Positions 1 through 60,636 of a stretch of DNA of 60,636 nt are shown here, piece after piece (position 1 is the first letter of the stretch; each line of letters starts with the position of its first letter). The stretch spans positions 1 through 60,636 of IMG/VR virus record IMGVR_UViG_3300023115_000022; one strand, given 5' to 3'. The notes under the pieces were generated by a model. That model was not told the DNA's origin, did no database searches, and worked only from the letters and a program-made list of their open reading frames with translations. The stretch comes from a virus. Position numbers and translations under genes: made by a program.

Positions 1-19
1 TTTAACGAGGAGAAGTGTT

Positions 20-118
20 ATGGATAGATTCACTTTTTGGTGCTTTCAAAAACTCATCAAACAGCATCATCAAAAAAAAGTTAATTTTTTCTTAGAAAAA
101 ATGCAAAAAAGTGGTTGA
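20..118 (+). CDS. small basic hypothetical protein, 32 aa
   Basis: A 32-codon ORF opens with ATG 10 nt into a GAGGAG-type Shine-Dalgarno region (positions 7-12) and ends in TGA at 116-118. The peptide is rich in Lys, Gln and Phe, with no signal peptide or known motif. The stop codon overlaps the -35 box of the next promoter, so the gene would end a transcription unit entering from the left. I do not recognise it. The good ribosome-binding site is the main reason to believe it; the short length keeps confidence moderate. Confidence 0.45.
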   Translation: MDRFTFWCFQKLIKQHHQKKVNFFLEKMQKSG

Positions 119-142
119 CTTTTGTTGCAGTGATGTTATTAT
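115..142 (+). promoter_or_regulatory. sigma-70-type promoter for a non-coding transcript
   Basis: TTGACT at 115-120 and TATTAT at 137-142 are separated by 16 bp, which predicts a start near 149. No gene follows for about 350 bp, but a strong intrinsic terminator lies at 362-393. The promoter therefore appears to serve an untranslated RNA. The pattern is the host housekeeping type, unlike the late NATAAATA boxes used by most of the neighbours, so transcription early in infection is inferred. Confidence 0.6.
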
Positions 143-148
143 TAATAC

Positions 149-393
149 TGTAGCAAGACGTTGTTACAAGGGTTGGCGCTAATAATCCTGTTTCTAGAGA
201 GGATAAGCGCACTTGTTAGGGGTAGTGCCCGGCGTAGAGTTTGGAGACAAGCAGTGCGCTCACTGTCATACTAGACAGAGCAAGGTGCTAGACGTAACAG
301 ATGAAAGGTATCTAGACGTTTAGTTGGAGGTAAACCCAAGTCCTTCACCCACTTTTATTATAAAGCCCGATGCTTAACTGTGTCGGGCTTTTT
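149..393 (+). ncRNA. candidate structured non-coding RNA, about 245 nt
   Basis: The interval lies between a sigma-70-type promoter and an intrinsic terminator and has no credible ORF. Visible pairings are 161-167 with 294-300 (7 bp enclosing stem, one G-U), 206-212 with 254-260 (7 bp) stacked on 213-216 with 247-250, 263-267 with 274-278 (hairpin with a 6-nt loop), and 324-327 with 336-339. An alternative hairpin, 176-180 with 206-210 and 185-188 with 201-204, uses the same 206-210 strand and excludes the 206-260 stem. CTAGAC occurs three times (271, 288, 312). I could not fit it to tRNA, tmRNA or another family I know. The exact 5' end is inferred. Confidence 0.5.
362..393 (+). terminator. 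intrinsic terminator
   Basis: A perfect 9-bp stem, 362-370 with 383-391, encloses a 12-nt loop, and the 3' arm runs into a T-tract at 389-393. It closes the candidate ncRNA and insulates the late promoter that starts 9 bp downstream. Confidence 0.85.
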
Positions 394-401
394 CCTTTTG
401 T

Positions 402-409
402 GATAAATA
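402..409 (+). promoter_or_regulatory. late promoter GATAAATA with structured 5' leader
   Basis: GATAAATA resembles the T4 late promoter TATAAATA. With T4 geometry the start falls near 415, leaving a leader of about 90 nt before the ATG at 505. That leader holds two small perfect hairpins, 428-431 with 438-441 and 448-451 with 458-461, before a clean AAGGAGAT ribosome-binding site. It should drive the first fibre genes. Confidence 0.7.
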
Positions 410-504
410 CTTGTGTTAAAGAGCGAACCTCTATAACGAGGACTTATGCGGATCCTACCGCGTAGACCCTAGAACGGCAATGTTAAAACAAAAGGAGATA
501 TAAC

Positions 505-906
505 ATGGGACGCCCACTCAATAAAAGATACTTCGGTAGCCTTGCAACAGCAGACCAACGTGCAGCAGGTACAGAAACTCAAGAAAATATTCGTGCAGAA
601 GCAAACCTAAATACAACTGGTCGTGTTGATGATGCATTTATTGTTTCACAAAAAGGTTCAAACAAATTTATTTTAAGAAATAAAGCTGGAGATGCAAACT
701 CACAAACTGTTTGCCGTCTAGTAAATAAAACAACTGCAAATATAGCCTTAGGTGAAATGGTTTTATTTGGTACTGACGGAACAGGAAGTAGAATTCCTTT
801 GAAAAAAATTACAGCACGTAGAGCTACTGATTATAATAACAATAGATACACATGGGAAGTGCAAGACGACTCTACTGAAACTGTAATTGTTCTTACAGCA
901 CTATAA
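505..906 (+). CDS. conserved marine-myophage virion protein, 133 aa
   Basis: The N-terminus MGRPLNKRYFG is one I associate with a small conserved structural protein of marine T4-like phages. The rest looks like a short beta-rich domain with charged loops, and I can name no catalytic motif. The ATG is well placed behind AAGGAGATATAAC. It is the first gene after the late promoter at 402 and stands at the head of the fibre operon, so a virion role is likely. Its precise position in the particle (baseplate, fibre connector or decoration) cannot be read from sequence. Confidence 0.65.
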   Translation: MGRPLNKRYFGSLATADQRAAGTETQENIRAEANLNTTGRVDDAFIVSQKGSNKFILRNKAGDANSQTVCRLVNKTTANIALGEMVLFGTDGTGSRIPLKKITARRATDYNNNRYTWEVQDDSTETVIVLTAL

Positions 907-925
907 GATAATAAGGTAATAATAT

Positions 926-1966
926 ATGTCAAAAGTAGTTAGAGTAACAAATGGCAATTATAAAGTTGTAGTAGATAATCCAGGAGATGCATCTGGAGGA
1001 CTAATAACACTTGACACTACTGGCGGCTATACCACAGACAGAGGTAAAGTAGTGATCACTGGAGACTTAGAAGTCAAAGGTATCACTACAACTGTCGAAT
1101 CAACTGTAACAACTATTGCAGACAATATTATTACTCTTAATGAAGGGCAAACCGGAGCAGGTATAAGTGCTTCACTAGGATATCAAGCTGGTATTGAAGT
1201 TGACAGAGGTAGTTACCCCACTGCAAGGATGGTATTTGATGAGAGTATTCCGTATGTAACTGGTGGTTCTAGTGGGACAGGATCTTGGATTTTTGAAAAC
1301 AATGCGGGACAATATCTTCCTGTAAGTTTTAATAGTTTAAATTCTCAAGGAACGTTATATATTACTACACCTGGTAGTGCAATTAATGTTGCAGGAACTG
1401 TTGATTATGAAGAAAATGTTTTTACATATACAGGCGGCGTAATAGTTGACGGTGGCAGTGGTGTTGTTGTTAACAATGATCATGTACCTAATGCAAAAGC
1501 AGTAGTGGATTATGTTGATTATGCACTAGCAACTAACCTACAAGATGCTATTCAGGAAGGTGATACTAGTGTTGCTACTGAAGATTTTGATGAAACAGGA
1601 GTAGAAAGTAGAGTTAAAGTTACGGTTGATGGAATAGTAAGTGCAGAGTTCTTTTCTAATAGACTAACACTATCAGACCTACAAATTATTGGTAATGAAA
1701 TACAAACAACAGATTCGTTAAATCAAAATCTAGTATTAAGTGCTAACGGTACTGGCACTGTAAAAGTAAAAGATGTTTTAGAAATTACTGAAACACCAGG
1801 AGATAATGATAGTTTATTAGATCCTACAGCACCAGATGAAGGTATTAAAGTATATTCTAAACCAGAAGCAGGTGGTAATACAGGACTTTATTTTGTAAAT
1901 AAAGATAATACCACAGATGAAATAATAAGTAGAAATAGATCACTAGTTTTTAGTATGCTATTCTAA
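926..1966 (+). CDS. tail-fibre-like structural protein, 346 aa
   Basis: The protein is rich in Gly, Thr, Val and Asn, with a repetitive beta-strand look. Residues about 45-75 hold the fibre phrase GDLEVKGITTTVESTVTTIA followed by ADNIITLNEG, common in marine phage fibres. Around residue 260 it has one copy of the module 'NLVLSANGTGTVKVKD', which recurs many times in the two long fibres downstream. The C-terminus (TGLYFVNKDNTTDEIISRNR) looks like a short trimer-tip motif. It lies 19 bp after the preceding gene in the same operon. Fibre or fibre-adaptor is the best reading; no receptor specificity can be inferred. Confidence 0.65.
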   Translation: MSKVVRVTNGNYKVVVDNPGDASGGLITLDTTGGYTTDRGKVVITGDLEVKGITTTVESTVTTIADNIITLNEGQTGAGISASLGYQAGIEVDRGSYPTARMVFDESIPYVTGGSSGTGSWIFENNAGQYLPVSFNSLNSQGTLYITTPGSAINVAGTVDYEENVFTYTGGVIVDGGSGVVVNNDHVPNAKAVVDYVDYALATNLQDAIQEGDTSVATEDFDETGVESRVKVTVDGIVSAEFFSNRLTLSDLQIIGNEIQTTDSLNQNLVLSANGTGTVKVKDVLEITETPGDNDSLLDPTAPDEGIKVYSKPEAGGNTGLYFVNKDNTTDEIISRNRSLVFSMLF

Positions 1967-1977
1967 AAGGAAACAAA

Positions 1978-2334
1978 ATGGCTATAGTAAATCAAAGACT
2001 TACAACAACACAACTAGATATTTTAACTGTTCCGGCAGGTAAATCATATGCAGTAACAAACATTATGGTTTGTAATTCTTACGATCCAGATGCAGTAGAT
2101 GCTGCTAGTCATGATGCAAAGTTTGATTTACACCTAATACCAAGCGGAACATCGCTAAGTCAAACAAGAACCATAGTTGTAAATCAATTAACTTTACCAG
2201 CAGGTGAAACATTTACTTTTGATAGCGAACGTATAGTTCTAGAAGCAGGAGATATAATTGCATTTATAGCAGAACCGGATGTAGGAAGTTCTAATACTGA
2301 TTTGGCTGCTACAGTAAGTTATTTGGAAGTTTAA
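1978..2334 (+). CDS. small beta-sandwich virion protein, 118 aa
   Basis: This is a compact beta-rich protein with the pattern 'LTVPAGKSYAVTNIMVCN ... LTLPAGETFTFDSERIVLEAGD', typical of small jelly-roll phage proteins. Two other small proteins in the module (11266-11595 and 26091-26417) share this size and pattern: tVPA..., a Cys or Asn-rich strand, a second LPA/G turn, and a final strand. They look like members of one family placed at intervals among the long fibres. The SD is AAAGGAAA. Its TAA stop shares a base with the next ATG. A fibre-connector or capping role is a guess. Confidence 0.6.
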   Translation: MAIVNQRLTTTQLDILTVPAGKSYAVTNIMVCNSYDPDAVDAASHDAKFDLHLIPSGTSLSQTRTIVVNQLTLPAGETFTFDSERIVLEAGDIIAFIAEPDVGSSNTDLAATVSYLEV

Positions 2335-3137
2335 TGAGACTAATAAAAGGACAAAATACAAACTTACGAAACATCTACGGTAAAGGTGTTAAGTATGATG
2401 TCAATGACGAAGTTATTGTTGACAGTACTAACGTAATGCTTGTTCCTAAGGGAACAGAGAACCAACGTCCTGATAATCCTACCAACGGACATATGCGTTA
2501 TAACACAGACGATAATGAGTTTGAATTTTATCAAAATAGTGCCTGGCGCAAAGTTAGATACAAAGAGCCTAGAACTATTGTACAACAAAACTTAGGTTCT
2601 GGTGATGCAGTAGAAACTATTTTTGGTCCATTAGATAATGGCGATACAGATTACCCAGATCCTCAAAACAGCGGAGGATCAACAGACATACTTGTATTTG
2701 TAGAAAATGTCTTTCAAATATATGGTACAAATTATACTCTTACACAAAATCCTGGAAATAGATTAGAAGTAACAAGCATTGTAAGCGTTGGAGCTACAAC
2801 AGTTATAGAAGTATCAGGTACACATGGTTTAACGACAGGTGACCAAGTATACATTAGTGGAATAGAATCAGATATTGATGATGATTTAGAAAACCTAAAC
2901 ACAGATGATAGTTCTTCTCCAGGAAGTCACGGTGTTGTTAGTGCTCCGAGTGCAACACGTTTAGAAATAGCTGTTGATACTACTGGTGCTAACATAGGTA
3001 ACTATGTCAGCGGAACAGGTTTTATATTAAAAGTTGGCACAAGCACAGGCCCATATGTTCCAGGATGGTATTTGTCGTTTACATCTGCTGTAGACTTAGA
3101 CAAACCTGTTACAGTGCTACATAATTTCAACAAATAA
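2334..3137 (+). CDS. tail-fibre/adaptor protein with HGLTTGD domain, 267 aa
   Basis: The start ATG overlaps the previous stop (TAATG). Residues about 43-75 hold a fibre-foot motif, QRPDNPTNGHMRYNTDDNEF, followed by a Trp-containing strand; related motifs recur in many proteins here. Residues about 140-245 form a domain built around GTHGLTTGDQVYISG. A close copy of it sits at the C-terminal end of the next protein (its residues about 1158-1246). The gene ends 31 bp before the next one, just ahead of a late promoter. It is probably a structural fibre component; the HGLTTGD domain may be an attachment or spacer unit. Confidence 0.6.
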   Translation: MRLIKGQNTNLRNIYGKGVKYDVNDEVIVDSTNVMLVPKGTENQRPDNPTNGHMRYNTDDNEFEFYQNSAWRKVRYKEPRTIVQQNLGSGDAVETIFGPLDNGDTDYPDPQNSGGSTDILVFVENVFQIYGTNYTLTQNPGNRLEVTSIVSVGATTVIEVSGTHGLTTGDQVYISGIESDIDDDLENLNTDDSSSPGSHGVVSAPSATRLEIAVDTTGANIGNYVSGTGFILKVGTSTGPYVPGWYLSFTSAVDLDKPVTVLHNFNK

Positions 3138-3140
3138 TAC

Positions 3141-3148
3141 TATAAATA
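3141..3148 (+). promoter_or_regulatory. late promoter TATAAATA
   Basis: CTATAAATAC is an exact match to the T4 late consensus. The predicted start near 3154 leaves a short leader with AAGGAG ahead of the GTG start at 3169. Confidence 0.75.
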
Positions 3149-3168
3149 CTGTGTCAAGGAGATATTAA

Positions 3169-6100
3169 GTGGCACAAGTAGGTAGAATTTCAGGTCCATT
3201 GCTATTTGCAAATTTAGAGCGTAACGGCATTGACCTTGCCTTTAGGAATACATTAAGCGACACACAACTTTTATATTTAAATGTAAACAACGGAATCATT
3301 GGTGTTAATAAAGCTAATCCTGGAAATCAGCTAGATATTAGTGGCACTACAAAAACAACAAATTTAATTGCAGAAACAAATGCTCAGATAGCTGACTTTG
3401 ATATCAGTACAGGACAAATACAAAATTTGTCCGGAGATATTAATTTAAATGCAGCAAGTTCTATTAATTTAAGTAATTTTCAAACAGACAATGTAAAAAT
3501 TACCGACAATACAATATCAACTTACAGATCAAATGCTAATATAGAATTAAAAACTAACGGAACTGGTACTATAGAATCTCTTTCTTCTGTAAATGTATAC
3601 GGAGATATACATTCTACAGGAGATATAACAATGGACGGTAACATTGTTATAGGCGATGCTGCTGATGACTCTACATATCCTACAGATACAATTACACTTA
3701 ATGCAGATATTGCAAGCGATATGTTACCTGATATTAATGTGACTTATGATATTGGATTGCCTAACAAACGTTTTATATTACTTGAAGCACAGTCAATTAA
3801 TGGAAATATTACAATTTCAGGAGGCATTGATGCCGCAGGAGCAGTATTAACAGAACGAGCAGGTAACATATTTTATGTTGCAGAAAATGGCGATGATACT
3901 AATGTAGGAGATCATCCTAACGGTCCTTTCAAAACTTTGAAACATGCCCTGAGTGTTGCAGATGCAAGCATAGGCGGTCCAGTAACAATCTATGTTTATC
4001 CCGGCGGCTATGAAGAAGAGTTACCATTAGTCATTCCTACAAACACTAGTATAATTGGTTTAGATATGCGCAATACATTTATAAGACCAGAAAGTGCATA
4101 TCAAAGTGAAGACGTATTTCATTTAAATGGCGAAACAACTATTCAAAACTTAACTGTTACAGATTTTTATTATGACAGTGTAGGAGACACCGGATATGCA
4201 TTCCGCTTTGCACCTAATGCAGTTATTACATCTCGATCTCCATATGTACAAAACGTAACAGTTATAACAAAGGGTACAACAACAAGTGCAAGTGACCCTA
4301 GAGGCTTTGCTAGTGGTGATGCAGGTAAAGGTGCATTAGTTGATGGCGGGGTAGTTCCTAGTGCAAGTGAAGAAGCAAGTATGCTCTTCCATAGTTGTAC
4401 GTTTATTACTCCTGGTGTAGATGCAATTACAATGACTAACGGTGTTAGAGTAGAATGGTTAAACTCGTTTACCTACTTTGCTAACAGAGGATTATACGCT
4501 AAAAATGGAGTTACAGGTCATTTAAGTACAGATGGCTCAACAGTCAAGTACGGTGCAGAAATACGCTCTATTGGATCAGCAAACGTATACGGTAACTATG
4601 GTGCTGTAGCAGATGGTGCAGATTGTTTAATGTATCTAATACAACACAACTTTGCTTACATTGGCGTAGGAAAATATGTTGACAATGATCCTAGCAGAGT
4701 TATACAAAGCCAAGAAGCTACAGAACTTAATAGTGGTAAAATATATTATCAATCAATTGATCATTTGGGTAACTTTAGGGTAGGTGACGACTTTACTATT
4801 AATCAGGAAACTGGCGAAACAACATTAAATTTAACTGAAGCTGATATCGATTCTTTAAACGGTTTAACAATAACTACAAATAATCAAACTACCTATATAG
4901 ATGGTGAAAGAGTTCAAACCGGAAATATTAGACTTTCAGGAAATACGATTTCAAGTTTAGCAGGCGCAATTAATATTAGTGCAGCAAGTGGTAATATAAA
5001 TTATCTAGATGACACATCTATAAGTAAAAATTTAGATGTTAGTGGCAATTTAAGCGTCGGCGGCGCATTGATAACTCTAGGAGATCAGCCTACAGATACA
5101 ATTAATTTTGAAACAGAATTTACACAAAATATTGTTCCTGATATTAGTGGTTTATATAACTTAGGATCTTCTTCTAAGACATGGAAAAACATATGGCTAT
5201 CTCAAGCGCAGATATCAGATATAAAAATACAAGATAATTTTATAACTACATCAGCATCTAATGCTGATTTAGAACTTAGGGCAAATAGCACTGGTAAAAT
5301 TTATATTCCTAATAATAATGTTAATTTTTTAAATGCATTGACAGTTAACGGCGATACTAGTTTAAAAAATACAACTATTACAGGAACATTTACTCCTATT
5401 GGCGATTTAGATTTTACAGGAAATTTTTCTACAACTAATCTCAATATTAGTGAAACATTAAATGTTAATCAAGTTGTAAATCTAGAATCAATAAAGATAG
5501 ATGACAATTACATTACAACAACAGTAAGTAATGCAGATTTAGAATTTAGAGCAGCTGGAAGCGGTATAGTATTAGTTCCTAACAACAATGTAGAAATAGA
5601 TCAAAATTTAACAACCACAAATATAAACACATATGATTTAACTACAAATCAAAATATAACTAGTGTAGAATTGTACGCAAGCAATAATTTACACATTAGA
5701 GACAACTATATAGAAACCACTGAGTCTAACAGCAACTTAGAACTAAGAGCAAATGGAACAGGTAAAGTTTTTATACCTAACCAAGTTTTAATAGATAATA
5801 ATCTTAGTGTGCTTAACAATCTTACCTTTATAGGAGATTTAGGCGCAGATGATATACTCGGTGTAACCAATGTTAACGGTGATCAATTTTATGCTGAAAT
5901 ATTACAAACAGACGATCAAATTAGAATTTGGGATAATAACATTGCTACTGTTGTTTCAAATGCAAATTTAGAACTTAGAGCAAATGGTACTGGTGCTGTT
6001 TTATTAGAACAACTACAATTTAATGATGGTACAATAATAACAGGAAACTTAGATAGTTCCGATGTTGATTTAAATTTAACAGCAGATAATATAAACATTA

Positions 6101-7077
6101 CATCCACAGCATCTTTACAAATACCTGTAGGAGACACTTCAGAAAGAGATACTAAATTAGGTGATTTGAGATTTAATTCTGATGATAATGTTTTTGAGGG
6201 TTATAACGGAACGTCATTTACTGGTTTTGGCGGTGTTTACTCAGATGATAGATTAACAAGTGTAACCGTAGATGCATTTTCTAACAACATTAGAATGATT
6301 GTTGGCGGAGGTTACAGTCCTTTAGATTCTACTGATTTAAGAGTAGAAATCACTGACAAACTTGTAGCAAATAGAATTGATGTTGATGATATACGAATTA
6401 ACAGTAATGTAATCACAACAACATTAAGCAACAGTAATTTAGAATTTGTTACTAATGGCACAGGTGACTTAGTAATAGATGATGTAAGTTTTGAAAATAA
6501 TTTAATAAAAAACAATGCAACTTCAGGAACAAGTTTATTAATAGGAAACACTGGACAAGGTAAAGTTAAGTTTGACGGCACATATGGTGTAGTTGTACCA
6601 TACGGTGAAACTAAAGACCAACCTATTTATTCTGGTAGATTAAACATTACAAGCATTGTTAGCGTAGGGTCTACGACAGTTATTGAAGTAGCCAGTGCGC
6701 ATGGATTGACAACTGGTGATCAAGTTTATATAAGCGGTGTTGAAAGTGCGCCTGATGATGCATTAGAAAATCTTAACACAGATGATAGTACATCTCCAGG
6801 AAGCCATGGTGTTGTTAGTGCGCCTACTACAACAAGATTGGAAATTGCTGTTGATACTTCGGGCGCAGTAATAGGTAATTATGTTGCTGGTACAGGTTAT
6901 GTGTTAGGTAGAAATTCTGTCAATCCGCCAGTTGGTGACACAAGATGGAATACAGAAACAAGAATATTAGAGACTTGGGACGGTGATGTGTACATTGCAT
7001 CTGCAGGTGTGTTTACTGCTATTACTCAGTCCGAATTTGACGACTTACTTTTAGAATATACTCTAGCACTAGGGTAA
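3169..7077 (+). CDS. long tail-fibre protein with beta-helix domain, 1302 aa
   Basis: Translation starts at GTG behind AAGGAG. This start is supported by the matching N-terminus of the next protein (both have VGRISGPLL then NGIDLAF). Residues about 234-510 form a pectate-lyase-like right-handed beta-helix opening with 'IFYVAENGDDTNVGDHP' and including 'ASMLFHSCTFITPGVDAIT'. The rest is built from about six copies of a roughly 30-aa module of the form I.DNyI.TT.SNadLELRANGTG.V.iPNN, spread over both ends. Residues about 1158-1246 are the HGLTTGD domain shared with the preceding gene. A WDG-type fibre foot closes the protein. Long tail fibre or side fibre is likely; the beta-helix may bind or cut surface glycans, but no catalytic residues can be assigned. 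Confidence 0.75.
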   Translation: MAQVGRISGPLLFANLERNGIDLAFRNTLSDTQLLYLNVNNGIIGVNKANPGNQLDISGTTKTTNLIAETNAQIADFDISTGQIQNLSGDINLNAASSINLSNFQTDNVKITDNTISTYRSNANIELKTNGTGTIESLSSVNVYGDIHSTGDITMDGNIVIGDAADDSTYPTDTITLNADIASDMLPDINVTYDIGLPNKRFILLEAQSINGNITISGGIDAAGAVLTERAGNIFYVAENGDDTNVGDHPNGPFKTLKHALSVADASIGGPVTIYVYPGGYEEELPLVIPTNTSIIGLDMRNTFIRPESAYQSEDVFHLNGETTIQNLTVTDFYYDSVGDTGYAFRFAPNAVITSRSPYVQNVTVITKGTTTSASDPRGFASGDAGKGALVDGGVVPSASEEASMLFHSCTFITPGVDAITMTNGVRVEWLNSFTYFANRGLYAKNGVTGHLSTDGSTVKYGAEIRSIGSANVYGNYGAVADGADCLMYLIQHNFAYIGVGKYVDNDPSRVIQSQEATELNSGKIYYQSIDHLGNFRVGDDFTINQETGETTLNLTEADIDSLNGLTITTNNQTTYIDGERVQTGNIRLSGNTISSLAGAINISAASGNINYLDDTSISKNLDVSGNLSVGGALITLGDQPTDTINFETEFTQNIVPDISGLYNLGSSSKTWKNIWLSQAQISDIKIQDNFITTSASNADLELRANSTGKIYIPNNNVNFLNALTVNGDTSLKNTTITGTFTPIGDLDFTGNFSTTNLNISETLNVNQVVNLESIKIDDNYITTTVSNADLEFRAAGSGIVLVPNNNVEIDQNLTTTNINTYDLTTNQNITSVELYASNNLHIRDNYIETTESNSNLELRANGTGKVFIPNQVLIDNNLSVLNNLTFIGDLGADDILGVTNVNGDQFYAEILQTDDQIRIWDNNIATVVSNANLELRANGTGAVLLEQLQFNDGTIITGNLDSSDVDLNLTADNINITSTASLQIPVGDTSERDTKLGDLRFNSDDNVFEGYNGTSFTGFGGVYSDDRLTSVTVDAFSNNIRMIVGGGYSPLDSTDLRVEITDKLVANRIDVDDIRINSNVITTTLSNSNLEFVTNGTGDLVIDDVSFENNLIKNNATSGTSLLIGNTGQGKVKFDGTYGVVVPYGETKDQPIYSGRLNITSIVSVGSTTVIEVASAHGLTTGDQVYISGVESAPDDALENLNTDDSTSPGSHGVVSAPTTTRLEIAVDTSGAVIGNYVAGTGYVLGRNSVNPPVGDTRWNTETRILETWDGDVYIASAGVFTAITQSEFDDLLLEYTLALG

Positions 7078-7099
7078 CAAGCACTTATTTTCTTAATCC

Positions 7100-7107
7100 G
7101 ATAAATA
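7100..7107 (+). promoter_or_regulatory. late promoter GATAAATA with 99-nt structured leader
   Basis: GATAAATA predicts a start near 7113, about 99 nt ahead of the ATG at 7212. The leader can form stems such as GACCA with TGGTC and CAACC with GGTTG before a GAGGAGAAG ribosome-binding site. It is one of only two long structured leaders on late promoters here; the other follows 402. Confidence 0.7.
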
Positions 7108-7211
7108 CTATTAATGCTACAAAGGACGACCAATCCGTAGCAGGACGAACTGTGGTCAACCCGCAATGTAAGGTGGTTGGAGGGACAGGATCCCCGTATT
7201 GAGGAGAAGAG

Positions 7212-10200
7212 ATGGCTGTTGGTCGTATATCAGGTCCGCTCTTAAAGTCTAACTTGATCCGTAATGGGATTGATTTAGCCTTTGAGACAGACTTACTGTA
7301 TCTAGATGTTAATAATCAGCGCATCGGCATAAAAAGAAGCGCACCTCAATACGAATTAGACATAAACGGTACTACACGCACAACTAATTTAATTGTTGAT
7401 ACAGAAGCAGATATTGCTGATATTAACATAGTTGGCAACACTATAAGTACTACAAATCCGTACTTAAACTTAGGCACACTTGATACCGTAGTTTATCAAA
7501 ACAAAGCACGTATTGATAGCATTGATATCGAAGGCAATGTTATTAGTACTAATAATTCTAATGCAAATCTAGAACTCCGTCCAAACGGCACTGGCACTGT
7601 AGAAGTGTTTAGTAATATGAATGTTGATGGAAACATACATGCAACAGGAAATATAACTGCTGACGGCAATATTACTTTAGGTGACGCAGATACAGATAGT
7701 ATTACTATTAATGCAGAAATTGCAAGTGATATTATCCCAGACTTACATCAAACATATACATTAGGTAGTCCATCTAAAAAATGGAAAGATGTATGGGTAA
7801 ATCAAATTACAACAGATTCTTTAACAGTAGGCGATCTTACTGTAGACGGAATTGATCTAATACTTAGACAAGGAAACATATATTATGTTGCTGAAAATGG
7901 CAGCGATACTGCAAGTGGTGATCACCCACAAGATCCCTTTGCTAGTATAAAACATGCATTGAGTCAATCAACTGCCGGCGATCTTGTATATGTTTATCCT
8001 GGAATATACACAGAAGAATTTCCTTTAACTGTTCCAGTTGGTGTAACACTTAAAGGTACAGGTTTAAGAGCTGTAACAATCCAACCAACAACAGATACAC
8101 GATATAATGACGCAATCATTGTTAACGGAGAAAGTACTGTTGAAGATTTAATGTTAACAGGATTTTATAGTGGTAAAAAATTATATGAAGTAACACAAAT
8201 TGACAACAGCACCACAATTAGAATCAATGTAGGCACTGCACCGTTTGCTCATACATATGTAAGTGGTGGTACTATAAATGCAGACGATAGTACATCGTTG
8301 ATTGCAAATGTAACAAATGCTGTTTATGATCACACAACAGGCGAAATTGTAATTACTACAGATGTTGCCCATGATACTTACGTTGGTGCAAACTTATATT
8401 TTGGTGGACTAGTTTTTAGTTGCAATGGAGGAAATAGAACATTTCCTGATAACGGTTACGGTTTTCGATTCGCTACAGATTTTGAAGTAACAACTCGTTC
8501 TCCTTACATCAGAAACGTAACAGTAATTACAAATGGTAGCACAACAACCGCAGATGATCCTAGAGGTTACTTGTCAGGCGATGCAGGTAAAGGAGCATAC
8601 ATTGACGGGGCATATGCAACAGCAAATTCTAAAGAAGCAAGTATGTTGTTCCATAGTGCAACATTTATTACTCCAGGTGTAGAATGTATTACAGCAACAA
8701 ACGGAGTTAGAGTAGAATGGTTAAACTCATTTACATATTTTGCAGAAAAGTCTGTTTATGCATTTGATAGCAACGACGGATTAGCTGGAGATGGTAAAAC
8801 CCGTATAAGATTAAGCGGCATAAGCGGCCCGGGATTTGCTGCATCAGACACAGTAACATTTACTTCAACAGACGCTTCTACTGTTGTAAACATAACTGTA
8901 GAAAGTGTAGAAGATTCCGACATACTAATAGTAGACGGAAAGAATGTAGATCTACTAGACTTTGACACAACTCCAGCAAGTATATCTAATGGTAGTGGAA
9001 CAACTGCAACAACAATAGAGTTTGTAGATGTAAGAGATTTTGGTGCAGAGATACGCATGATAGGTTCTGCTTCAGTTTACGGTAACTATGGATTATATGG
9101 TGACGGCCCTGGTGTAATTGTTTATGCAATAGGACAAAATTTAGCATATATTGGAAATGGCAAAGAAGTTACTAATGATGCAGAAAGCGTTGATCAAACC
9201 AAAGAAGTTACAGAATTAAATGATGCAAAAATAAGATATAATTCTGTTGATCACAAAGGTGATTTTAGAGTTGGAGACCTTTTTTATGTAAATCAAGAAG
9301 ATGGAACAGTTAGTTTTGTTGCTAGTGCATTAAACATTGATCTAACATCTGGGGCAACATTTACAACAGGATCTAGCACAACATTTATAAATGGTGAAAG
9401 AATTGACACCGGCAATTTAAGAATAAGCGGAAATACAGTATCTAGTACATCTGGCGATATAAACTTTGATGCAACAAGTGATCAAATTAATTTACAAAAT
9501 AATGTTAGCGTAACAGGAAATTTAGATGTAACAGGCGATGTAAGTATAGGTGGTAACATTACCATTGGCGATGAAGCATCAGATAGCTTACAAATTATTG
9601 CCGGTATAAACAGTAATCTAATACCAGCAACCACAAGCACATACTCTTTAGGTATATCAACTAACACATGGTCAAATCTTTTTGTTGACCAAGTTAATGT
9701 AGACAATATAAAAATAGATACAAATTATATAACAACTACAGAATCTAATAGCGATTTAGAATTACGGGCAAATGGTACAGGTGAAGTACTTGTACCAACA
9801 AACGATGTACAAATAGATAATAATTTAAATGTTGATGGAACAACAACCTTATCAGATACTACTATCAACGGAACATTTACACTTGTAGGAGATATTAACC
9901 AAACAGGTGATACTAATGTAACAGGAAATGTTACTGTAACACAAGATATAGACGTTGCAGGTGCAGCACAATTTGAAGATATTTTAATAAATGACAATTA
10001 TATAACAACAACATCTTCAAATGCAAATTTAGAATTAAGAGCAAGCGGCTCTGGTGTAATTAAAGTTCCAAGCAATAATGTTACATTTAGTCAAGACTTA
10101 ACTGTAGGGCAAAACATTTCTGTTGTAAATGTTACTGCAAGCAACACAGTTACTTCTAATAATTTTAATATAAGCGATATTAAAATAGACGACAACTATA

Positions 10201-11261
10201 TCGAAACAACAGTATCAAATGCTGATTTAGAATTACGAGCAAATGGTACAGGTAAAGTTTACATCCCAAACAACGATGTTTTGATTGATAATAACTTAAC
10301 TGTTAACGGAAATGTTACAGTAGGTAATGATTTGACAATATCTGGAGACTTTACAGCAGACGATATCACACTTACAGGCACTGCTACTGCAAACGAGTTT
10401 AATACTGGCGATATAAAGATATTCCAAAATGTGATTACTACAACAAATAGTAATTCTAACTTAGAATTGAGATCAAATGGTACAGGGTATATTAGTGCTG
10501 AAGATTTTGTAATACAAGAAAACGATATTTCAACTTCTGGAGATATGATATTATCTCCAGGCAGTGAGCATGTAATCATAAACTCAACTGGTGCATTAAA
10601 ACTGCCGGTAGGTACAGAAGCACAAAGACCAACAGCAGTATCAGGGCAAATTAGATTTAATAGCGATCTTAATATATTTGAAGGGTATAATGGTACTACT
10701 TGGATACAACTAAGCGGAGTAATTGATTCTGACAGAGACACCAGTGTAACCGCAGAATTAACACCGGGTGCTAACGATAATGTTATTAGATTTACAGTAA
10801 ACAATCAGGTAATTGCAGATGTTAATTCCACTAGATTAAGAGCAAACAAAATTATAGTAGATGACATAAGCATCGATGGCAATGTGATAAGTACACATAC
10901 AGCTAATACAGATCTTGAGCTAACAGCAAACGGAACTGGTGATGTTATTATTGAAAACTTTGCGTTTAGCAATAATACAATTACAAATAGTGTAGCAGAT
11001 AGTGTAACAACTTTCCAAAACACTAACAACGGATATGTTAAGTTTGCTGGAACGTATGGAATGGTTATTCCGGTCGGTACAGATGCAAATAGACCTGGAT
11101 TAGCATATACTGAAACAGGGCAAATGCGCTGGAATACTACGTCTGCAAGGACAGAAATTTGGGACGGTCAGAACTGGGTGTCTGTTGCAGGTACAAACAC
11201 TGGTATTTCTCGTGCAGAAGCTGAAGAATTAGCACTAGGAATAGTATTAACATTGGGATAA
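7212..11261 (+). CDS. long tail-fibre protein, paralogue of the preceding fibre, 1349 aa
   Basis: This is a tandem paralogue of the 1302-aa fibre, with the same N-terminus, beta-helix (from about residue 222, 'IYYVAENGSDTASGDHP') and LELRANGTG modules (about six or seven copies). Two extra segments interrupt the beta-helix where the paralogue has none: about residues 325-410 (starting YEVTQIDNSTTIRINVG) and about 520-615 (starting DGLAGDGKTRIRLSGI). It lacks the HGLTTGD domain near the C-terminus and ends in a fibre foot, MRWNTTSARTEIWDGQNW. It has its own late promoter and long leader. It is probably a fibre subunit that assembles with, or substitutes for, its neighbour. Confidence 0.75.
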   Translation: MAVGRISGPLLKSNLIRNGIDLAFETDLLYLDVNNQRIGIKRSAPQYELDINGTTRTTNLIVDTEADIADINIVGNTISTTNPYLNLGTLDTVVYQNKARIDSIDIEGNVISTNNSNANLELRPNGTGTVEVFSNMNVDGNIHATGNITADGNITLGDADTDSITINAEIASDIIPDLHQTYTLGSPSKKWKDVWVNQITTDSLTVGDLTVDGIDLILRQGNIYYVAENGSDTASGDHPQDPFASIKHALSQSTAGDLVYVYPGIYTEEFPLTVPVGVTLKGTGLRAVTIQPTTDTRYNDAIIVNGESTVEDLMLTGFYSGKKLYEVTQIDNSTTIRINVGTAPFAHTYVSGGTINADDSTSLIANVTNAVYDHTTGEIVITTDVAHDTYVGANLYFGGLVFSCNGGNRTFPDNGYGFRFATDFEVTTRSPYIRNVTVITNGSTTTADDPRGYLSGDAGKGAYIDGAYATANSKEASMLFHSATFITPGVECITATNGVRVEWLNSFTYFAEKSVYAFDSNDGLAGDGKTRIRLSGISGPGFAASDTVTFTSTDASTVVNITVESVEDSDILIVDGKNVDLLDFDTTPASISNGSGTTATTIEFVDVRDFGAEIRMIGSASVYGNYGLYGDGPGVIVYAIGQNLAYIGNGKEVTNDAESVDQTKEVTELNDAKIRYNSVDHKGDFRVGDLFYVNQEDGTVSFVASALNIDLTSGATFTTGSSTTFINGERIDTGNLRISGNTVSSTSGDINFDATSDQINLQNNVSVTGNLDVTGDVSIGGNITIGDEASDSLQIIAGINSNLIPATTSTYSLGISTNTWSNLFVDQVNVDNIKIDTNYITTTESNSDLELRANGTGEVLVPTNDVQIDNNLNVDGTTTLSDTTINGTFTLVGDINQTGDTNVTGNVTVTQDIDVAGAAQFEDILINDNYITTTSSNANLELRASGSGVIKVPSNNVTFSQDLTVGQNISVVNVTASNTVTSNNFNISDIKIDDNYIETTVSNADLELRANGTGKVYIPNNDVLIDNNLTVNGNVTVGNDLTISGDFTADDITLTGTATANEFNTGDIKIFQNVITTTNSNSNLELRSNGTGYISAEDFVIQENDISTSGDMILSPGSEHVIINSTGALKLPVGTEAQRPTAVSGQIRFNSDLNIFEGYNGTTWIQLSGVIDSDRDTSVTAELTPGANDNVIRFTVNNQVIADVNSTRLRANKIIVDDISIDGNVISTHTANTDLELTANGTGDVIIENFAFSNNTITNSVADSVTTFQNTNNGYVKFAGTYGMVIPVGTDANRPGLAYTETGQMRWNTTSARTEIWDGQNWVSVAGTNTGISRAEAEELALGIVLTLG

Positions 11262-11265
11262 AAAT

Positions 11266-11595
11266 ATGGCAACACTTTTTGAAAATAAGGTAATAAAAAA
11301 TGTAGGTACAAAACCTGTTTTGATTCTAGAAACAGACGCATCTACAAGAAACACTGTGGTAGGACTAAGTTTAACTAACTTAACCTCAGAGTTTTGCTAT
11401 TGCGATATTATATTAGAAGATAACACAAGTGTTGCAGGATATTATTTGAAAGATACAGTTTTACCAGCGAATACAAGTTTACGAGCAGTAAGCACAGGTG
11501 AAAAATTAATTATTGCACCTAATAACAGATTGTTAGTTCGTTCTAGCGTGGACGACAGCATTGATGTTATTTTAAGTGTTGTTGAAATAACATAA
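11266..11595 (+). CDS. small beta-sandwich virion protein, 109 aa
   Basis: This is the second small beta-rich protein of the set also found at 1978 and 26091. It shows alternating strands with 'NTVVGLSLTNLTSEFCYCDI', an LPANTSLRAV turn and a final 'LLVRSSVDDSIDVILSVVEI' strand. It begins 4 bp after the fibre stop codon with little Shine-Dalgarno sequence, so it may depend on translational coupling. It sits between the beta-helix fibre pair and the giant fibre pair. A connector or cap role is plausible but unproven. Confidence 0.6.
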   Translation: MATLFENKVIKNVGTKPVLILETDASTRNTVVGLSLTNLTSEFCYCDIILEDNTSVAGYYLKDTVLPANTSLRAVSTGEKLIIAPNNRLLVRSSVDDSIDVILSVVEIT

Positions 11596-11604
11596 GGAAG
11601 AAAG

Positions 11605-11985
11605 ATGACTTATTTTATAGGTAGTAATCCACAGGACGTTTTAAACGGAATCATAAAAAGATATTTTTACGGCCTACGTAGAAATGATGATGGAGAATTA
11701 TTTCTTATAAGGGTTGATCAACTTCAAGGCGGTGCAGACGCTAGTGTTACTATAAACGAATTAGGAGACCCGGAAGAAAACTTTCCAGATTTTGAAGAAG
11801 GTATAGATTTCTTAGACGGAATAGATCAGGATCATAATATTGTATATGATAATTTAAGATACCAACAGCTTAGATGGGATGGAAGAAGTTTGTTATATTA
11901 TATAGAACCTGACACAGGCACATTTGTACAATTAATCAATGAAGGATATTCGTATCCTGAAAACATATCGTCGCCAGGATATTAA
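11605..11985 (+). CDS. conserved hypothetical virion protein, 126 aa
   Basis: An acidic protein with N-terminal segment 'NGIIKRYFYGLRRNDDGELF' and a tail rich in Asp, Glu and Tyr. I cannot assign a family. The SD is AAGGAAG; the stop is 10 bp before the giant fibre gene, whose SD AAGGAG overlaps this stop, so the two are probably co-expressed. Placement inside the fibre operon argues for a structural or assembly role. Confidence 0.5.
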   Translation: MTYFIGSNPQDVLNGIIKRYFYGLRRNDDGELFLIRVDQLQGGADASVTINELGDPEENFPDFEEGIDFLDGIDQDHNIVYDNLRYQQLRWDGRSLLYYIEPDTGTFVQLINEGYSYPENISSPGY

Positions 11986-11995
11986 GGAGCAGTAA

Positions 11996-14900
11996 ATGGC
12001 AGAGTTTAAACTAGAAAGATTTAAATACAACTGGAAAGGTACTTGGATTACCGGTACTACATACAATCGAGACGATGTTGTATTATATGGTGGTAGAAGT
12101 TATGTGTGTCTAGTAGGACATACGGCATCGGCAATTTTTAACACAGACAAAGACGCTACAGTTCCTGGGTCAAATCCTCCAATTCCTGCTCCACGTTGGG
12201 TGGTTATGACTGCTGGTTTTACATTCCGCGGAGAGTGGGCTACTAGCACAACATATGCTGAAGGCGACATTGTACTAAAAGACGGTTACTTATGGGTATG
12301 TATAATAAACGTTCCTAATTCTAGTGACTGGTATGTTGACGAAGCAAATTGGAATATTTACGCAACTGGTATAGATTTTAAAGGTAACTGGACATCTTCT
12401 CAAGATTACGGCAAAGGTGCATTAGTAAAATATAATGGCATTGTGTACAAATGTATAGTATCACATGTTTCTGGAGCAATACTAGAAGATAATGAAGATG
12501 ACTGGGAAGTTTTCCACGACGGAGTAGAATATGTAGGCCAATGGGCGCCTGCTACTCTATTTAGAAAAAATGATTTAGTACAGTACGGTGGATCAATTTA
12601 TAGATGTACAGAAACGCACACTAGTTTGGTGTTTGCAGATCCTGACGAGAATCCTGTAATAGATTTAGTAAGATTTGATGTAGAATTTCCGGGGTTCGAA
12701 TTTGAACAGGAATGGTCTAGTACAATTCAGTATCAAACAGGAGATGTAGTTAGACATGGTGGCTATGTATGGTATGCTATAAATGATAGTTTTGATAGTA
12801 ATCCAACACTAAATGACAGTACTAGCAACTGGATTCCTTTTGCCCACGGATTTTCTTTCTTAGGTGATTGGCAAACACAAGGGTATTACAGACCAGGAGA
12901 CTTAGTCCGCAGGGGCGGAAACATATATGTCGCAAGAGATGCTATAAATGCAGAAGCAAATGACGGATCTACTATTGATTATTTGGATCCAAGTCAATGG
13001 GAATTAGTTTTTTCTGGATTAGCTTGGTCTAAACAACATTCTTGTATAGAATACAGGGTAACTATAGAAAATAGATTTGAAGAAGGTAATAAGTATATTC
13101 TTGATACAGCTTACCACCCTCCATTAGAATTTAAAGTAGGTAATACTTATATTTTCAATCAAAATAATTTAGAAAATGTATATTATCCTAATCAAATTGG
13201 TGGTGGCATAACCAATCCACACCAATTAAATTTTAGTTCTAATAATATCAACGGTGAGTTAGTAGACGGTGGCGATGTTTATCTTGAGAATGTGCGCTAT
13301 TACTTAGACAATATTCCTGTAACATATGCAGAGTATTCTGATAATGATACATTTATCGCTGCAACATATAGAAGAGTTGAAATAACTATAACAGAAAACA
13401 CTCCTACAACTTTATATTATTGGTGTAGTAACCATACAGACATGGGTGCTAAAATAACAATTGATGTAGACACAAGCTCTAGCACAGGATCTTGGATACA
13501 AAACAAAGAATATTTTGTAGGAGAAGTTATAACTTTCTTTGGAGATACTTGGAAATGTTTACAACAGCATACAAGCAGCAGCAGAAATTATCCTGGAGAT
13601 AATGGTAGCGGATTTGTATACTGGGAATTAATTATTGAATCGCCAAACGAAGTAGGTATGAATGCAAAGGGCGATTTGCTAACTTACAATCTAAGTCAAA
13701 CACTTAAAGGTGACGGAAGTACTTATGGATTAACAAATGTGCCTATAGGCTCAAATGCGCAGGTGTTGAGTGTAATAGATGACGATACAGTTTTTTGGAG
13801 GAATTACCTTAGCGACACTGATGTTATATATGTTGCATCAAATGGAACAGACGCAGATGGGTTTGGTACACATCCACACAGACCATTTAGAACAGTACGT
13901 CATGCTGTAGAATATGTTGAAGATAATTTTAGTGCATTAACTCCTGTAAAAGTAAAAGTTGCTACAGGAAGATATGAAGAAATTGGACCTATGACAATTC
14001 CGGCAGGATGCGTAGTAATGGGCGACGAATTAAGATCTACACTAATTGTTGCTAATGATATATTACCAGAGTATACAGGCGATTTGCCATACGTAAAACA
14101 GTATCTTGCACACTTTGAAACAATATTATTTGATATTTTAAACAACAATGCTTATATAACGCAGCCAGGAAATGACGTACCGAGAGATTTAACTCAACTT
14201 CCAGCAGGTACAGGTGCCGGTGCTGTAATTGCATCTTTAATCGATGACTGGGAATCTTATTGTGATTTTAGAATTAACAGCACAGGTGTTGACCCAACAA
14301 TAAGTGGAACAAATACTTTATCTGATGACATTTCAAGAGGTAGAGCTGCAACTTGTTTACTAGCCAATAAAAACTTTATTGCTAGAGAACTTTCACTCTT
14401 TTTAGAAACATCCAATCCTGGAGTTACATTTACAAGATCAAGAGTAGAAGAAGATGTAAGACATTTATTAAGAGCAATTGCTTATGACTTAAAATATGAA
14501 GGAAATTACAAAACAGTTCTTAGTGCGAGAAGATACGTAAACGCTACATTAGGAAGCCAATTAGACGATATGTTCTGGTTGAGAGATGTAACGGGATTAA
14601 GAAGTTGTACAGTCCAAGGACTTAGAGGAGTACTTAATCCTCCAGGTGTTTATGATTTATATAGACGTCCTACAGGGGGTGCATTCTGTGCATTAGATCC
14701 TGGATGGGGACCAGATGACAATAGAACTTGGATTAACACACGTTCTCCTTACATCCAGGGTGTAACAACAATAGGAAACAGTTGTGTAGGACAAAAAATT
14801 GACGGATCATTGCACAACGGTGGTAACAAATCATTTGTGTCTAATGACTTTACACAAGTATTAAGTGACGGTATCGGTGCCTGGGTTTCTAATAACGCTA

Positions 14901-17900
14901 GGGCAGAACTTGTGTCTGTGTTTACATATTATTGTTCAGTTGGTTACCTTGCAGATAATGGTGGCGTTATTAGAGCAACAAATGGTAATAACTCTTATGG
15001 ACTATACGGATCTATTGCAGACGGTATTGATGACACGGAAATTCCTGCAACAGCAACTATAGATAACAGAAGCCAAAATGAAGCTACAGTTGTTTCTGCA
15101 TTTGCTGGAGAATTTTCCGATGAAATCTTTATGTTAGAATTTGATCATTTTGGAGAAGAATACACCAGTGCATCTGCAAACTTTATCGGATCAGGTGTTA
15201 ATGTAGAGGTAGAATTTACAGATTTTAGAGACGGTGCAATAAAAGAACTTAGATTAACAAACCCAGACGGATCTAGCGACCCAGGCGGATTAGGATATAC
15301 AAATGTTTTTGATAATGCAGCAAACGGTGATACAACCACAATAACTCTTGCACCAGATGAAGATATCACTGCTCCTCAAGCAATTGGTCAAAGAATAACA
15401 ATTGTTGGAGGCGACGGAACAGGTCAATTTGGTTATATAAATGCATATAGTTCTGCTACAAAAATTGCACAAGTATATAAGATTTCAGATAATACGCCAG
15501 GATGGGATCATGTTGTTCCGGGAACAACAATTGCTAGTGTATTGTCAGGAAATACACAATATAGAATAGAGCCTAGAATAACAATACCTCATCCTGGATT
15601 TTCCGATCAACCTTACGATTTGCCAGGAAGTAATAGCATTGCAGATGCCACTTATGGTGAAACAACAGAAACATATACAGGACTACAAGGTCAATTAGGT
15701 ACTGGAGAAGTGATTGACAATGACGGACTTGTACCCTCAGAAGCAGAATTTACTGTTGTGAAAAGAGGAAAAACTTATGAAGTTACCATTACAGACACAG
15801 GTGCAGGCTATGCTGTGGGAGACACTATAACCATTACAGGAGATTTACTTGGAGGATCAACCCCTACTAATGATTTAACAATTAGAGTGCTTACTACAAC
15901 AGAAGATAGTACCAATGCTATTGCAACTATCTATAGTGAAGGCACAGGACAATATGGAAAGTTTGTCGTTCTTGACACTACAAATGGTAATGCGTTTTAC
16001 AGTGCTGATGGCCAAACATGGGGAACAGGCACACTACCGTTAACAGGAAATTGGAAAAAAGTTAAAGGAGCAGATAATAAGTTTGTAGCCTTAAGGACAA
16101 ACAGTTCTAACGGAGCATATTCTTTAGATGGAATAAACTGGACTATAAACAATATGCCAACAGCAGGTGATTGGGTAGACGTAGAATATGCTAATGGTAG
16201 ATGGATAGCTATTGCAGAGAATAACAACGATGTTGCTATTAGCACTAACGGTAGCACATGGTCTACATCATCAATACCAGATGATACAGTTGGAGACAGT
16301 ACTGCTACCCAATGGCAAGTTATTGCATATGGTGGAGGTACATGGTGCGTTGTAGGAAGTGAAAGATTTACAGCTACTAGCACAGACAACGGAACTACAT
16401 GGACTAGAAATACTAATGCTATACCTGCAGGAGATTATGATTTTAAATCATTAGTTTATGGTAACGGTAAATTTATATTAATGACTGCTGATGGTGATGT
16501 TTGGTATAGCTTTGATGGAGTTACATGGACAGCAACCAATGACATGCCAAAAGAAGATGGTAGTACAACAATGGTTTGGGAAAAAATGGAATACTATCAG
16601 GGTGTATTTTTTGCAGTTTGTAATACAGGAAGTAAGGTTATAGGTTCGGACCCTACAACAGGTCCTACAACCTATCTAGCAACAAGCGAAGATGGATTAC
16701 TATGGACAGAACGTACTGTAACAGAACCTAAAGAATGGAAAACCCTTGCAGCAGGAAACCCTAATAATCAATTAAGTTTCTTAATGGTAGGCGATGGTAC
16801 AGGAACCAATGCTATAAACAAAGTTGCTACAGGCTGTAGAGCGAAAGCGCGATCTTCTCTAAACAGTAACGGTGGCTTCAACAACATTAAACTATCTGAT
16901 CCTGGTAGTGGGTATAATCCAGCATCTCTTCCAGAAGTAGATATTCTTGACAACCAAGTTTCAACAGAAATAGGAATAGATGTACGAATAGGATACGGTT
17001 CTTTGAGTCAGCCGGAATGGGTGAATAGAGGTCAAGGTTATAGGACCTCTAGTACGAACGTTACAATTACAGGAAACGGCTATGCAGATAAAATTCCAGA
17101 AGATAGATATATTGTTTTAGAGAATCTTGAGAGGCTTCCTGGACCAGGTGCTCAAATATTAATTGAAGGAATCCTAAATGAAATTACAGAAGAACCGGAT
17201 GATCTAAAAATATTTACAGCGGTTGTAGTGACAGACTTAGGCGATGATGGAACCGGTAGGTCTAGATCTAGAGCACGTATTCAAGTTTCTCCTAGTATAG
17301 AACATGAGTACAACTTAGCACATGCAACAAATGTTTCTATAAGAGAAAGATATTCGCAATGTAGAATTTCAGGGCACGATTTCCTAGATATAGGTACAGG
17401 CAACTTTACTCAAACTAACTATCCTGACTTATATGCAGGAGGAGCATATTTTGTAAGCGCACCAGAAAATGAAATATTGGAACAAAACGGCGGTCGTGTG
17501 TTCTACACAAGTACAGACCAAAACGGTAACTTTAGAACTGGAGAATTATTTGCAGTTGAGCAAGCAACCGGTATTGTTACTATTAGTGCTGACTTCTTTG
17601 ATCTAGACGGTCTTTCAGAACTTGCACTCGGTGGTGTTAGACTAGGCGGATCAGGTGCAGTAATTAGAGAATTCTCAACTGATCCTACTTTTAGTGCAGA
17701 CTCTAACAATATTGTTCCTACACAACGAGCTATTGCAACATTCTTAGCAGACAGGTTAAGTGTTGGAGGATCTGATTTAGAAACAAATGCTTTGGTCGCC
17801 GGCGGAATATTTGTTGGTGGCGAAAATAATGAAATAGGAAATCCGCAAGGAAATACTATACAAGTTCTATCTCCTGTAGTTTTTGATGGCGCAGGAGCTG

Positions 17901-17968
17901 GATTAGCAGGAAGCTTGTTAGGACAACAAATGTTCCACAGGGATGCATTTGATCCAACCATGCAATAA
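11996..17968 (+). CDS. giant multidomain tail-fibre protein, 1990 aa
   Basis: Domain order as read: residues 1-345 hold six repeats of about 50 aa with the pattern W....Y..gD.V.yGG..Y.C...H, resembling chitin-binding CBM5/12 modules; about 352-492 is a cupredoxin-like domain with PHQLNFSS and a C-terminal 'YYWCSNHTDMG' loop; about 496-550 is a seventh carbohydrate-binding-like repeat; from 610 a beta-helix begins with 'VIYVASNGTDADG'; near 787 lies one helical ANKNFIARE unit; from about 916 the beta-helix resumes; about 1319-1582 has six Asp-box-like S.DG..W motifs, suggesting a six-bladed propeller; about 1790-1990 is a fibre C-terminus (ISGHDFLDIGTGNF). It is paralogous to the next gene. 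The role is probably host recognition and surface-glycan binding or processing. Confidence 0.75.
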   Translation: MAEFKLERFKYNWKGTWITGTTYNRDDVVLYGGRSYVCLVGHTASAIFNTDKDATVPGSNPPIPAPRWVVMTAGFTFRGEWATSTTYAEGDIVLKDGYLWVCIINVPNSSDWYVDEANWNIYATGIDFKGNWTSSQDYGKGALVKYNGIVYKCIVSHVSGAILEDNEDDWEVFHDGVEYVGQWAPATLFRKNDLVQYGGSIYRCTETHTSLVFADPDENPVIDLVRFDVEFPGFEFEQEWSSTIQYQTGDVVRHGGYVWYAINDSFDSNPTLNDSTSNWIPFAHGFSFLGDWQTQGYYRPGDLVRRGGNIYVARDAINAEANDGSTIDYLDPSQWELVFSGLAWSKQHSCIEYRVTIENRFEEGNKYILDTAYHPPLEFKVGNTYIFNQNNLENVYYPNQIGGGITNPHQLNFSSNNINGELVDGGDVYLENVRYYLDNIPVTYAEYSDNDTFIAATYRRVEITITENTPTTLYYWCSNHTDMGAKITIDVDTSSSTGSWIQNKEYFVGEVITFFGDTWKCLQQHTSSSRNYPGDNGSGFVYWELIIESPNEVGMNAKGDLLTYNLSQTLKGDGSTYGLTNVPIGSNAQVLSVIDDDTVFWRNYLSDTDVIYVASNGTDADGFGTHPHRPFRTVRHAVEYVEDNFSALTPVKVKVATGRYEEIGPMTIPAGCVVMGDELRSTLIVANDILPEYTGDLPYVKQYLAHFETILFDILNNNAYITQPGNDVPRDLTQLPAGTGAGAVIASLIDDWESYCDFRINSTGVDPTISGTNTLSDDISRGRAATCLLANKNFIARELSLFLETSNPGVTFTRSRVEEDVRHLLRAIAYDLKYEGNYKTVLSARRYVNATLGSQLDDMFWLRDVTGLRSCTVQGLRGVLNPPGVYDLYRRPTGGAFCALDPGWGPDDNRTWINTRSPYIQGVTTIGNSCVGQKIDGSLHNGGNKSFVSNDFTQVLSDGIGAWVSNNARAELVSVFTYYCSVGYLADNGGVIRATNGNNSYGLYGSIADGIDDTEIPATATIDNRSQNEATVVSAFAGEFSDEIFMLEFDHFGEEYTSASANFIGSGVNVEVEFTDFRDGAIKELRLTNPDGSSDPGGLGYTNVFDNAANGDTTTITLAPDEDITAPQAIGQRITIVGGDGTGQFGYINAYSSATKIAQVYKISDNTPGWDHVVPGTTIASVLSGNTQYRIEPRITIPHPGFSDQPYDLPGSNSIADATYGETTETYTGLQGQLGTGEVIDNDGLVPSEAEFTVVKRGKTYEVTITDTGAGYAVGDTITITGDLLGGSTPTNDLTIRVLTTTEDSTNAIATIYSEGTGQYGKFVVLDTTNGNAFYSADGQTWGTGTLPLTGNWKKVKGADNKFVALRTNSSNGAYSLDGINWTINNMPTAGDWVDVEYANGRWIAIAENNNDVAISTNGSTWSTSSIPDDTVGDSTATQWQVIAYGGGTWCVVGSERFTATSTDNGTTWTRNTNAIPAGDYDFKSLVYGNGKFILMTADGDVWYSFDGVTWTATNDMPKEDGSTTMVWEKMEYYQGVFFAVCNTGSKVIGSDPTTGPTTYLATSEDGLLWTERTVTEPKEWKTLAAGNPNNQLSFLMVGDGTGTNAINKVATGCRAKARSSLNSNGGFNNIKLSDPGSGYNPASLPEVDILDNQVSTEIGIDVRIGYGSLSQPEWVNRGQGYRTSSTNVTITGNGYADKIPEDRYIVLENLERLPGPGAQILIEGILNEITEEPDDLKIFTAVVVTDLGDDGTGRSRSRARIQVSPSIEHEYNLAHATNVSIRERYSQCRISGHDFLDIGTGNFTQTNYPDLYAGGAYFVSAPENEILEQNGGRVFYTSTDQNGNFRTGELFAVEQATGIVTISADFFDLDGLSELALGGVRLGGSGAVIREFSTDPTFSADSNNIVPTQRAIATFLADRLSVGGSDLETNALVAGGIFVGGENNEIGNPQGNTIQVLSPVVFDGAGAGLAGSLLGQQMFHRDAFDPTMQ

Positions 17969-17987
17969 AACAGAAAGATAAAAATAA

Positions 17988-17995
17988 ACTAAATA
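17988..17995 (+). promoter_or_regulatory. possible degenerate late promoter
   Basis: ACTAAATA lies where a late promoter would be expected. The predicted start near 18001 is 15 nt before the ATG, with CGGAG as ribosome-binding site. Two bases differ from the local NATAAATA pattern, so it is weak. Confidence 0.35.
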
Positions 17996-18015
17996 CTGTA
18001 GCGGAGTACAAATAA

Positions 18016-21000
18016 ATGGCAGAATTTAAACTAGGTAGAATTAGATTTGTATGGAAGGGCGACTGGGCAACTTCCACAACTTATTATAAGGATGACGTTG
18101 TAGCGGTTGGCGGACGTATGTACATATGTACAATAGGTCACAGCAGCTCACCAGATTTCTTTACAGATTTTGATATAGTTCCACCAAAATGGAATCTTGT
18201 AAGTGACGGTTTAAACTGGAGCGGAACATGGCAAACAGGCACAGCGTATTCTTACAATGATGTTGTAGAATACGGTGGACGTTTATATATTTGTAATACT
18301 GTACATACATCCGCAGACGACAGTACACAAGGTTTAGAAGCAGATAGTGCAAATTGGACTATATTTTCCGAAGGGCTTGCTTGGAAGGGAGACTGGACAC
18401 CTGCTACCCGTTACATAGAAAATGACCTAGTAAAGTATGGTGGCCAAACATTTGTTTGTAACACTTATCATACTTCGGCAGCTACAGAAGCACTCGGTTT
18501 AGAACAAGACATAGGAAACTGGGACTACTTTAATAGAGGGCTAGAATACAAAAGCTCTTGGACTCCTGATACAAAATGGAAAATTAATGATGTAGTAAAC
18601 TATGGCGCTGTTTTGTGGATTTGTACAACAGATCATAGCGGTACCACAAGTTTTGCAGCTGATAGTTCTAATTGGGAACAATTCGTAAGAGGCTTCCAGT
18701 TTGAAAACGATTGGTCACCTAATATTACTTATAATGTAGGCGATGTTGTAAGATACGGTGGCAACCAGTATATTGCAAAAACCAATCACATTGCACAAAA
18801 TCCATTCTCTCAAACAGACGACTGGGATATATTCTTAGAAGGGTTGCGCTGGAAAGGAGAATGGGGCGATGACTCTGCTAACCAAGATTATAGAGCAGGT
18901 GATTTAATTAGTCATAGCGGTTATAATTACATTTGTATAGCAGATAATTCAAATCAAGAACCGCCAAATGCTACATACTGGAATGTATTTTCTTATGGTA
19001 TTAAATGGCGCGGAGAATGGTTAGACGACCAAAAATATTATGCAGGTGACGCAGTACGTTACGGTTCTAATTCCTATATTTGTATACAAGGACATATATC
19101 AGAAGGTGATGATTTCTCAACTGAAACACCTACAGATCCAGGCGGCGGTGCACAAAATTCTCGTCCAGACTTAGATGTAAATCAAACATACTGGAACATA
19201 TTATCTATAGGTAGCGAACAAAGTGTTCTTACAACTACAGGTGACATGGTTTACTATAGTGGATCAGGTCCAGCTAGATTACCAGTTGGTGAAAATGGAC
19301 AAGTATTAACTGTAAATTCAGATAGTATACCAGAATGGGCGTACTTAGGTGCAGCCGACGATGTGTATTATGTTGCAGAACATGGCGTTGATAGTCCATT
19401 TCCAGAATATGGCAGAACATTAGACCGTCCATTTGCAAGCATTAGGTACGCAGCGAAACAAGTGGAACAAGGTGCAAAAAATCCTAATGCACGTAGATTA
19501 CTAGAAGCTAACAGAAGATTCATTCAGAGAGAAATTGTAGAATGGATCGAATATCAAATTGATAACGCAGGTGTTGGCTCTATATGGGAAAATTTTGACT
19601 ACGACACTAAAAAATGTGAAAGAGATATGGGCCTGATTGTTGATGCAGCAGTTTGGGATATTACACACGGCGGTAATGTACGTTCCAGAGAAGCAGCATT
19701 GTCATACATAAATGACACTACTGGATCTCCGTATCTAACACAAAAAGCTCAAACTACTGCGGCAATTAATTACGGTTTAACTGTTATTCAGGCAGTGCTT
19801 AATCAAACAGCACCCACAACCAACTACCAGGTAACAAACGGTGACAATTCTACAGCTATTGTTACACAAGATGTTACAGGAACAGCATCCGAATCTGGCG
19901 TTTACACAGAAATAGCAGGATTAGTTGGAATAATTACAGATGCAATTACAGCAGGTAATGACGATGATCTTCCTGTAAGACTAGAAAGAACTACGCTTAT
20001 AAAAGTGTCTACAGGAAAATACTATGAAATGCTTCCTATTATTGTTCCTGCACTTTGTTGTGTAATGGGTGACGAATTAAGAGCAACCAATGTACAGCCT
20101 AGAAAAGAAAGTAACACAACCCTTACTCCAAAAACAGACGCAATTTATAGCATACAGTCTTTTAATAGATTAGAAGAAATTATCGGAGATATTGTAAGAG
20201 GTGTTTCTGTTACGCCAACAACTGGTAATACTACCACTCAAAGTGCAGAATTTCCATTCGGTGAAGCTGACCAAGAAGCTGCGGTTAAACAACTTGCTCG
20301 TGTTATAAAAAATAATGCAAACTTTGGTATTAGCGAAAAGAATAATGTTACATTTCCTGGTGTAGATACAATTCATGATGCAAATTATGCATACGCTAGA
20401 GATTTGATCATTGCTAACAAAGATTTTATTAAGGAAGAAGTAACAGGATATATTGCTGATCAATATCAGTCAGATCCTACCTCTGCAAGTTATTTGTACT
20501 ACAGTAAAACAAAATGTAAACAAGATGTAGGATATATTATAGATGCTATATGTTACGATTTGTCATACCAAGGTAACTGGCAAAGCGTTAATGCAGGATT
20601 GGCTTATTTTAACGGAAACAGCGGAACACTACAAATTGCAGGATCAGAAAAAACTGCAACATTAGCTGCATATGCTTTCCTAAGCAACTTGTTACAAACA
20701 ATTTCAAGAAATATTACAGTAACACCTTTGTATAATACAAAAGGATTAACACAAACTAACGGTGAAGCAGGAAGTGCAGCGGCTGCAACTACAATATCAA
20801 ACCTAATGACTAATATCACAGATATTATAAATTTAGGTCCAGGCAGTGCTCCTACTATTACATATCCTGATTTATCTGGTGTAAGTATTCCTTTACAGAC
20901 AGCAGGCGATGCTTGCTTAAATGCATTACCAAATATACAAGAACAAACTATTGATTTTATAAGTAAAAACTTTGGTAGTTTCAAATATAATAGTGCTCAG

Positions 21001-24000
21001 TGTCGTAGAGATTTACGTTTAATTATGAATGACATATCCTACGGTGCTGCACTAGGTAGTAACTTTAACAGTGTGCAAAATGGTATTGCATATACTAGAG
21101 CATATGCAAGCACAGTATTAGCTGATCAATTGGTAGAAACTACTGGCGCACTAGCAGAAGCAAAACGCCTAGTAAATATTAGTGTTACTACAGACGGGTC
21201 TAGTGCAACTGGATCTAGTACATTTGCTACAAGAACAGATGCAGCATTTGACGAAATTATAGACATTTTAGAAAACGGCGTTGCAGCAGCGGATGCAATA
21301 ACATATCCAGATCATGCAGGTGTTGTACAAAATCGCAAAGATGCTAAAGATAACTTAGTTGCAAACAGACAGTTTTTGATTGATGAAACTGTTGGCTGGA
21401 TAAATGCCCAGATTGCAGGCGCTGCAGGAATATGGGCTGGATTTACATACAACCAAGATAAATGCGCAAGAGATTTAGGTTATATTGTAGACGGTTTAGC
21501 ATATGATATAATGTATCAAGGTACATTAGCTACTACAAGAATTGCCCAAAGTTATTTTGACGACGATGGCAATATCCAAATTGCAGGTCAAGAAGCACAG
21601 CATGTAGCTATGTTTACGCAGTTGGCTTCAGTTATTGAAGATGTTGTGCAAGAAACAACTGTTACACCAACTTATAGTGCAACAGCTCAAACAAAACCTG
21701 GAACTCCTGCTACAGGCACAGAAGCAACAGAGTTAACAGCAAAAGTTACAATTGTTTCTAATGTTATCAATGCAGGTAATTTGACAGGACTGCCTAGTAT
21801 TGTATATCCAGACATTAGTAGTGAAACAGCAGAATTACAAGATGCTGTAAGCAATTTACAAAGCGATGCTGAAGATATTATACCTGATGTTATCCAATAT
21901 ATCAATACTACATACAATGATTTTAATTACGATCATGATAAGTGTCAACGAGATTTAAGAATTATACTTGATGCTGCTAGATATGACTGGATGCTAGGAT
22001 CGACATTTGCTTCAACTGTTGCTGCATGGTCATACTTGCGTAGACCTAGTGCAAAAGTTGTTGGTAATCAGAAAGAAGCTACTATTGCAGCTAATGAGTT
22101 TGCGAGAGTGCAATTGATATCGGCAATAACAAGCGCAAACAATAATAGTACTGCAAAAGACGGATTAAATGCAACATGGAAGTTAGTTCAAGATACAGTA
22201 TTTGGTGGTTCTAACGAAGGTGGCACACGCCAAGTAGAAGATGTAAATAGTTATAATGCTATATTACAACTAGAACGTAACAAAGAATTTATCGTAGACG
22301 AATTGCTTGCATATGTAGATAACTATTTCAAAACAACAGTTACAGATCAAAACGGCACTACTGATGTATTCACAGCTACAAGCACAGCGTGGATGAAACA
22401 GAACATGCCAATTAAGTTTGTAAATCCTGATGATAGCAGTGCGTCTGTTAGTGATGCTGGATTAAGTACATCAACTACATACTATGTGAGAGATATCTTA
22501 ACTCCTACTACATTTACTATATCAACCACAATAGGTGGTTCTAAACTAGATGTTGAAGATCACGAACATACTATGATTGTTCAGAAAGCCTACGAATATA
22601 ACAGAACTCTTTGTGCAAGAGATGTAAGAGAATATGTAGATGCTATGAAATGGGATTTAACATGGCCTCAGGAATTTGTAAGAGAATATACTGATAGCAT
22701 CTCTATAACACTACCATCTAACTATAAAACAAATCTTGCTACAAGATATTATGTAAACAGTGTAATAGGCTGTCAAGAAGAAGATTTCTATTACTTAAGA
22801 AATGGCACAGGTCTACGTTTACAAACATTAGACGGATTACAAGGAGACTTAGGGCCAAGAAATAGTTACGGTACAAGTCGTCCAACAGCAGGTGCATATG
22901 CATCTCTAGATCCAGGTTGGGGACCAGACGATACTCGTGCATGGATTATAGATCGTTCTCCATATGTACAAAACTGCACAACGTTTGGTTATGCAGCAGT
23001 TGGTCAAAAGATTGACGGTGCGTTACACAACGGCGGCAACGATTCGATTGTGTCAAACGACTTTACACAGGTTATATCTGATGGTATTGGGGCTTGGATC
23101 ACTAACAACGGTAGAGCAGAACTTGTGTCTGTGTTTACATACTACTCACATGTTGGTTATCTAGCAGAAAACGGTGGACGTATACGTGGTACTAACGGTA
23201 ATAACTCATACGGTGACTTTGGTTCTGTAGCAGAAGGTGTTGATCCAGAAGAAACAGCAGTAACAGCAGTAGTTGACAATGACAGTCAGTATAGAGCAAC
23301 AGTTGCTTCAGTTGTTACAGATCAAGTAGATGAAATACTACAAATAGAATATGAACATGCTGGTAATGATTATACTCAAGTAAGTATTAGTTTCTTTGGT
23401 CCGGGCGACAACGAAGAAGTTGAAGAAGACGAATTTAGAGATGATGGTATCAACAACGTTAGGATATTAGACTCTGATGATAGTACTGGCTCTGATCAAG
23501 GAGGCAGCGGATATACACTAGTATCTAATACAGCACAAGCTGGAACTAGTTCCAGCATAACAATTGCTGCTACAGACTCAAATTTGTCTACTGCATATCC
23601 AGGAATGATGCTATATATCATAGGCGGCTCAGCAGTTGGTCAGTTTGGTGTTATTGATACATATGATTCTGGAACTAAAATTGCTACAGTTGTTAGAGAA
23701 TCAGATGGAGCAGCAGGTTGGGATCATATGATTCCTGGTACAACTATAGTAAGTCCTACTTCTACTAGTGTATACCAAATCGAACCTAGAGTGCAATTTG
23801 ATGCACCACCAAGTGTCGACTCTGGTCATACATTACCTGCAGGAAATACTTGGAATGACATAAAATATTTTGAAACTACAAAACTTTATGAAGGTGTAAG
23901 TTCTACTACAACTTCTACTACAGGTAGTGGTGCAACTTTTGACGTTGAAAAAGTTTATACAAAATACTTTATAACTATAGATAGTGCAGGAACAAATTAT

Positions 24001-26073
24001 CAAAGATTAGATACAATTACAATACCTGGTACTAGCGTAGGCGGCACAACACCAGAAAACGATATTGAAATTACAGTAACAAGTATTAATTCTACAACAG
24101 GTGCTGTTGTTGAATTTGACTTTACTGGCGAGGCCAGAGGCGGTATGTTTATTGCACTTAGTGATACAACAGCTGGAGCATATAGCTGGGATGGCGAAAC
24201 ATGGTTAACTAACACTATGCCAAGCGCAGGCTCAGGCGGCACGTGGCACAGAACTGCTGATGGTTTAGTTGATGACGGATCTACAAGTTTTAGACCTAGT
24301 CAACTAGTTGCTGTTACCGACCAAACAAATGTAGTTGCATACACAACAGACGGAGTTACTTGGACTAGCGGTACTTTACCGGTAGGAATGACAGCAGCGT
24401 CTACAAAATATGTTGCATTTGCACAATTAGGAGCAGAAGGATTTACTAGACATGTTGTTATTTCTAATAATGATAGGGATGTTGCATACTCAGATGACGG
24501 CGGCACAACATGGCTGTTAACAACAAATGCATTACCAGGGACAGGTTATCAACACCTTACCTACGGAAAAGGATTGTTTGTTGCAATTTCAGATGCAGGA
24601 CAATCTACTTATTCTGAAGATGGCGTTACCTGGCTAGCGGGTTCAGGACCAAGTGCCGAAACCTACACAGACATGACATATGGTAAAAACAAATTTATTG
24701 CAGTTTCTAGCACAAACAATGCATACGCCTATAGTTTAGATGGTAAAAATTGGGTGGATAGTACATTGCCTGCAATAGCATCTCCTACCGCTTATACAAG
24801 AGTTACATATGGACAAGGCCTATTTGTAGCAACGCAAACGTCAACAGGATCTACTGTTGTTACTTCTGAAGATGGTATATACTGGACTCAAACAAATGTA
24901 ACCGCAGATCCAGGAACTCCTTCAGGACACGGTGCAATTGGATTTGGTAATCCAGGACGCAGTGGTATGTTTGCACTTTCGAGCAACGGCGGCAGCAAAA
25001 CACACGTTGTTAAGTTAAGAAAAGGCTGTAGAGCCAGAGGTAGAGTAAGTATTGCAAGCGAACGAATTTTCCAAATTCGTATTGTAGAACCTGGCTCAGG
25101 TTACTACAACAGAGTACCATTTATTACTATAACAGACCCTGGAAACATTTACGATGCTAACTTATTAGCAAGAAAAGCAAAGGGTGTATTAGCACAGCCG
25201 AGCTTTGTAAACAGAGGAACCGGTTTTACAGCAGCAACAGCAGACATTGATCAAATTGGCAGTAACGGTAGTGCCGATTTCTTCCAAACAGGCTCATATA
25301 TTGCTGTAAGAAGACTAAGCAAACGTCCTGTAGAAGGATCAAACGTTGTGTTTGACAGCCAACCAGGAACAACATATAAACTAGTTAATGTGCTTTCCTT
25401 TATAGGCAGCAACGACGGCTCATATAAAGCAATACTACAAGTTTCACCTGATGTAGATACAACAATAACATTACCTGATGCAGATCCAGTAACAATGCGT
25501 ATTCGCTACTCGCAAGTACGTCTTACAGGTCACGACTTCCTAGATATAGGTACAGGTAACTTTAGCAAAACAAATTATCCAGGTTTACCTACGGTAGATC
25601 CTGACCCTGATAACGAAACAGTACAGTCAAATGGCGGACGAGTGTTCTACACAAGTACTGACCAAGATGGTAACTTTAGAGTTGGTGATTTGTTTACTAT
25701 TGAGCAAGCAACAGGTGTTGCAACACTAAATGCAGAAGCATTTAACATTGCAGGCTTGCAAGAACTTACACTAGGTGAGGTTACACTCGGTGGTAACTCA
25801 GCAAGTATTACAGAATTCAGTACAGATCCATTCTTTACTGCAAACAGTGATACTGTTGTTCCTACACAAAGAGCTGTAAAAGCATACATCGAATCACAAA
25901 TTGGTGGCGGTGGTGCGTCACTTAATGTTAACAGTGTAACAGCAGGTGACATTTTCATCGGAGGCAATAGTATTTACAACGTCGCAGGCGGCGTGATAAA
26001 TATTACTGCTAACATTAACTTCGTTGGCGATGTAACTGGTATACCAATAGCATATAACTATTTCTTAAGATAA
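18016..26073 (+). CDS. giant multidomain tail-fibre protein, 2685 aa
   Basis: The N-terminus is nearly the same as in the 1990-aa paralogue. Residues about 8-395 contain seven carbohydrate-binding-like repeats (W..Y...DvV.YGG..yiC...H). A beta-helix starts near 448 and is interrupted at about 490-1545 by six helical units with the signature NR.FI..E...yI, then KC.RD, then DA..YD. The beta-helix resumes with RSPYVQNCTTF near 1646. About 2043-2320 carries six S.DG..W Asp-box motifs, suggesting a beta-propeller. The C-terminus, from about 2501, has the fibre motif TGHDFLDIGTGNF. It is very large for a phage fibre and probably forms a trimeric distal fibre. Catalytic residues for glycan cleavage cannot be assigned. 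Confidence 0.75.
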   Translation: MAEFKLGRIRFVWKGDWATSTTYYKDDVVAVGGRMYICTIGHSSSPDFFTDFDIVPPKWNLVSDGLNWSGTWQTGTAYSYNDVVEYGGRLYICNTVHTSADDSTQGLEADSANWTIFSEGLAWKGDWTPATRYIENDLVKYGGQTFVCNTYHTSAATEALGLEQDIGNWDYFNRGLEYKSSWTPDTKWKINDVVNYGAVLWICTTDHSGTTSFAADSSNWEQFVRGFQFENDWSPNITYNVGDVVRYGGNQYIAKTNHIAQNPFSQTDDWDIFLEGLRWKGEWGDDSANQDYRAGDLISHSGYNYICIADNSNQEPPNATYWNVFSYGIKWRGEWLDDQKYYAGDAVRYGSNSYICIQGHISEGDDFSTETPTDPGGGAQNSRPDLDVNQTYWNILSIGSEQSVLTTTGDMVYYSGSGPARLPVGENGQVLTVNSDSIPEWAYLGAADDVYYVAEHGVDSPFPEYGRTLDRPFASIRYAAKQVEQGAKNPNARRLLEANRRFIQREIVEWIEYQIDNAGVGSIWENFDYDTKKCERDMGLIVDAAVWDITHGGNVRSREAALSYINDTTGSPYLTQKAQTTAAINYGLTVIQAVLNQTAPTTNYQVTNGDNSTAIVTQDVTGTASESGVYTEIAGLVGIITDAITAGNDDDLPVRLERTTLIKVSTGKYYEMLPIIVPALCCVMGDELRATNVQPRKESNTTLTPKTDAIYSIQSFNRLEEIIGDIVRGVSVTPTTGNTTTQSAEFPFGEADQEAAVKQLARVIKNNANFGISEKNNVTFPGVDTIHDANYAYARDLIIANKDFIKEEVTGYIADQYQSDPTSASYLYYSKTKCKQDVGYIIDAICYDLSYQGNWQSVNAGLAYFNGNSGTLQIAGSEKTATLAAYAFLSNLLQTISRNITVTPLYNTKGLTQTNGEAGSAAAATTISNLMTNITDIINLGPGSAPTITYPDLSGVSIPLQTAGDACLNALPNIQEQTIDFISKNFGSFKYNSAQCRRDLRLIMNDISYGAALGSNFNSVQNGIAYTRAYASTVLADQLVETTGALAEAKRLVNISVTTDGSSATGSSTFATRTDAAFDEIIDILENGVAAADAITYPDHAGVVQNRKDAKDNLVANRQFLIDETVGWINAQIAGAAGIWAGFTYNQDKCARDLGYIVDGLAYDIMYQGTLATTRIAQSYFDDDGNIQIAGQEAQHVAMFTQLASVIEDVVQETTVTPTYSATAQTKPGTPATGTEATELTAKVTIVSNVINAGNLTGLPSIVYPDISSETAELQDAVSNLQSDAEDIIPDVIQYINTTYNDFNYDHDKCQRDLRIILDAARYDWMLGSTFASTVAAWSYLRRPSAKVVGNQKEATIAANEFARVQLISAITSANNNSTAKDGLNATWKLVQDTVFGGSNEGGTRQVEDVNSYNAILQLERNKEFIVDELLAYVDNYFKTTVTDQNGTTDVFTATSTAWMKQNMPIKFVNPDDSSASVSDAGLSTSTTYYVRDILTPTTFTISTTIGGSKLDVEDHEHTMIVQKAYEYNRTLCARDVREYVDAMKWDLTWPQEFVREYTDSISITLPSNYKTNLATRYYVNSVIGCQEEDFYYLRNGTGLRLQTLDGLQGDLGPRNSYGTSRPTAGAYASLDPGWGPDDTRAWIIDRSPYVQNCTTFGYAAVGQKIDGALHNGGNDSIVSNDFTQVISDGIGAWITNNGRAELVSVFTYYSHVGYLAENGGRIRGTNGNNSYGDFGSVAEGVDPEETAVTAVVDNDSQYRATVASVVTDQVDEILQIEYEHAGNDYTQVSISFFGPGDNEEVEEDEFRDDGINNVRILDSDDSTGSDQGGSGYTLVSNTAQAGTSSSITIAATDSNLSTAYPGMMLYIIGGSAVGQFGVIDTYDSGTKIATVVRESDGAAGWDHMIPGTTIVSPTSTSVYQIEPRVQFDAPPSVDSGHTLPAGNTWNDIKYFETTKLYEGVSSTTTSTTGSGATFDVEKVYTKYFITIDSAGTNYQRLDTITIPGTSVGGTTPENDIEITVTSINSTTGAVVEFDFTGEARGGMFIALSDTTAGAYSWDGETWLTNTMPSAGSGGTWHRTADGLVDDGSTSFRPSQLVAVTDQTNVVAYTTDGVTWTSGTLPVGMTAASTKYVAFAQLGAEGFTRHVVISNNDRDVAYSDDGGTTWLLTTNALPGTGYQHLTYGKGLFVAISDAGQSTYSEDGVTWLAGSGPSAETYTDMTYGKNKFIAVSSTNNAYAYSLDGKNWVDSTLPAIASPTAYTRVTYGQGLFVATQTSTGSTVVTSEDGIYWTQTNVTADPGTPSGHGAIGFGNPGRSGMFALSSNGGSKTHVVKLRKGCRARGRVSIASERIFQIRIVEPGSGYYNRVPFITITDPGNIYDANLLARKAKGVLAQPSFVNRGTGFTAATADIDQIGSNGSADFFQTGSYIAVRRLSKRPVEGSNVVFDSQPGTTYKLVNVLSFIGSNDGSYKAILQVSPDVDTTITLPDADPVTMRIRYSQVRLTGHDFLDIGTGNFSKTNYPGLPTVDPDPDNETVQSNGGRVFYTSTDQDGNFRVGDLFTIEQATGVATLNAEAFNIAGLQELTLGEVTLGGNSASITEFSTDPFFTANSDTVVPTQRAVKAYIESQIGGGGASLNVNSVTAGDIFIGGNSIYNVAGGVINITANINFVGDVTGIPIAYNYFLR

Positions 26074-26090
26074 TGAGAGGATAAAAGAAA

Positions 26091-26417
26091 ATGGCCACAG
26101 GAAGATTAGGAGCAACAACGTTAAGTGCAAGTACTAATGCTACATTGTATACTGTTCCTGCAGATACTTTTTCAGTTGTAACTGTAAGTATTTGTAATAG
26201 AAACGGATCAGATGCGCAGGTAAGATTAGCACTAGCAGCAGCAGATACTCCAACAAATGACGAATATTTAGAGTACGATGTTACACTTGTTGGTAACGGC
26301 GTAGTAGAAAGAACAGGCATCGTAATGGATACAGGAAAAAAGATTGTTGCTTACTCAAGTGCATCTAATGTATCTGTTGTTGTGTACGGTATCGAAACAT
26401 CAACAGTAACAGTATAA
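26091..26417 (+). CDS. small beta-sandwich virion protein, 108 aa
   Basis: This is the third member of the small beta-rich set, with 'LYTVPADTFSVVTVSICNRN' near the N-terminus, a central acidic loop and C-terminal strands 'VSVVVYGIETSTVTV'. It is closest in style to the 118-aa protein at 1978 (shared tVPA.....V..i.iCN pattern). The SD is GAGGATAAAAG. It lies directly after the second giant fibre and before the S74 fibre. Confidence 0.6.
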   Translation: MATGRLGATTLSASTNATLYTVPADTFSVVTVSICNRNGSDAQVRLALAAADTPTNDEYLEYDVTLVGNGVVERTGIVMDTGKKIVAYSSASNVSVVVYGIETSTVTV

Positions 26418-26428
26418 GAGGATAAAAA

Positions 26429-27376
26429 ATGGCACGTAAACTATCAACAGGTATAACAGGAAATACGCTATTAGGAACATTGGCTGTTGTAACCGACAAT
26501 ACTATTACTTCAATTGGAACTAATCAAAATTTGATTATTGATCCAAATGGTAGTGGGCAAACTAATGTCGTAGGTACATTACAAATCCAAAACGCAAATA
26601 GTTTAAAATTAGCTGACAGTGATAATAGTAATACTATTAGTATAAAATCACCTGGATCACTTGCAGCAGATTATACACTTACGATGCCAGCTGATGACGG
26701 CACTAGCAATCAAATACTACAAACAGATGGCTCAGGCAATCTAAGTTGGGTTGACAAAACAATTAATGTAAGCGATGATACCACTACGAACAGTACATTT
26801 TATCCTCTATTTACAAGTTCTACAAGCGGCACTATAACAGCAGCTACGGTATCTAGTTCTAAGTTAAGATTCAATCCTAGTGCCGGAACAATGACTGTTG
26901 GTATTGTTACAGGTAGTACAAGCGCATCAGCAAACTTAGTGTTACGCAGTACTACAAATGGTTCTAAAGGTCAAGTATACATAGACGAAGGCACAGCAAG
27001 TTCTAGTACTTCTACAGGAGCACTTAGAGTTGCAGGCGGTGTAGGAATTGCAGGAAGTGTTTTTATAGGCGGTACAATGAGTGCAGCTACTATTTCTGAA
27101 ACATCAAGTATAACATTAAAAGAAAATATAAATCCTATACAAAATGCTCTTGATAGCATTGCCCAACTAGCTGGTGTAATATACGATCGTAAAGACGGTA
27201 GTTCGAAAGATGAAGCTGGGTTAATTGCTGAAGATGTAAATCAAGTATTGCCTAATCTAGTTACAAAAGATGAAAATGGTAATCCTCAGTCAATTATGTA
27301 TACTAAACTAAGTGCATATCTTATTGAAGCAGTAAAAGAATTAAAAGACGAAATTTATAAACTTAAGAGAACATAA
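26429..27376 (+). CDS. tail-fibre protein with S74 intramolecular chaperone domain, 315 aa
   Basis: Residues 30-50 resemble the LELRANGTG fibre module (NLIIDPNGSGQTNV). Residues about 195-215 have the trimer motif 'STGALRVAGGVGIAGS'. From about 222 the C-terminus matches the peptidase S74 / endosialidase chaperone: SSITLKENI (K231), then AGLIAEDVNQVLP, then a terminal coiled helix. In that family the chaperone guides trimer folding and then cuts itself off near a Ser before the LK.NI motif. Here the usual SD pair reads SS, so cleavage at S226/S227 is only possible. The SD is GAGGAT. Confidence 0.75.
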   Translation: MARKLSTGITGNTLLGTLAVVTDNTITSIGTNQNLIIDPNGSGQTNVVGTLQIQNANSLKLADSDNSNTISIKSPGSLAADYTLTMPADDGTSNQILQTDGSGNLSWVDKTINVSDDTTTNSTFYPLFTSSTSGTITAATVSSSKLRFNPSAGTMTVGIVTGSTSASANLVLRSTTNGSKGQVYIDEGTASSSTSTGALRVAGGVGIAGSVFIGGTMSAATISETSSITLKENINPIQNALDSIAQLAGVIYDRKDGSSKDEAGLIAEDVNQVLPNLVTKDENGNPQSIMYTKLSAYLIEAVKELKDEIYKLKRT

Positions 27377-27378
27377 TA

Positions 27379-28260
27379 ATGGCAACACTTAAAAACTCCG
27401 CAATCTCAGGCTCGTTGACACTGCCAAGTGGAACTTCAGCCCAAAGGCCTTCTAGTCCTCCAGAAGGCTCAATGAGATACAACACAGATTATAATATGTG
27501 CGAATACTATTATAACGGTGCTTGGATGTTTTTAACAGAAGGTCGAGGAGCAATTCCAAGAGATGGCATGATTTTAGAACTAAGTTATGATGATGCTAAC
27601 AGTTGGCCTGGTAGCGGTACTACTTGGTACGACACAAGTGGACAAAACAATCATTTTAGAATAGCAAGCGGTTGTCCTGATGCAGGACAGCAAGCAATGA
27701 ACTTCAGTACAAACTCTCTTAATGCAAAATATCAAACCAACTCTACAGATTTACCAGGAGTTCCTGGAAGCGGCGGGCAATGTACATACGTATGTGTAAC
27801 ACGTATACTCAATGATACTAGTCAATGGCGCACACTTACAAGAAGCTGGAATGCAGATCACCATGTTATTATACAAAGTGGTGGTTGGGATATAGGAATG
27901 TATGACAACGATGGCTCCGGGTTTCTCGACGCTGGTGGCCCTAATCAAAATCAACTTTACGGATATCCTGACAGATATATGGCGTGTGTATGGCGCTGGC
28001 AAGACAGTGATCAACCTACATATGCATTTAATTGTATGAGCGCCCAACAAGGTATATACACAGGTAGTTTTAATAATTCTAACGGACGTTATAACAGAGG
28101 ATTTAGTGTCCTTGGCGGATACCACAGTGGCTCTAATGATGTCACCGTAGGATCTCAACCTTGGGGATGGATTAAATATTTTGCTTGTTACAACCGTAGG
28201 TTAAGTGACGATGAAACACAACTAGTAATTACTGCAATGAGAGCAAGGTACAACATATAA
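27379..28260 (+). CDS. LamG/concanavalin-like fibre-tip protein, 293 aa
   Basis: Residues 1-60 form the usual fibre foot (LTLPSGTSAQRPSSPPEGS, then MRYNTDYNMCEYYYNGAW). Residues about 65-293 read as a LamG/concanavalin-type beta-sandwich, with 'YDDANSWPGSGTTWYDTSG' near its start and 'WIKYFACYNRRLSDDE' near its end, the normal closing strand of such folds. LamG-like domains often bind sugars, so receptor binding is inferred. It starts 2 bp after the S74 gene and is probably translationally coupled. Confidence 0.65.
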   Translation: MATLKNSAISGSLTLPSGTSAQRPSSPPEGSMRYNTDYNMCEYYYNGAWMFLTEGRGAIPRDGMILELSYDDANSWPGSGTTWYDTSGQNNHFRIASGCPDAGQQAMNFSTNSLNAKYQTNSTDLPGVPGSGGQCTYVCVTRILNDTSQWRTLTRSWNADHHVIIQSGGWDIGMYDNDGSGFLDAGGPNQNQLYGYPDRYMACVWRWQDSDQPTYAFNCMSAQQGIYTGSFNNSNGRYNRGFSVLGGYHSGSNDVTVGSQPWGWIKYFACYNRRLSDDETQLVITAMRARYNI

Positions 28261-28269
28261 GGACAGTCA

Positions 28270-30195
28270 ATGGCAACATTAAACAGCACAACAATTAATG
28301 ATACAGGCTACTTAGCCCTGCCAGTAGGCACAACAGCGCAACGAGGAACAGAAGCAGCAGGAACACTTGTATATTTTACAAGCGTAGGAACAACCAGTTG
28401 GACAGTTCCGTCTAACGTTGACACCGTTGAAGTGTTAGTTGTTGGCGGAGGCGGCGGAGGCGGCTCTGACATGGGCGGCGGCGGAGGCGGCGGAGGCGTT
28501 GTCTACGAAGGTGCTTATAATGTAAACGCAGGAGAAACAATTACAGTTACCGTTGGAGGCGGCGGGTCTGGTGCTCCAGCAGGACAAGGACAAGTTAGAG
28601 GTTCAAACGGCGGAAATTCGGTATTTGGATCTATCACTGCTTATGGCGGAGGCGGTGGAGCATCGAGACACGATGGTTCAGGCGCACCAGCAGGTGATGG
28701 TGCAAGTGGCGGTGGAGCATCGGGTGGTAGAGGTAACGGAACTCCAGCAGCTAATGCATCCGGATACGGTGGCGGCAACAGAGGTCGTCAAATATACAAT
28801 CAAGGTAACGATGGTGCGTGGGGAGATGGTTATTGGTACCCAGGCGGCGGTGGCGGCGCAGGCCAAATTGGATTTACTAATCCTGCACACGGAGGCAATG
28901 GCGTTCCAAATAATATTACTGGTAGTATTATCTACTGGGGCGGCGGCGGAGGTGGTTCCGGCTACTCAGGGCGAGGCGGCGATGGTGGCCTAGGTGGAGG
29001 CGGTGGCGGAGCCGTCAACACAACATACGGGGGTAATGGATATAACAATGGATCCGGCGGTGGTGGCGGAGGCACTAGCACATGGGCACAAACACCAGGC
29101 GGTAACGCAGGTGCAAATACTGGCGGTGGCGGTGGCGGCGGTTCTCACTACAACGCAGGAAACCAAGGTGGCACAGGTGGTTCTGGTATTGTTATTGTAA
29201 AATATAACACACAAGCAGGCGGCGTTGCACCTAATGCAGGTAGTATGCGTGTAAACACAGATACTGGAGCAGCAGAATTTTACAGTGCTACAGGAACATG
29301 GAATAGCATGGCTATTCCTTTTAAAATCAGAACTGTTATTACCCATCATTTTATGGCCGGCGGATATAAAAGTTCAAGTGCATGGAACAATGTAAACAGA
29401 ACTACGCAAGCGACAGATACTACATTAAATTTAGGTGACGGTAGTATTACTAGATCTTTTAACTATCAAGGCGGAGCATGTGGTAAACACGTTGGATTTA
29501 TCTTTGGTGCTGGTAACGGACATGCTGTAAGTTCTAACGTAATTGTTGCATTTAACATGCGTACAGAACAAGCATACACAGGACATGTAAGTCAAGCAGG
29601 AAGCTATAACGGACTAAACAAAGGTACAGTTTTTTGGGAAACCTACTACAGTTGGACTACTGGAGGCGGAAGTTCTAACATTGACGAGTATAACCTAACT
29701 ACAGAAACTCTAACACAAACTATTGGTGGTTGGAGTAGCACAAACCAATGGGGTATGAGCTCAGAGCATGAAGCATATTTTTATTGGGAGAATGATTCAA
29801 GAGTATGGACATACACCACAAGAACAGCAAGAAGTTCACCAAGCGGACAACCTTGTAATCACCATCAGCAAAAAGCAGTCCAGTCTAAATTAAACTACGG
29901 TTGGGCAGGCAATGAAGGTTCTTGGAACGGTGGCTACAATCTACGTAGAACAAACTTTGTAACTCACCAAGCCAATCAAGGTACTTATGGTAAACCGAGC
30001 GGCAACTCCGGAGAAGAAAACTTCTCAATGGGACAAGACTGGCAATATATGTTAGGCATGTACAATGGATTACAGAACAACATTTCGTGGAAATGGCAAT
30101 ATTATACTGAAACCGGATTCCAGGGAGGATCTACACTAGAACCTAAAGGAAAAGCTGGTTCAAGTTCTGGATTCTGCTGGTGGAGAGGAGACTAA
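28270..30195 (+). CDS. polyglycine adhesin-type fibre-tip protein, 641 aa
   Basis: After a short fibre foot and a beta segment (TSWTVPSNVDTVEVLVV), residues about 60-310 are dominated by runs of five to nine glycines separated by short polar loops. It resembles glycine-rich tip domains in which polyglycine helices pack in a lattice, known from T-even gp38 adhesins; that structural analogy is inferred. A second fibre foot (PNAGSMRVNTDTGAAEFY) follows. The last 300 residues are a separate domain whose paralogue makes up most of the next protein. GC content rises sharply in the glycine-coding stretch. The likely role is host-receptor contact. Confidence 0.7.
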   Translation: MATLNSTTINDTGYLALPVGTTAQRGTEAAGTLVYFTSVGTTSWTVPSNVDTVEVLVVGGGGGGGSDMGGGGGGGGVVYEGAYNVNAGETITVTVGGGGSGAPAGQGQVRGSNGGNSVFGSITAYGGGGGASRHDGSGAPAGDGASGGGASGGRGNGTPAANASGYGGGNRGRQIYNQGNDGAWGDGYWYPGGGGGAGQIGFTNPAHGGNGVPNNITGSIIYWGGGGGGSGYSGRGGDGGLGGGGGGAVNTTYGGNGYNNGSGGGGGGTSTWAQTPGGNAGANTGGGGGGGSHYNAGNQGGTGGSGIVIVKYNTQAGGVAPNAGSMRVNTDTGAAEFYSATGTWNSMAIPFKIRTVITHHFMAGGYKSSSAWNNVNRTTQATDTTLNLGDGSITRSFNYQGGACGKHVGFIFGAGNGHAVSSNVIVAFNMRTEQAYTGHVSQAGSYNGLNKGTVFWETYYSWTTGGGSSNIDEYNLTTETLTQTIGGWSSTNQWGMSSEHEAYFYWENDSRVWTYTTRTARSSPSGQPCNHHQQKAVQSKLNYGWAGNEGSWNGGYNLRRTNFVTHQANQGTYGKPSGNSGEENFSMGQDWQYMLGMYNGLQNNISWKWQYYTETGFQGGSTLEPKGKAGSSSGFCWWRGD

Positions 30196-31236
30196 ATGGC
30201 AACCTTAAAAAATACTAATATAGATGATACTGGTCACCTTACGTTACCAGGACAAGGAACCACAGTTCAAGGTAATATTAGATATAATAATGCTGAAAAC
30301 AAAGTAGAGGAATATCAAGCACAAACAGCTGGCGGTAGATGGAGCAGTATGGCTGCTCCATATTTAACTAGACAAATTGTAACCACCGGTTATTTACATG
30401 GAGGATATGCATTTAGTGTTGTTTGGACAAACACCAATAGATCTACTTTTGCAACTGATACAACAGTAGATTTAACAGGAGCAAATCAAACACAAGAAAG
30501 AGGACACAACTACAAAGCAAGTGTTTGGAGTGCAACCACAAACTTTACTTTTGGCGGACAAGCTAATGCTCACTGTGCAGGTTCTAATGGAAATATCGCA
30601 TTTAACATGGTAACAGAGCAAAGTTTTACTAGTGGATACAGCAGAACTATTCCTTGGACTACTAATAATAATGCTTGCATCCAGCAAGAACAGTGGAGAG
30701 GATGGACAGGCATGGGCGGAACATCAAACGTATATGAGTTTGATTTCCAAACAGAAACATTAAATACCAGTGCAATAACATCTAATCCTAATTCAGGCGG
30801 ATGGGGAACTAACCATGAAAGTCATGCTGTATGGATAGGGTCAGGCGAAGGTTATAGATTTGCATTTGCTACACGTACAAACATCAGTGGTAGAAGTTTA
30901 CGTGTACAAGGTGACAAACATCAGCACACATTACAATTCAAACATTCCTATCATATTGCCGGTCGAGAAGGAAACCCATCTTCTAACTGGAGGGAAACTA
31001 ATATGTACAGTGACACAACCAGAGACGCTATCGGTAGCAAGCCAGCATATAGTGGCGAAGAAAATACAGTCACAGGGCAAGAATGGGCTTACGGTCTAGG
31101 ATGGTATCAAGGTGGTCACGTAAATACAACTTATAAATTTACATATGCTACTAGATCAGGGATAACTACTACATCAAGTACACAGCCTAAAGGAATGAAT
31201 GGGCAAAGTTCCGCAACGATGTCGTGGAGAGGTTAG
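30196..31236 (+). CDS. fibre-tip protein, paralogue of the preceding adhesin C-terminus, 346 aa
   Basis: Residues 1-50 are the fibre foot. The remainder aligns with the last 300 aa of the preceding protein: both have GG.....W.N.NR.T.ATDTT, then an FG...N.H segment, IAFNM.TEQ, SN..E....TETL, GEEN...GQ.W.Y.LG.Y.G, and a final W-R-G. Only the polyglycine part is missing. The ATG is behind GAGGAGACTAA and starts directly after the previous stop. The repeat spacing suggests a propeller-like or beta-prism fold, but I cannot name it. It may be an alternative receptor-binding tip. Confidence 0.65.
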   Translation: MATLKNTNIDDTGHLTLPGQGTTVQGNIRYNNAENKVEEYQAQTAGGRWSSMAAPYLTRQIVTTGYLHGGYAFSVVWTNTNRSTFATDTTVDLTGANQTQERGHNYKASVWSATTNFTFGGQANAHCAGSNGNIAFNMVTEQSFTSGYSRTIPWTTNNNACIQQEQWRGWTGMGGTSNVYEFDFQTETLNTSAITSNPNSGGWGTNHESHAVWIGSGEGYRFAFATRTNISGRSLRVQGDKHQHTLQFKHSYHIAGREGNPSSNWRETNMYSDTTRDAIGSKPAYSGEENTVTGQEWAYGLGWYQGGHVNTTYKFTYATRSGITTTSSTQPKGMNGQSSATMSWRG

Positions 31237-31240
31237 TGAG

Positions 31241-31248
31241 GGTAAATA
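31241..31248 (+). promoter_or_regulatory. late promoter variant GGTAAATA
   Basis: GGTAAATA predicts a start near 31254, 26 nt ahead of the ATG at 31280, with CCAGGAG between. The same variant precedes the tail sheath gene (52618). Confidence 0.5.
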
Positions 31249-31279
31249 TAGTATATATATTACCAGGAGTTAATTATAA

Positions 31280-32137
31280 ATGAGTAAACAAGATAGACTA
31301 ATCCAATATAGTTCAGATAGATTTGTAAGCGAACCAAAATCTGATATTTCTATGCTGTCGGATGTTGATAAAGAAGTTTTGCACAAAGCAATGAACAAGG
31401 AATGGACTAATCCAAAATACAAATTACGTTATTTTGTAGGCGAAGCTCAAATTACACCTTATGCTAAAATGCGTCAATGGCTTTTAGAAATAAAATCAAA
31501 AGAAGAATCTATTGAAAACTTAGAATATGAAATTGCAAAAGCACAGGTAGAATACGATAGATTTGAAAGAATGAGAGACCAAGCCCATGACGATTTAGAC
31601 AAACGTCTTGCTGAAATTGAAATGTGGAATTCTGATAGGATTATGTATACCACAAAGCGTAGATTGCAAGATTGGTATTTAGAAAGACAACAATTAATTG
31701 ATTTGCTGACAGAGTTTTTGGCAAGTGATCAAGCATATTTGCCTGACGGGTCTGGTAGAACATATATGGATATTCTTAATACAGAAGAAGAAGATTTATA
31801 TGAAGCAGAATATTGGACAAACAGACTAGCAAAACAAGCAGCAACAGATATGTTGTTTTACGGAAGAATTGGTTCTGGAAATATGGATGCTATTCTGCAA
31901 ATGCCTCCGGAACAGCAAGCGGAAACACTATCTTTGACTGTAAACTATAGCACTAAACTACAAGATTATCAAAATAGGTTGCAGTCAGAAGCAGAAGAAA
32001 ATTTAAAACTAAATTATCAACAGGAAATGAAATCATTAACCACACCTGCAGATGAAAATGATGTAGAAACACATTCCCTTGTTGATGATACTGAAAAAAA
32101 AGATGAGGGGTTAATAGACGATGTATATTCTACATGA
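31280..32137 (+). CDS. hypothetical coiled-coil protein, 285 aa
   Basis: Residues about 70-155 are strongly charged and helical ('IKSKEESIENLEYEIAKAQV') and read as a coiled coil. The C-terminus is acidic and probably disordered. No enzyme motif is visible. The SD is CCAGGAG behind a late promoter variant. Its 3' end overlaps the next gene by 17 bp in another frame, indicating coupling. It sits at the junction of the fibre module and the modification island; an assembly chaperone or scaffold is possible, but I do not recognise the family. Confidence 0.6.
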   Translation: MSKQDRLIQYSSDRFVSEPKSDISMLSDVDKEVLHKAMNKEWTNPKYKLRYFVGEAQITPYAKMRQWLLEIKSKEESIENLEYEIAKAQVEYDRFERMRDQAHDDLDKRLAEIEMWNSDRIMYTTKRRLQDWYLERQQLIDLLTEFLASDQAYLPDGSGRTYMDILNTEEEDLYEAEYWTNRLAKQAATDMLFYGRIGSGNMDAILQMPPEQQAETLSLTVNYSTKLQDYQNRLQSEAEENLKLNYQQEMKSLTTPADENDVETHSLVDDTEKKDEGLIDDVYST

Positions 32138-32705
32138 AACAGTTGCGAGCAATGATCCGAGATTAGATCCTCGTATAAAAACAAAAACTAATGTTTGGCA
32201 CTACACTATAAGCGAATTAAATCCTAACGAAGGTATTATTACTTCGTGGCTTAACCCTGTAGAAGTTACAGAAGAAGAACTAGTAGCATCAAAATTTACA
32301 AATGTAATGGATAATATGGTACCAATATTAGTAAACACTGCTAATAGAGTAGATATGGTAGAGCCTACAAGTTTTGGTGATCCTACATATGAAAAAATCA
32401 TGTATACACTGACAGCAACTGATAAATCAAATCTTGTTTCTTTGATGAAAAAAATGATGAAATTACATGCTGAAAATCATATAGAAGATAACGGTATTAA
32501 ACAGAAACTTTTATTGGGCATAGAACCTCTTTCAAACGTTGAAGAAACACAAATGTACATGGCCACGTACTTCGAATGGGAGTGTGCATTTACACATGAT
32601 AAAAATAAAACACCTATGTTTGATGTAGCATGGGTATGGGGTCCTGAAGAAAGAGGAAACATGGAAGAAACTCCTCTACAACAGGTGGAAAATCCACCTA
32701 GCTAA
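32121..32705 (+). CDS. hypothetical protein, 194 aa
   Basis: A mixed alpha/beta protein of unrecognised family. Notable features are a Lys/Met-rich helix near 110-122 and a C-terminal Trp-rich segment (FDVAWVWGPEERGNMEE). It overlaps the previous gene by 17 bp. It is followed by the 65-bp leader of the modification island with a strong inverted repeat. It may act with the coiled-coil protein upstream. Confidence 0.55.
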   Translation: MYILHETVASNDPRLDPRIKTKTNVWHYTISELNPNEGIITSWLNPVEVTEEELVASKFTNVMDNMVPILVNTANRVDMVEPTSFGDPTYEKIMYTLTATDKSNLVSLMKKMMKLHAENHIEDNGIKQKLLLGIEPLSNVEETQMYMATYFEWECAFTHDKNKTPMFDVAWVWGPEERGNMEETPLQQVENPPS

Positions 32706-32714
32706 ACACTTCAC

Positions 32715-32767
32715 ATTTCCTCTGGGTTAGGTACGCTTACAATAAGTATGTAGTACTCAGAGGAAAT
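32715..32767 (+). promoter_or_regulatory. stem-loop hiding the ribosome-binding site of the island's first gene
   Basis: A perfect 10-bp inverted repeat, 32715-32724 with 32758-32767, encloses 33 nt that can pair further (GTAC at 32731-32734 with GTAC at 32753-32756). The 3' arm contains AGAGGAAA, the Shine-Dalgarno of the ATG at 32771. In the folded RNA the site is buried. There is no T-tract, so it is not an intrinsic terminator. Translational control of the island is inferred. Confidence 0.6.
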
Positions 32768-32770
32768 ATT

Positions 32771-34441
32771 ATGCGCAAAATTTTTAGTGTTCCGTTAAAT
32801 CCTAAACTATCACCAGAACAATACACAGAATTTTACAATTTTTTATTAGAATATAAAGATTATATATATGATGTGTATTTTACATCAAGAATAGCACCTT
32901 TTATGCAAGATGCTATGGGAGATTTATTTGTTTATAGTGAAGATTATGATCATGCAATTGAGCAAGCACTAATTATACAGCAAAACATAGGCATACCTAT
33001 TAGTGCAACATTTAATAATATTCAAGTTGCACCTACGCAAAAAAATCTTGATACTTTCATTAAAAATTTTAAACCTTTGTATGATGCAGGTGTACATGTT
33101 GCTACTATTCCACATACACATTGGATGGCTACAGGACAAATTAAATGTGCATTTCCAGAACTAAAAGTAAAAAATACAATTTTACGAGATGTCAGAATCG
33201 CATCTGAAATTGTAAATCTTGCAAAATATGGGTTTGATTATATAAATCTCGACCGTGATTTAATGCGTGACAGAGATACATTAATCCGGTTGAAACAAGC
33301 AAAAGACTGGATAAAGGAAAATTTAAATAAAGACATACATTATAGTTTACTAGCAAATGAAGGATGTATGGGAAATTGTCCTATGATGGTAGAGCACTTT
33401 CATTTTAATAATACCAGGTCAGGAGATACCCCTCAATATTTTAACGATTCTATAAGTAGAGTAAGTTGTCCTAAATGGGACGTAGATGATCCAAGTGTGC
33501 ATCTAAAGACAGCAAACATTCCTCCATGGAAGGAAGATTGGGACGAATTTATAGACGATCTAGGAATAAATGTGTTTAAAATGCATGGTCGCGAATCGCC
33601 AGGACGATTATGGGAAACTATGGATATAATTAAACGCTATGCAAATAATGAAGATATATTATTTGATAATTTTAGCAGTTATTTACAAGACAATAATTTA
33701 ATTGAAAAACCTATTAACGCCTGGCGTAAGAAAATTAAAAATTGTAAATTTGATTGCTGGGAATGTCATTTTTGTGATGACATATATAAAATTAAATCAG
33801 AAATTGATCATACTCCGTTAGTTAAGCATGTAGCACAAGCAATACTAGATAGCGGAGTTCCGACAGTAAAAAATAGTATTCCTGGATTAACAAGTTCTAG
33901 AATAAAAACGTTGCTAAATCTAATTGCTAAAGAACGCAAAATTTATATGGAAGTTGGCACTGCACTAGGGGCCACATTTTGCGGAGCTCTTGTGGGCAAT
34001 AAAGCCAAAGGAATAGCAATCGACACTTGGGAGGAAAATATACAACCTTTTAGGACTGATGTTGGAGAACTACCTGAAAACAATTTAGAATTATTTAAGG
34101 AGAATGTAAAGACACATTTAGATAACGAAGTTGAGATTATAAATCAAGATTTATTTAAAGTGGATTTAACAAAATATTCTAATCAAATAGATATGTGGTT
34201 TTATGATGGGCCTCATAGCGAATCTGCTACAGCAAAAGCAGTTGAGTATTATTCCTCTTGCTTTTCTGAAGAAACTGTGTTAATATTTGATGATGCTAAC
34301 TGGATGGGCGTTGTTACAGGCGCAAAAAAAGGAATCGAAAAAATAGGAGCAAAAGTAGCGTATGAAAAATTAATCATGGGGGAGCAAGAAGATCCAAATG
34401 GTTGGTGGAACGGTTTATACGTTATGGTGGTAAGAAAATGA
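32771..34441 (+). CDS. fusion of a U32-like TIM-barrel and a class I SAM methyltransferase, 556 aa
   Basis: Residues about 1-345 resemble U32-family (UbiU/UbiV-like) barrel proteins: FDYINLDRDL near 155-164, then 'ANEGCMGNCPMMVEHFHF' with C199 and C203, and C325, C329, C332 and C335 in a C-x3-C-x2-C-x2-C cluster. Some U32 proteins bind a 4Fe-4S cluster and take part in hydroxylation or RNA modification; cluster binding here is inferred. Residues about 374-556 are a Rossmann methyltransferase: MEVGTALGATFCGAL, AIDTWEE, WFYDGPH and LIFDDANW. I know no characterised protein of this architecture. It leads the island, its ribosome-binding site lies in a stem-loop, and its stop overlaps the next ATG (ATGA). 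Confidence 0.65.
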   Translation: MRKIFSVPLNPKLSPEQYTEFYNFLLEYKDYIYDVYFTSRIAPFMQDAMGDLFVYSEDYDHAIEQALIIQQNIGIPISATFNNIQVAPTQKNLDTFIKNFKPLYDAGVHVATIPHTHWMATGQIKCAFPELKVKNTILRDVRIASEIVNLAKYGFDYINLDRDLMRDRDTLIRLKQAKDWIKENLNKDIHYSLLANEGCMGNCPMMVEHFHFNNTRSGDTPQYFNDSISRVSCPKWDVDDPSVHLKTANIPPWKEDWDEFIDDLGINVFKMHGRESPGRLWETMDIIKRYANNEDILFDNFSSYLQDNNLIEKPINAWRKKIKNCKFDCWECHFCDDIYKIKSEIDHTPLVKHVAQAILDSGVPTVKNSIPGLTSSRIKTLLNLIAKERKIYMEVGTALGATFCGALVGNKAKGIAIDTWEENIQPFRTDVGELPENNLELFKENVKTHLDNEVEIINQDLFKVDLTKYSNQIDMWFYDGPHSESATAKAVEYYSSCFSEETVLIFDDANWMGVVTGAKKGIEKIGAKVAYEKLIMGEQEDPNGWWNGLYVMVVRK

Positions 34442-35043
34442 TAGAAAATGTTTTTGCAATTCCTATATATACAACAAAAGTTAAAGATTTTGTAGGAATT
34501 TCTGCAGAAGTTAATAATGCTATAGAACATAGCAAATTTGCCAACGAATGGCAGCCTGACAACGACACTGCAAAAACAACATTTATACCTCAACAAGAAA
34601 CAAATGTACTACGTAAATTTTCTATGGAAAAGCTGGCAAATGAAATATTTGACAATGCAGAAATTTATTTAAATGAAACTAAACAACCTATAAAACAAAA
34701 TACAGTAAGTATAGAACAAAGTTGGATTAATATTTTTGAAGAATCGCAACATATTGGTACACACGAACACGGTTATCAACCTAACACGTTGAGTGGTGTT
34801 TATTATCATTCTGCTCCTAGTGGATGCGGAAACATTATTTTTAAAAATCAAAATCCTTTTGTAATAAGTTTTCCGCATCAGTCTCCATTATATTCTAATC
34901 TTCATACTGTAGAGGCAACTGAAGGTTTACTAATTTTATTTCCAAGTTGGTTGTTGCATAAAGTAGAACCAAATAGATCAGGAAAACAAAGGTGTTCGCT
35001 ATCCTTTAATATAGCGTTTGATTATATATTTTACGGTGATTAA
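34438..35043 (+). CDS. 2-oxoglutarate/Fe(II) oxygenase, 201 aa
   Basis: This matches the phage 2OG-Fe(II) oxygenase family: 'HIGTHEHGYQPNTLSGVYYH' with H109/H111 as candidate iron ligands, then LLILFPSWLLHKVEPN with the distal H174, and R185 to bind 2-oxoglutarate. I chose the internal ATG at 34438 because it overlaps the upstream stop as ATGA and gives the family-like start MIENVFAIPIY; the longer frame from 34402 would overlap by 40 bp. It would hydroxylate a protein side chain or small molecule. Neighbouring genes encode a halogenase and two more oxygenases. Confidence 0.75.
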   Translation: MIENVFAIPIYTTKVKDFVGISAEVNNAIEHSKFANEWQPDNDTAKTTFIPQQETNVLRKFSMEKLANEIFDNAEIYLNETKQPIKQNTVSIEQSWINIFEESQHIGTHEHGYQPNTLSGVYYHSAPSGCGNIIFKNQNPFVISFPHQSPLYSNLHTVEATEGLLILFPSWLLHKVEPNRSGKQRCSLSFNIAFDYIFYGD

Positions 35044-35045
35044 AA

Positions 35046-36569
35046 ATGAAACAAATAAAAAAAATTATAATATTTGGTGGCGGAACATCAGGTTGGTTAG
35101 CAGCAGCTCATCTTAGTAATACACTACAGAATCCTGTTGAAATAATGCTAATAGAAGATGCAAGCGCAGGGCCTATTGGAGTCGGTGAAGGTACACAACC
35201 ATTAACTGCTAAATTTTTACACGAATGCGGTCTAATGCCAAAAGATTGGATGAAACCTAGTAAGGCGGCACTTAAACTTGGAGTAGAATTATCTGGATGG
35301 AATGATGATCCATATTTTGTAGATAATGATGATGCTAACAATTATGTTCCTGCACAAGATAAGTTGATTAATAATTATTTTATTACTAAACCTTACAAAG
35401 AATATGCAGACTGGCATCCTGCCTACAGAATTGCAAAAAATAACACATCACCTAAATTAACAGAGTTTACAGATGTAAACTTTGGTAATGGTTTGGATAG
35501 TTTTGGAGCAGTGCATTTTAGTGCGTATGATATTATTGACACAATTAAAAGGATAATATCAAATAGAATAACTTATGTAGACACAAAAATTGTAAATGCA
35601 GAAACCGACTCAACGGGAATAACAAAATTAATAGATGAAGAAGGTAGATTTTACACAGCAGATTTGTATTTAGATTGTTCTGGGTTTAATAGTGTATTAC
35701 TAGAAAAAACTTTAAAATCAGAATGGATCAGTTACACTGACAATGGCTGGCTGTTAAACGACAGCGCAGTTGCAATGCCAACACAATATAATAATCCAAA
35801 AGAAGAATGTCATCCTTATACTAAAGCAACAACTATGAATGCAGGCTGGAGATGGACAATTCCTACCTATAATAGAATAGGTAATGGTTATGTATACAGT
35901 AGCAAATTTATTTCTAAAGAAGCAGCAGAACAAGAGTTACGAGAAGCATTAAATGATTTTGAAACTCCTGTTAAACATTTAAAAATGAAGTGCGGAACAC
36001 ACAAAGCAATCGCATTAAAGAATGTATGCGGTGTAGGGTTAGCAGGAGGATTTGTAGAGCCGTTGGAAGCAACAGGAATAACATTTACTACAGCAGTAAT
36101 TAAGTCTGTGTCAGATTTGCTAAACATGTATCAAAACAATTGGAATGACGAAGTTTTAGATCATCTTAATCAAGGATGGTATGAAATGAGTATAGAAATT
36201 TTAACATTTATTTGGGCACACTATTATTTTAGTTCTAGAAATGATACTCCTTATTGGCAAGAAATTAGAAAACAAAAAATTGAAGACTTGCCTACTAATG
36301 CTCAATATATGCTGTCTAATTATTATCCGGATTTGAAAAACTTCTTATATTTTAGCCCACAAAGTATGTTTACCTCGCAACAATGGTTTAGTATGTTACA
36401 CGCCGGCGGTGCGTATAAAAATATTATAAAACAATTAGATCCTAAAGAAAAACAGTACTACGAATATTTTATACAAGTACAAAATAAAAGAGTCGAATTA
36501 GCATTGGAAACATTTCCAAATCATTATGAGTTTCTGAAAGAATGGTATGACGGATGGACAACAAATTAG
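35046..36569 (+). CDS. flavin-dependent halogenase (tryptophan-halogenase family), 507 aa
   Basis: The family landmarks are in order: FAD-binding GGGTSGW (11-17), GVGEGTQPL (45-53), the catalytic-lysine segment AALKLGVELSGW with K77 matching the essential Lys of PrnA/RebH, GWRWTIP (267-273) carrying the WxWxIP signature, and GGFVEPLEATGITF (334-347). In this family FADH2, oxygen and halide give hypohalous acid that is guided to Lys. A related cyanophage enzyme (VirX1) has been reported to iodinate diverse substrates. A flavin reductase would have to come from elsewhere. The ATG follows the oxygenase stop by 2 bp, and its 3' end overlaps the next gene by 16 bp. Confidence 0.88.
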   Translation: MKQIKKIIIFGGGTSGWLAAAHLSNTLQNPVEIMLIEDASAGPIGVGEGTQPLTAKFLHECGLMPKDWMKPSKAALKLGVELSGWNDDPYFVDNDDANNYVPAQDKLINNYFITKPYKEYADWHPAYRIAKNNTSPKLTEFTDVNFGNGLDSFGAVHFSAYDIIDTIKRIISNRITYVDTKIVNAETDSTGITKLIDEEGRFYTADLYLDCSGFNSVLLEKTLKSEWISYTDNGWLLNDSAVAMPTQYNNPKEECHPYTKATTMNAGWRWTIPTYNRIGNGYVYSSKFISKEAAEQELREALNDFETPVKHLKMKCGTHKAIALKNVCGVGLAGGFVEPLEATGITFTTAVIKSVSDLLNMYQNNWNDEVLDHLNQGWYEMSIEILTFIWAHYYFSSRNDTPYWQEIRKQKIEDLPTNAQYMLSNYYPDLKNFLYFSPQSMFTSQQWFSMLHAGGAYKNIIKQLDPKEKQYYEYFIQVQNKRVELALETFPNHYEFLKEWYDGWTTN

Positions 36570-37135
36570 AAATATTTCACGCTGATCTTTTTATACATGA
36601 TAATGTAGGTACAGATTATCAAGTTGCAGATTTAAAAGATCAAGTTTTATCTGCTAAAGAAAAAAATAGCGGTGTTATTCCTAATAGTAATGATAATTGC
36701 TGGCGAAGTGTGCATCAATACGATAGAATAGATTGGCTCTATAATGCTGTAAAAGAACTTACAAAGGCTGCTAGTGAATACTATTTTGAGACAGACAAAT
36801 TTTTTAGTAACAATCTAATACAAAGAAAAATAGATATAAAACTTTGGACAAATGTAAACGAGCCAGGCGGTGCTAATGTTTTGCACAACCATGAAAAGGA
36901 TTCTTATGCAGCAGTTTACTATGTAGATGCAGAAGATACTGGATGTTTAAGTTTTCTTAATCCTGCAAACTTATTATCTAATTGTAATCCATTGTCTCCT
37001 ATGACTAGGCAATTAGTATATCCGCCTGTAAACAATCAATTAATTTTGTGGCCGGCTTGGGTACCACATGAAGTAGAAATTAACAAATCAGATAAGCAAA
37101 GAATTAATCTTGCATTTAGTATAAGGGTATCATAA
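36554..37135 (+). CDS. 2-oxoglutarate/Fe(II) oxygenase, 193 aa
   Basis: This is a second phage-type 2OG oxygenase, related to the one at 34438. The core reads NVLHNHEKDSYAAVYYVD with H111/H113, then LILWPAWVPHEVEINKS with H172, and R183 in QRINLAFSI. The start overlaps the halogenase by 16 bp and the last base of its stop is the first base of the next ATG, so the genes are translationally coupled. The substrate is unknown. Confidence 0.75.
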   Translation: MDNKLEIFHADLFIHDNVGTDYQVADLKDQVLSAKEKNSGVIPNSNDNCWRSVHQYDRIDWLYNAVKELTKAASEYYFETDKFFSNNLIQRKIDIKLWTNVNEPGGANVLHNHEKDSYAAVYYVDAEDTGCLSFLNPANLLSNCNPLSPMTRQLVYPPVNNQLILWPAWVPHEVEINKSDKQRINLAFSIRVS

Positions 37136-37707
37136 TGAAAGTACATGATAATATATTACAACCTAACATGTTTAAAAAATTGCAATCAACTATTTTAAAT
37201 GCACAAATACCATATTATTTTGGAGAATCTACAGCTTTTAGAGAAAAAGAAAAACCAGATGTACTAGATTATAGTTGGAGTCATTTGGTATATGAAGAAG
37301 GACAGCAGTTAAGTAGTTTAAGTAGTTTTTTAGAAACAGTTTTACTTAGTGCGTTAGATAATGCTGAAATAGAGATACAAAATTTAATTCGTATTCGTAT
37401 TGGGTTAATTACAGCAACTAAAGATCCTATTGTACACGACCCGCACATAGATTACGAAACAGATCATCAAGTAGGTTTATTATATGTGCATGACAGTGAC
37501 GGCGATACAATTATATATAAAAACACTTATGAAACAAATAGTTCTTATAATAGTATTGACTTTATTAAAGATAAAAAATTAGAAGTTTTAGAACAAGTTA
37601 AACCAGTAGGAAATAGAATGGTATTTTTTAATGGTTTACAGTATCATTCTAGTACAACACCTATACACCATAATAAAAGGATTGCAATAAATTTTAACTA
37701 TGTCTAA
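37135..37707 (+). CDS. 2-oxoglutarate/Fe(II) oxygenase, prolyl-hydroxylase-like, 190 aa
   Basis: This third oxygenase has a different, more classical signature: HIDYETDHQVGLLYVHD with H104 and D106, then the distal H171 in FFNGLQYHSS, and R182 in NKRIAINFN. This is the H-x-D...H...R pattern of P4H-type enzymes. It starts on the final base of the previous stop codon and overlaps the next gene by 8 bp. It would hydroxylate a substrate made or bound by the island's products; which one is unknown. Confidence 0.75.
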   Translation: MKVHDNILQPNMFKKLQSTILNAQIPYYFGESTAFREKEKPDVLDYSWSHLVYEEGQQLSSLSSFLETVLLSALDNAEIEIQNLIRIRIGLITATKDPIVHDPHIDYETDHQVGLLYVHDSDGDTIIYKNTYETNSSYNSIDFIKDKKLEVLEQVKPVGNRMVFFNGLQYHSSTTPIHHNKRIAINFNYV

Positions 37708-38434
37708 AGATAAAATACAATTTTTTTCCAAAGTTAAAGGATTAGCAGAAGCATTTCCTATTATACCTGCTAGGCAGTTTGATGCTAAATGGATGCAAAA
37801 CTGTAAAGCAGATTATGTCAAAGTTAAAAATAGCTTGCAACCTAGTCATTTACAGTTATGTCCCGGTATATTTGATATTTTTAAATATGGATATATGGTT
37901 CCTTTATGGCATGATACTGTTTTGAAAACTACAAGAGACAGAGAAGATTTTGATTGGGTTTTGCCTAGCAAAACACTAAGCACCATGAGAGAAGGCGAAG
38001 CAGTTGGGACACATCCATACGAAGTAACTAAGTGGTTACCTAAACGTCATTATAGCAAACATGCTATTGTAAAATTTAATACACCTTGGAATGTTATTGC
38101 ACCAAAAGGAATAAAATTCCTAGTGTTACCCATACCATATCCTGATACATTTGAATTTGAAAGTAATATAGGTATTTTAGATCCTGCTATTAGCACAGAA
38201 TTAAATATCCAGGGATATCTTAATATTAGCGAAGGAGAACATATGATTAAGGCTGGTACTCCTTTGATGCATATTATACCATTATCAGAAAAGAGTTTTG
38301 ATTTCGAATGCAGAGATATGAATGACAACGATGCAGAATGGTTAGAGAAAAGGGTTTACTTTAATATTTTTGGATTTAAATTAAATAAAGCAAAACTTAA
38401 AGATGCATACAATAATCATTTTTGGAGAAATTAA
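37700..38434 (+). CDS. jelly-roll-like protein, paralogue of 38847-39605, 244 aa
   Basis: It shares a clear backbone with the protein encoded at 38847: CPGI near residue 54, a W.D.V....D segment, 'FNTPWNVIAPKGIKFLVLPI', PYPD, a G.LDP element, and AGTPLMHIIPL. The strand pattern and the PKG/AGTP turns suggest a cupin-like jelly roll, possibly the family catalogued as DUF6065 (from memory, unverified). No complete metal-binding cupin motif is obvious. The position directly after three 2OG oxygenases suggests it is either another non-heme enzyme or a substrate-binding partner. Confidence 0.55.
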   Translation: MSKDKIQFFSKVKGLAEAFPIIPARQFDAKWMQNCKADYVKVKNSLQPSHLQLCPGIFDIFKYGYMVPLWHDTVLKTTRDREDFDWVLPSKTLSTMREGEAVGTHPYEVTKWLPKRHYSKHAIVKFNTPWNVIAPKGIKFLVLPIPYPDTFEFESNIGILDPAISTELNIQGYLNISEGEHMIKAGTPLMHIIPLSEKSFDFECRDMNDNDAEWLEKRVYFNIFGFKLNKAKLKDAYNNHFWRN

Positions 38435-38857
38435 ATGATATACGAAACCTTTACACGTAATTTTGTAAGATATTCGCAGGAACTAAGAGACGACGGCGGC
38501 GATCCGTACAAAGTTATTAAAACAAAAAAAGACAGAGTAAAAGCACGGCAGATACTAAACATGTATCTAAAAGATAGAGAAGTTTATTTAACTTATAAAA
38601 CCGGCGATATTGTTACTTCTGTTGTTGCAACAAAAATACCGTCTAGTGAGCTACCACAACCGTTACCAGCAATTGAGCCAGTTGAAACTCACATAGGAGA
38701 ACATATAGAGCTGCAAGAACATCATGTATCTTTTTACATTATGCCTGCATGTGAGCCTACACTAGTACACATTGACGATGTAGTAGAATTTGTTGTAACA
38801 CCTGATAATATCGATAACCTTTTCGATTACTTAAAGTTTCATAAAGATGAATTTTAA
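38435..38857 (+). CDS. hypothetical protein, 140 aa
   Basis: A small alpha/beta protein with a basic N-terminal half (VIKTKKDRVKARQILNMY) and an acidic C-terminal half that contains several His residues (THIGEHIELQEHHVSFYIM). It has no recognised domain. It begins directly after the stop of the preceding gene and overlaps the next by 11 bp. It is sandwiched between the two paralogous jelly-roll-like genes, so it probably acts with them. Confidence 0.55.
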   Translation: MIYETFTRNFVRYSQELRDDGGDPYKVIKTKKDRVKARQILNMYLKDREVYLTYKTGDIVTSVVATKIPSSELPQPLPAIEPVETHIGEHIELQEHHVSFYIMPACEPTLVHIDDVVEFVVTPDNIDNLFDYLKFHKDEF

Positions 38858-39605
38858 AATATTTAAAAAACCAAAGTTAGAATTTGTTGCACTGTTACCG
38901 GAAGTAGCACAGATTATGCCTATTTTGCCTGCTAGTAAACACCAATGGCAATGGGCTAAAGATGCATTAGAAAACTATAAAAAAGAAAAAGACAACAACA
39001 AAACAAATAGGTTTACACATGTATCAAGATGCCCTGGCATATTAGGAATAACAAAGTCAGGATGGATACAACGTGCTTGGCAAGATATTGTAATAGAAAC
39101 AAACGGCGACGGTAAAAGTTTTAAATGGAAAACACCTATAAACCAAGCAGTTACAGATAGTGATAATAATTGGAAATGGGATTATGTAAGCCATCACCCT
39201 GAAGAATTATTCGGTTTATACAATCCTGACAAAAACTGTTTGCAAACAATAATAAAAATACAAAGTCCGTGGATGGTGTATATTCCTAAAGGTTACTATT
39301 TAATGAGTATGCCCTTGCCCTATCCTGACAGGCACGAGTGGACGGCAGCAACAGGATTTTTAGACCCAGACTACGGTCCTAATTTTTTAAATGTACAAAT
39401 GTTCTGGCATAATCTTAATGGACAAACAGTTATTCCAGCAGGCACTCCTTTGTGCCAATACATACTAGTTAAAAAACAATCAGTTGAAACAATTGTGAGA
39501 GAATGTAACAACAATGACATTGATAATTTAAGATTACGAGCAAGTGCTATAGATTGTAAATATCAAAGCAATTATACTATACTTAAAGATTTAAAATGGA
39601 AATAA
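38847..39605 (+). CDS. jelly-roll-like protein, paralogue of 37700-38434, 252 aa
   Basis: It aligns with the 244-aa neighbour through RCPGILGITKSGWIQRAWQD, IKIQSPWMVYIPKGYYLMSM, PYPDRHEW, TGFLDPDYG and AGTPLCQYILV. The two copies have diverged strongly, so they are probably two subunits or two specificities rather than a recent duplication. The family is possibly DUF6065 (unverified). It overlaps its neighbours on both sides (11 and 10 bp). No catalytic residues can be assigned with confidence. Confidence 0.55.
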   Translation: MNFKIFKKPKLEFVALLPEVAQIMPILPASKHQWQWAKDALENYKKEKDNNKTNRFTHVSRCPGILGITKSGWIQRAWQDIVIETNGDGKSFKWKTPINQAVTDSDNNWKWDYVSHHPEELFGLYNPDKNCLQTIIKIQSPWMVYIPKGYYLMSMPLPYPDRHEWTAATGFLDPDYGPNFLNVQMFWHNLNGQTVIPAGTPLCQYILVKKQSVETIVRECNNNDIDNLRLRASAIDCKYQSNYTILKDLKWK

Positions 39606-39868
39606 GTACTTGTATGCAAGATTTTTACAGTTTGCTAGGAGTTAACCAAAATTCTAGCTTAAAAGATATAAAAATTAAATTTAGAGAACTAGCAATGGTT
39701 TACCATCCTGATAGAGGCGGCAATCCTGACGAGTTTAAAAGACTAAAGACTGCATACGAATGGTTGGTCCAAAATCACAAACAGGAAAAAAACTATATAT
39801 TTGATGCTTCATCGGATGCACTATTTAAAAAATTATTTGGGAATCCCAATCCACCGTTTAGGAGATAA
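39596..39868 (+). CDS. J-domain (DnaJ-like) co-chaperone, 90 aa
   Basis: Residues about 8-60 form a minimal J domain: DFYSLLGV, a basic helix, then the invariant HPD loop (H37-P38-D39 in YHPDRGG) and the DEFKRLKTAYEWL helix. The protein lacks the Gly/Phe and zinc-finger regions of full DnaJ, so it would recruit host DnaK to a specific client. An alternative start at the Met of MQDFYSLL (39614) is possible, because neither start has a strong Shine-Dalgarno. Its place at the end of the island suggests help in folding or presenting the target of modification. Confidence 0.8.
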   Translation: MEISTCMQDFYSLLGVNQNSSLKDIKIKFRELAMVYHPDRGGNPDEFKRLKTAYEWLVQNHKQEKNYIFDASSDALFKKLFGNPNPPFRR

Positions 39869-39870
39869 TC

Positions 39871-40083
39871 ATGGCGGCTCATAAAGTAGAAATTTGTCAA
39901 TATTTACACAAAGAAACACAAACACAAAATAAAGCTCACGAAAGAATTCTAACATGGCAGATGAACCATAGATGGGTTAAACATCAATTATCACACGATA
40001 AAAGAGAATTGTTGTTTTGGTTTGATGAAGATTATGAAGAATTTAAACGTACTTGGCAATATTATTACAAAGACATTTATTGA
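39871..40083 (+). CDS. hypothetical protein, 70 aa
   Basis: A small charged, aromatic-rich helical protein (several Trp, His and Tyr; C-terminal 'FKRTWQYYYKDIY'). The ATG lies behind AGGAG, 2 bp after the J-domain gene. Its TGA stop overlaps the GATAAATA late promoter of the next unit. The family is unknown. Confidence 0.5.
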   Translation: MAAHKVEICQYLHKETQTQNKAHERILTWQMNHRWVKHQLSHDKRELLFWFDEDYEEFKRTWQYYYKDIY

Positions 40084-40089
40084 TAAATA
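40082..40089 (+). promoter_or_regulatory. late promoter GATAAATA
   Basis: It overlaps the stop codon of the preceding 70-aa gene. The predicted start near 40095 leaves a 17-nt leader with GAGGA before the ATG at 40112. Confidence 0.7.
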
Positions 40090-40111
40090 TGATATAAGCC
40101 GAGGAATATAA

Positions 40112-41320
40112 ATGTCATCAAATCCAGTAGTTAACAATATAAGAATTATTCCTAGAGACAACGCTTTCCTAAATAGAAACACAGGCTCTAGTGGAGAAAT
40201 CTATTTTAACAAAGAATTAAATTCTCTTAGACTATACAGTGGTCGACTTACTGGTGGTTACGAGGTCCTTAGTGAAGCAAATTTATCAAAAATATTAGGC
40301 GATTTGCAAACGGCAGCAATTTCTTATACTGTTACTATGGGAGTCGACACTATTGGTAGCGACCCAAACGGTAAATTTTATATAGACGGTGTAGAATCTC
40401 CAGATTTAACTTTTGTCAAAGGTTATACATATGTTTTTGATCAATCAGATTCATCAAACGCATCTTATAATAGTCTATCATGGCCAATTATGTTTGACAC
40501 AGAATCTGGACATTACACAGACGGGGTTATATTTGTTTTAGATGAAATACCTGTTACTATGTCTTATTATGTAGAAAGATTTGCTTTTGCAAATACAAGA
40601 AAAGTTTACATAACAGTAAGAAGCAATGCACCAGAAGCGATAACTTACGGAAGCTCACAAGGCGGAAATATTACTGTAGGAGTACCTGGCAGCGGCAGCG
40701 GAGGTTCTAATAGTTCTAGCATAGAAGTTTCGGATACTGCACCTAGTAGTCCTAGTCAAGGCAATATATGGTTTAATAGCGACAACGGTAGACTATATGT
40801 TTATGTTACTGATACAGATAGTAGTCAATGGATACAGCCTAGTGTGCCTGTGCCTAGCACATTTAGTAATGTTGCTATCACAGACAGTACACAGTTTAGT
40901 GCAGAAGGTTCTGATACACTTAGATTTGAAGATGGTCCGGGTATTGAAATTTCTTCAGACCCTATATCAAAAACAATTAGAATTAGTGCTTTATCTACAG
41001 GAGGAGGCGGTGGCGGAGTATCTTACGATCAAAGTTTAAATACAACTGATAGTGTAACATTTAGCAGTGTTAGTGCAACCAATTTTACAAACACTGGTGT
41101 AGGCTTACCAGAATTAGAAAGTGCTAGTTCGATAACATTAACAGCACCAGACGGTGTAATTGTTGCCGGTGGCCAACTAAGATTACCTAGTCACGATGAT
41201 GCATCAAGGGATGCTCTTATTGCAGCTAATGGTGATATGATTTATAATACAGATGATAATAAAATACAAGCGTACATTAATGGAGCTTGGAGAAGAATAG
41301 ACGATTCTGCAATTGTTTAA
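40112..41320 (+). CDS. fibre-like structural protein, 402 aa
   Basis: Residues about 25-50 look like a fibre foot (GEIYFNKELNSLRLYSGRL). Residues about 75-195 ('YIDGVESPDLTFVKGYTYVF' and onward) resemble a degenerate cupredoxin-type sandwich without the copper ligands. A Gly/Ser linker follows, then two more fibre elements: 'SPSQGNIWFNSDNGRLYVYV' and the C-terminal MIYNTDDNKIQAYINGAW. It is the first gene after a late promoter and precedes the subtilase. A virion fibre or decoration role is likely. Confidence 0.6.
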   Translation: MSSNPVVNNIRIIPRDNAFLNRNTGSSGEIYFNKELNSLRLYSGRLTGGYEVLSEANLSKILGDLQTAAISYTVTMGVDTIGSDPNGKFYIDGVESPDLTFVKGYTYVFDQSDSSNASYNSLSWPIMFDTESGHYTDGVIFVLDEIPVTMSYYVERFAFANTRKVYITVRSNAPEAITYGSSQGGNITVGVPGSGSGGSNSSSIEVSDTAPSSPSQGNIWFNSDNGRLYVYVTDTDSSQWIQPSVPVPSTFSNVAITDSTQFSAEGSDTLRFEDGPGIEISSDPISKTIRISALSTGGGGGGVSYDQSLNTTDSVTFSSVSATNFTNTGVGLPELESASSITLTAPDGVIVAGGQLRLPSHDDASRDALIAANGDMIYNTDDNKIQAYINGAWRRIDDSAIV

Positions 41321-41329
41321 GGAAAACTT

Positions 41330-42874
41330 ATGACTGAAAAAGAATATGTAGTTGTAGTAAATGCAGGAGTAGATTTAGAAGCTTTTGATGCAGAGTTAGC
41401 AGCGTCAACTGGAGAAGGACCTATACCTAATCGTGCAGTTGACATTGCAAATCCTCGAATAGGTTCAAAAAGGATGACTCATTGGATGCTTACAGACGCG
41501 GAAGCTAATACATTAATGTCTGATCCAAGAGTCTTAAGTGTAGAAATACCTGCAGATCAACGTACAGATATTTCTATAGGATTGCGAGCATTTCAAGGCG
41601 ACGATTTTACAAAACCTAGTGGCTTAGATCCTAGTGTGGTTAATTGGGGATTGCGCAGGTGTATAGAGAGTACAAATAATTACAGTAATAATAGTTCTGC
41701 AACAGGGCAGTACGAATATGCATTAGATGGAACAGGAGTTGACATTGTAATACAAGACAGCGGACTACAAGTTGATCATCCAGAATTTGCAGGCAGAGTG
41801 CAACAAATAGATTGGTATGCAGAAAGCGGATTACCAGGCACACAAAATGCTAATCATTATAGGGACTTAGACGGCCATGGAACGCATTGTGCAGGTATAG
41901 CAGCAGGTAAAACCTATGGCTGGGCAAAAAATGCTCATGTGTATAGTCAAAAATTAGCAGGGTTAGAAGGCTCTGGCGACAGTGGAACAGGAATTTCCAT
42001 TACAGATGCATTTGATACTATTAGACTTTGGCATGCAGCAAAAACAAATGGCCGTCCTACTGTTGTTAATATGAGTTGGGGATATTCAAGCACTGTAAGT
42101 GGAAACCCTACAGGAGGAACTTACAGAGGTGTTCCGTGGGTATGGAATGTTGATTATAATAATGATACGTTTTTGTGGCAAGGCACAGGCATAGTGCCTG
42201 CTGTATTTGGACCTGCTAGAGTTTATCCAGCAAGAGTTGCATCTGTTGATGCTGAAATAGACGATATGGTTGCGGCAGGCATTCATGTTTTTATAGCAGC
42301 TGGAAATGATTTATACAAAGGGGACGATGTTGGAGGTTTAGATTATGACAATAGTGTAATCTATGGCGGTACTACTTTGTATTACCATAGAGGAAGTAGT
42401 CCTCATTCAGACAATGCTATGTGTATTGGAAATATAGATTCTGCTGTACAACTTGATGGTGGAATTTACAAAGATAAAACTGCAAATACAACTTCCAGAG
42501 GACCTAGGGTTGATATATTTGCTCCAGGAACAAATATAATTAGCACATTAAGTAATTCTTCTATATATTCTACCGGAGATTATCCTGATAACACTAGTTT
42601 TAATGTTGGTAATTTGAGCGGAACTAGTATGGCTTCGCCACAAGTAGCAGGTGTTTGCGCCCTTCATCTTCAAGTTAATCCTCAAATGACTCCTGCACAA
42701 TTTAAAAGTAGGATCCAAAACGATAGTTACAATGTAATGTTTGAAACTGGTTTAGACAATGATTACAGTGTGTATCAATCTAGTTTAATGGGAGCTCCAA
42801 ATAGAGTATTATATAGCAGATATGGAACACAACCTTTAGTACAAAAAAATATAGTAACAAATGTAGGAACATAA
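41330..42874 (+). CDS. subtilisin-like serine protease (S8 family), 514 aa
   Basis: The complete catalytic set is visible: Asp143 in VIQDSG, His183 in DGHGTHCAG, oxyanion Asn326 in FIAAGND and nucleophile Ser433 in SGTSMASPQVAGV. Residues 1-80 (EYVVVVNAGVDLEAF, then SDPRVLSVE) look like an I9-type propeptide. There is no signal peptide, so the enzyme would act in the infected cell or as part of the virion. It has AAGGA ahead of the ATG and lies between two fibre-like genes in one late unit. Processing of a virion protein or digestion of host surface protein are both possible. Confidence 0.88.
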   Translation: MTEKEYVVVVNAGVDLEAFDAELAASTGEGPIPNRAVDIANPRIGSKRMTHWMLTDAEANTLMSDPRVLSVEIPADQRTDISIGLRAFQGDDFTKPSGLDPSVVNWGLRRCIESTNNYSNNSSATGQYEYALDGTGVDIVIQDSGLQVDHPEFAGRVQQIDWYAESGLPGTQNANHYRDLDGHGTHCAGIAAGKTYGWAKNAHVYSQKLAGLEGSGDSGTGISITDAFDTIRLWHAAKTNGRPTVVNMSWGYSSTVSGNPTGGTYRGVPWVWNVDYNNDTFLWQGTGIVPAVFGPARVYPARVASVDAEIDDMVAAGIHVFIAAGNDLYKGDDVGGLDYDNSVIYGGTTLYYHRGSSPHSDNAMCIGNIDSAVQLDGGIYKDKTANTTSRGPRVDIFAPGTNIISTLSNSSIYSTGDYPDNTSFNVGNLSGTSMASPQVAGVCALHLQVNPQMTPAQFKSRIQNDSYNVMFETGLDNDYSVYQSSLMGAPNRVLYSRYGTQPLVQKNIVTNVGT

Positions 42875-42875
42875 T

Positions 42876-43790
42876 ATGGCAATAAATTTTCCAAATACCC
42901 CAACAAATGGAGATACATTCACAAGTGGAGACACAACATGGCAGTATGACGGTACAGCCTGGAATGTTGTTATAGCAGGAAATCTTACACCTATAGATTA
43001 TTTTAAAACATTTGTTACCGATGCCGGAACTATTGTTGCAGATACACCTGCAGACACAATAAATTTATTAGGTGGCTCTAATATTACAACAAGTGTTAGT
43101 GCTGGAAATCTTAATATTGCATTTACGGGCGATGTTGCCGGTGTTACACAAAATATTTGGGAAACATTTCAAGCAGATAGCGGAAATACTAGCGCAAACA
43201 CCACCACTGACATACTTTCAGTAGTTGGCGGCACAGATATCAGTACAGAAATTACCGGAGACACACTTACTATTAATTACACTGGTTCCGGCGGCGGTGG
43301 CGGCGGAGCAAATGCTCTGAATGATTTAACAGATGTCGACACTACAGGCTATGTTGCAGGAGATTATCTTGTTAGGAAAGGACTTGCATGGGAACCAACT
43401 GGTAGAAAATGGACTTTACATTACATGCCTGCTATTGCAATGCTAACTGTTGATGCTATAGGAGTTACCGCCTATACATTTAATAGTCATTACTCAGGAA
43501 ACAATCCTACAATTTATGCACTTGCTGGAACTACCATTGGTTTTGACCTAACAAACGCTAGTGGCCATCCATTTGAAATACAAGATCCTACTTTGTCGCA
43601 ATACAACAACAATCTAGTACACATTGATGACGAAGGAGTTGTAAGCACAGGCGCATCAGCGCAAGGTAAAGAAAGAGGTGTGTTGTATTGGCAAATTCCT
43701 GAAAGTATTTCAGGTAATTACGTTTATCAATGCACTACGCATGCAGCAATGTTTGGGACAATAGTTGTAAAACGTCTCAGTGTTATTTAA
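42876..43790 (+). CDS. fibre-like protein with C-terminal cupredoxin-like domain, 304 aa
   Basis: The N-terminus 'FPNTPTNGDTFTSGDTTWQY' is a common fibre foot. Two similar segments (residues about 46-75 and 90-120, each with 'TFV/F.AD.G....NT..D...') form a duplicated module. After a glycine linker the last 110 residues look like a cupredoxin: His in ASGHPFEIQ, and a C-terminal loop YQCTTHAAMFGTIVV that supplies Cys, His and Met. These are the ligands expected of a type 1 copper site. It begins 1 bp after the subtilase stop, and its 3' end overlaps the converging minus-strand gene by 8 bp. Confidence 0.65.
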   Translation: MAINFPNTPTNGDTFTSGDTTWQYDGTAWNVVIAGNLTPIDYFKTFVTDAGTIVADTPADTINLLGGSNITTSVSAGNLNIAFTGDVAGVTQNIWETFQADSGNTSANTTTDILSVVGGTDISTEITGDTLTINYTGSGGGGGGANALNDLTDVDTTGYVAGDYLVRKGLAWEPTGRKWTLHYMPAIAMLTVDAIGVTAYTFNSHYSGNNPTIYALAGTTIGFDLTNASGHPFEIQDPTLSQYNNNLVHIDDEGVVSTGASAQGKERGVLYWQIPESISGNYVYQCTTHAAMFGTIVVKRLSVI

Positions 43791-44052
43791 TTTGTGATTG
43801 TTGCAATAACTGTATGCATTCTTGACGTTTTTTTAGGATTTTTTCTCTAATATCTCCAGCAAGATTAGGAACAATCATATTTTTTCCGGCCGGATCGTGC
43901 CAATTATCCATATTTTGAGCCAAATGGTATATTTCGTCACAAAGTTTATTAATTCTTTGTTTTAACACAGGATTAGATGAGCTTTTAACCTTACTTCTCC
44001 ATCCTTCTAACTCTATTCTTAATTTACTGGCGTGTGCAAGTTTCGGTAACAT
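43783..44052 (-). CDS. hypothetical helical protein, 89 aa
   Basis: A small basic, mostly helical protein with no recognised motif; a central loop reads HDPAGKNMIVPNLAGDI. It is the last gene of the minus-strand unit, begins 1 bp after the cupin gene ends, and its 3' end overlaps that of the converging plus-strand fibre gene. It was probably acquired together with the cupin and Nudix genes. Confidence 0.5.
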   Translation of the reverse strand: MLPKLAHASKLRIELEGWRSKVKSSSNPVLKQRINKLCDEIYHLAQNMDNWHDPAGKNMIVPNLAGDIREKILKKRQECIQLLQQSQIK

Positions 44053-44053
44053 C

Positions 44054-44428
44054 CTATTTGGCTCCTAATATACTGTCTGATTTAAACACATTGAAAAAAT
44101 CTTGTTCATTACTAGAATTATTTACCTCTGTTATGCTACTATTTTCTTCTAAACTTTGTAAACTACTTGGACGCATTGCAGGAACATGCCAAACTCCGCC
44201 TTCGCCTAGCTCTTGTTCATATAATTGACCATTATTTGTGTCGATCCACCTAAATTTAAATTTTCCGTTGTTAATAAAGTATGTTTTATCTTTATCTTTG
44301 TGAAAAATCATATCTGTACAACTTAGTTTGTTTGGAAATACTAAAATTTTGCCACTATAAGTTGGTTGGTTAGCCCAATGTATTTCATATCCCCAAGAAA
44401 ATTCCTTAACGTTATTTTGTTTGTTCAT
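44054..44428 (-). CDS. cupin protein, mannose-6-phosphate-isomerase-like, 124 aa
   Basis: The core reads WGYEIHWAN, then GKILVFPNKL, a metal-site region MIFHKDKDKTYFINNGKF, and GGVWHVPAMRPSSLQ. This resembles the type II phosphomannose isomerase cupin (WGyE...H.h..E..yvl.G). Only part of the metal-binding set is clear, so activity is uncertain. I start at the internal ATG at 44428 because the longer frame (from 44476) would overlap the Nudix gene by 38 bp; the chosen start leaves a 10-bp gap. Sugar-phosphate binding is inferred. Confidence 0.6.
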   Translation of the reverse strand: MNKQNNVKEFSWGYEIHWANQPTYSGKILVFPNKLSCTDMIFHKDKDKTYFINNGKFKFRWIDTNNGQLYEQELGEGGVWHVPAMRPSSLQSLEENSSITEVNNSSNEQDFFNVFKSDSILGAK

Positions 44429-44438
44429 TTTAAAATCT

Positions 44439-44876
44439 CTATTGCAATAAGTCGATAACTTTAAACACAGTTTCAAGTTTAGAAAGGTTTATTTTATTAG
44501 TAAGTGTGTTTTTTAAACCGTAATGCAACGGTTTTGGCCATTTGTTAAAAGAAACCCACGCAAATCCATTGTGTTCTGCGTTGAGTGAGGGTAAAAATTC
44601 TTCATCAACTACACACAAGTATGTATGGAAGTGAAATTGTTTATCATTAGAAACAAAAGTTTCTAATGGAATAGTTTTTTTAATTTCTATTTTTCCAATT
44701 TCTTCAAAAATTTCACGCTGGAGTGCTTCCCATGGTGTTTCAGCTTCTTCATTAGTTCCACCTACCAATCCCCACATATCATTATGCTTGCCGTTTACTC
44801 TATGTAGGAATAAAAAACGTTTGGTGTTAAGTGCGTATACCAAAGCACCACTACATACTATTAATTTATCTTTCAT
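44439..44876 (-). CDS. Nudix hydrolase, 145 aa
   Basis: The Nudix box is complete: G40, E46 and R54-E55 with E58-E59 (GTNEEAETPWEALQREIFEE), giving Gx5Ex7REUxEExG. Such enzymes cleave nucleoside diphosphates linked to another group, for example NDP-sugars, oxidised dNTPs or capped RNA; the substrate here is unknown. It follows gp15 by 12 bp on the minus strand with no clear Shine-Dalgarno. Together with the cupin it looks like an accessory pair set between neck and fibre genes; nucleotide-sugar chemistry would link them, but that is a guess. Confidence 0.82.
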   Translation of the reverse strand: MKDKLIVCSGALVYALNTKRFLFLHRVNGKHNDMWGLVGGTNEEAETPWEALQREIFEEIGKIEIKKTIPLETFVSNDKQFHFHTYLCVVDEEFLPSLNAEHNGFAWVSFNKWPKPLHYGLKNTLTNKINLSKLETVFKVIDLLQ

Positions 44877-44888
44877 ATTAATAGTTAT

Positions 44889-46430
44889 TTAAAATTCTAA
44901 ACGCCATGTTCCAACTTGATATTCGCCATCTATAGACAATATCCACTCGTCTTGATCGAATTTGTACTGGACGCCTGTATTTAGATTGGTTGTATATACA
45001 ACGGTACTATCATCTTCGCTAGAATCAAAAACAATATGCCATTTTGATCCATCCCATTCTACAATATCATTAGCACTTGCGACAAAATCAGTTCCGTCTG
45101 CATTTTTCCATGCGTCGGGCCCGTCATATCCTGGTTTACCTACATTAACACTATCATTCAAATCGCCTAAAAGGAGTATTCTTGGATTAGAACCTTTCAA
45201 ACCGTCGGGATTTGTTCTTTGAGGATCAATAATGTAATCAATTTTGCTTCTATCTCCATTTGGACCGTGGAAAACTGTATCACTAGGTAAAGTATCTGTA
45301 TCCCAGTTGATTACAATTTCTGTAGGATCACTAGGGTTAATCTGAATGTATCCTACAATTTCTGTATCCCAGTCGGTTCGTAACAATCTAAGTTCTGTAC
45401 CGTTAAGGCTTCCTGTACCTTCAAATACAAATGGCATTGATTTAAGGTAACCTAGCCATGTTTCTGCGCCTACTATACCTTTTCTAACCAGTTGGGCGGT
45501 GCTATTTAATACAAGTAGGTTATAATTATCATGACTTGTATTGATTACAACGTCTACATCAGTTTTTACTGCCTCGGGACTAGTTTCAAGTTGTTTTATA
45601 CCATCCGTCGGAACCGTTGCAACCTTGGTGTGAACATCAGTTGTTGGCACTGTAGGTGTTTCTTCTTTAGTAATAACAGTTTTAACTTCATTTTTAGGAA
45701 AGTTTCTATCTTGAAATGCTTGTAAAGTAGGTCTTGAAAGATCAACCTCAATGGTTCCTTGACTTTCATTGAATATACTTTGGACAATTGTTGTAATAAC
45801 ACCTAAACGTTTTACTTTTACAGGCGGAGAAATCCAAATAGGTGTTTGAAAATTTAAAGTTGCTATGTCGATCTCGGATTCTGTCCCCATTGGTATGCTT
45901 CTGCTACTAAAAGTTAATCCTGTTAGGTTGACTACACTTAAACTTGTCCAATCAATGTAGTTATCTGTGGTTTGTATTTCTAAACTAGGATTAAACAACA
46001 TTAAAATTTGTTCTAGTATTTGTAATTTTTGATCAGTATTGCTACTCCAAATATCTACATTTACTGAAAGCAAATAAGGAGTAGGCATTAATCTTTCTAC
46101 AGTGTAGTTTTTGCCTTCTGTGTTTAAATATTCCTGGCCTGCGCTATCATATGCACGTTCTCTAATGTTTAGTTTGTTTACATAACTAGAATCGCTAAGA
46201 CGGTTTGTATCTTGTTCTAGAGCAGATACATAAACAGCCATTCTAGGTGCGCTAGGAATTTTGTTTTCTGAGTTTTCTCTAATAATATTAGCAACTTGTC
46301 TAGTCAAGTCGCCATACATGACAGGTACTTGTACCAAAGCACCTTTGCCATCTTTATAACTAAAGTTACTCATTAATCTTACGATTTGAGTAATGTAACG
46401 CCTTATTTGTCCGTCATAAAAATGTTGCAT
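44889..46430 (-). CDS. gp15: tail completion and sheath stabiliser protein (gp15-like) with long C-terminal extension, 513 aa
   Basis: Residues 1-220 match marine T4-like gp15: 'FYDGQIRRYITQIVRLMSNF', YGDLTRQVA, YTVERLMPTPYLL, LQILEQILMLFNPSLEIQTT and WISPPVKVKRLGVI. T4 gp15 is about 270 aa and caps the tail at its junction with the neck. Here another 290 residues follow: a Val/Thr-rich linker (about 225-290) and a C-terminal segment with repeated Asp- and Trp-containing beta motifs (DTEIVGYIQINPSDP, SKWHIVFD). The extension may add a decoration or collar element. The start codon overlaps the stop of the upstream gene by one base. Confidence 0.75.
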   Translation of the reverse strand: MQHFYDGQIRRYITQIVRLMSNFSYKDGKGALVQVPVMYGDLTRQVANIIRENSENKIPSAPRMAVYVSALEQDTNRLSDSSYVNKLNIRERAYDSAGQEYLNTEGKNYTVERLMPTPYLLSVNVDIWSSNTDQKLQILEQILMLFNPSLEIQTTDNYIDWTSLSVVNLTGLTFSSRSIPMGTESEIDIATLNFQTPIWISPPVKVKRLGVITTIVQSIFNESQGTIEVDLSRPTLQAFQDRNFPKNEVKTVITKEETPTVPTTDVHTKVATVPTDGIKQLETSPEAVKTDVDVVINTSHDNYNLLVLNSTAQLVRKGIVGAETWLGYLKSMPFVFEGTGSLNGTELRLLRTDWDTEIVGYIQINPSDPTEIVINWDTDTLPSDTVFHGPNGDRSKIDYIIDPQRTNPDGLKGSNPRILLLGDLNDSVNVGKPGYDGPDAWKNADGTDFVASANDIVEWDGSKWHIVFDSSEDDSTVVYTTNLNTGVQYKFDQDEWILSIDGEYQVGTWRLEF

Positions 46431-48094
46431 TAATTTCCAGCCTCAAAATTTTCAATTTGTGAAATCATGTCTCTATCACGCATTCTTCTAAAGTCGCGCT
46501 TGTTTACATTAGTAATTGTTACCCGCGCCATACCTGGACGAGCACCATAAGGTAATCTTATGTAATAATAATTTCCATCAGGGAAAGGATTTTTGGAAAC
46601 AGCAATTCGTCTACCGTCATATATAGCAGCAAGGAATGGTGTTGCCTCCATTTCACCTGTTTCATTGTTAGCAATATCTATAGATAAAAATATCTGCTGA
46701 TCGTTTGGCAATACTGCGTCTTCTAAATCACCGTATGCTTCTTCTTGCCTACGATTAATTTCATCTGTGATAACACCGGCAAATTTTAAAAAACGCATTC
46801 CTACAACATCTTGCATTGACCTAGGGCTTGCCAGTTCGTCATCTTTAAGCATAAGTGACATTTGAAGTGGCCTTTCCGAAGGATCTACTTGGTATACATA
46901 GCCCATATATACTATTTCTATAGGATCATAAAGTCCTGCATCAGGATTTAAAATAGTTTTATCTGCTTCGTCAGATTCTATAGCATTTTCATTTGCCTCA
47001 GCAAAAGCAAGTCTTCCTAGTCCGTATTCGGGATAAACAAATCTATATCCAAATGGCACAATTACACTGTTAATTTGTGCAATGTTTTCTGCTGACCGAG
47101 GTTCTCTCTGATAATCGCTTATAATATCTTCAATTACATTACTACCAAATTCCTGTTGATACATTTCCACAACTGCATTGAAATGTTCTCTGCTCTGAAT
47201 TCTTTGAAGTGCTCCTAATACTTTGTTTTCATTAGTTCCTGCACCAAATAATCCTTGTCTTAGTTGTTCTATTATAGATGGAATAGCCTCTTCTTGGTCT
47301 CCTGGTAATCCACCTTCTTCTCCTGAAATGCCTTCATCTCCTGCTTCACCTTCATTGCCGCCACCGCCGGGAAGGTTTATAGTAGGACCTACAGGATTTC
47401 CGTCAACATCTACGTAATTCATATTGTTGTCCATCCTGTTAACCTGTTCTCCCGTCTCGTCATGCAAGTTATCTCTATTTGCATCAACACGATCCGCCCA
47501 TGCATTTTGTTGGTCAATAACTTCTTGTGCGTTCATCATAGTAACATCTGATATTTCTGGTTCTGGTTCTGTTTCTGTAGGTGGTGTTTCTGTTGGTGTC
47601 TCTTCAGGTGGTGTTTCTGTTGGTGTCTCTTCAGGTGGTGTTTCTGTTGGTGTCTCTTCAGGTGGTGTTTCTGTTGGTGTCTCTTCAGGTTCTGTAGGTT
47701 CGTCTTCTCTTTCTTCCGGATCAATTTCTGTTTTATCCGGATCCGACTCAGGGGGTTTGACTTCACTGTCTCCGCTTACATCATCCTCTCCAGGAATTGG
47801 TATTTCTCCATCATCTTGAGGTGCAGGATCAAGAGCAGCTACATCTAATGGTGATTGAGTACCGCCAGGGCCTGATAAGAACATATTTTTTATAGTTCTG
47901 TCCGGATAATCTTGACTCATCCAATATTCTGCTGTTCTACGCATTAATTCCGGATCGTTTCTTAAATCGTCCGGTATTGGCCCAAAGTACACAGGCTTAC
48001 CTTCGTCATCAAAAACAACTAATACATAATAGTTTTGAGTATCTGGTCTAGGCGGTGTTTGTTCTTGCTCTTTTATAAATTCTTTAAATCTCAT
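46430..48094 (-). CDS. low-complexity neck-region protein with Pro/Thr/Glu repeats, 554 aa
   Basis: The N-terminus (MRFKEFIKEQ) is a style common in marine phage structural proteins. Residues about 90-180 are highly acidic and Pro/Thr-rich and include four exact 9-residue repeats (PEETPTETP in register). Residues about 280-332 ('GLFGAGTNENKVLGALQRIQ' then MYQQEFGSNVIEDI) resemble a single annexin-type repeat. The remaining 200 aa look folded (beta-rich, ending RLPYGARPGMARVTI). The gene lies between gp14 and gp15, so it is probably part of the neck or collar. No homologous function is known to me. Confidence 0.55.
   Translation of the reverse strand: MRFKEFIKEQEQTPPRPDTQNYYVLVVFDDEGKPVYFGPIPDDLRNDPELMRRTAEYWMSQDYPDRTIKNMFLSGPGGTQSPLDVAALDPAPQDDGEIPIPGEDDVSGDSEVKPPESDPDKTEIDPEEREDEPTEPEETPTETPPEETPTETPPEETPTETPPEETPTETPPTETEPEPEISDVTMMNAQEVIDQQNAWADRVDANRDNLHDETGEQVNRMDNNMNYVDVDGNPVGPTINLPGGGGNEGEAGDEGISGEEGGLPGDQEEAIPSIIEQLRQGLFGAGTNENKVLGALQRIQSREHFNAVVEMYQQEFGSNVIEDIISDYQREPRSAENIAQINSVIVPFGYRFVYPEYGLGRLAFAEANENAIESDEADKTILNPDAGLYDPIEIVYMGYVYQVDPSERPLQMSLMLKDDELASPRSMQDVVGMRFLKFAGVITDEINRRQEEAYGDLEDAVLPNDQQIFLSIDIANNETGEMEATPFLAAIYDGRRIAVSKNPFPDGNYYYIRLPYGARPGMARVTITNVNKRDFRRMRDRDMISQIENFEAGN
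47580..47687 (-). repeat. four perfect tandem copies of a 27-bp coding repeat
   Basis: Units at 47580-47606, 47607-47633, 47634-47660 and 47661-47687 are identical. Each encodes nine residues of a Pro/Thr/Glu repeat in the 554-aa neck-region protein. Perfect identity suggests recent expansion or contraction by slippage. Confidence 0.9.
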
Positions 48095-49173
48095 TTCCTT
48101 GCCTCCGGAGGTAGTGGTCTAAACGGAGAAATTTCAACTTCGTCTTCTCCTGGTTCTGTTTCAGCAGGAGGTGTAGGTGGTGTAGTTGCCGGCGGCTCCG
48201 GTGGCACCTCACTTGGCGGTACCTGAGGTTTAGGAGGCGTAGTTACTTCTGGCGGCTGCTCACTCGGACTAGGCACCGTTGGTGGCTCAGTAGGTACTAC
48301 AGGTGTAGATGGCTGTGTTGGTGGCTCTGTAGGCACCTGTGGCGCTGGTGTAGGAGTTGGTGTAGGTGTTTGTGTATCTACATCAGGAGTTACGTCAGGA
48401 GTGCTAGGAGGCCTTGGTTTGGGCGGCGTCGACGGCGTTTCAGGTCTAATATCAGGAGCTGAAGGAATTGTTGGAGGTTGCTCCGTAGGCACTTCAGGTG
48501 TAGGTGGCACTGTTGGAGGAACTTCTATTGTAGGTGCATCTGGAATAGGCTCTGGAATAGGCTCTAATGGTAAATCTTCAGGCGGCGTAACACCAAACTG
48601 CGGCTCATCTGTATCATCTCTAGGAGCATCAGCATCAAATCTTGGTTCATCTGTGTCAGAGCTCTGTCCACCACTTTGTTCACCTCCTTGTGTTCCACTA
48701 GGTTGGCCTCCAGGTTCGCCAGATCCTGTTGCAGGTCCTGTACCGGGTCCTGTGCTTGATCCATCGCCACCTGTACTTGTACCTCCTGGTCCTGACTGAT
48801 CGCCAGCTGTTCCTGCACCTGGTCCTTCACTACCCCCTGGTCCTAATCCACTATCACCTGAGCCCGGACCAAACCCGCCCGGTCCTGTTCCTGGTCCTGT
48901 TCCTTGTGTTCCTTGACCGTCTCCGCCTTCACCGCCTGTTCCTGGTATGACGACACACGACATTAAGTATTCTCTCCATTGCGGATAAACAAGCAAATAA
49001 GGCTCTACATTAGCAGCCCAAGACCCGCCAGCATCATTACCTGCCTGAGCGTTACCTTGCATAATTTTGTCTATATCACCAATAGCGCCTCTTTGGCTTC
49101 CTCTGCCAACTGCACGACATAAATGAGTCGGTCTTATTGATGCTGCTTCTACTTTTATATCTCTAAATTTCAT
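48091..49173 (-). CDS. largely disordered Gly-rich then Pro-rich protein, 360 aa
   Basis: Only residues 1-75 look folded (FRDIKVEAASIRPTHLCRAV, then WREYLMSCVVIPG). Residues about 76-170 are dominated by Gly, Ser, Thr and Pro. Residues about 195-350 are a Pro/Thr/Glu-rich chain of PTEPP- and PPTIP-like units. It starts on the last base of the gp14 stop codon and its own end overlaps the 554-aa gene by 4 bp, so it belongs to the neck operon. It could be a flexible whisker or collar filament, but I know no characterised homologue. The reverse strand is open too, an effect of composition. Confidence 0.6.
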   Translation of the reverse strand: MKFRDIKVEAASIRPTHLCRAVGRGSQRGAIGDIDKIMQGNAQAGNDAGGSWAANVEPYLLVYPQWREYLMSCVVIPGTGGEGGDGQGTQGTGPGTGPGGFGPGSGDSGLGPGGSEGPGAGTAGDQSGPGGTSTGGDGSSTGPGTGPATGSGEPGGQPSGTQGGEQSGGQSSDTDEPRFDADAPRDDTDEPQFGVTPPEDLPLEPIPEPIPDAPTIEVPPTVPPTPEVPTEQPPTIPSAPDIRPETPSTPPKPRPPSTPDVTPDVDTQTPTPTPTPAPQVPTEPPTQPSTPVVPTEPPTVPSPSEQPPEVTTPPKPQVPPSEVPPEPPATTPPTPPAETEPGEDEVEISPFRPLPPEARK

Positions 49174-50303
49174 TAGTTATCTGCCTTTGGTCTTAATGCT
49201 TTACTCAAGCTCTGACGTTCTGTAACCTGCTCGCCTCCAATTTCAGCAGTGTTTGTATTGTTAACAAAAGTACCTTTTTGAGTGCTTCTAGTATCAGTAT
49301 TACTTAGCGTCATTCTTACATCGTCTTCTTGTTTCACCCATCTTGTCCCGTCATATCTAAATAATCTATTAGGCGAAAAGTCTGTTCTTAAAAAGTAATC
49401 TCCTGTGTCATTGACACTAGGAAATTGTATGCCATGGCCAAACGGAGCACCGTTTGTAGGGATGCCGTCACCTAATAAATATCCTTTGTATCCTTCACGA
49501 TCAACACTTAACATTTCATCTGGTAATCCATCAGAATCAGTATCAACTAGTTCGGTATTACCATTATCATCAAGTTGCAAACTAAAATAATGACTTGTAT
49601 CGTATCCCGACTTTGCTGCATCAGCTTCTGCTTGTGATACTACTGCATTATTAATTTGCATTTCTCTTTCATACGTTGAAAGTACATCTCTCAAACTATT
49701 ACCTGCTTCGTCTCCTGCTGGAAGATCTAAGATTTCTTTAAATTCTTGACTATCTACTATCTGTTTGAGTTTTAATCTATACAAATGGGGATACCAAGTT
49801 GGTGAAAACCCTTCCGCTGCACGATTTACGTCTTCTACAACATAAAACCGTTTTAATGCAACGCTGTAATCATTTAGTGCATATTCGTCCTTTAAGTGAG
49901 GCAATTCAATAACATCGCCACTAATTATTTTTCTACCTAAAGTCTTTACACTACTGTTGATATGTATTGTTAAGAATAATGTATCGTTAGTTAAAAACAA
50001 TCCAAATTGGCTAAGATCAAAATCAATATCTTGTACATTGTATATGCCTCTCATTGTATAAATGTCCGGGTCATATTTTCTATCTCTATTTTCTAGGAAT
50101 AACAAATCTTGTATGTTTGTTTCTTTTACAGCATCATACTGAGGTTGATCAGCAGTCGCATCAGCAGAACTAGGATTTTCTGCTCCTAAAAATTTGTGTA
50201 CATTTATGTCTGTACCACCAACAGTAAACATTTCTTTGATTTGTTTATCTAAGAAAGTATAATCGTTACCGCGCTCTGGTTTATATAAAGATAGTCTTGG
50301 CAT
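49173..50303 (-). CDS. gp14: neck protein (gp14-like), 376 aa
   Basis: This matches the marine T4-like gp14 pattern: MPRLSLYKPERGNDYTF, VGGTDINVHKFLG, NIQDLLFLENRDRKYDPDIY and 'GDVIELPHLKDEYALNDYSV'. In T4, gp13 and gp14 close the head after packaging and form the tail-binding neck. The start ATG at 50303 is chosen over one at 50309 because it gives the usual MPRLSLY start and lies exactly at the predicted +1 of the minus-strand late promoter. There is no Shine-Dalgarno, so the mRNA would be leaderless. It is divergent from gp13. Confidence 0.78.
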   Translation of the reverse strand: MPRLSLYKPERGNDYTFLDKQIKEMFTVGGTDINVHKFLGAENPSSADATADQPQYDAVKETNIQDLLFLENRDRKYDPDIYTMRGIYNVQDIDFDLSQFGLFLTNDTLFLTIHINSSVKTLGRKIISGDVIELPHLKDEYALNDYSVALKRFYVVEDVNRAAEGFSPTWYPHLYRLKLKQIVDSQEFKEILDLPAGDEAGNSLRDVLSTYEREMQINNAVVSQAEADAAKSGYDTSHYFSLQLDDNGNTELVDTDSDGLPDEMLSVDREGYKGYLLGDGIPTNGAPFGHGIQFPSVNDTGDYFLRTDFSPNRLFRYDGTRWVKQEDDVRMTLSNTDTRSTQKGTFVNNTNTAEIGGEQVTERQSLSKALRPKADN

Positions 50304-50308
50304 ATACA

Positions 50309-50316
50309 TATTTATC
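50309..50316 (-). promoter_or_regulatory. minus-strand late promoter, half of a palindromic divergent pair
   Basis: The minus strand reads GATAAATA here and the plus strand reads GATAAATA at 50322-50329. Together, 50309-50318 and 50320-50329 form a perfect 10-bp inverted repeat around position 50319. The predicted minus-strand start falls at 50303, the A of the gp14 ATG. Confidence 0.7.
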
Positions 50317-50321
50317 GTAAC

Positions 50322-50329
50322 GATAAATA
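50322..50329 (+). promoter_or_regulatory. plus-strand late promoter, half of a palindromic divergent pair
   Basis: GATAAATA predicts a start at 50335, giving a 12-nt leader that consists mainly of the GGAGA ribosome-binding site before the ATG at 50347 (gp13-like). It is the mirror image of the minus-strand box. Confidence 0.72.
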
Positions 50330-50346
50330 CTATGTGGAGAAAGTAT

Positions 50347-51105
50347 ATGGCGAATTTAGTTACCCAAAAGCAAGAAATTTTTGATTATGTCTACGCAATG
50401 CTAGGCGGCGGTATGGTTGATGTAGAGTTAGATCCTGTGCATTATGAAACAGCACTTACTAAAGCACTAACTAGATATCGTATGCGCAGTGATTATTCTG
50501 TAGAAGAATCATATATGTTTATGCCTACAGTAATTGATCAAAATACATATACATTGCCAAATGAAGTAGTAGAAGTTCGTCAAATTTTCCGTAGAAGTAT
50601 AGGATCTAGAACAGGTGGCGGCGGCGGAGGTACATTATTCGAACCGTTCAACCTTGCATATACAAATACCTATTTGCTAAGTTCTACAAATATGGGAGGA
50701 CTTGCAACTTACGATTTCTTTTCACAATATCAAGAACTTGTAGGTAGAATGTTTGGGTCATTTATAGAATTTAAATGGAATACAACAACAAAAAATTTAA
50801 CACTTTTACAACGTCCAAGAGCAGAAGAAACTTTGTTGCTCTACTGCTACAATTATCGTCCAGACAGTCAATTATTTGACGACTACCTTGCAAAGCAATG
50901 GATTAAAGATTATACGCTTGCTGCTTGTAAATATATGTTAGGCGAAGCACGTTCAAAGTTTGCTACTATTGCAGGTCCACAAGGCGGTTCTTCGTTAAAT
51001 GGTGACGCTCTAAAAGCAGAAGCACAAAGTGAAATGGAAAAACTAGAAGCAGAAGTAGCAACAGCAGTTGCAGGCGGAAATGGGTACGGGTTCTTGATTG
51101 GATAA
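50347..51105 (+). CDS. gp13: neck protein (gp13-like), 252 aa
   Basis: The sequence carries the marine gp13 signature: 'EIFDYVYAMLGGGMVDVELD', VRQIFRRSIGSRTGGG, 'EPFNLAYTNTYLLSSTNMGG' and 'LGEARSKFATIAGPQGGSSL'. It pairs with gp14 in the head-closing neck. The ATG at 50347 is preferred over one at 50332, because the first would be upstream of the predicted transcript start and the second follows GGAGA at proper spacing. The C-terminus is Ala/Glu-rich and helical. It is followed after 2 bp by the hydrolase gene. Confidence 0.75.
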   Translation: MANLVTQKQEIFDYVYAMLGGGMVDVELDPVHYETALTKALTRYRMRSDYSVEESYMFMPTVIDQNTYTLPNEVVEVRQIFRRSIGSRTGGGGGGTLFEPFNLAYTNTYLLSSTNMGGLATYDFFSQYQELVGRMFGSFIEFKWNTTTKNLTLLQRPRAEETLLLYCYNYRPDSQLFDDYLAKQWIKDYTLAACKYMLGEARSKFATIAGPQGGSSLNGDALKAEAQSEMEKLEAEVATAVAGGNGYGFLIG

Positions 51106-51107
51106 CC

Positions 51108-51680
51108 ATGCACACATTATATATTCATGGAGCAACAGCAAGCCAACGTAGCTTTGCCTTCATTGACAAATCGATTAAGTCAAAAAATCCAGTATATTTA
51201 AATTATGAAAAAGAAGGAGCAGCTAAAGACAATTTAGAAAATATGTTGTCTACAGTTGATAATCTTAAAGGACCTTTTATTATTATTGCTCACAGTTTAG
51301 GCGGCATCTATGCTGTATATTTGCAAGAACATCTCAAGGACAAAGTAAAAGGAGTAGTGAGTTTAGCAACACCTTTTAACGGTAGCGAAATAGCAACATG
51401 GGGCGGAATATTAAATCCTAGTTACCAGTTGTTTAAAGATATAACTCCTCACAGTTCGTTTATAAAAAATAGTAAACATATAGAAATACGTGTTCCTTGG
51501 ATGCAAGTTGTAACCACAGTAGGTGATGTTCCTTGGATTATAGGCGACAACGACGGCATAGTTACTAGAAACAGCATGACATGCCGACAAGATATAGAAT
51601 ATTGCGAAGTTGATAGGAACCATTACGAAATAGTTTTGAGCAAAAGAGTTATAGCGATTATCAAAGAAAGGTTGACTTAG
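51108..51680 (+). CDS. alpha/beta hydrolase (lipase/esterase-like), 190 aa
   Basis: A compact alpha/beta hydrolase. The oxyanion region is YIHGATASQRSF, the nucleophile elbow is AHSLGG (S63), the acid is probably D149 in GDNDGIV and the base is H172 in RNHYEIV, so the catalytic triad looks complete. A TPFNGSE segment after the nucleophile is typical of lipase-like members. It is short (190 aa) for the family. It follows gp13 by 2 bp. The substrate is unknown; a membrane lipid or an ester on a surface polymer would be plausible. Confidence 0.78.
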   Translation: MHTLYIHGATASQRSFAFIDKSIKSKNPVYLNYEKEGAAKDNLENMLSTVDNLKGPFIIIAHSLGGIYAVYLQEHLKDKVKGVVSLATPFNGSEIATWGGILNPSYQLFKDITPHSSFIKNSKHIEIRVPWMQVVTTVGDVPWIIGDNDGIVTRNSMTCRQDIEYCEVDRNHYEIVLSKRVIAIIKERLT

Positions 51681-51700
51681 CAGAGGAAAACTATTATAAT
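51672..51700 (+). promoter_or_regulatory. sigma-70-type promoter for the dNMP kinase gene
   Basis: TTGACT (51672-51677) and a perfect TATAAT (51695-51700) are separated by the optimal 17 bp. The predicted start near 51707 leaves a short leader with GGAGGAATT before the ATG at 51722. The box overlaps the end of the hydrolase gene. Host-polymerase transcription early in infection is inferred, in keeping with a nucleotide-metabolism gene. Confidence 0.8.
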
Positions 51701-51721
51701 TAAGACAATGGAGGAATTATA

Positions 51722-52285
51722 ATGGCTTTACCTAAACTACTAGTTGTCGGTCATGGCAGACACGGAAAAGATACAGTCTGTGAAATGTTACAAAGTTTTG
51801 GATATACATTTCAATCAAGTTCTAAGTTCTGTTCAGAACTTTTTATATTCAACGATCTAAAAGACAAGTACGGGTATGCTAACGAAGAAGAGTGTTATGC
51901 AGATAGGCACAATCATCGCACAGAGTGGTACAACATGATACACAATTATTGTAAAGATGATCTAGCACGTTTAGGACGTAATTTATTTGCCGAACACGAC
52001 ATATATTGTGGACTACGCAATAAACGAGAGTTCTTTGCAATGCAAAATGAAGAAATTTTTGATTATGCTATTTGGGTTGATCGTTGCGATCATTTGCCTA
52101 CGGAAGATCCTAGTTCAATGAGTATTGAACAGTGGATGTGCGATTATACAATTGACAACAATGGCGATCTAAAAAGATTAGAAAAGAATGTAGCAATTCT
52201 TATGCGTACTATTTTTAGAAATCAGGGCGTAAATCTCCCTGCCTCCACCGGACACCGATTTTTTGCAGAATTCGTTGACAGTTAG
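51722..52285 (+). CDS. deoxynucleoside monophosphate kinase, 187 aa
   Basis: The N-terminus has the P-loop variant GHGRHGKDT (10-18) of T4-type dNMP kinases, which phosphorylate dNMPs to supply dNTPs for replication. Other family-like elements are LGRNLFAEHDIYCGLRNKRE and IWVDRCDH. It is shorter than T4 gene 1 (241 aa). The last 71 bp overlap an HNH endonuclease gene on the opposite strand, so the final 23 residues may have been created by that insertion. A strong sigma-70 promoter sets it apart from the late neighbours. Confidence 0.75.
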   Translation: MALPKLLVVGHGRHGKDTVCEMLQSFGYTFQSSSKFCSELFIFNDLKDKYGYANEEECYADRHNHRTEWYNMIHNYCKDDLARLGRNLFAEHDIYCGLRNKREFFAMQNEEIFDYAIWVDRCDHLPTEDPSSMSIEQWMCDYTIDNNGDLKRLEKNVAILMRTIFRNQGVNLPASTGHRFFAEFVDS

Positions 52286-52550
52286 CACAAACTGTTTTTA
52301 AATTTGTAGGCCGACAATTGTTTAGATCCCCGTCAATGTGATAAACACTAAACTGTTCAGGATGTTTGCTTGAGAAATTACATTTTTCACAAACATCCTT
52401 TTTTGTATATCCTCTTTGTTGCCATTTTGGCACTCCATGATTAACGCCGTTACGTAAACACCTTTCACAAAGTTTTCTGTAATAAAACTTATCTCCTTTT
52501 TTGTAATTTATTGCTGCTGGACGTTGTCCGCACTTACATAACGGTCTCAT
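52215..52550 (-). CDS. HNH homing endonuclease, 111 aa
   Basis: Zinc-finger pairs CKCGQRP and CERC, then CEKC, precede the HNH core YHIDGDLNNCRPTNLKTVCA, and the protein ends WRQGDLRPDF, a typical closing motif of phage free-standing HNH enzymes. Such genes spread by cutting uninfected alleles. It runs antisense to the end of the dNMP kinase gene. Its leader has GGTGAGGT as a possible ribosome-binding site and a GGTAAATA box (52555-52562) as a possible late promoter. Confidence 0.82.
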   Translation of the reverse strand: MRPLCKCGQRPAAINYKKGDKFYYRKLCERCLRNGVNHGVPKWQQRGYTKKDVCEKCNFSSKHPEQFSVYHIDGDLNNCRPTNLKTVCANCQRILQKIGVRWRQGDLRPDF

Positions 52551-52554
52551 ATTG

Positions 52555-52562
52555 TATTTACC
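52555..52562 (-). promoter_or_regulatory. possible late promoter for the HNH gene
   Basis: The minus strand reads GGTAAATA 4 nt before the ATG at 52550. T4 spacing would start the RNA at or just inside the codon, so either translation is leaderless or the box is fortuitous and GAGGT simply serves as the ribosome-binding site. Confidence 0.3.
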
Positions 52563-52617
52563 TCACCTTTTTGGTACCTTTTTACCAGTGTTTAATCCTA
52601 TATTTTCGTTAGAGAAT

Positions 52618-52625
52618 GGTAAATA
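52618..52625 (+). promoter_or_regulatory. late promoter variant GGTAAATA for the tail sheath gene
   Basis: The predicted start near 52631 leaves a 30-nt leader with ACAGGAG before the ATG at 52661. An in-frame upstream ATG at 52616 lies within the box and would not be on this mRNA. Confidence 0.6.
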
Positions 52626-52660
52626 CATGTAATAAAACTATTTCCAACAGGAGACATATA

Positions 52661-55600
52661 ATGGCATTAACATCACCAGGTGTACAGGTTAGCGTAATTG
52701 ACGAGAGTTTTTACACTCCGGCAGAACCAGGTACAGTACCAATGATTTTTGTAGCTTCGGCTTCAAATAAATCAAACGCAGCAGGAACAGGAACAGCAGC
52801 AGGAACACTAAAAGCAAACGCAGGAAAACCTTATTTGCTTACTTCCCAAAGAGATTTAGCAGACACATTTGGGGATCCGGTATTCCAAGTAGATGCAAAC
52901 AACAATCCGATCAACGGAAGCGAATTAAACGAATATGGTTTACAAGCAGCATACTCATTACTAGGAGTTAGTAACAGAGCATGGGTAGTAAGAGCTGATA
53001 TTGATTTAGGCGAACTAGAACCAACAGCAGACGAACCTACAGCTAATCCAACAGCTGGCACATATTGGTTTGACACATCAGATTCAGAAATAGGCATTTT
53101 CGAATGGAACGCTTCTGCTATTACAGTAACTGGCGGCCAAACATTTTCAAACAAAGCGCCTATTGTAATTACTGACACAGCAAAAGTTGCAGATTATGCT
53201 GGCGGAGACTACACACCTAAAGGTAGTGTTGGTGCAATAGGCGACTATGCACTAGTTGCAGTAACAAGTTTAAACAAACTATGGTACAAAAATGCAAGCG
53301 GTGCATGGGTAGCAGTAGGAAGCGACAATTGGTCTAAATCATGGCCAACTATTAAAGGATCTGTTGCAAATGCAACAGCAGATGTCTCGAGTGCAGGAAA
53401 TATAGAAATTAATGGTTCTTCTATTGCAGTAAGTAATGGTGATACACTTTCTGTGATAGCAGGGAATATTAATTCTGCAACAATAACAGGTGTTAGTGCT
53501 GCGGTAGTTGATGGCTATTTAGAAATTTACAGTGACGGTACAGGTTCAGCAGCAGTTGATTCTACTGCAAGTGGCGATATTTTAATTGGCGGGACAGCAG
53601 CTACATTGACATTAGTAGGTATTACTGCTGGTACATATTTTCCACCTATAGTGCAAATAAGCAAGCATACTTCAGTACCAGCCTTTAAAGATACAGATAC
53701 AGCATTAGGACAACCTAATGGTGTAAGTGCAAGACCAACAGGAAGTATATGGTTCAAAACAAGTTCGCCTAACAAAGGTGCAAATTTACTTGTTAAATTA
53801 TGGAACAGCGAAACATTATTATTTGATACAGTACCTTGTCCGTTGTATGACAGTTCTGCAGATGCACTATATGGCTTAGATGCAACAGGCGGCGGCGCAA
53901 ATTTATCAATTGGTAATTTATTTGCAAAAACAAATGTTGCAGATGATGTACAAAAACAATTTACATTTAGTTTTTATAGAAGAAAAGTTGCTGGTGAAAC
54001 ATCTATAACAAGTAATCCAATTACAGGCTCTGCACCTGGTGCAAGAGGCGCAGAAACATTTACTATTCAGGCAACTGACGATGGTACCGCAAGTTATTCT
54101 TCCGCTACAACTGTAACTGTTACAACAAACGGTTCTACAGGTGATGCAGACGATATTGCAGATGCTATCAATGCTTCTAATATTACAAATGTTGTTGCTT
54201 CTGTAGATGCCAGCAATAGACTAGTAATTACTCATTCCTTAGGTGGAGAGATTAAACTAGTTGATACAGACGGATTGCTTACAGCATGCGGATTCCAAGC
54301 AAAAGACGAAGCAACTCCTGTAGCTGAAAGTTTATGGACAGCAAATCTTTATTATGTAGATGGAACTGATGCAAGCACATCCCCTAAACAACTAATTGCA
54401 AGCAACTGGAATGATTTAAACTATACTGCAAGTGCAGACAGTGTTACTTCACTTGCTTCAAATGGTCAATTGTGGTATAGCAGTGTAGTTGACGAAGTTG
54501 ATATTATGATACATAACGGAACTAATTGGGAAGGTTATGGCAACTATTATTCTTCAGCAACTGATCCTAACGGACCTATTGTTAGTGCAAGCATGCCAAC
54601 AGAACAAAGTAATGGTGGATCGTTAGTAACAGGTGATATTTGGATAAGCACAGCAGATCTTGAAAACTATCCAACTATTTACGTTTATAATAGCACACGC
54701 GGTAATACAAATGTTGTTAGATGGGGTTCTGCATTAGATACTTCGGATCAAACTACAGAAAATGGTGTACTGTTTGCAGATGCACGTTACGGAACAAGTG
54801 GCGGCACAGGAGGAACTAATCCAACTGCACCTAGCGGCACCATTGCAGAATTGTTAGTAAGCGATTACTTAGATCCAGACGCACCTGATCCAGCATTATA
54901 TCCAAGAGGTATGTTACTATGGAACTTACGTAGAAGTGGATTTAATGTAAAGCGTTTTGAGCGTAACTACATAGACACAAGTGCAGAAAATGATCGTTTT
55001 GGCGACGAAGCAATGACAAATTATTATCCACATCGTTGGGTAACTGAGTCAGGAAACCAGCCAGATGGTTCAGGAAGTTTTGGACGTTTAGCACAACGTA
55101 AAGTTGTTGTACAAGCATTACAAGCTGTTGTAAACAACAACGACGAAATCCGCGACGACGAATCAAGATTGTTTAACTTAATGGCAACTCCAGGTTATCC
55201 AGAACTAATTGGTGAAATGATTAGTCTAAACTTTGACAGGGGCTTGACAGCATTTATTATTGGTGATTCTCCTTTCAGACTAACACCAGATGCAACTTCA
55301 CTTAACGAATGGGCAACTAACGTTAATGCAGCAGTTGAGGATAACGACGACGGCTTGGTAAGCAGAGATGAATATCTAGGCGTATTTTATCCAAGCGGAT
55401 TTACAAGTGATAACTTTGGTAACAATGTTGTAGTTCCGGCTTCGCATATGATGCTAAGAACTATTGCACTGAGTGACCAAGTTAGCTATCCATGGTTTGC
55501 ACCAGCAGGTACAAGACGTGGTGGTATTACTAATGCAAGTTCAACAGGTTATATTAATAACGAAGGAGAATTTGTAAGTGTAGCACTAAATGAAGGTCAA

Positions 55601-56023
55601 AGAGATACATTGTATGCAAACAATATTAACCCAATAACATTTATTAGCGGTGCAGGACTTGTAAACTACGGACAAAAAACTCGTTCGAGAGGTGCAAGTG
55701 CATTGGATAGAATCAATGTTGCAAGATTAGTAATTTACTTACGTAGTCAATTAAATCAGCTTGCTAAGCCTTATATCTTTGAGCCTAACGATAAGATTAC
55801 ACGCGATGAAATTAAACAAGCAGCAGAAAGTTTAATGCTTGAGCTTGTTGGACAAAGAGCATTGTATGACTACTTGGTAGTTTGTGATGAGTCAAACAAT
55901 ACTCCATCTAGAATTGATCGTAACGAACTTTATCTGGATATTGCTATTGAGCCAGTTAAAGCGGTTGAGTTTATTTACATTCCGCTACGCTTGAAAAATA
56001 CAGGCGAAATAGCAGGGTTGTAA
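52661..56023 (+). CDS. gp18: contractile tail sheath protein (gp18-like), 1120 aa
   Basis: The N-terminus ALTSPGVQVSVIDESFY and the C-terminal 430 residues (YPRGMLLWNLRRSGFNVKRF, LFNLMATPGYPELIGEMI, AGLVNYGQKTRSRGASALDR, 'VARLVIYLRSQLNQL') are those of T4-like sheath protein, the contractile outer tube. T4 gp18 is 659 aa; the extra length lies in the middle (about 230-690), where two Ala/Thr/Val-rich beta modules occur ('VANATADVSSAGNIEINGSS' and 'AETFTIQATDDGTASYSSAT'). These insertions would face outward from the sheath. I start at 52661 because of the ACAGGAG site and the conserved start MALTSPGV. Confidence 0.92.
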   Translation: MALTSPGVQVSVIDESFYTPAEPGTVPMIFVASASNKSNAAGTGTAAGTLKANAGKPYLLTSQRDLADTFGDPVFQVDANNNPINGSELNEYGLQAAYSLLGVSNRAWVVRADIDLGELEPTADEPTANPTAGTYWFDTSDSEIGIFEWNASAITVTGGQTFSNKAPIVITDTAKVADYAGGDYTPKGSVGAIGDYALVAVTSLNKLWYKNASGAWVAVGSDNWSKSWPTIKGSVANATADVSSAGNIEINGSSIAVSNGDTLSVIAGNINSATITGVSAAVVDGYLEIYSDGTGSAAVDSTASGDILIGGTAATLTLVGITAGTYFPPIVQISKHTSVPAFKDTDTALGQPNGVSARPTGSIWFKTSSPNKGANLLVKLWNSETLLFDTVPCPLYDSSADALYGLDATGGGANLSIGNLFAKTNVADDVQKQFTFSFYRRKVAGETSITSNPITGSAPGARGAETFTIQATDDGTASYSSATTVTVTTNGSTGDADDIADAINASNITNVVASVDASNRLVITHSLGGEIKLVDTDGLLTACGFQAKDEATPVAESLWTANLYYVDGTDASTSPKQLIASNWNDLNYTASADSVTSLASNGQLWYSSVVDEVDIMIHNGTNWEGYGNYYSSATDPNGPIVSASMPTEQSNGGSLVTGDIWISTADLENYPTIYVYNSTRGNTNVVRWGSALDTSDQTTENGVLFADARYGTSGGTGGTNPTAPSGTIAELLVSDYLDPDAPDPALYPRGMLLWNLRRSGFNVKRFERNYIDTSAENDRFGDEAMTNYYPHRWVTESGNQPDGSGSFGRLAQRKVVVQALQAVVNNNDEIRDDESRLFNLMATPGYPELIGEMISLNFDRGLTAFIIGDSPFRLTPDATSLNEWATNVNAAVEDNDDGLVSRDEYLGVFYPSGFTSDNFGNNVVVPASHMMLRTIALSDQVSYPWFAPAGTRRGGITNASSTGYINNEGEFVSVALNEGQRDTLYANNINPITFISGAGLVNYGQKTRSRGASALDRINVARLVIYLRSQLNQLAKPYIFEPNDKITRDEIKQAAESLMLELVGQRALYDYLVVCDESNNTPSRIDRNELYLDIAIEPVKAVEFIYIPLRLKNTGEIAGL

Positions 56024-56026
56024 TGT

Positions 56027-56034
56027 GATAAATA
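56027..56034 (+). promoter_or_regulatory. late promoter GATAAATA
   Basis: It lies 4 bp after the sheath stop codon. The predicted start near 56040 leaves an 18-nt leader with AGGAG before the ATG at 56058. Confidence 0.75.
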
Positions 56035-56057
56035 CTATTAGATTAGGAGCAGATTAA

Positions 56058-56687
56058 ATGGCAATTTCAACACTATCAAGAATTACAGTACCACTAGCAA
56101 GCGGCGACAGCGCCGCTAGCCAGGGCTTGTTAATGCCAAAATTACAGTATCGCTTTAGAGTGACACTTGAAAATTTTGGTGTTAGTACACCAACAACAGA
56201 ACTTACAAAACAGGTTATTGACGTAGGTCGTCCAAATGTAAGTTTCGAACAAATGACTATTGATGTTTACAACTCAAAAGTATATCTAGCAGGCAAACAC
56301 GAATGGCAGCCTATAGAATTAAACTTACGTGAAGATGTAAACAACAACGTACAAAAACTAGTAGGCGAACAGCTACAAAAGCAGTTTGATTTCTACGAGC
56401 AGTCAAGTGCAGCATCTGGTCTAGATTACAAGTTTACAACTAGAATTGAAATCCTAGATGGTGGTAACGGTGCTAATACACCAACTGTACTAGAAACATT
56501 TGAGTTATACGGATGCTATTGTGAAAGTGTAAACTATAATCAGTTAGCATATTCTAATTCAACAGATCCAGTAAGTGTTACACTTTCTATTAGATACGAC
56601 AACGCTATCCAAACACCACAAGGTACTGGCGTAGGAACAGCAGTGGGTCGTACAATTAACACTCTTGTAACAGGCGGCGGCGCCTAA
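56058..56687 (+). CDS. gp19: tail tube protein (gp19-like), 209 aa
   Basis: Located directly after the sheath gene, as in T4-like genomes. Recognisable parts are LMPKLQYRFRVTLENFGVS, ELTKQVIDVGRPNVSFEQ, VYLAGKHEWQPIELNLREDV and the C-terminal ELYGCYCESVNYNQLAY. The protein stacks as hexamers to form the inner tail tube. It is about 45 aa longer than T4 gp19, mostly at the C-terminus. It has its own late promoter and an intrinsic terminator after it, so it forms a single-gene unit suited to very high expression. Confidence 0.85.
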   Translation: MAISTLSRITVPLASGDSAASQGLLMPKLQYRFRVTLENFGVSTPTTELTKQVIDVGRPNVSFEQMTIDVYNSKVYLAGKHEWQPIELNLREDVNNNVQKLVGEQLQKQFDFYEQSSAASGLDYKFTTRIEILDGGNGANTPTVLETFELYGCYCESVNYNQLAYSNSTDPVSVTLSIRYDNAIQTPQGTGVGTAVGRTINTLVTGGGA

Positions 56688-56711
56688 TACAAATAACATT
56701 TAGTCTGCATT

Positions 56712-56747
56712 ATAGGGAGCTGTATTTTCAGCTCCCTATTTTTATTA
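56712..56747 (+). terminator. intrinsic terminator after the tail tube gene
   Basis: A perfect 10-bp stem, 56712-56721 with 56730-56739, has an 8-nt loop and a T-rich tail from 56739. It separates gp19 from the next late unit. Confidence 0.92.
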
Positions 56748-56768
56748 TATACGTACATTATTACTAAG

Positions 56769-56776
56769 GATAAATA
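56769..56776 (+). promoter_or_regulatory. late promoter placed for a leaderless mRNA
   Basis: GATAAATA ends 5 nt before the ATG at 56782, so the predicted +1 is the A of the start codon. The terminator just upstream blocks read-through, leaving this as the evident source of mRNA for the next gene. The only Shine-Dalgarno-like bases, AAGGA at 56766-56770, lie within or ahead of the promoter box. Confidence 0.7.
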
Positions 56777-56781
56777 TTTGT

Positions 56782-58071
56782 ATGGCGAATAAGTTTAATA
56801 GTCTTTTTGATAGTATTGCAGGCGGAGCTCTTAATCCTAAAGGTAATTTAGGTGACTACGCACATGCGGCTAGACTTTATACAGATAATAATCATGCTCT
56901 AGCACCAAAAACAAGATTTTTATATCATGTATTTTTTGATATAAATCCTACAGCAGCAAGCATTATACCCACTATAAATGCCCAAAAAATAAATGAAATG
57001 GGCATGCTGGTAAAAAGTGCAACTCTGCCAACTTATACCGCAACTGTTGAAACTAGAAAACAATACAATAGGGTAAAGCATAGTCAAACATCTATTACAT
57101 ACGACCCTGTAAACTTAACCTTCCATGATGACAACTCTAGTTTAACAACAGCACTAATGCAGGCATACTATAGATATTACTTTGCAGACGGCAACCAAAT
57201 AAGGAACGCCGGAAGAGCCTACAGTCGAACACCGAATAGTTTGTATCAAGGTAGTTCTCGTAATAAAGATAAATTTGGTTTAGATAATAACAATCCAGGA
57301 CTACCATTTTTTAATAGTATTCAAATTAGTCAGTTATCAAGAGGATCGTATGTAACGTATACACTTGTAAACCCAATTGTAACGGCATGGGGGCATGACA
57401 GGGTTGACAATTCTGATGGAGCCGGCATGGCAGAAAACTCCATGCAAATTTCTTACGAAGCAGTGTTTTATGATGCTGGCGCTATTGAGGCAGGCGCAAA
57501 TGGAGAACCAAACGGATTTGGACAAGATCATTATGATACAACTCCTAGCCCATTAAGTTTAATAGGTGGTGGAACAACAAGCATAGGTTCCATTATTTCA
57601 GGCGCTTTAGACCTATATGATTTTATTGCAGGCGGCGATACATTTGACAATCCATTAGAAGCAGCATTAGCAGCAGCAAATCTAATTGGTAATGTAAGAG
57701 ATTTAAGCTCTGAAGGTTTGAGACAGGGAGGGTTTAATATATTAACCAGAGCAATTGGTAGGGCAGCGGGTATAGATGTTAGTGGTGTTGCAGGTACATT
57801 CTTTCCAAAAAATAATGGCACTGGAGGCGACGGAAAATTACTATTAGCTACAGCAGGCGCGGCACTAGCTGTAAATGCAATTAGAAATGCAAATCAAAGA
57901 AATACACTAGCAAATAATCCTGCTGCATTAGAATCTGCTGCTAGACAGGAGTTTGGAAAAGATTGGCAGGCAGCAGGAAATGCAGGTGGTATTAACGAAA
58001 GAAATGCTGCCTGGAACGCTATAGGTCAGTCAGAAAGACAGGTATATAGAGATAGAGCTCTAGGAGGTTAA
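56782..58071 (+). CDS. tail-tube-like structural protein (gp19/gp54-related), 429 aa
   Basis: Residues 1-250 follow a pattern known from marine T4-like phages: SLFDSIAGGALNPKGNLGDY, MGMLVKSATLPTYTATVETR, 'SITYDPVNLTFHDDNSSLTT', LMQAYYRYYFADG and 'TYTLVNPIVTAWGHDRVDNS'. This looks like the tail-tube fold used by gp19 and by the tube initiators gp48/gp54. Residues 265-429 are an Ala/Gly-rich helical extension. The exact counterpart is uncertain: a tube initiator, terminator or paralogue. The mRNA appears leaderless. Confidence 0.6.
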   Translation: MANKFNSLFDSIAGGALNPKGNLGDYAHAARLYTDNNHALAPKTRFLYHVFFDINPTAASIIPTINAQKINEMGMLVKSATLPTYTATVETRKQYNRVKHSQTSITYDPVNLTFHDDNSSLTTALMQAYYRYYFADGNQIRNAGRAYSRTPNSLYQGSSRNKDKFGLDNNNPGLPFFNSIQISQLSRGSYVTYTLVNPIVTAWGHDRVDNSDGAGMAENSMQISYEAVFYDAGAIEAGANGEPNGFGQDHYDTTPSPLSLIGGGTTSIGSIISGALDLYDFIAGGDTFDNPLEAALAAANLIGNVRDLSSEGLRQGGFNILTRAIGRAAGIDVSGVAGTFFPKNNGTGGDGKLLLATAGAALAVNAIRNANQRNTLANNPAALESAARQEFGKDWQAAGNAGGINERNAAWNAIGQSERQVYRDRALGG

Positions 58072-58072
58072 C

Positions 58073-58435
58073 ATGTCAAGTCTACCAAAAACTACCCCAA
58101 CTAATGATGAAAAAGTAACAGAAGTCTTTAATAATTATTTTACAAAAAAACTTAGTTTCCCTAGCAATGAAGTAGATGCTGTTGTTGCGTTTTTTGAAAA
58201 AAGAAACTTTGAAAAGTCTGCTGCCATTTCTACTGCTACTACTCTCTTAAATCAAGCAAAATTAGATGGCGTAAAAGTTTTTACTCTAATAGATACACTA
58301 AAAGGACTTAACGAAGTACAACTCAGTGCAGTAGTTACAGAAATTTTAAATTATAACAGACTAAAGACAAGTGTATTAGGTTACAAGATTACAGAATGGG
58401 CAGAGACTACTGAGAAGAGAAATATTCAGATATGA
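58073..58435 (+). CDS. conserved hypothetical phage protein, 120 aa
   Basis: A helical protein with 'VDAVVAFFEKRNFEKSAAIS' and a conserved-looking C-terminal stretch (TEILNYNRLKTSVLGYKITE), of a type I associate with marine myophage structural regions. It has no catalytic motif. It starts 1 bp after the preceding stop and overlaps gp4 by 4 bp (ATGA), so it is co-translated with both. It is perhaps an assembly factor. Confidence 0.55.
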   Translation: MSSLPKTTPTNDEKVTEVFNNYFTKKLSFPSNEVDAVVAFFEKRNFEKSAAISTATTLLNQAKLDGVKVFTLIDTLKGLNEVQLSAVVTEILNYNRLKTSVLGYKITEWAETTEKRNIQI

Positions 58436-58866
58436 GCCGTTTTGCCCAAGGCAAATTTAATTGCAAGTACCCAGAAAAATATATAGGAACAAAAAGTCCA
58501 ACATATAGAAGTAGTTGGGAATTTGCATTTATGCGTTTTTGCGATGAACATCCCAGTGTAGAAAAATGGGCAAGCGAATCAATTAAAATTCCTTACAGAA
58601 ATCCATTAACAGGAAGATATACAATATATGTTCCTGATTTTTTTATTGCTTACGCAAACAAAGGTGGTAAAAAAATGGTGGAGTTAATAGAAGTAAAACC
58701 AGCAAATCAAACACTAAAAGAAAAAACTGGACGCAATCGTGCTAATCAAGCAGCATGGATTGTTAACCAAGCAAAATGGGAAGCAGCCAGAGCTTGGTGT
58801 AAACAAAAGAACATTTTCTTCAGGGTAATTACAGAATCAGATATATTCCATAACGGTAAACGATAA
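58432..58866 (+). CDS. gp4: head completion protein (gp4-like, TnsA/PD-D/ExK nuclease fold), 144 aa
   Basis: The pattern is FNCKYPEKYIGTKSPTYRSS, then IKIPYRNPLTGRYTIYVPDF, then MVELIEVKP. D69, E87 and K89 fit a PD-(D/E)xK nuclease active site like that of TnsA, which is known for T4 gp4. In T4, gp4 acts after packaging to complete heads. The length is typical. The start overlaps the previous stop as ATGA, and the CGATAA at its stop is part of the next late promoter. Confidence 0.82.
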   Translation: MSRFAQGKFNCKYPEKYIGTKSPTYRSSWEFAFMRFCDEHPSVEKWASESIKIPYRNPLTGRYTIYVPDFFIAYANKGGKKMVELIEVKPANQTLKEKTGRNRANQAAWIVNQAKWEAARAWCKQKNIFFRVITESDIFHNGKR

Positions 58867-58869
58867 ATA
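58862..58869 (+). promoter_or_regulatory. late promoter GATAAATA overlapping the gp4 stop codon
   Basis: The TAA of gp4 lies inside the box. The predicted start near 58875 leaves a 20-nt leader before the ATG at 58895. Confidence 0.7.
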
Positions 58870-58894
58870 TAGTAGCATATAATTGGAAACTGCC

Positions 58895-59383
58895 ATGACA
58901 AAAAAATTAGAAGATTTGCTAAATTTACCTGATTCTAAAGAATTAATACAAGAGCAAAAGAATAAAGAAAAAGCCGAAGCTGCTATTGTAGAACAAAAAA
59001 ATACTTTTAGGGATATAGCAGAGTTTGATAAAATAGCAAGTGCATTGCCTGCTGTAAAGGGCTTGGGTGACAAAGCAGATACAGAACTAGAAGATATAGC
59101 TCAACGGGCACTACAAAGTTACGAAGATCTTATGGACTTAGGTATGAACGTAGAAAGCAGATATAGTGGTCGTGTGTTTGAAGTCGCTGGTAGTATGTTG
59201 AAAACTGGTTTGGATGCAAAAGTTGCAAAAATGGATAAAAAATTAAAAATGATTGAGCTGCAACTGAAAAAAGAAAAACTAGACAAAGAAGGATCTTCGG
59301 ACGGAGACATAGTAAACGGTGACGGTTATGTCGTAACTGATAGAAATAGTTTACTAGAAAAACTTAAAAACATGGATAAATAA
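58895..59383 (+). CDS. gp16: small terminase subunit (gp16-like), 162 aa
   Basis: The layout of T4-like gp16 is present: N-terminal LEDLLNLPDS, then the central helical core (DIAEFDKIASALPAVKGLGD, 'DIAQRALQSYEDLMDLGMNV', GSMLKTGLDAKVAKMDKKLK) and a flexible C-terminus. The small subunit recognises DNA and regulates the gp17 packaging motor, which is not in this window. I start at the ATG at 58895; an in-frame TTG at 58883 would overlap the GGAAA ribosome-binding site. The stop codon lies within the next late promoter. Confidence 0.72.
   Translation: MTKKLEDLLNLPDSKELIQEQKNKEKAEAAIVEQKNTFRDIAEFDKIASALPAVKGLGDKADTELEDIAQRALQSYEDLMDLGMNVESRYSGRVFEVAGSMLKTGLDAKVAKMDKKLKMIELQLKKEKLDKEGSSDGDIVNGDGYVVTDRNSLLEKLKNMDK
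59375..59382 (+). promoter_or_regulatory. late promoter GATAAATA overlapping the gp16 stop codon
   Basis: The last codons of gp16 (GAT AAA TAA) form the box. The predicted start near 59388 leaves a short leader with AGGAAG before the ATG at 59403. Because the box is coding sequence, chance occurrence is somewhat more likely than for the intergenic boxes. Confidence 0.5.
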
Positions 59384-59402
59384 CATATAATAGGAAGTGG
59401 CC

Positions 59403-59960
59403 ATGAAAAACTTTAAAGAATTTCTTACAGAAAGTCAAAAGACTTATAAATTTAAAATATGTGTAGCTGGGGAGTTACCAGAAGGATTTGCTGATAGATT
59501 AGAAACAAACTTACAAAAGTTTGATCTAGTTAATGTTTCTACAGGCAAAAAATCACCCATAACAGAACAACCGTTGGATTTTCCTAAATTACAAAATATG
59601 GAAGTACACCATTTTGAAGCAGAAGTAAAATATCCTACTACAAGTTTTCATTTGCAAGAATATCTAATTGACAACTGTTCTGTAGATAGAGGCCACTTGA
59701 AAGTTAAAGGAGAATTTGATCCTTTAGAAGAATTACAAAATACCCCTGAAAAGGAAGAATATGAAGCTCTGCTTGCAACTGAAGATATGGGTGGTACAAG
59801 TGGACAAGATTCTGTAGCAGGCAATAGGGTAATGGATCTTTTGAAAGAACTAGAAACTGCACGTAAAGAAAGAGAAATTGACCCAATGGAAGGTGCTCCT
59901 AAAGGAGAGTCAAAAGACATAGATAGTGCCGAAAATACAAAAGCAGTGTTAGGAAACTAA
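59403..59960 (+). CDS. conserved hypothetical marine-phage protein, 185 aa
   Basis: The N-terminus (MKNFKEFLTESQKTYKFKI) and the motifs PEGFADRLETNLQKFDLVNV, LDFPKLQNMEVHHFEAEVKY and YEALLATEDMGG are of a type I recall from marine myophages near the terminase and head genes, but I know no proven function. The C-terminal third is charged and partly repetitive (LLKELETARKEREID). The ATG at 59403 is chosen over an in-frame GTG at 59397 because AGGAAG is then 5 nt upstream. Internal head or scaffold-related roles are possible. Confidence 0.55.
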   Translation: MKNFKEFLTESQKTYKFKICVAGELPEGFADRLETNLQKFDLVNVSTGKKSPITEQPLDFPKLQNMEVHHFEAEVKYPTTSFHLQEYLIDNCSVDRGHLKVKGEFDPLEELQNTPEKEEYEALLATEDMGGTSGQDSVAGNRVMDLLKELETARKEREIDPMEGAPKGESKDIDSAENTKAVLGN

Positions 59961-59962
59961 AA

Positions 59963-60636
59963 ATGAAAGATATTAGGGATTTAATTAATATAGCTGATGT
60001 TTATGGCAAAATAATAAATGAAGCACCACCCTCGAAAAAAGCAAATAGTTTAGCAGATCTTGGAACTAGAAAGCCACAAGGAACTACACAAGAACCAGCC
60101 ACAGGTCAAACAAATGCAGTAAGACCTGCACCAGGTGGCGCAGGACAATTGCCTCAAGGAACTACTACATCAGGTCCACAAAATGGACGTCAAGGACCAA
60201 GAGGTGGACAACGCCCACAAGGAACTACTACAGCAGATCCAGATGCAGCTGACCCAAGAGGACCAGACCAAAGAGGCGGACAAAGCCCACAAGGAACTAC
60301 CACATCAGGTCCACAAAATGGACGTCAAGGACCAAGAGGTGGACAACGCCCACAAGGAACTACACAAGAACCAGCCACAGGTCAAACAAATGCAGTAAGA
60401 CCTGCACCAGGTGGCGCAGGACAATTGCCTCAAGGAACTACACAAGAACCTGCAACAGGACAAACAGCAGCAGACGAATTTGCAGGTGGTAATAGACAAG
60501 GTGGCGAATTTGATACAACACCATCAGATGCACAACAAGCAGCAGACGAATTTGCAGGTGGTAATAGACAAGGTGGCGAATTTGATACAACACCATCAGA
60601 TGCACAACAAGCAGCAGACGAATTTGCAGGTGGTAA
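59963..60636 (+). CDS. repeat-rich disordered protein, partial (runs off the right edge), at least 224 aa
   Basis: An ATG 2 bp after the previous stop opens a frame that stays open to the window end. Residues 1-33 (MKDIRDLINIADVYGKIINE...) look helical. After that the protein is Gly/Pro/Gln/Thr-rich and built from nested repeats of QGTT-type units, ending in a 24-aa tandem repeat with EFAGGNRQGGEFDTTPS at its core. I do not recognise it. It resembles the low-complexity proteins of the neck cluster in style. Confidence 0.65.
   Translation, partial: MKDIRDLINIADVYGKIINEAPPSKKANSLADLGTRKPQGTTQEPATGQTNAVRPAPGGAGQLPQGTTTSGPQNGRQGPRGGQRPQGTTTADPDAADPRGPDQRGGQSPQGTTTSGPQNGRQGPRGGQRPQGTTQEPATGQTNAVRPAPGGAGQLPQGTTQEPATGQTAADEFAGGNRQGGEFDTTPSDAQQAADEFAGGNRQGGEFDTTPSDAQQAADEFAGG
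60074..60441 (+). repeat. nested direct repeats inside the partial repeat-rich gene
   Basis: A 92-bp segment at 60074-60165 recurs at 60350-60441 (offset 276 bp), apparently identical. A 62-bp segment at 60167-60228 recurs at 60302-60363 (offset 135 bp) with a single difference at most in the part I compared. Both offsets are multiples of three, so the reading frame is kept. Confidence 0.8.
60467..60636 (+). repeat. 72-bp tandem repeat, two full copies and a third cut by the window end
   Basis: Copies at 60467-60538 and 60539-60610 are identical, and a third begins at 60611. Each encodes 24 residues. The array may continue beyond the window. Confidence 0.92.

Follow-up and report, generated by a model that had tools for sequence, protein, structure and literature searches.

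In phage T4, the late promoters that depend on gp55, gp33 and gp45 (PMC2988020) consist of one 8-bp box at positions -13 to -6, have no -35 element and drive the late virion genes. Transcription starts on the sixth nucleotide past the box, and the late complexes carry a clamp at their upstream end that adds 13 bp to the footprint (PMC2988020). Leaderless mRNAs of bacteria and phages (e.g., lambda cI; PMC9031893) start with a 5' AUG, have no Shine-Dalgarno sequence (SD) and are weakly structured at the 5' end; their initiation strongly favours AUG in E. coli and Caulobacter (PMC9031893). In the bidirectional promoters of E. coli divergent transcription issues from one short stretch to which two polymerases cannot bind simultaneously for steric reasons; a single -10 element is shared, the start sites usually lie 10, 18 or 23 bp apart and the exclusion has an effect only when firing is frequent (PMC12825309).

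The locus described here lies on a 60.6-kb IMG/VR virus fragment (60,636 nucleotides, the whole of which is referred to as the window), between two divergent genes for neck proteins, gp13 and a gp14-like protein. We consider it highly probable that the genes are governed by a very short divergent control region in which two T4-type late promoters would give an SD-led gp13 mRNA and a leaderless gp14 mRNA. The promoters share with those of T4 the 8-bp box from -13 to -6, the lack of a -35 element, the late virion genes that they serve and a gp55-like sigma factor (found within the group), while they differ in having G rather than T at -13, in standing back to back with a 5-bp gap and in a predicted start that falls on an AUG. 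Genes 13 and 14 run in the same direction in T4 and diverge in the window; a search of the T4 genome for ATAAATA-N4-6-ATG returned two pattern matches, none of them at an annotated gene start. With known leaderless mRNAs the locus shares the predicted 5' AUG, the missing SD, the preference for AUG and the weak 5' structure; it is set apart by virion genes read from late phage promoters, and by repeated replacement of the leaderless start with SD plus AUC/AUU in close relatives. The likeness to the E. coli bidirectional promoters lies in divergent transcription from a short stretch and in the probable steric exclusion; the locus is not a bidirectional promoter in the sense of Warman and Grainger, as it has two separate boxes and predicted start sites 32 bp apart. 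Leaderless mRNAs have usually been found singly, by transcript mapping; the present case comes from a comparison of about 200 phages.

Identity and context of the neck genes

The minus-strand gene (49173-50303, 376 aa, predicted leaderless) belongs to the virion structural family phrog_11591. An assignment to gp14 by sequence was rejected: its sequence showed no detectable relationship to that of T4 gp14 (an hhalign probability of 1.9%) and no match in PDB or Pfam. In contrast, when a modest AlphaFold2 model of the protein (pLDDT 57) was searched with Foldseek, the top three hits were T4 gp14 chains (E 1.8e-5, probability 1.00), and the gene stands directly before that of a gp15-like tail sheath stabiliser in PA5oct, Vibrio phage 2.275 and Munch, just as gene 14 directly precedes gene 15 in T4. 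We therefore accept the phrog_11591 gene as a putative gp14 (head closure Hc2) homologue by predicted fold and position, and not by sequence; the name gp14, which a reading of the sequence alone had proposed, can be kept on the strength of the modelled fold. In the window the gp14-like and gp15-like genes share a strand and are separated by two large ORFs (46430-49173, minus strand), which are rich in Pro/Glu/Thr and in Gly and fall in no PHROG family.

The plus-strand gene (50347-51105) was identified by a family match as that of the gp13-like neck protein (phrog_211, head-tail adaptor Ad2), and comparison places its start at 50347, not at 50332. The named relatives are jumbo myoviruses (Sinorhizobium phage Phosso, Agrobacterium phage Atu_ph07, Pseudomonas phage PA5oct and the RaK2/121Q/Munch group). 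The gp13 and gp14-like genes are divergent neighbours in Atu_ph07, Phosso and the window, and lie far apart in PA5oct, 121Q and RaK2.

Two late promoter boxes between gp13 and gp14

A perfect inverted repeat occupies positions 50309-50329, with 10-bp arms TATTTATCGT (50309-50318) and ACGATAAATA (50320-50329) on either side of a central A (50319); the sequence-only reading had described such a palindrome, with GATAAATA on both strands, and the coordinates confirm it. The repeat is composed of two facing boxes, each followed inwards by a 2-bp spacer: the GATAAATA of the gp14-like gene on the minus strand (50309-50316; predicted +1 at 50303; also present in relatives) and the GATAAATA of gp13 on the plus strand (50322-50329; predicted +1 at 50334-50336). 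The box matches the T4-type late box TATAAATA at seven of eight positions, the mismatch falling at -13. It occurs 10 times in the window (5.05 +/- 2.05 in shuffles), mostly a little upstream of late genes, and a divergent pair within 26 bp arose in only 1 of 300 first-order Markov randomisations. An Rfam search of 49900-51000 gave no match, and sigma-70 promoters and terminators near the box pair did not rise above chance level.

On the gp13 side, the predicted 5' end coincides with or adjoins the SD (GGAG, 50336-50339), a motif found upstream of gp13 in most relatives. Since the sixth nucleotide past the plus-strand box is a T (50335) and its neighbours are purines, transcription is likelier to start at 50334 or 50336. 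The earlier proposal of a 12-nt leader with an SD consequently holds as far as the SD is concerned, and its length becomes about 11-13 nt.

On the minus strand, T4 numbering (carried over by analogy, as the window box has G at -13) puts +1 at 50303, on the A of an ATG. An ORF finder places the start of the gene at ATG 50309 instead; this codon, however, runs into the box and precedes +1, and several relatives (e.g., L071 and L082) lack it, so that we regard 50303 as the likelier start. Such programs would misplace gp14 starts throughout the group, either by choosing an ATG upstream of +1 or by missing AUC/AUU.

Predicted leaderless and leadered gp14 genes in relatives

The relatives comprised 203 unique gp14 loci, each with at least 80 nt upstream of the gene. 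The stretch between box and ATG (50304-50308 in the window, minus strand) varies in sequence and is strongly conserved in length, being exactly 5 nt in 142 of the 203 loci, 4 nt in 3 and 6 nt in 1; thus the ATG stands 4-6 nt past the box in 146 relatives, and 7-8 nt past it in 15 more. All 161 copies with N4-N8 start with ATG and none of them has an SD. The strictness of the ATG in this class would follow from the strong dependence of leaderless initiation on AUG.

The leadered copies (N20-28) present the opposite picture: an SD precedes 42 of 42, and 36 start with a codon other than ATG (ATC 24, ATT 9, GTG 2, TTG 1). Leader class and start codon are tightly associated across the 203 relatives (Fisher p 4.5e-34, computed on related sequences). 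In a FastTree protein tree of the gp14-like family, from which the first ten codons were left out, seven to nine of nine tree-independent contrasts between leadered and leaderless copies went in the same direction and none in the opposite one (sign test p 0.004-0.016). The swap is not absolute, considering that two basal copies (L231, L235) combine an SD with GTG, and L088 and the basal L236 combine it with ATG.

AUC/AUU is the best-supported start of the leadered copies because GGAG lies 7 nt from AUC, AUU or UUG in nearly all copies so starting, because many copies lack another in-frame start upstream and because the differences in leader length are not multiples of three. Nor does any of these copies offer a usable in-frame start before codon 18-25, except for a TTG in L067. 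About 12 copies do carry an in-frame ATG two codons upstream of the AUC, yet it is only 1 nt from the SD. A near-cognate start behind an SD has a precedent in the AUU of E. coli infC; here, in contrast, many phages conserve such a start, the gene is a late structural one and the alternative is a leaderless AUG.

The swap may be carried by a small piece of DNA. L039 (SD + ATT) and L165 (leaderless ATG) encode near-identical proteins and share both promoters, and differ in the leader and codons 1-6, which suggests that a short cassette of about 45 bp was exchanged between relatives of these types; a literature search for mobile late-promoter cassettes found no paper that named them. Between L039 (L158) and L165, codons 2-6 of the otherwise near-identical gene are recoded with the amino acids unchanged. 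The relatives hence offer a natural experiment, in which one gene behind one promoter occurs in leadered and leaderless forms, with a change of start codon to match. Two matters thereby become directly testable: how leaderless and SD-led starts compare in strength in the natural host, and why selection maintains near-cognate AUU/AUC starts.

A possible set-point for gp14 output

We propose that the gp55-like phage sigma reads each 8-bp box, with no -35 element involved. The plus-strand promoter would then yield a gp13 mRNA whose SD leader is minimal, and the minus-strand promoter, firing at the first base of the gp14 start codon, a leaderless mRNA whose initiation would depend on its 5' AUG. 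Leaderless initiation would hold gp14 output low; where a leader is present, the SD would raise that output and the near-cognate AUC/AUU would bring the low set-point back. We infer such a dosage set-point as the simplest account of why leadered copies avoid AUG. The broader reading is a tentative one, which we would not call probable: that a neck protein is kept at a fixed low level of translation by either of two interchangeable devices (leaderless AUG, or SD plus AUC/AUU), swapped as a cassette of about 45 bp, and that leader class acts as a code that sets the dosage of late virion proteins for each gene separately. Low copy number as the sole predictor of leaderlessness was rejected, being contradicted by gp13, which is presumably a low-copy protein as well and is SD-led with AUG.

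The main rival to the set-point is plain inheritance: the AUC/AUU of leadered copies may have spread with one recombining cassette and compensate for nothing. This is a serious possibility, if a somewhat doubtful one, as the short cassette (leader plus codons 1-6) apparently does move among close relatives and most AUC copies sit in one clade. However, a single inherited cassette sits uneasily with the variety of codons (AUC, AUU, and UUG in L067) over switches that occurred separately at least nine times in the tree, and with the rarity of reversion: a return to AUG takes one base change, yet L088 is the only such copy nested in the clade, besides the basal L236.

Predicted transcription start on the gp14 AUG

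When every gene of the loci analysed is counted, the distance from box to ATG is bimodal: 138 cases fall at N5, N9-11 is empty and another hump spans N16-24; this distribution is weighted to gp14 by sampling, and family-level medians give nearly the same gap. The initiating position can also be approached through the SD-led promoters of the tail-tube and tail-sheath genes, which have no ATG nearby: nucleotide 5 past the box is T (frequencies 0.86 and 0.77, respectively) and nucleotide 6 a purine (1.00 and 0.98), as expected of an initiating T-A step, so that +1 would fall on the A of the gp14 ATG. The 5' ends predicted to be leaderless have little structure (mean MFE -2.8 kcal/mol, against -5.4 kcal/mol for internal stretches). 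The fixed 5-nt spacing, the strict ATG and the absence of an SD in 161 relatives, together with the signature at nucleotides 5-6, thus lend strong support to the leaderless gp14 mRNA predicted from the window, whose 5' end would be the A of its start codon.

Transcripts that begin farther upstream may carry gp14 too, and T4-like late transcription is capable of reading through; one may hence ask whether gp14 is translated by ordinary initiation from a read-through mRNA, the 5-nt spacing being due to chance or hitch-hiking. We think this unlikely, since the 5-nt length is kept though its sequence varies, distances jump to N8 or to N20 and more with none at N9-11, 161 copies have no SD ahead of the ATG, the neighbouring gene upstream points the opposite way and the identical spacing turns up in unrelated gene families. 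It is very improbable, finally, that the ATG is fixed at N5 as part of an extended promoter motif irrelevant to translation: it does occupy +1 to +3, where the initiating sequence might count, but N8 copies and SD-led promoters retain T-A or T-G at nucleotides 5-6 with no ATG there, and leadered gp14 copies retain the box and drop the ATG.

Leaderlessness most probably originated within the environmental clade that includes the window, since in the distant relatives (PA5oct, RaK2, Munch, 121Q, Atu_ph07 and Phosso) the gp14-like gene has a late-type box, a leader and an ATG.

Conservation of the promoter pair

Both boxes stand back to back in 199 of the 203 relatives. With T4 set aside, a sigma factor of the gp55 type (phrog_12791, E 8e-66 to 6e-118) was found in 12 of the 13 largest contigs and phages among the relatives, the exception being G007; the count covers these large relatives, and the window itself is a fragment. 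The gap between the boxes ranges from -1 to 25 bp and the palindrome is perfect in only 43 of the 199 pairs; therefore what is conserved is the two promoters, and the palindrome is a by-product of boxes that face each other. As a conserved element the palindrome was rejected, and as the functional unit it finds no support, considering that 156 of the 199 relatives keep the divergence without it. The comparison with relatives, which the sequence-only reading had suggested as a refuting test, hence tells against the palindrome and in favour of the two outward late promoters, which are retained. The gaps peak at 4-6 bp (127 pairs) and at 14-17 bp (42 pairs), about one helical turn apart, which may reflect phasing or phylogeny.

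There is little to recommend the idea that a dimeric regulator has its operator in the palindrome, with the late boxes inside it by coincidence. The arms in the window are indeed perfect over 10 bp, and spacers with an initial G and a final C are frequent in relatives; nevertheless, an inter-arm gap of -1 to 25 bp and so few perfect copies do not befit an operator, and the invariant parts are the boxes, which also occur singly upstream of other late genes.

The predicted start sites of a pair lie about 26-52 bp apart in relatives. Given this distance and a clamp that extends the footprint, it is likely that two polymerase complexes could hardly occupy one pair at once in any relative, as had been supposed for the window, and the pair would then be served by one polymerase at a time. 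Such exclusion may conceivably balance the two neck proteins, as the sequence-only reading had proposed, although in E. coli competition of this kind shows only at high activity (PMC12825309).

Other late genes predicted to be with and without leaders

Leader class tracks gene family: gp13, tail tube and tail sheath are leadered, and the families predicted to be mostly leaderless are the gp14-like gene, a tail-tube paralogue, an HNH ORF and a gene beginning MKNLDLIAEELF. Hence, at least three gene families besides the gp14-like one are predicted to be leaderless.

The tail-tube paralogue of the window (phrog_13438/4542; 56782-58071, plus strand, predicted leaderless) has a GATAAATA box at 56769-56776 (plus strand), 5 nt ahead of its ATG, and the leaderless spacing (N4-5) is held in this family down to about 43% identity. 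A terminator-like hairpin, which follows the main tail tube gene, immediately precedes the paralogue and its box. The HNH-type ORF (52215-52550, minus strand, predicted leaderless) diverges from the SD-led tail-sheath gene and has a late-type box, GGTAAATA, at 52555-52562 (minus strand), 4 nt ahead of its ATG. This ORF (predicted leaderless in most relatives), with the stretch at 52555-52625, and the tail-sheath gene thus make up another divergent late pair, in which only the tail-sheath gene is leadered.
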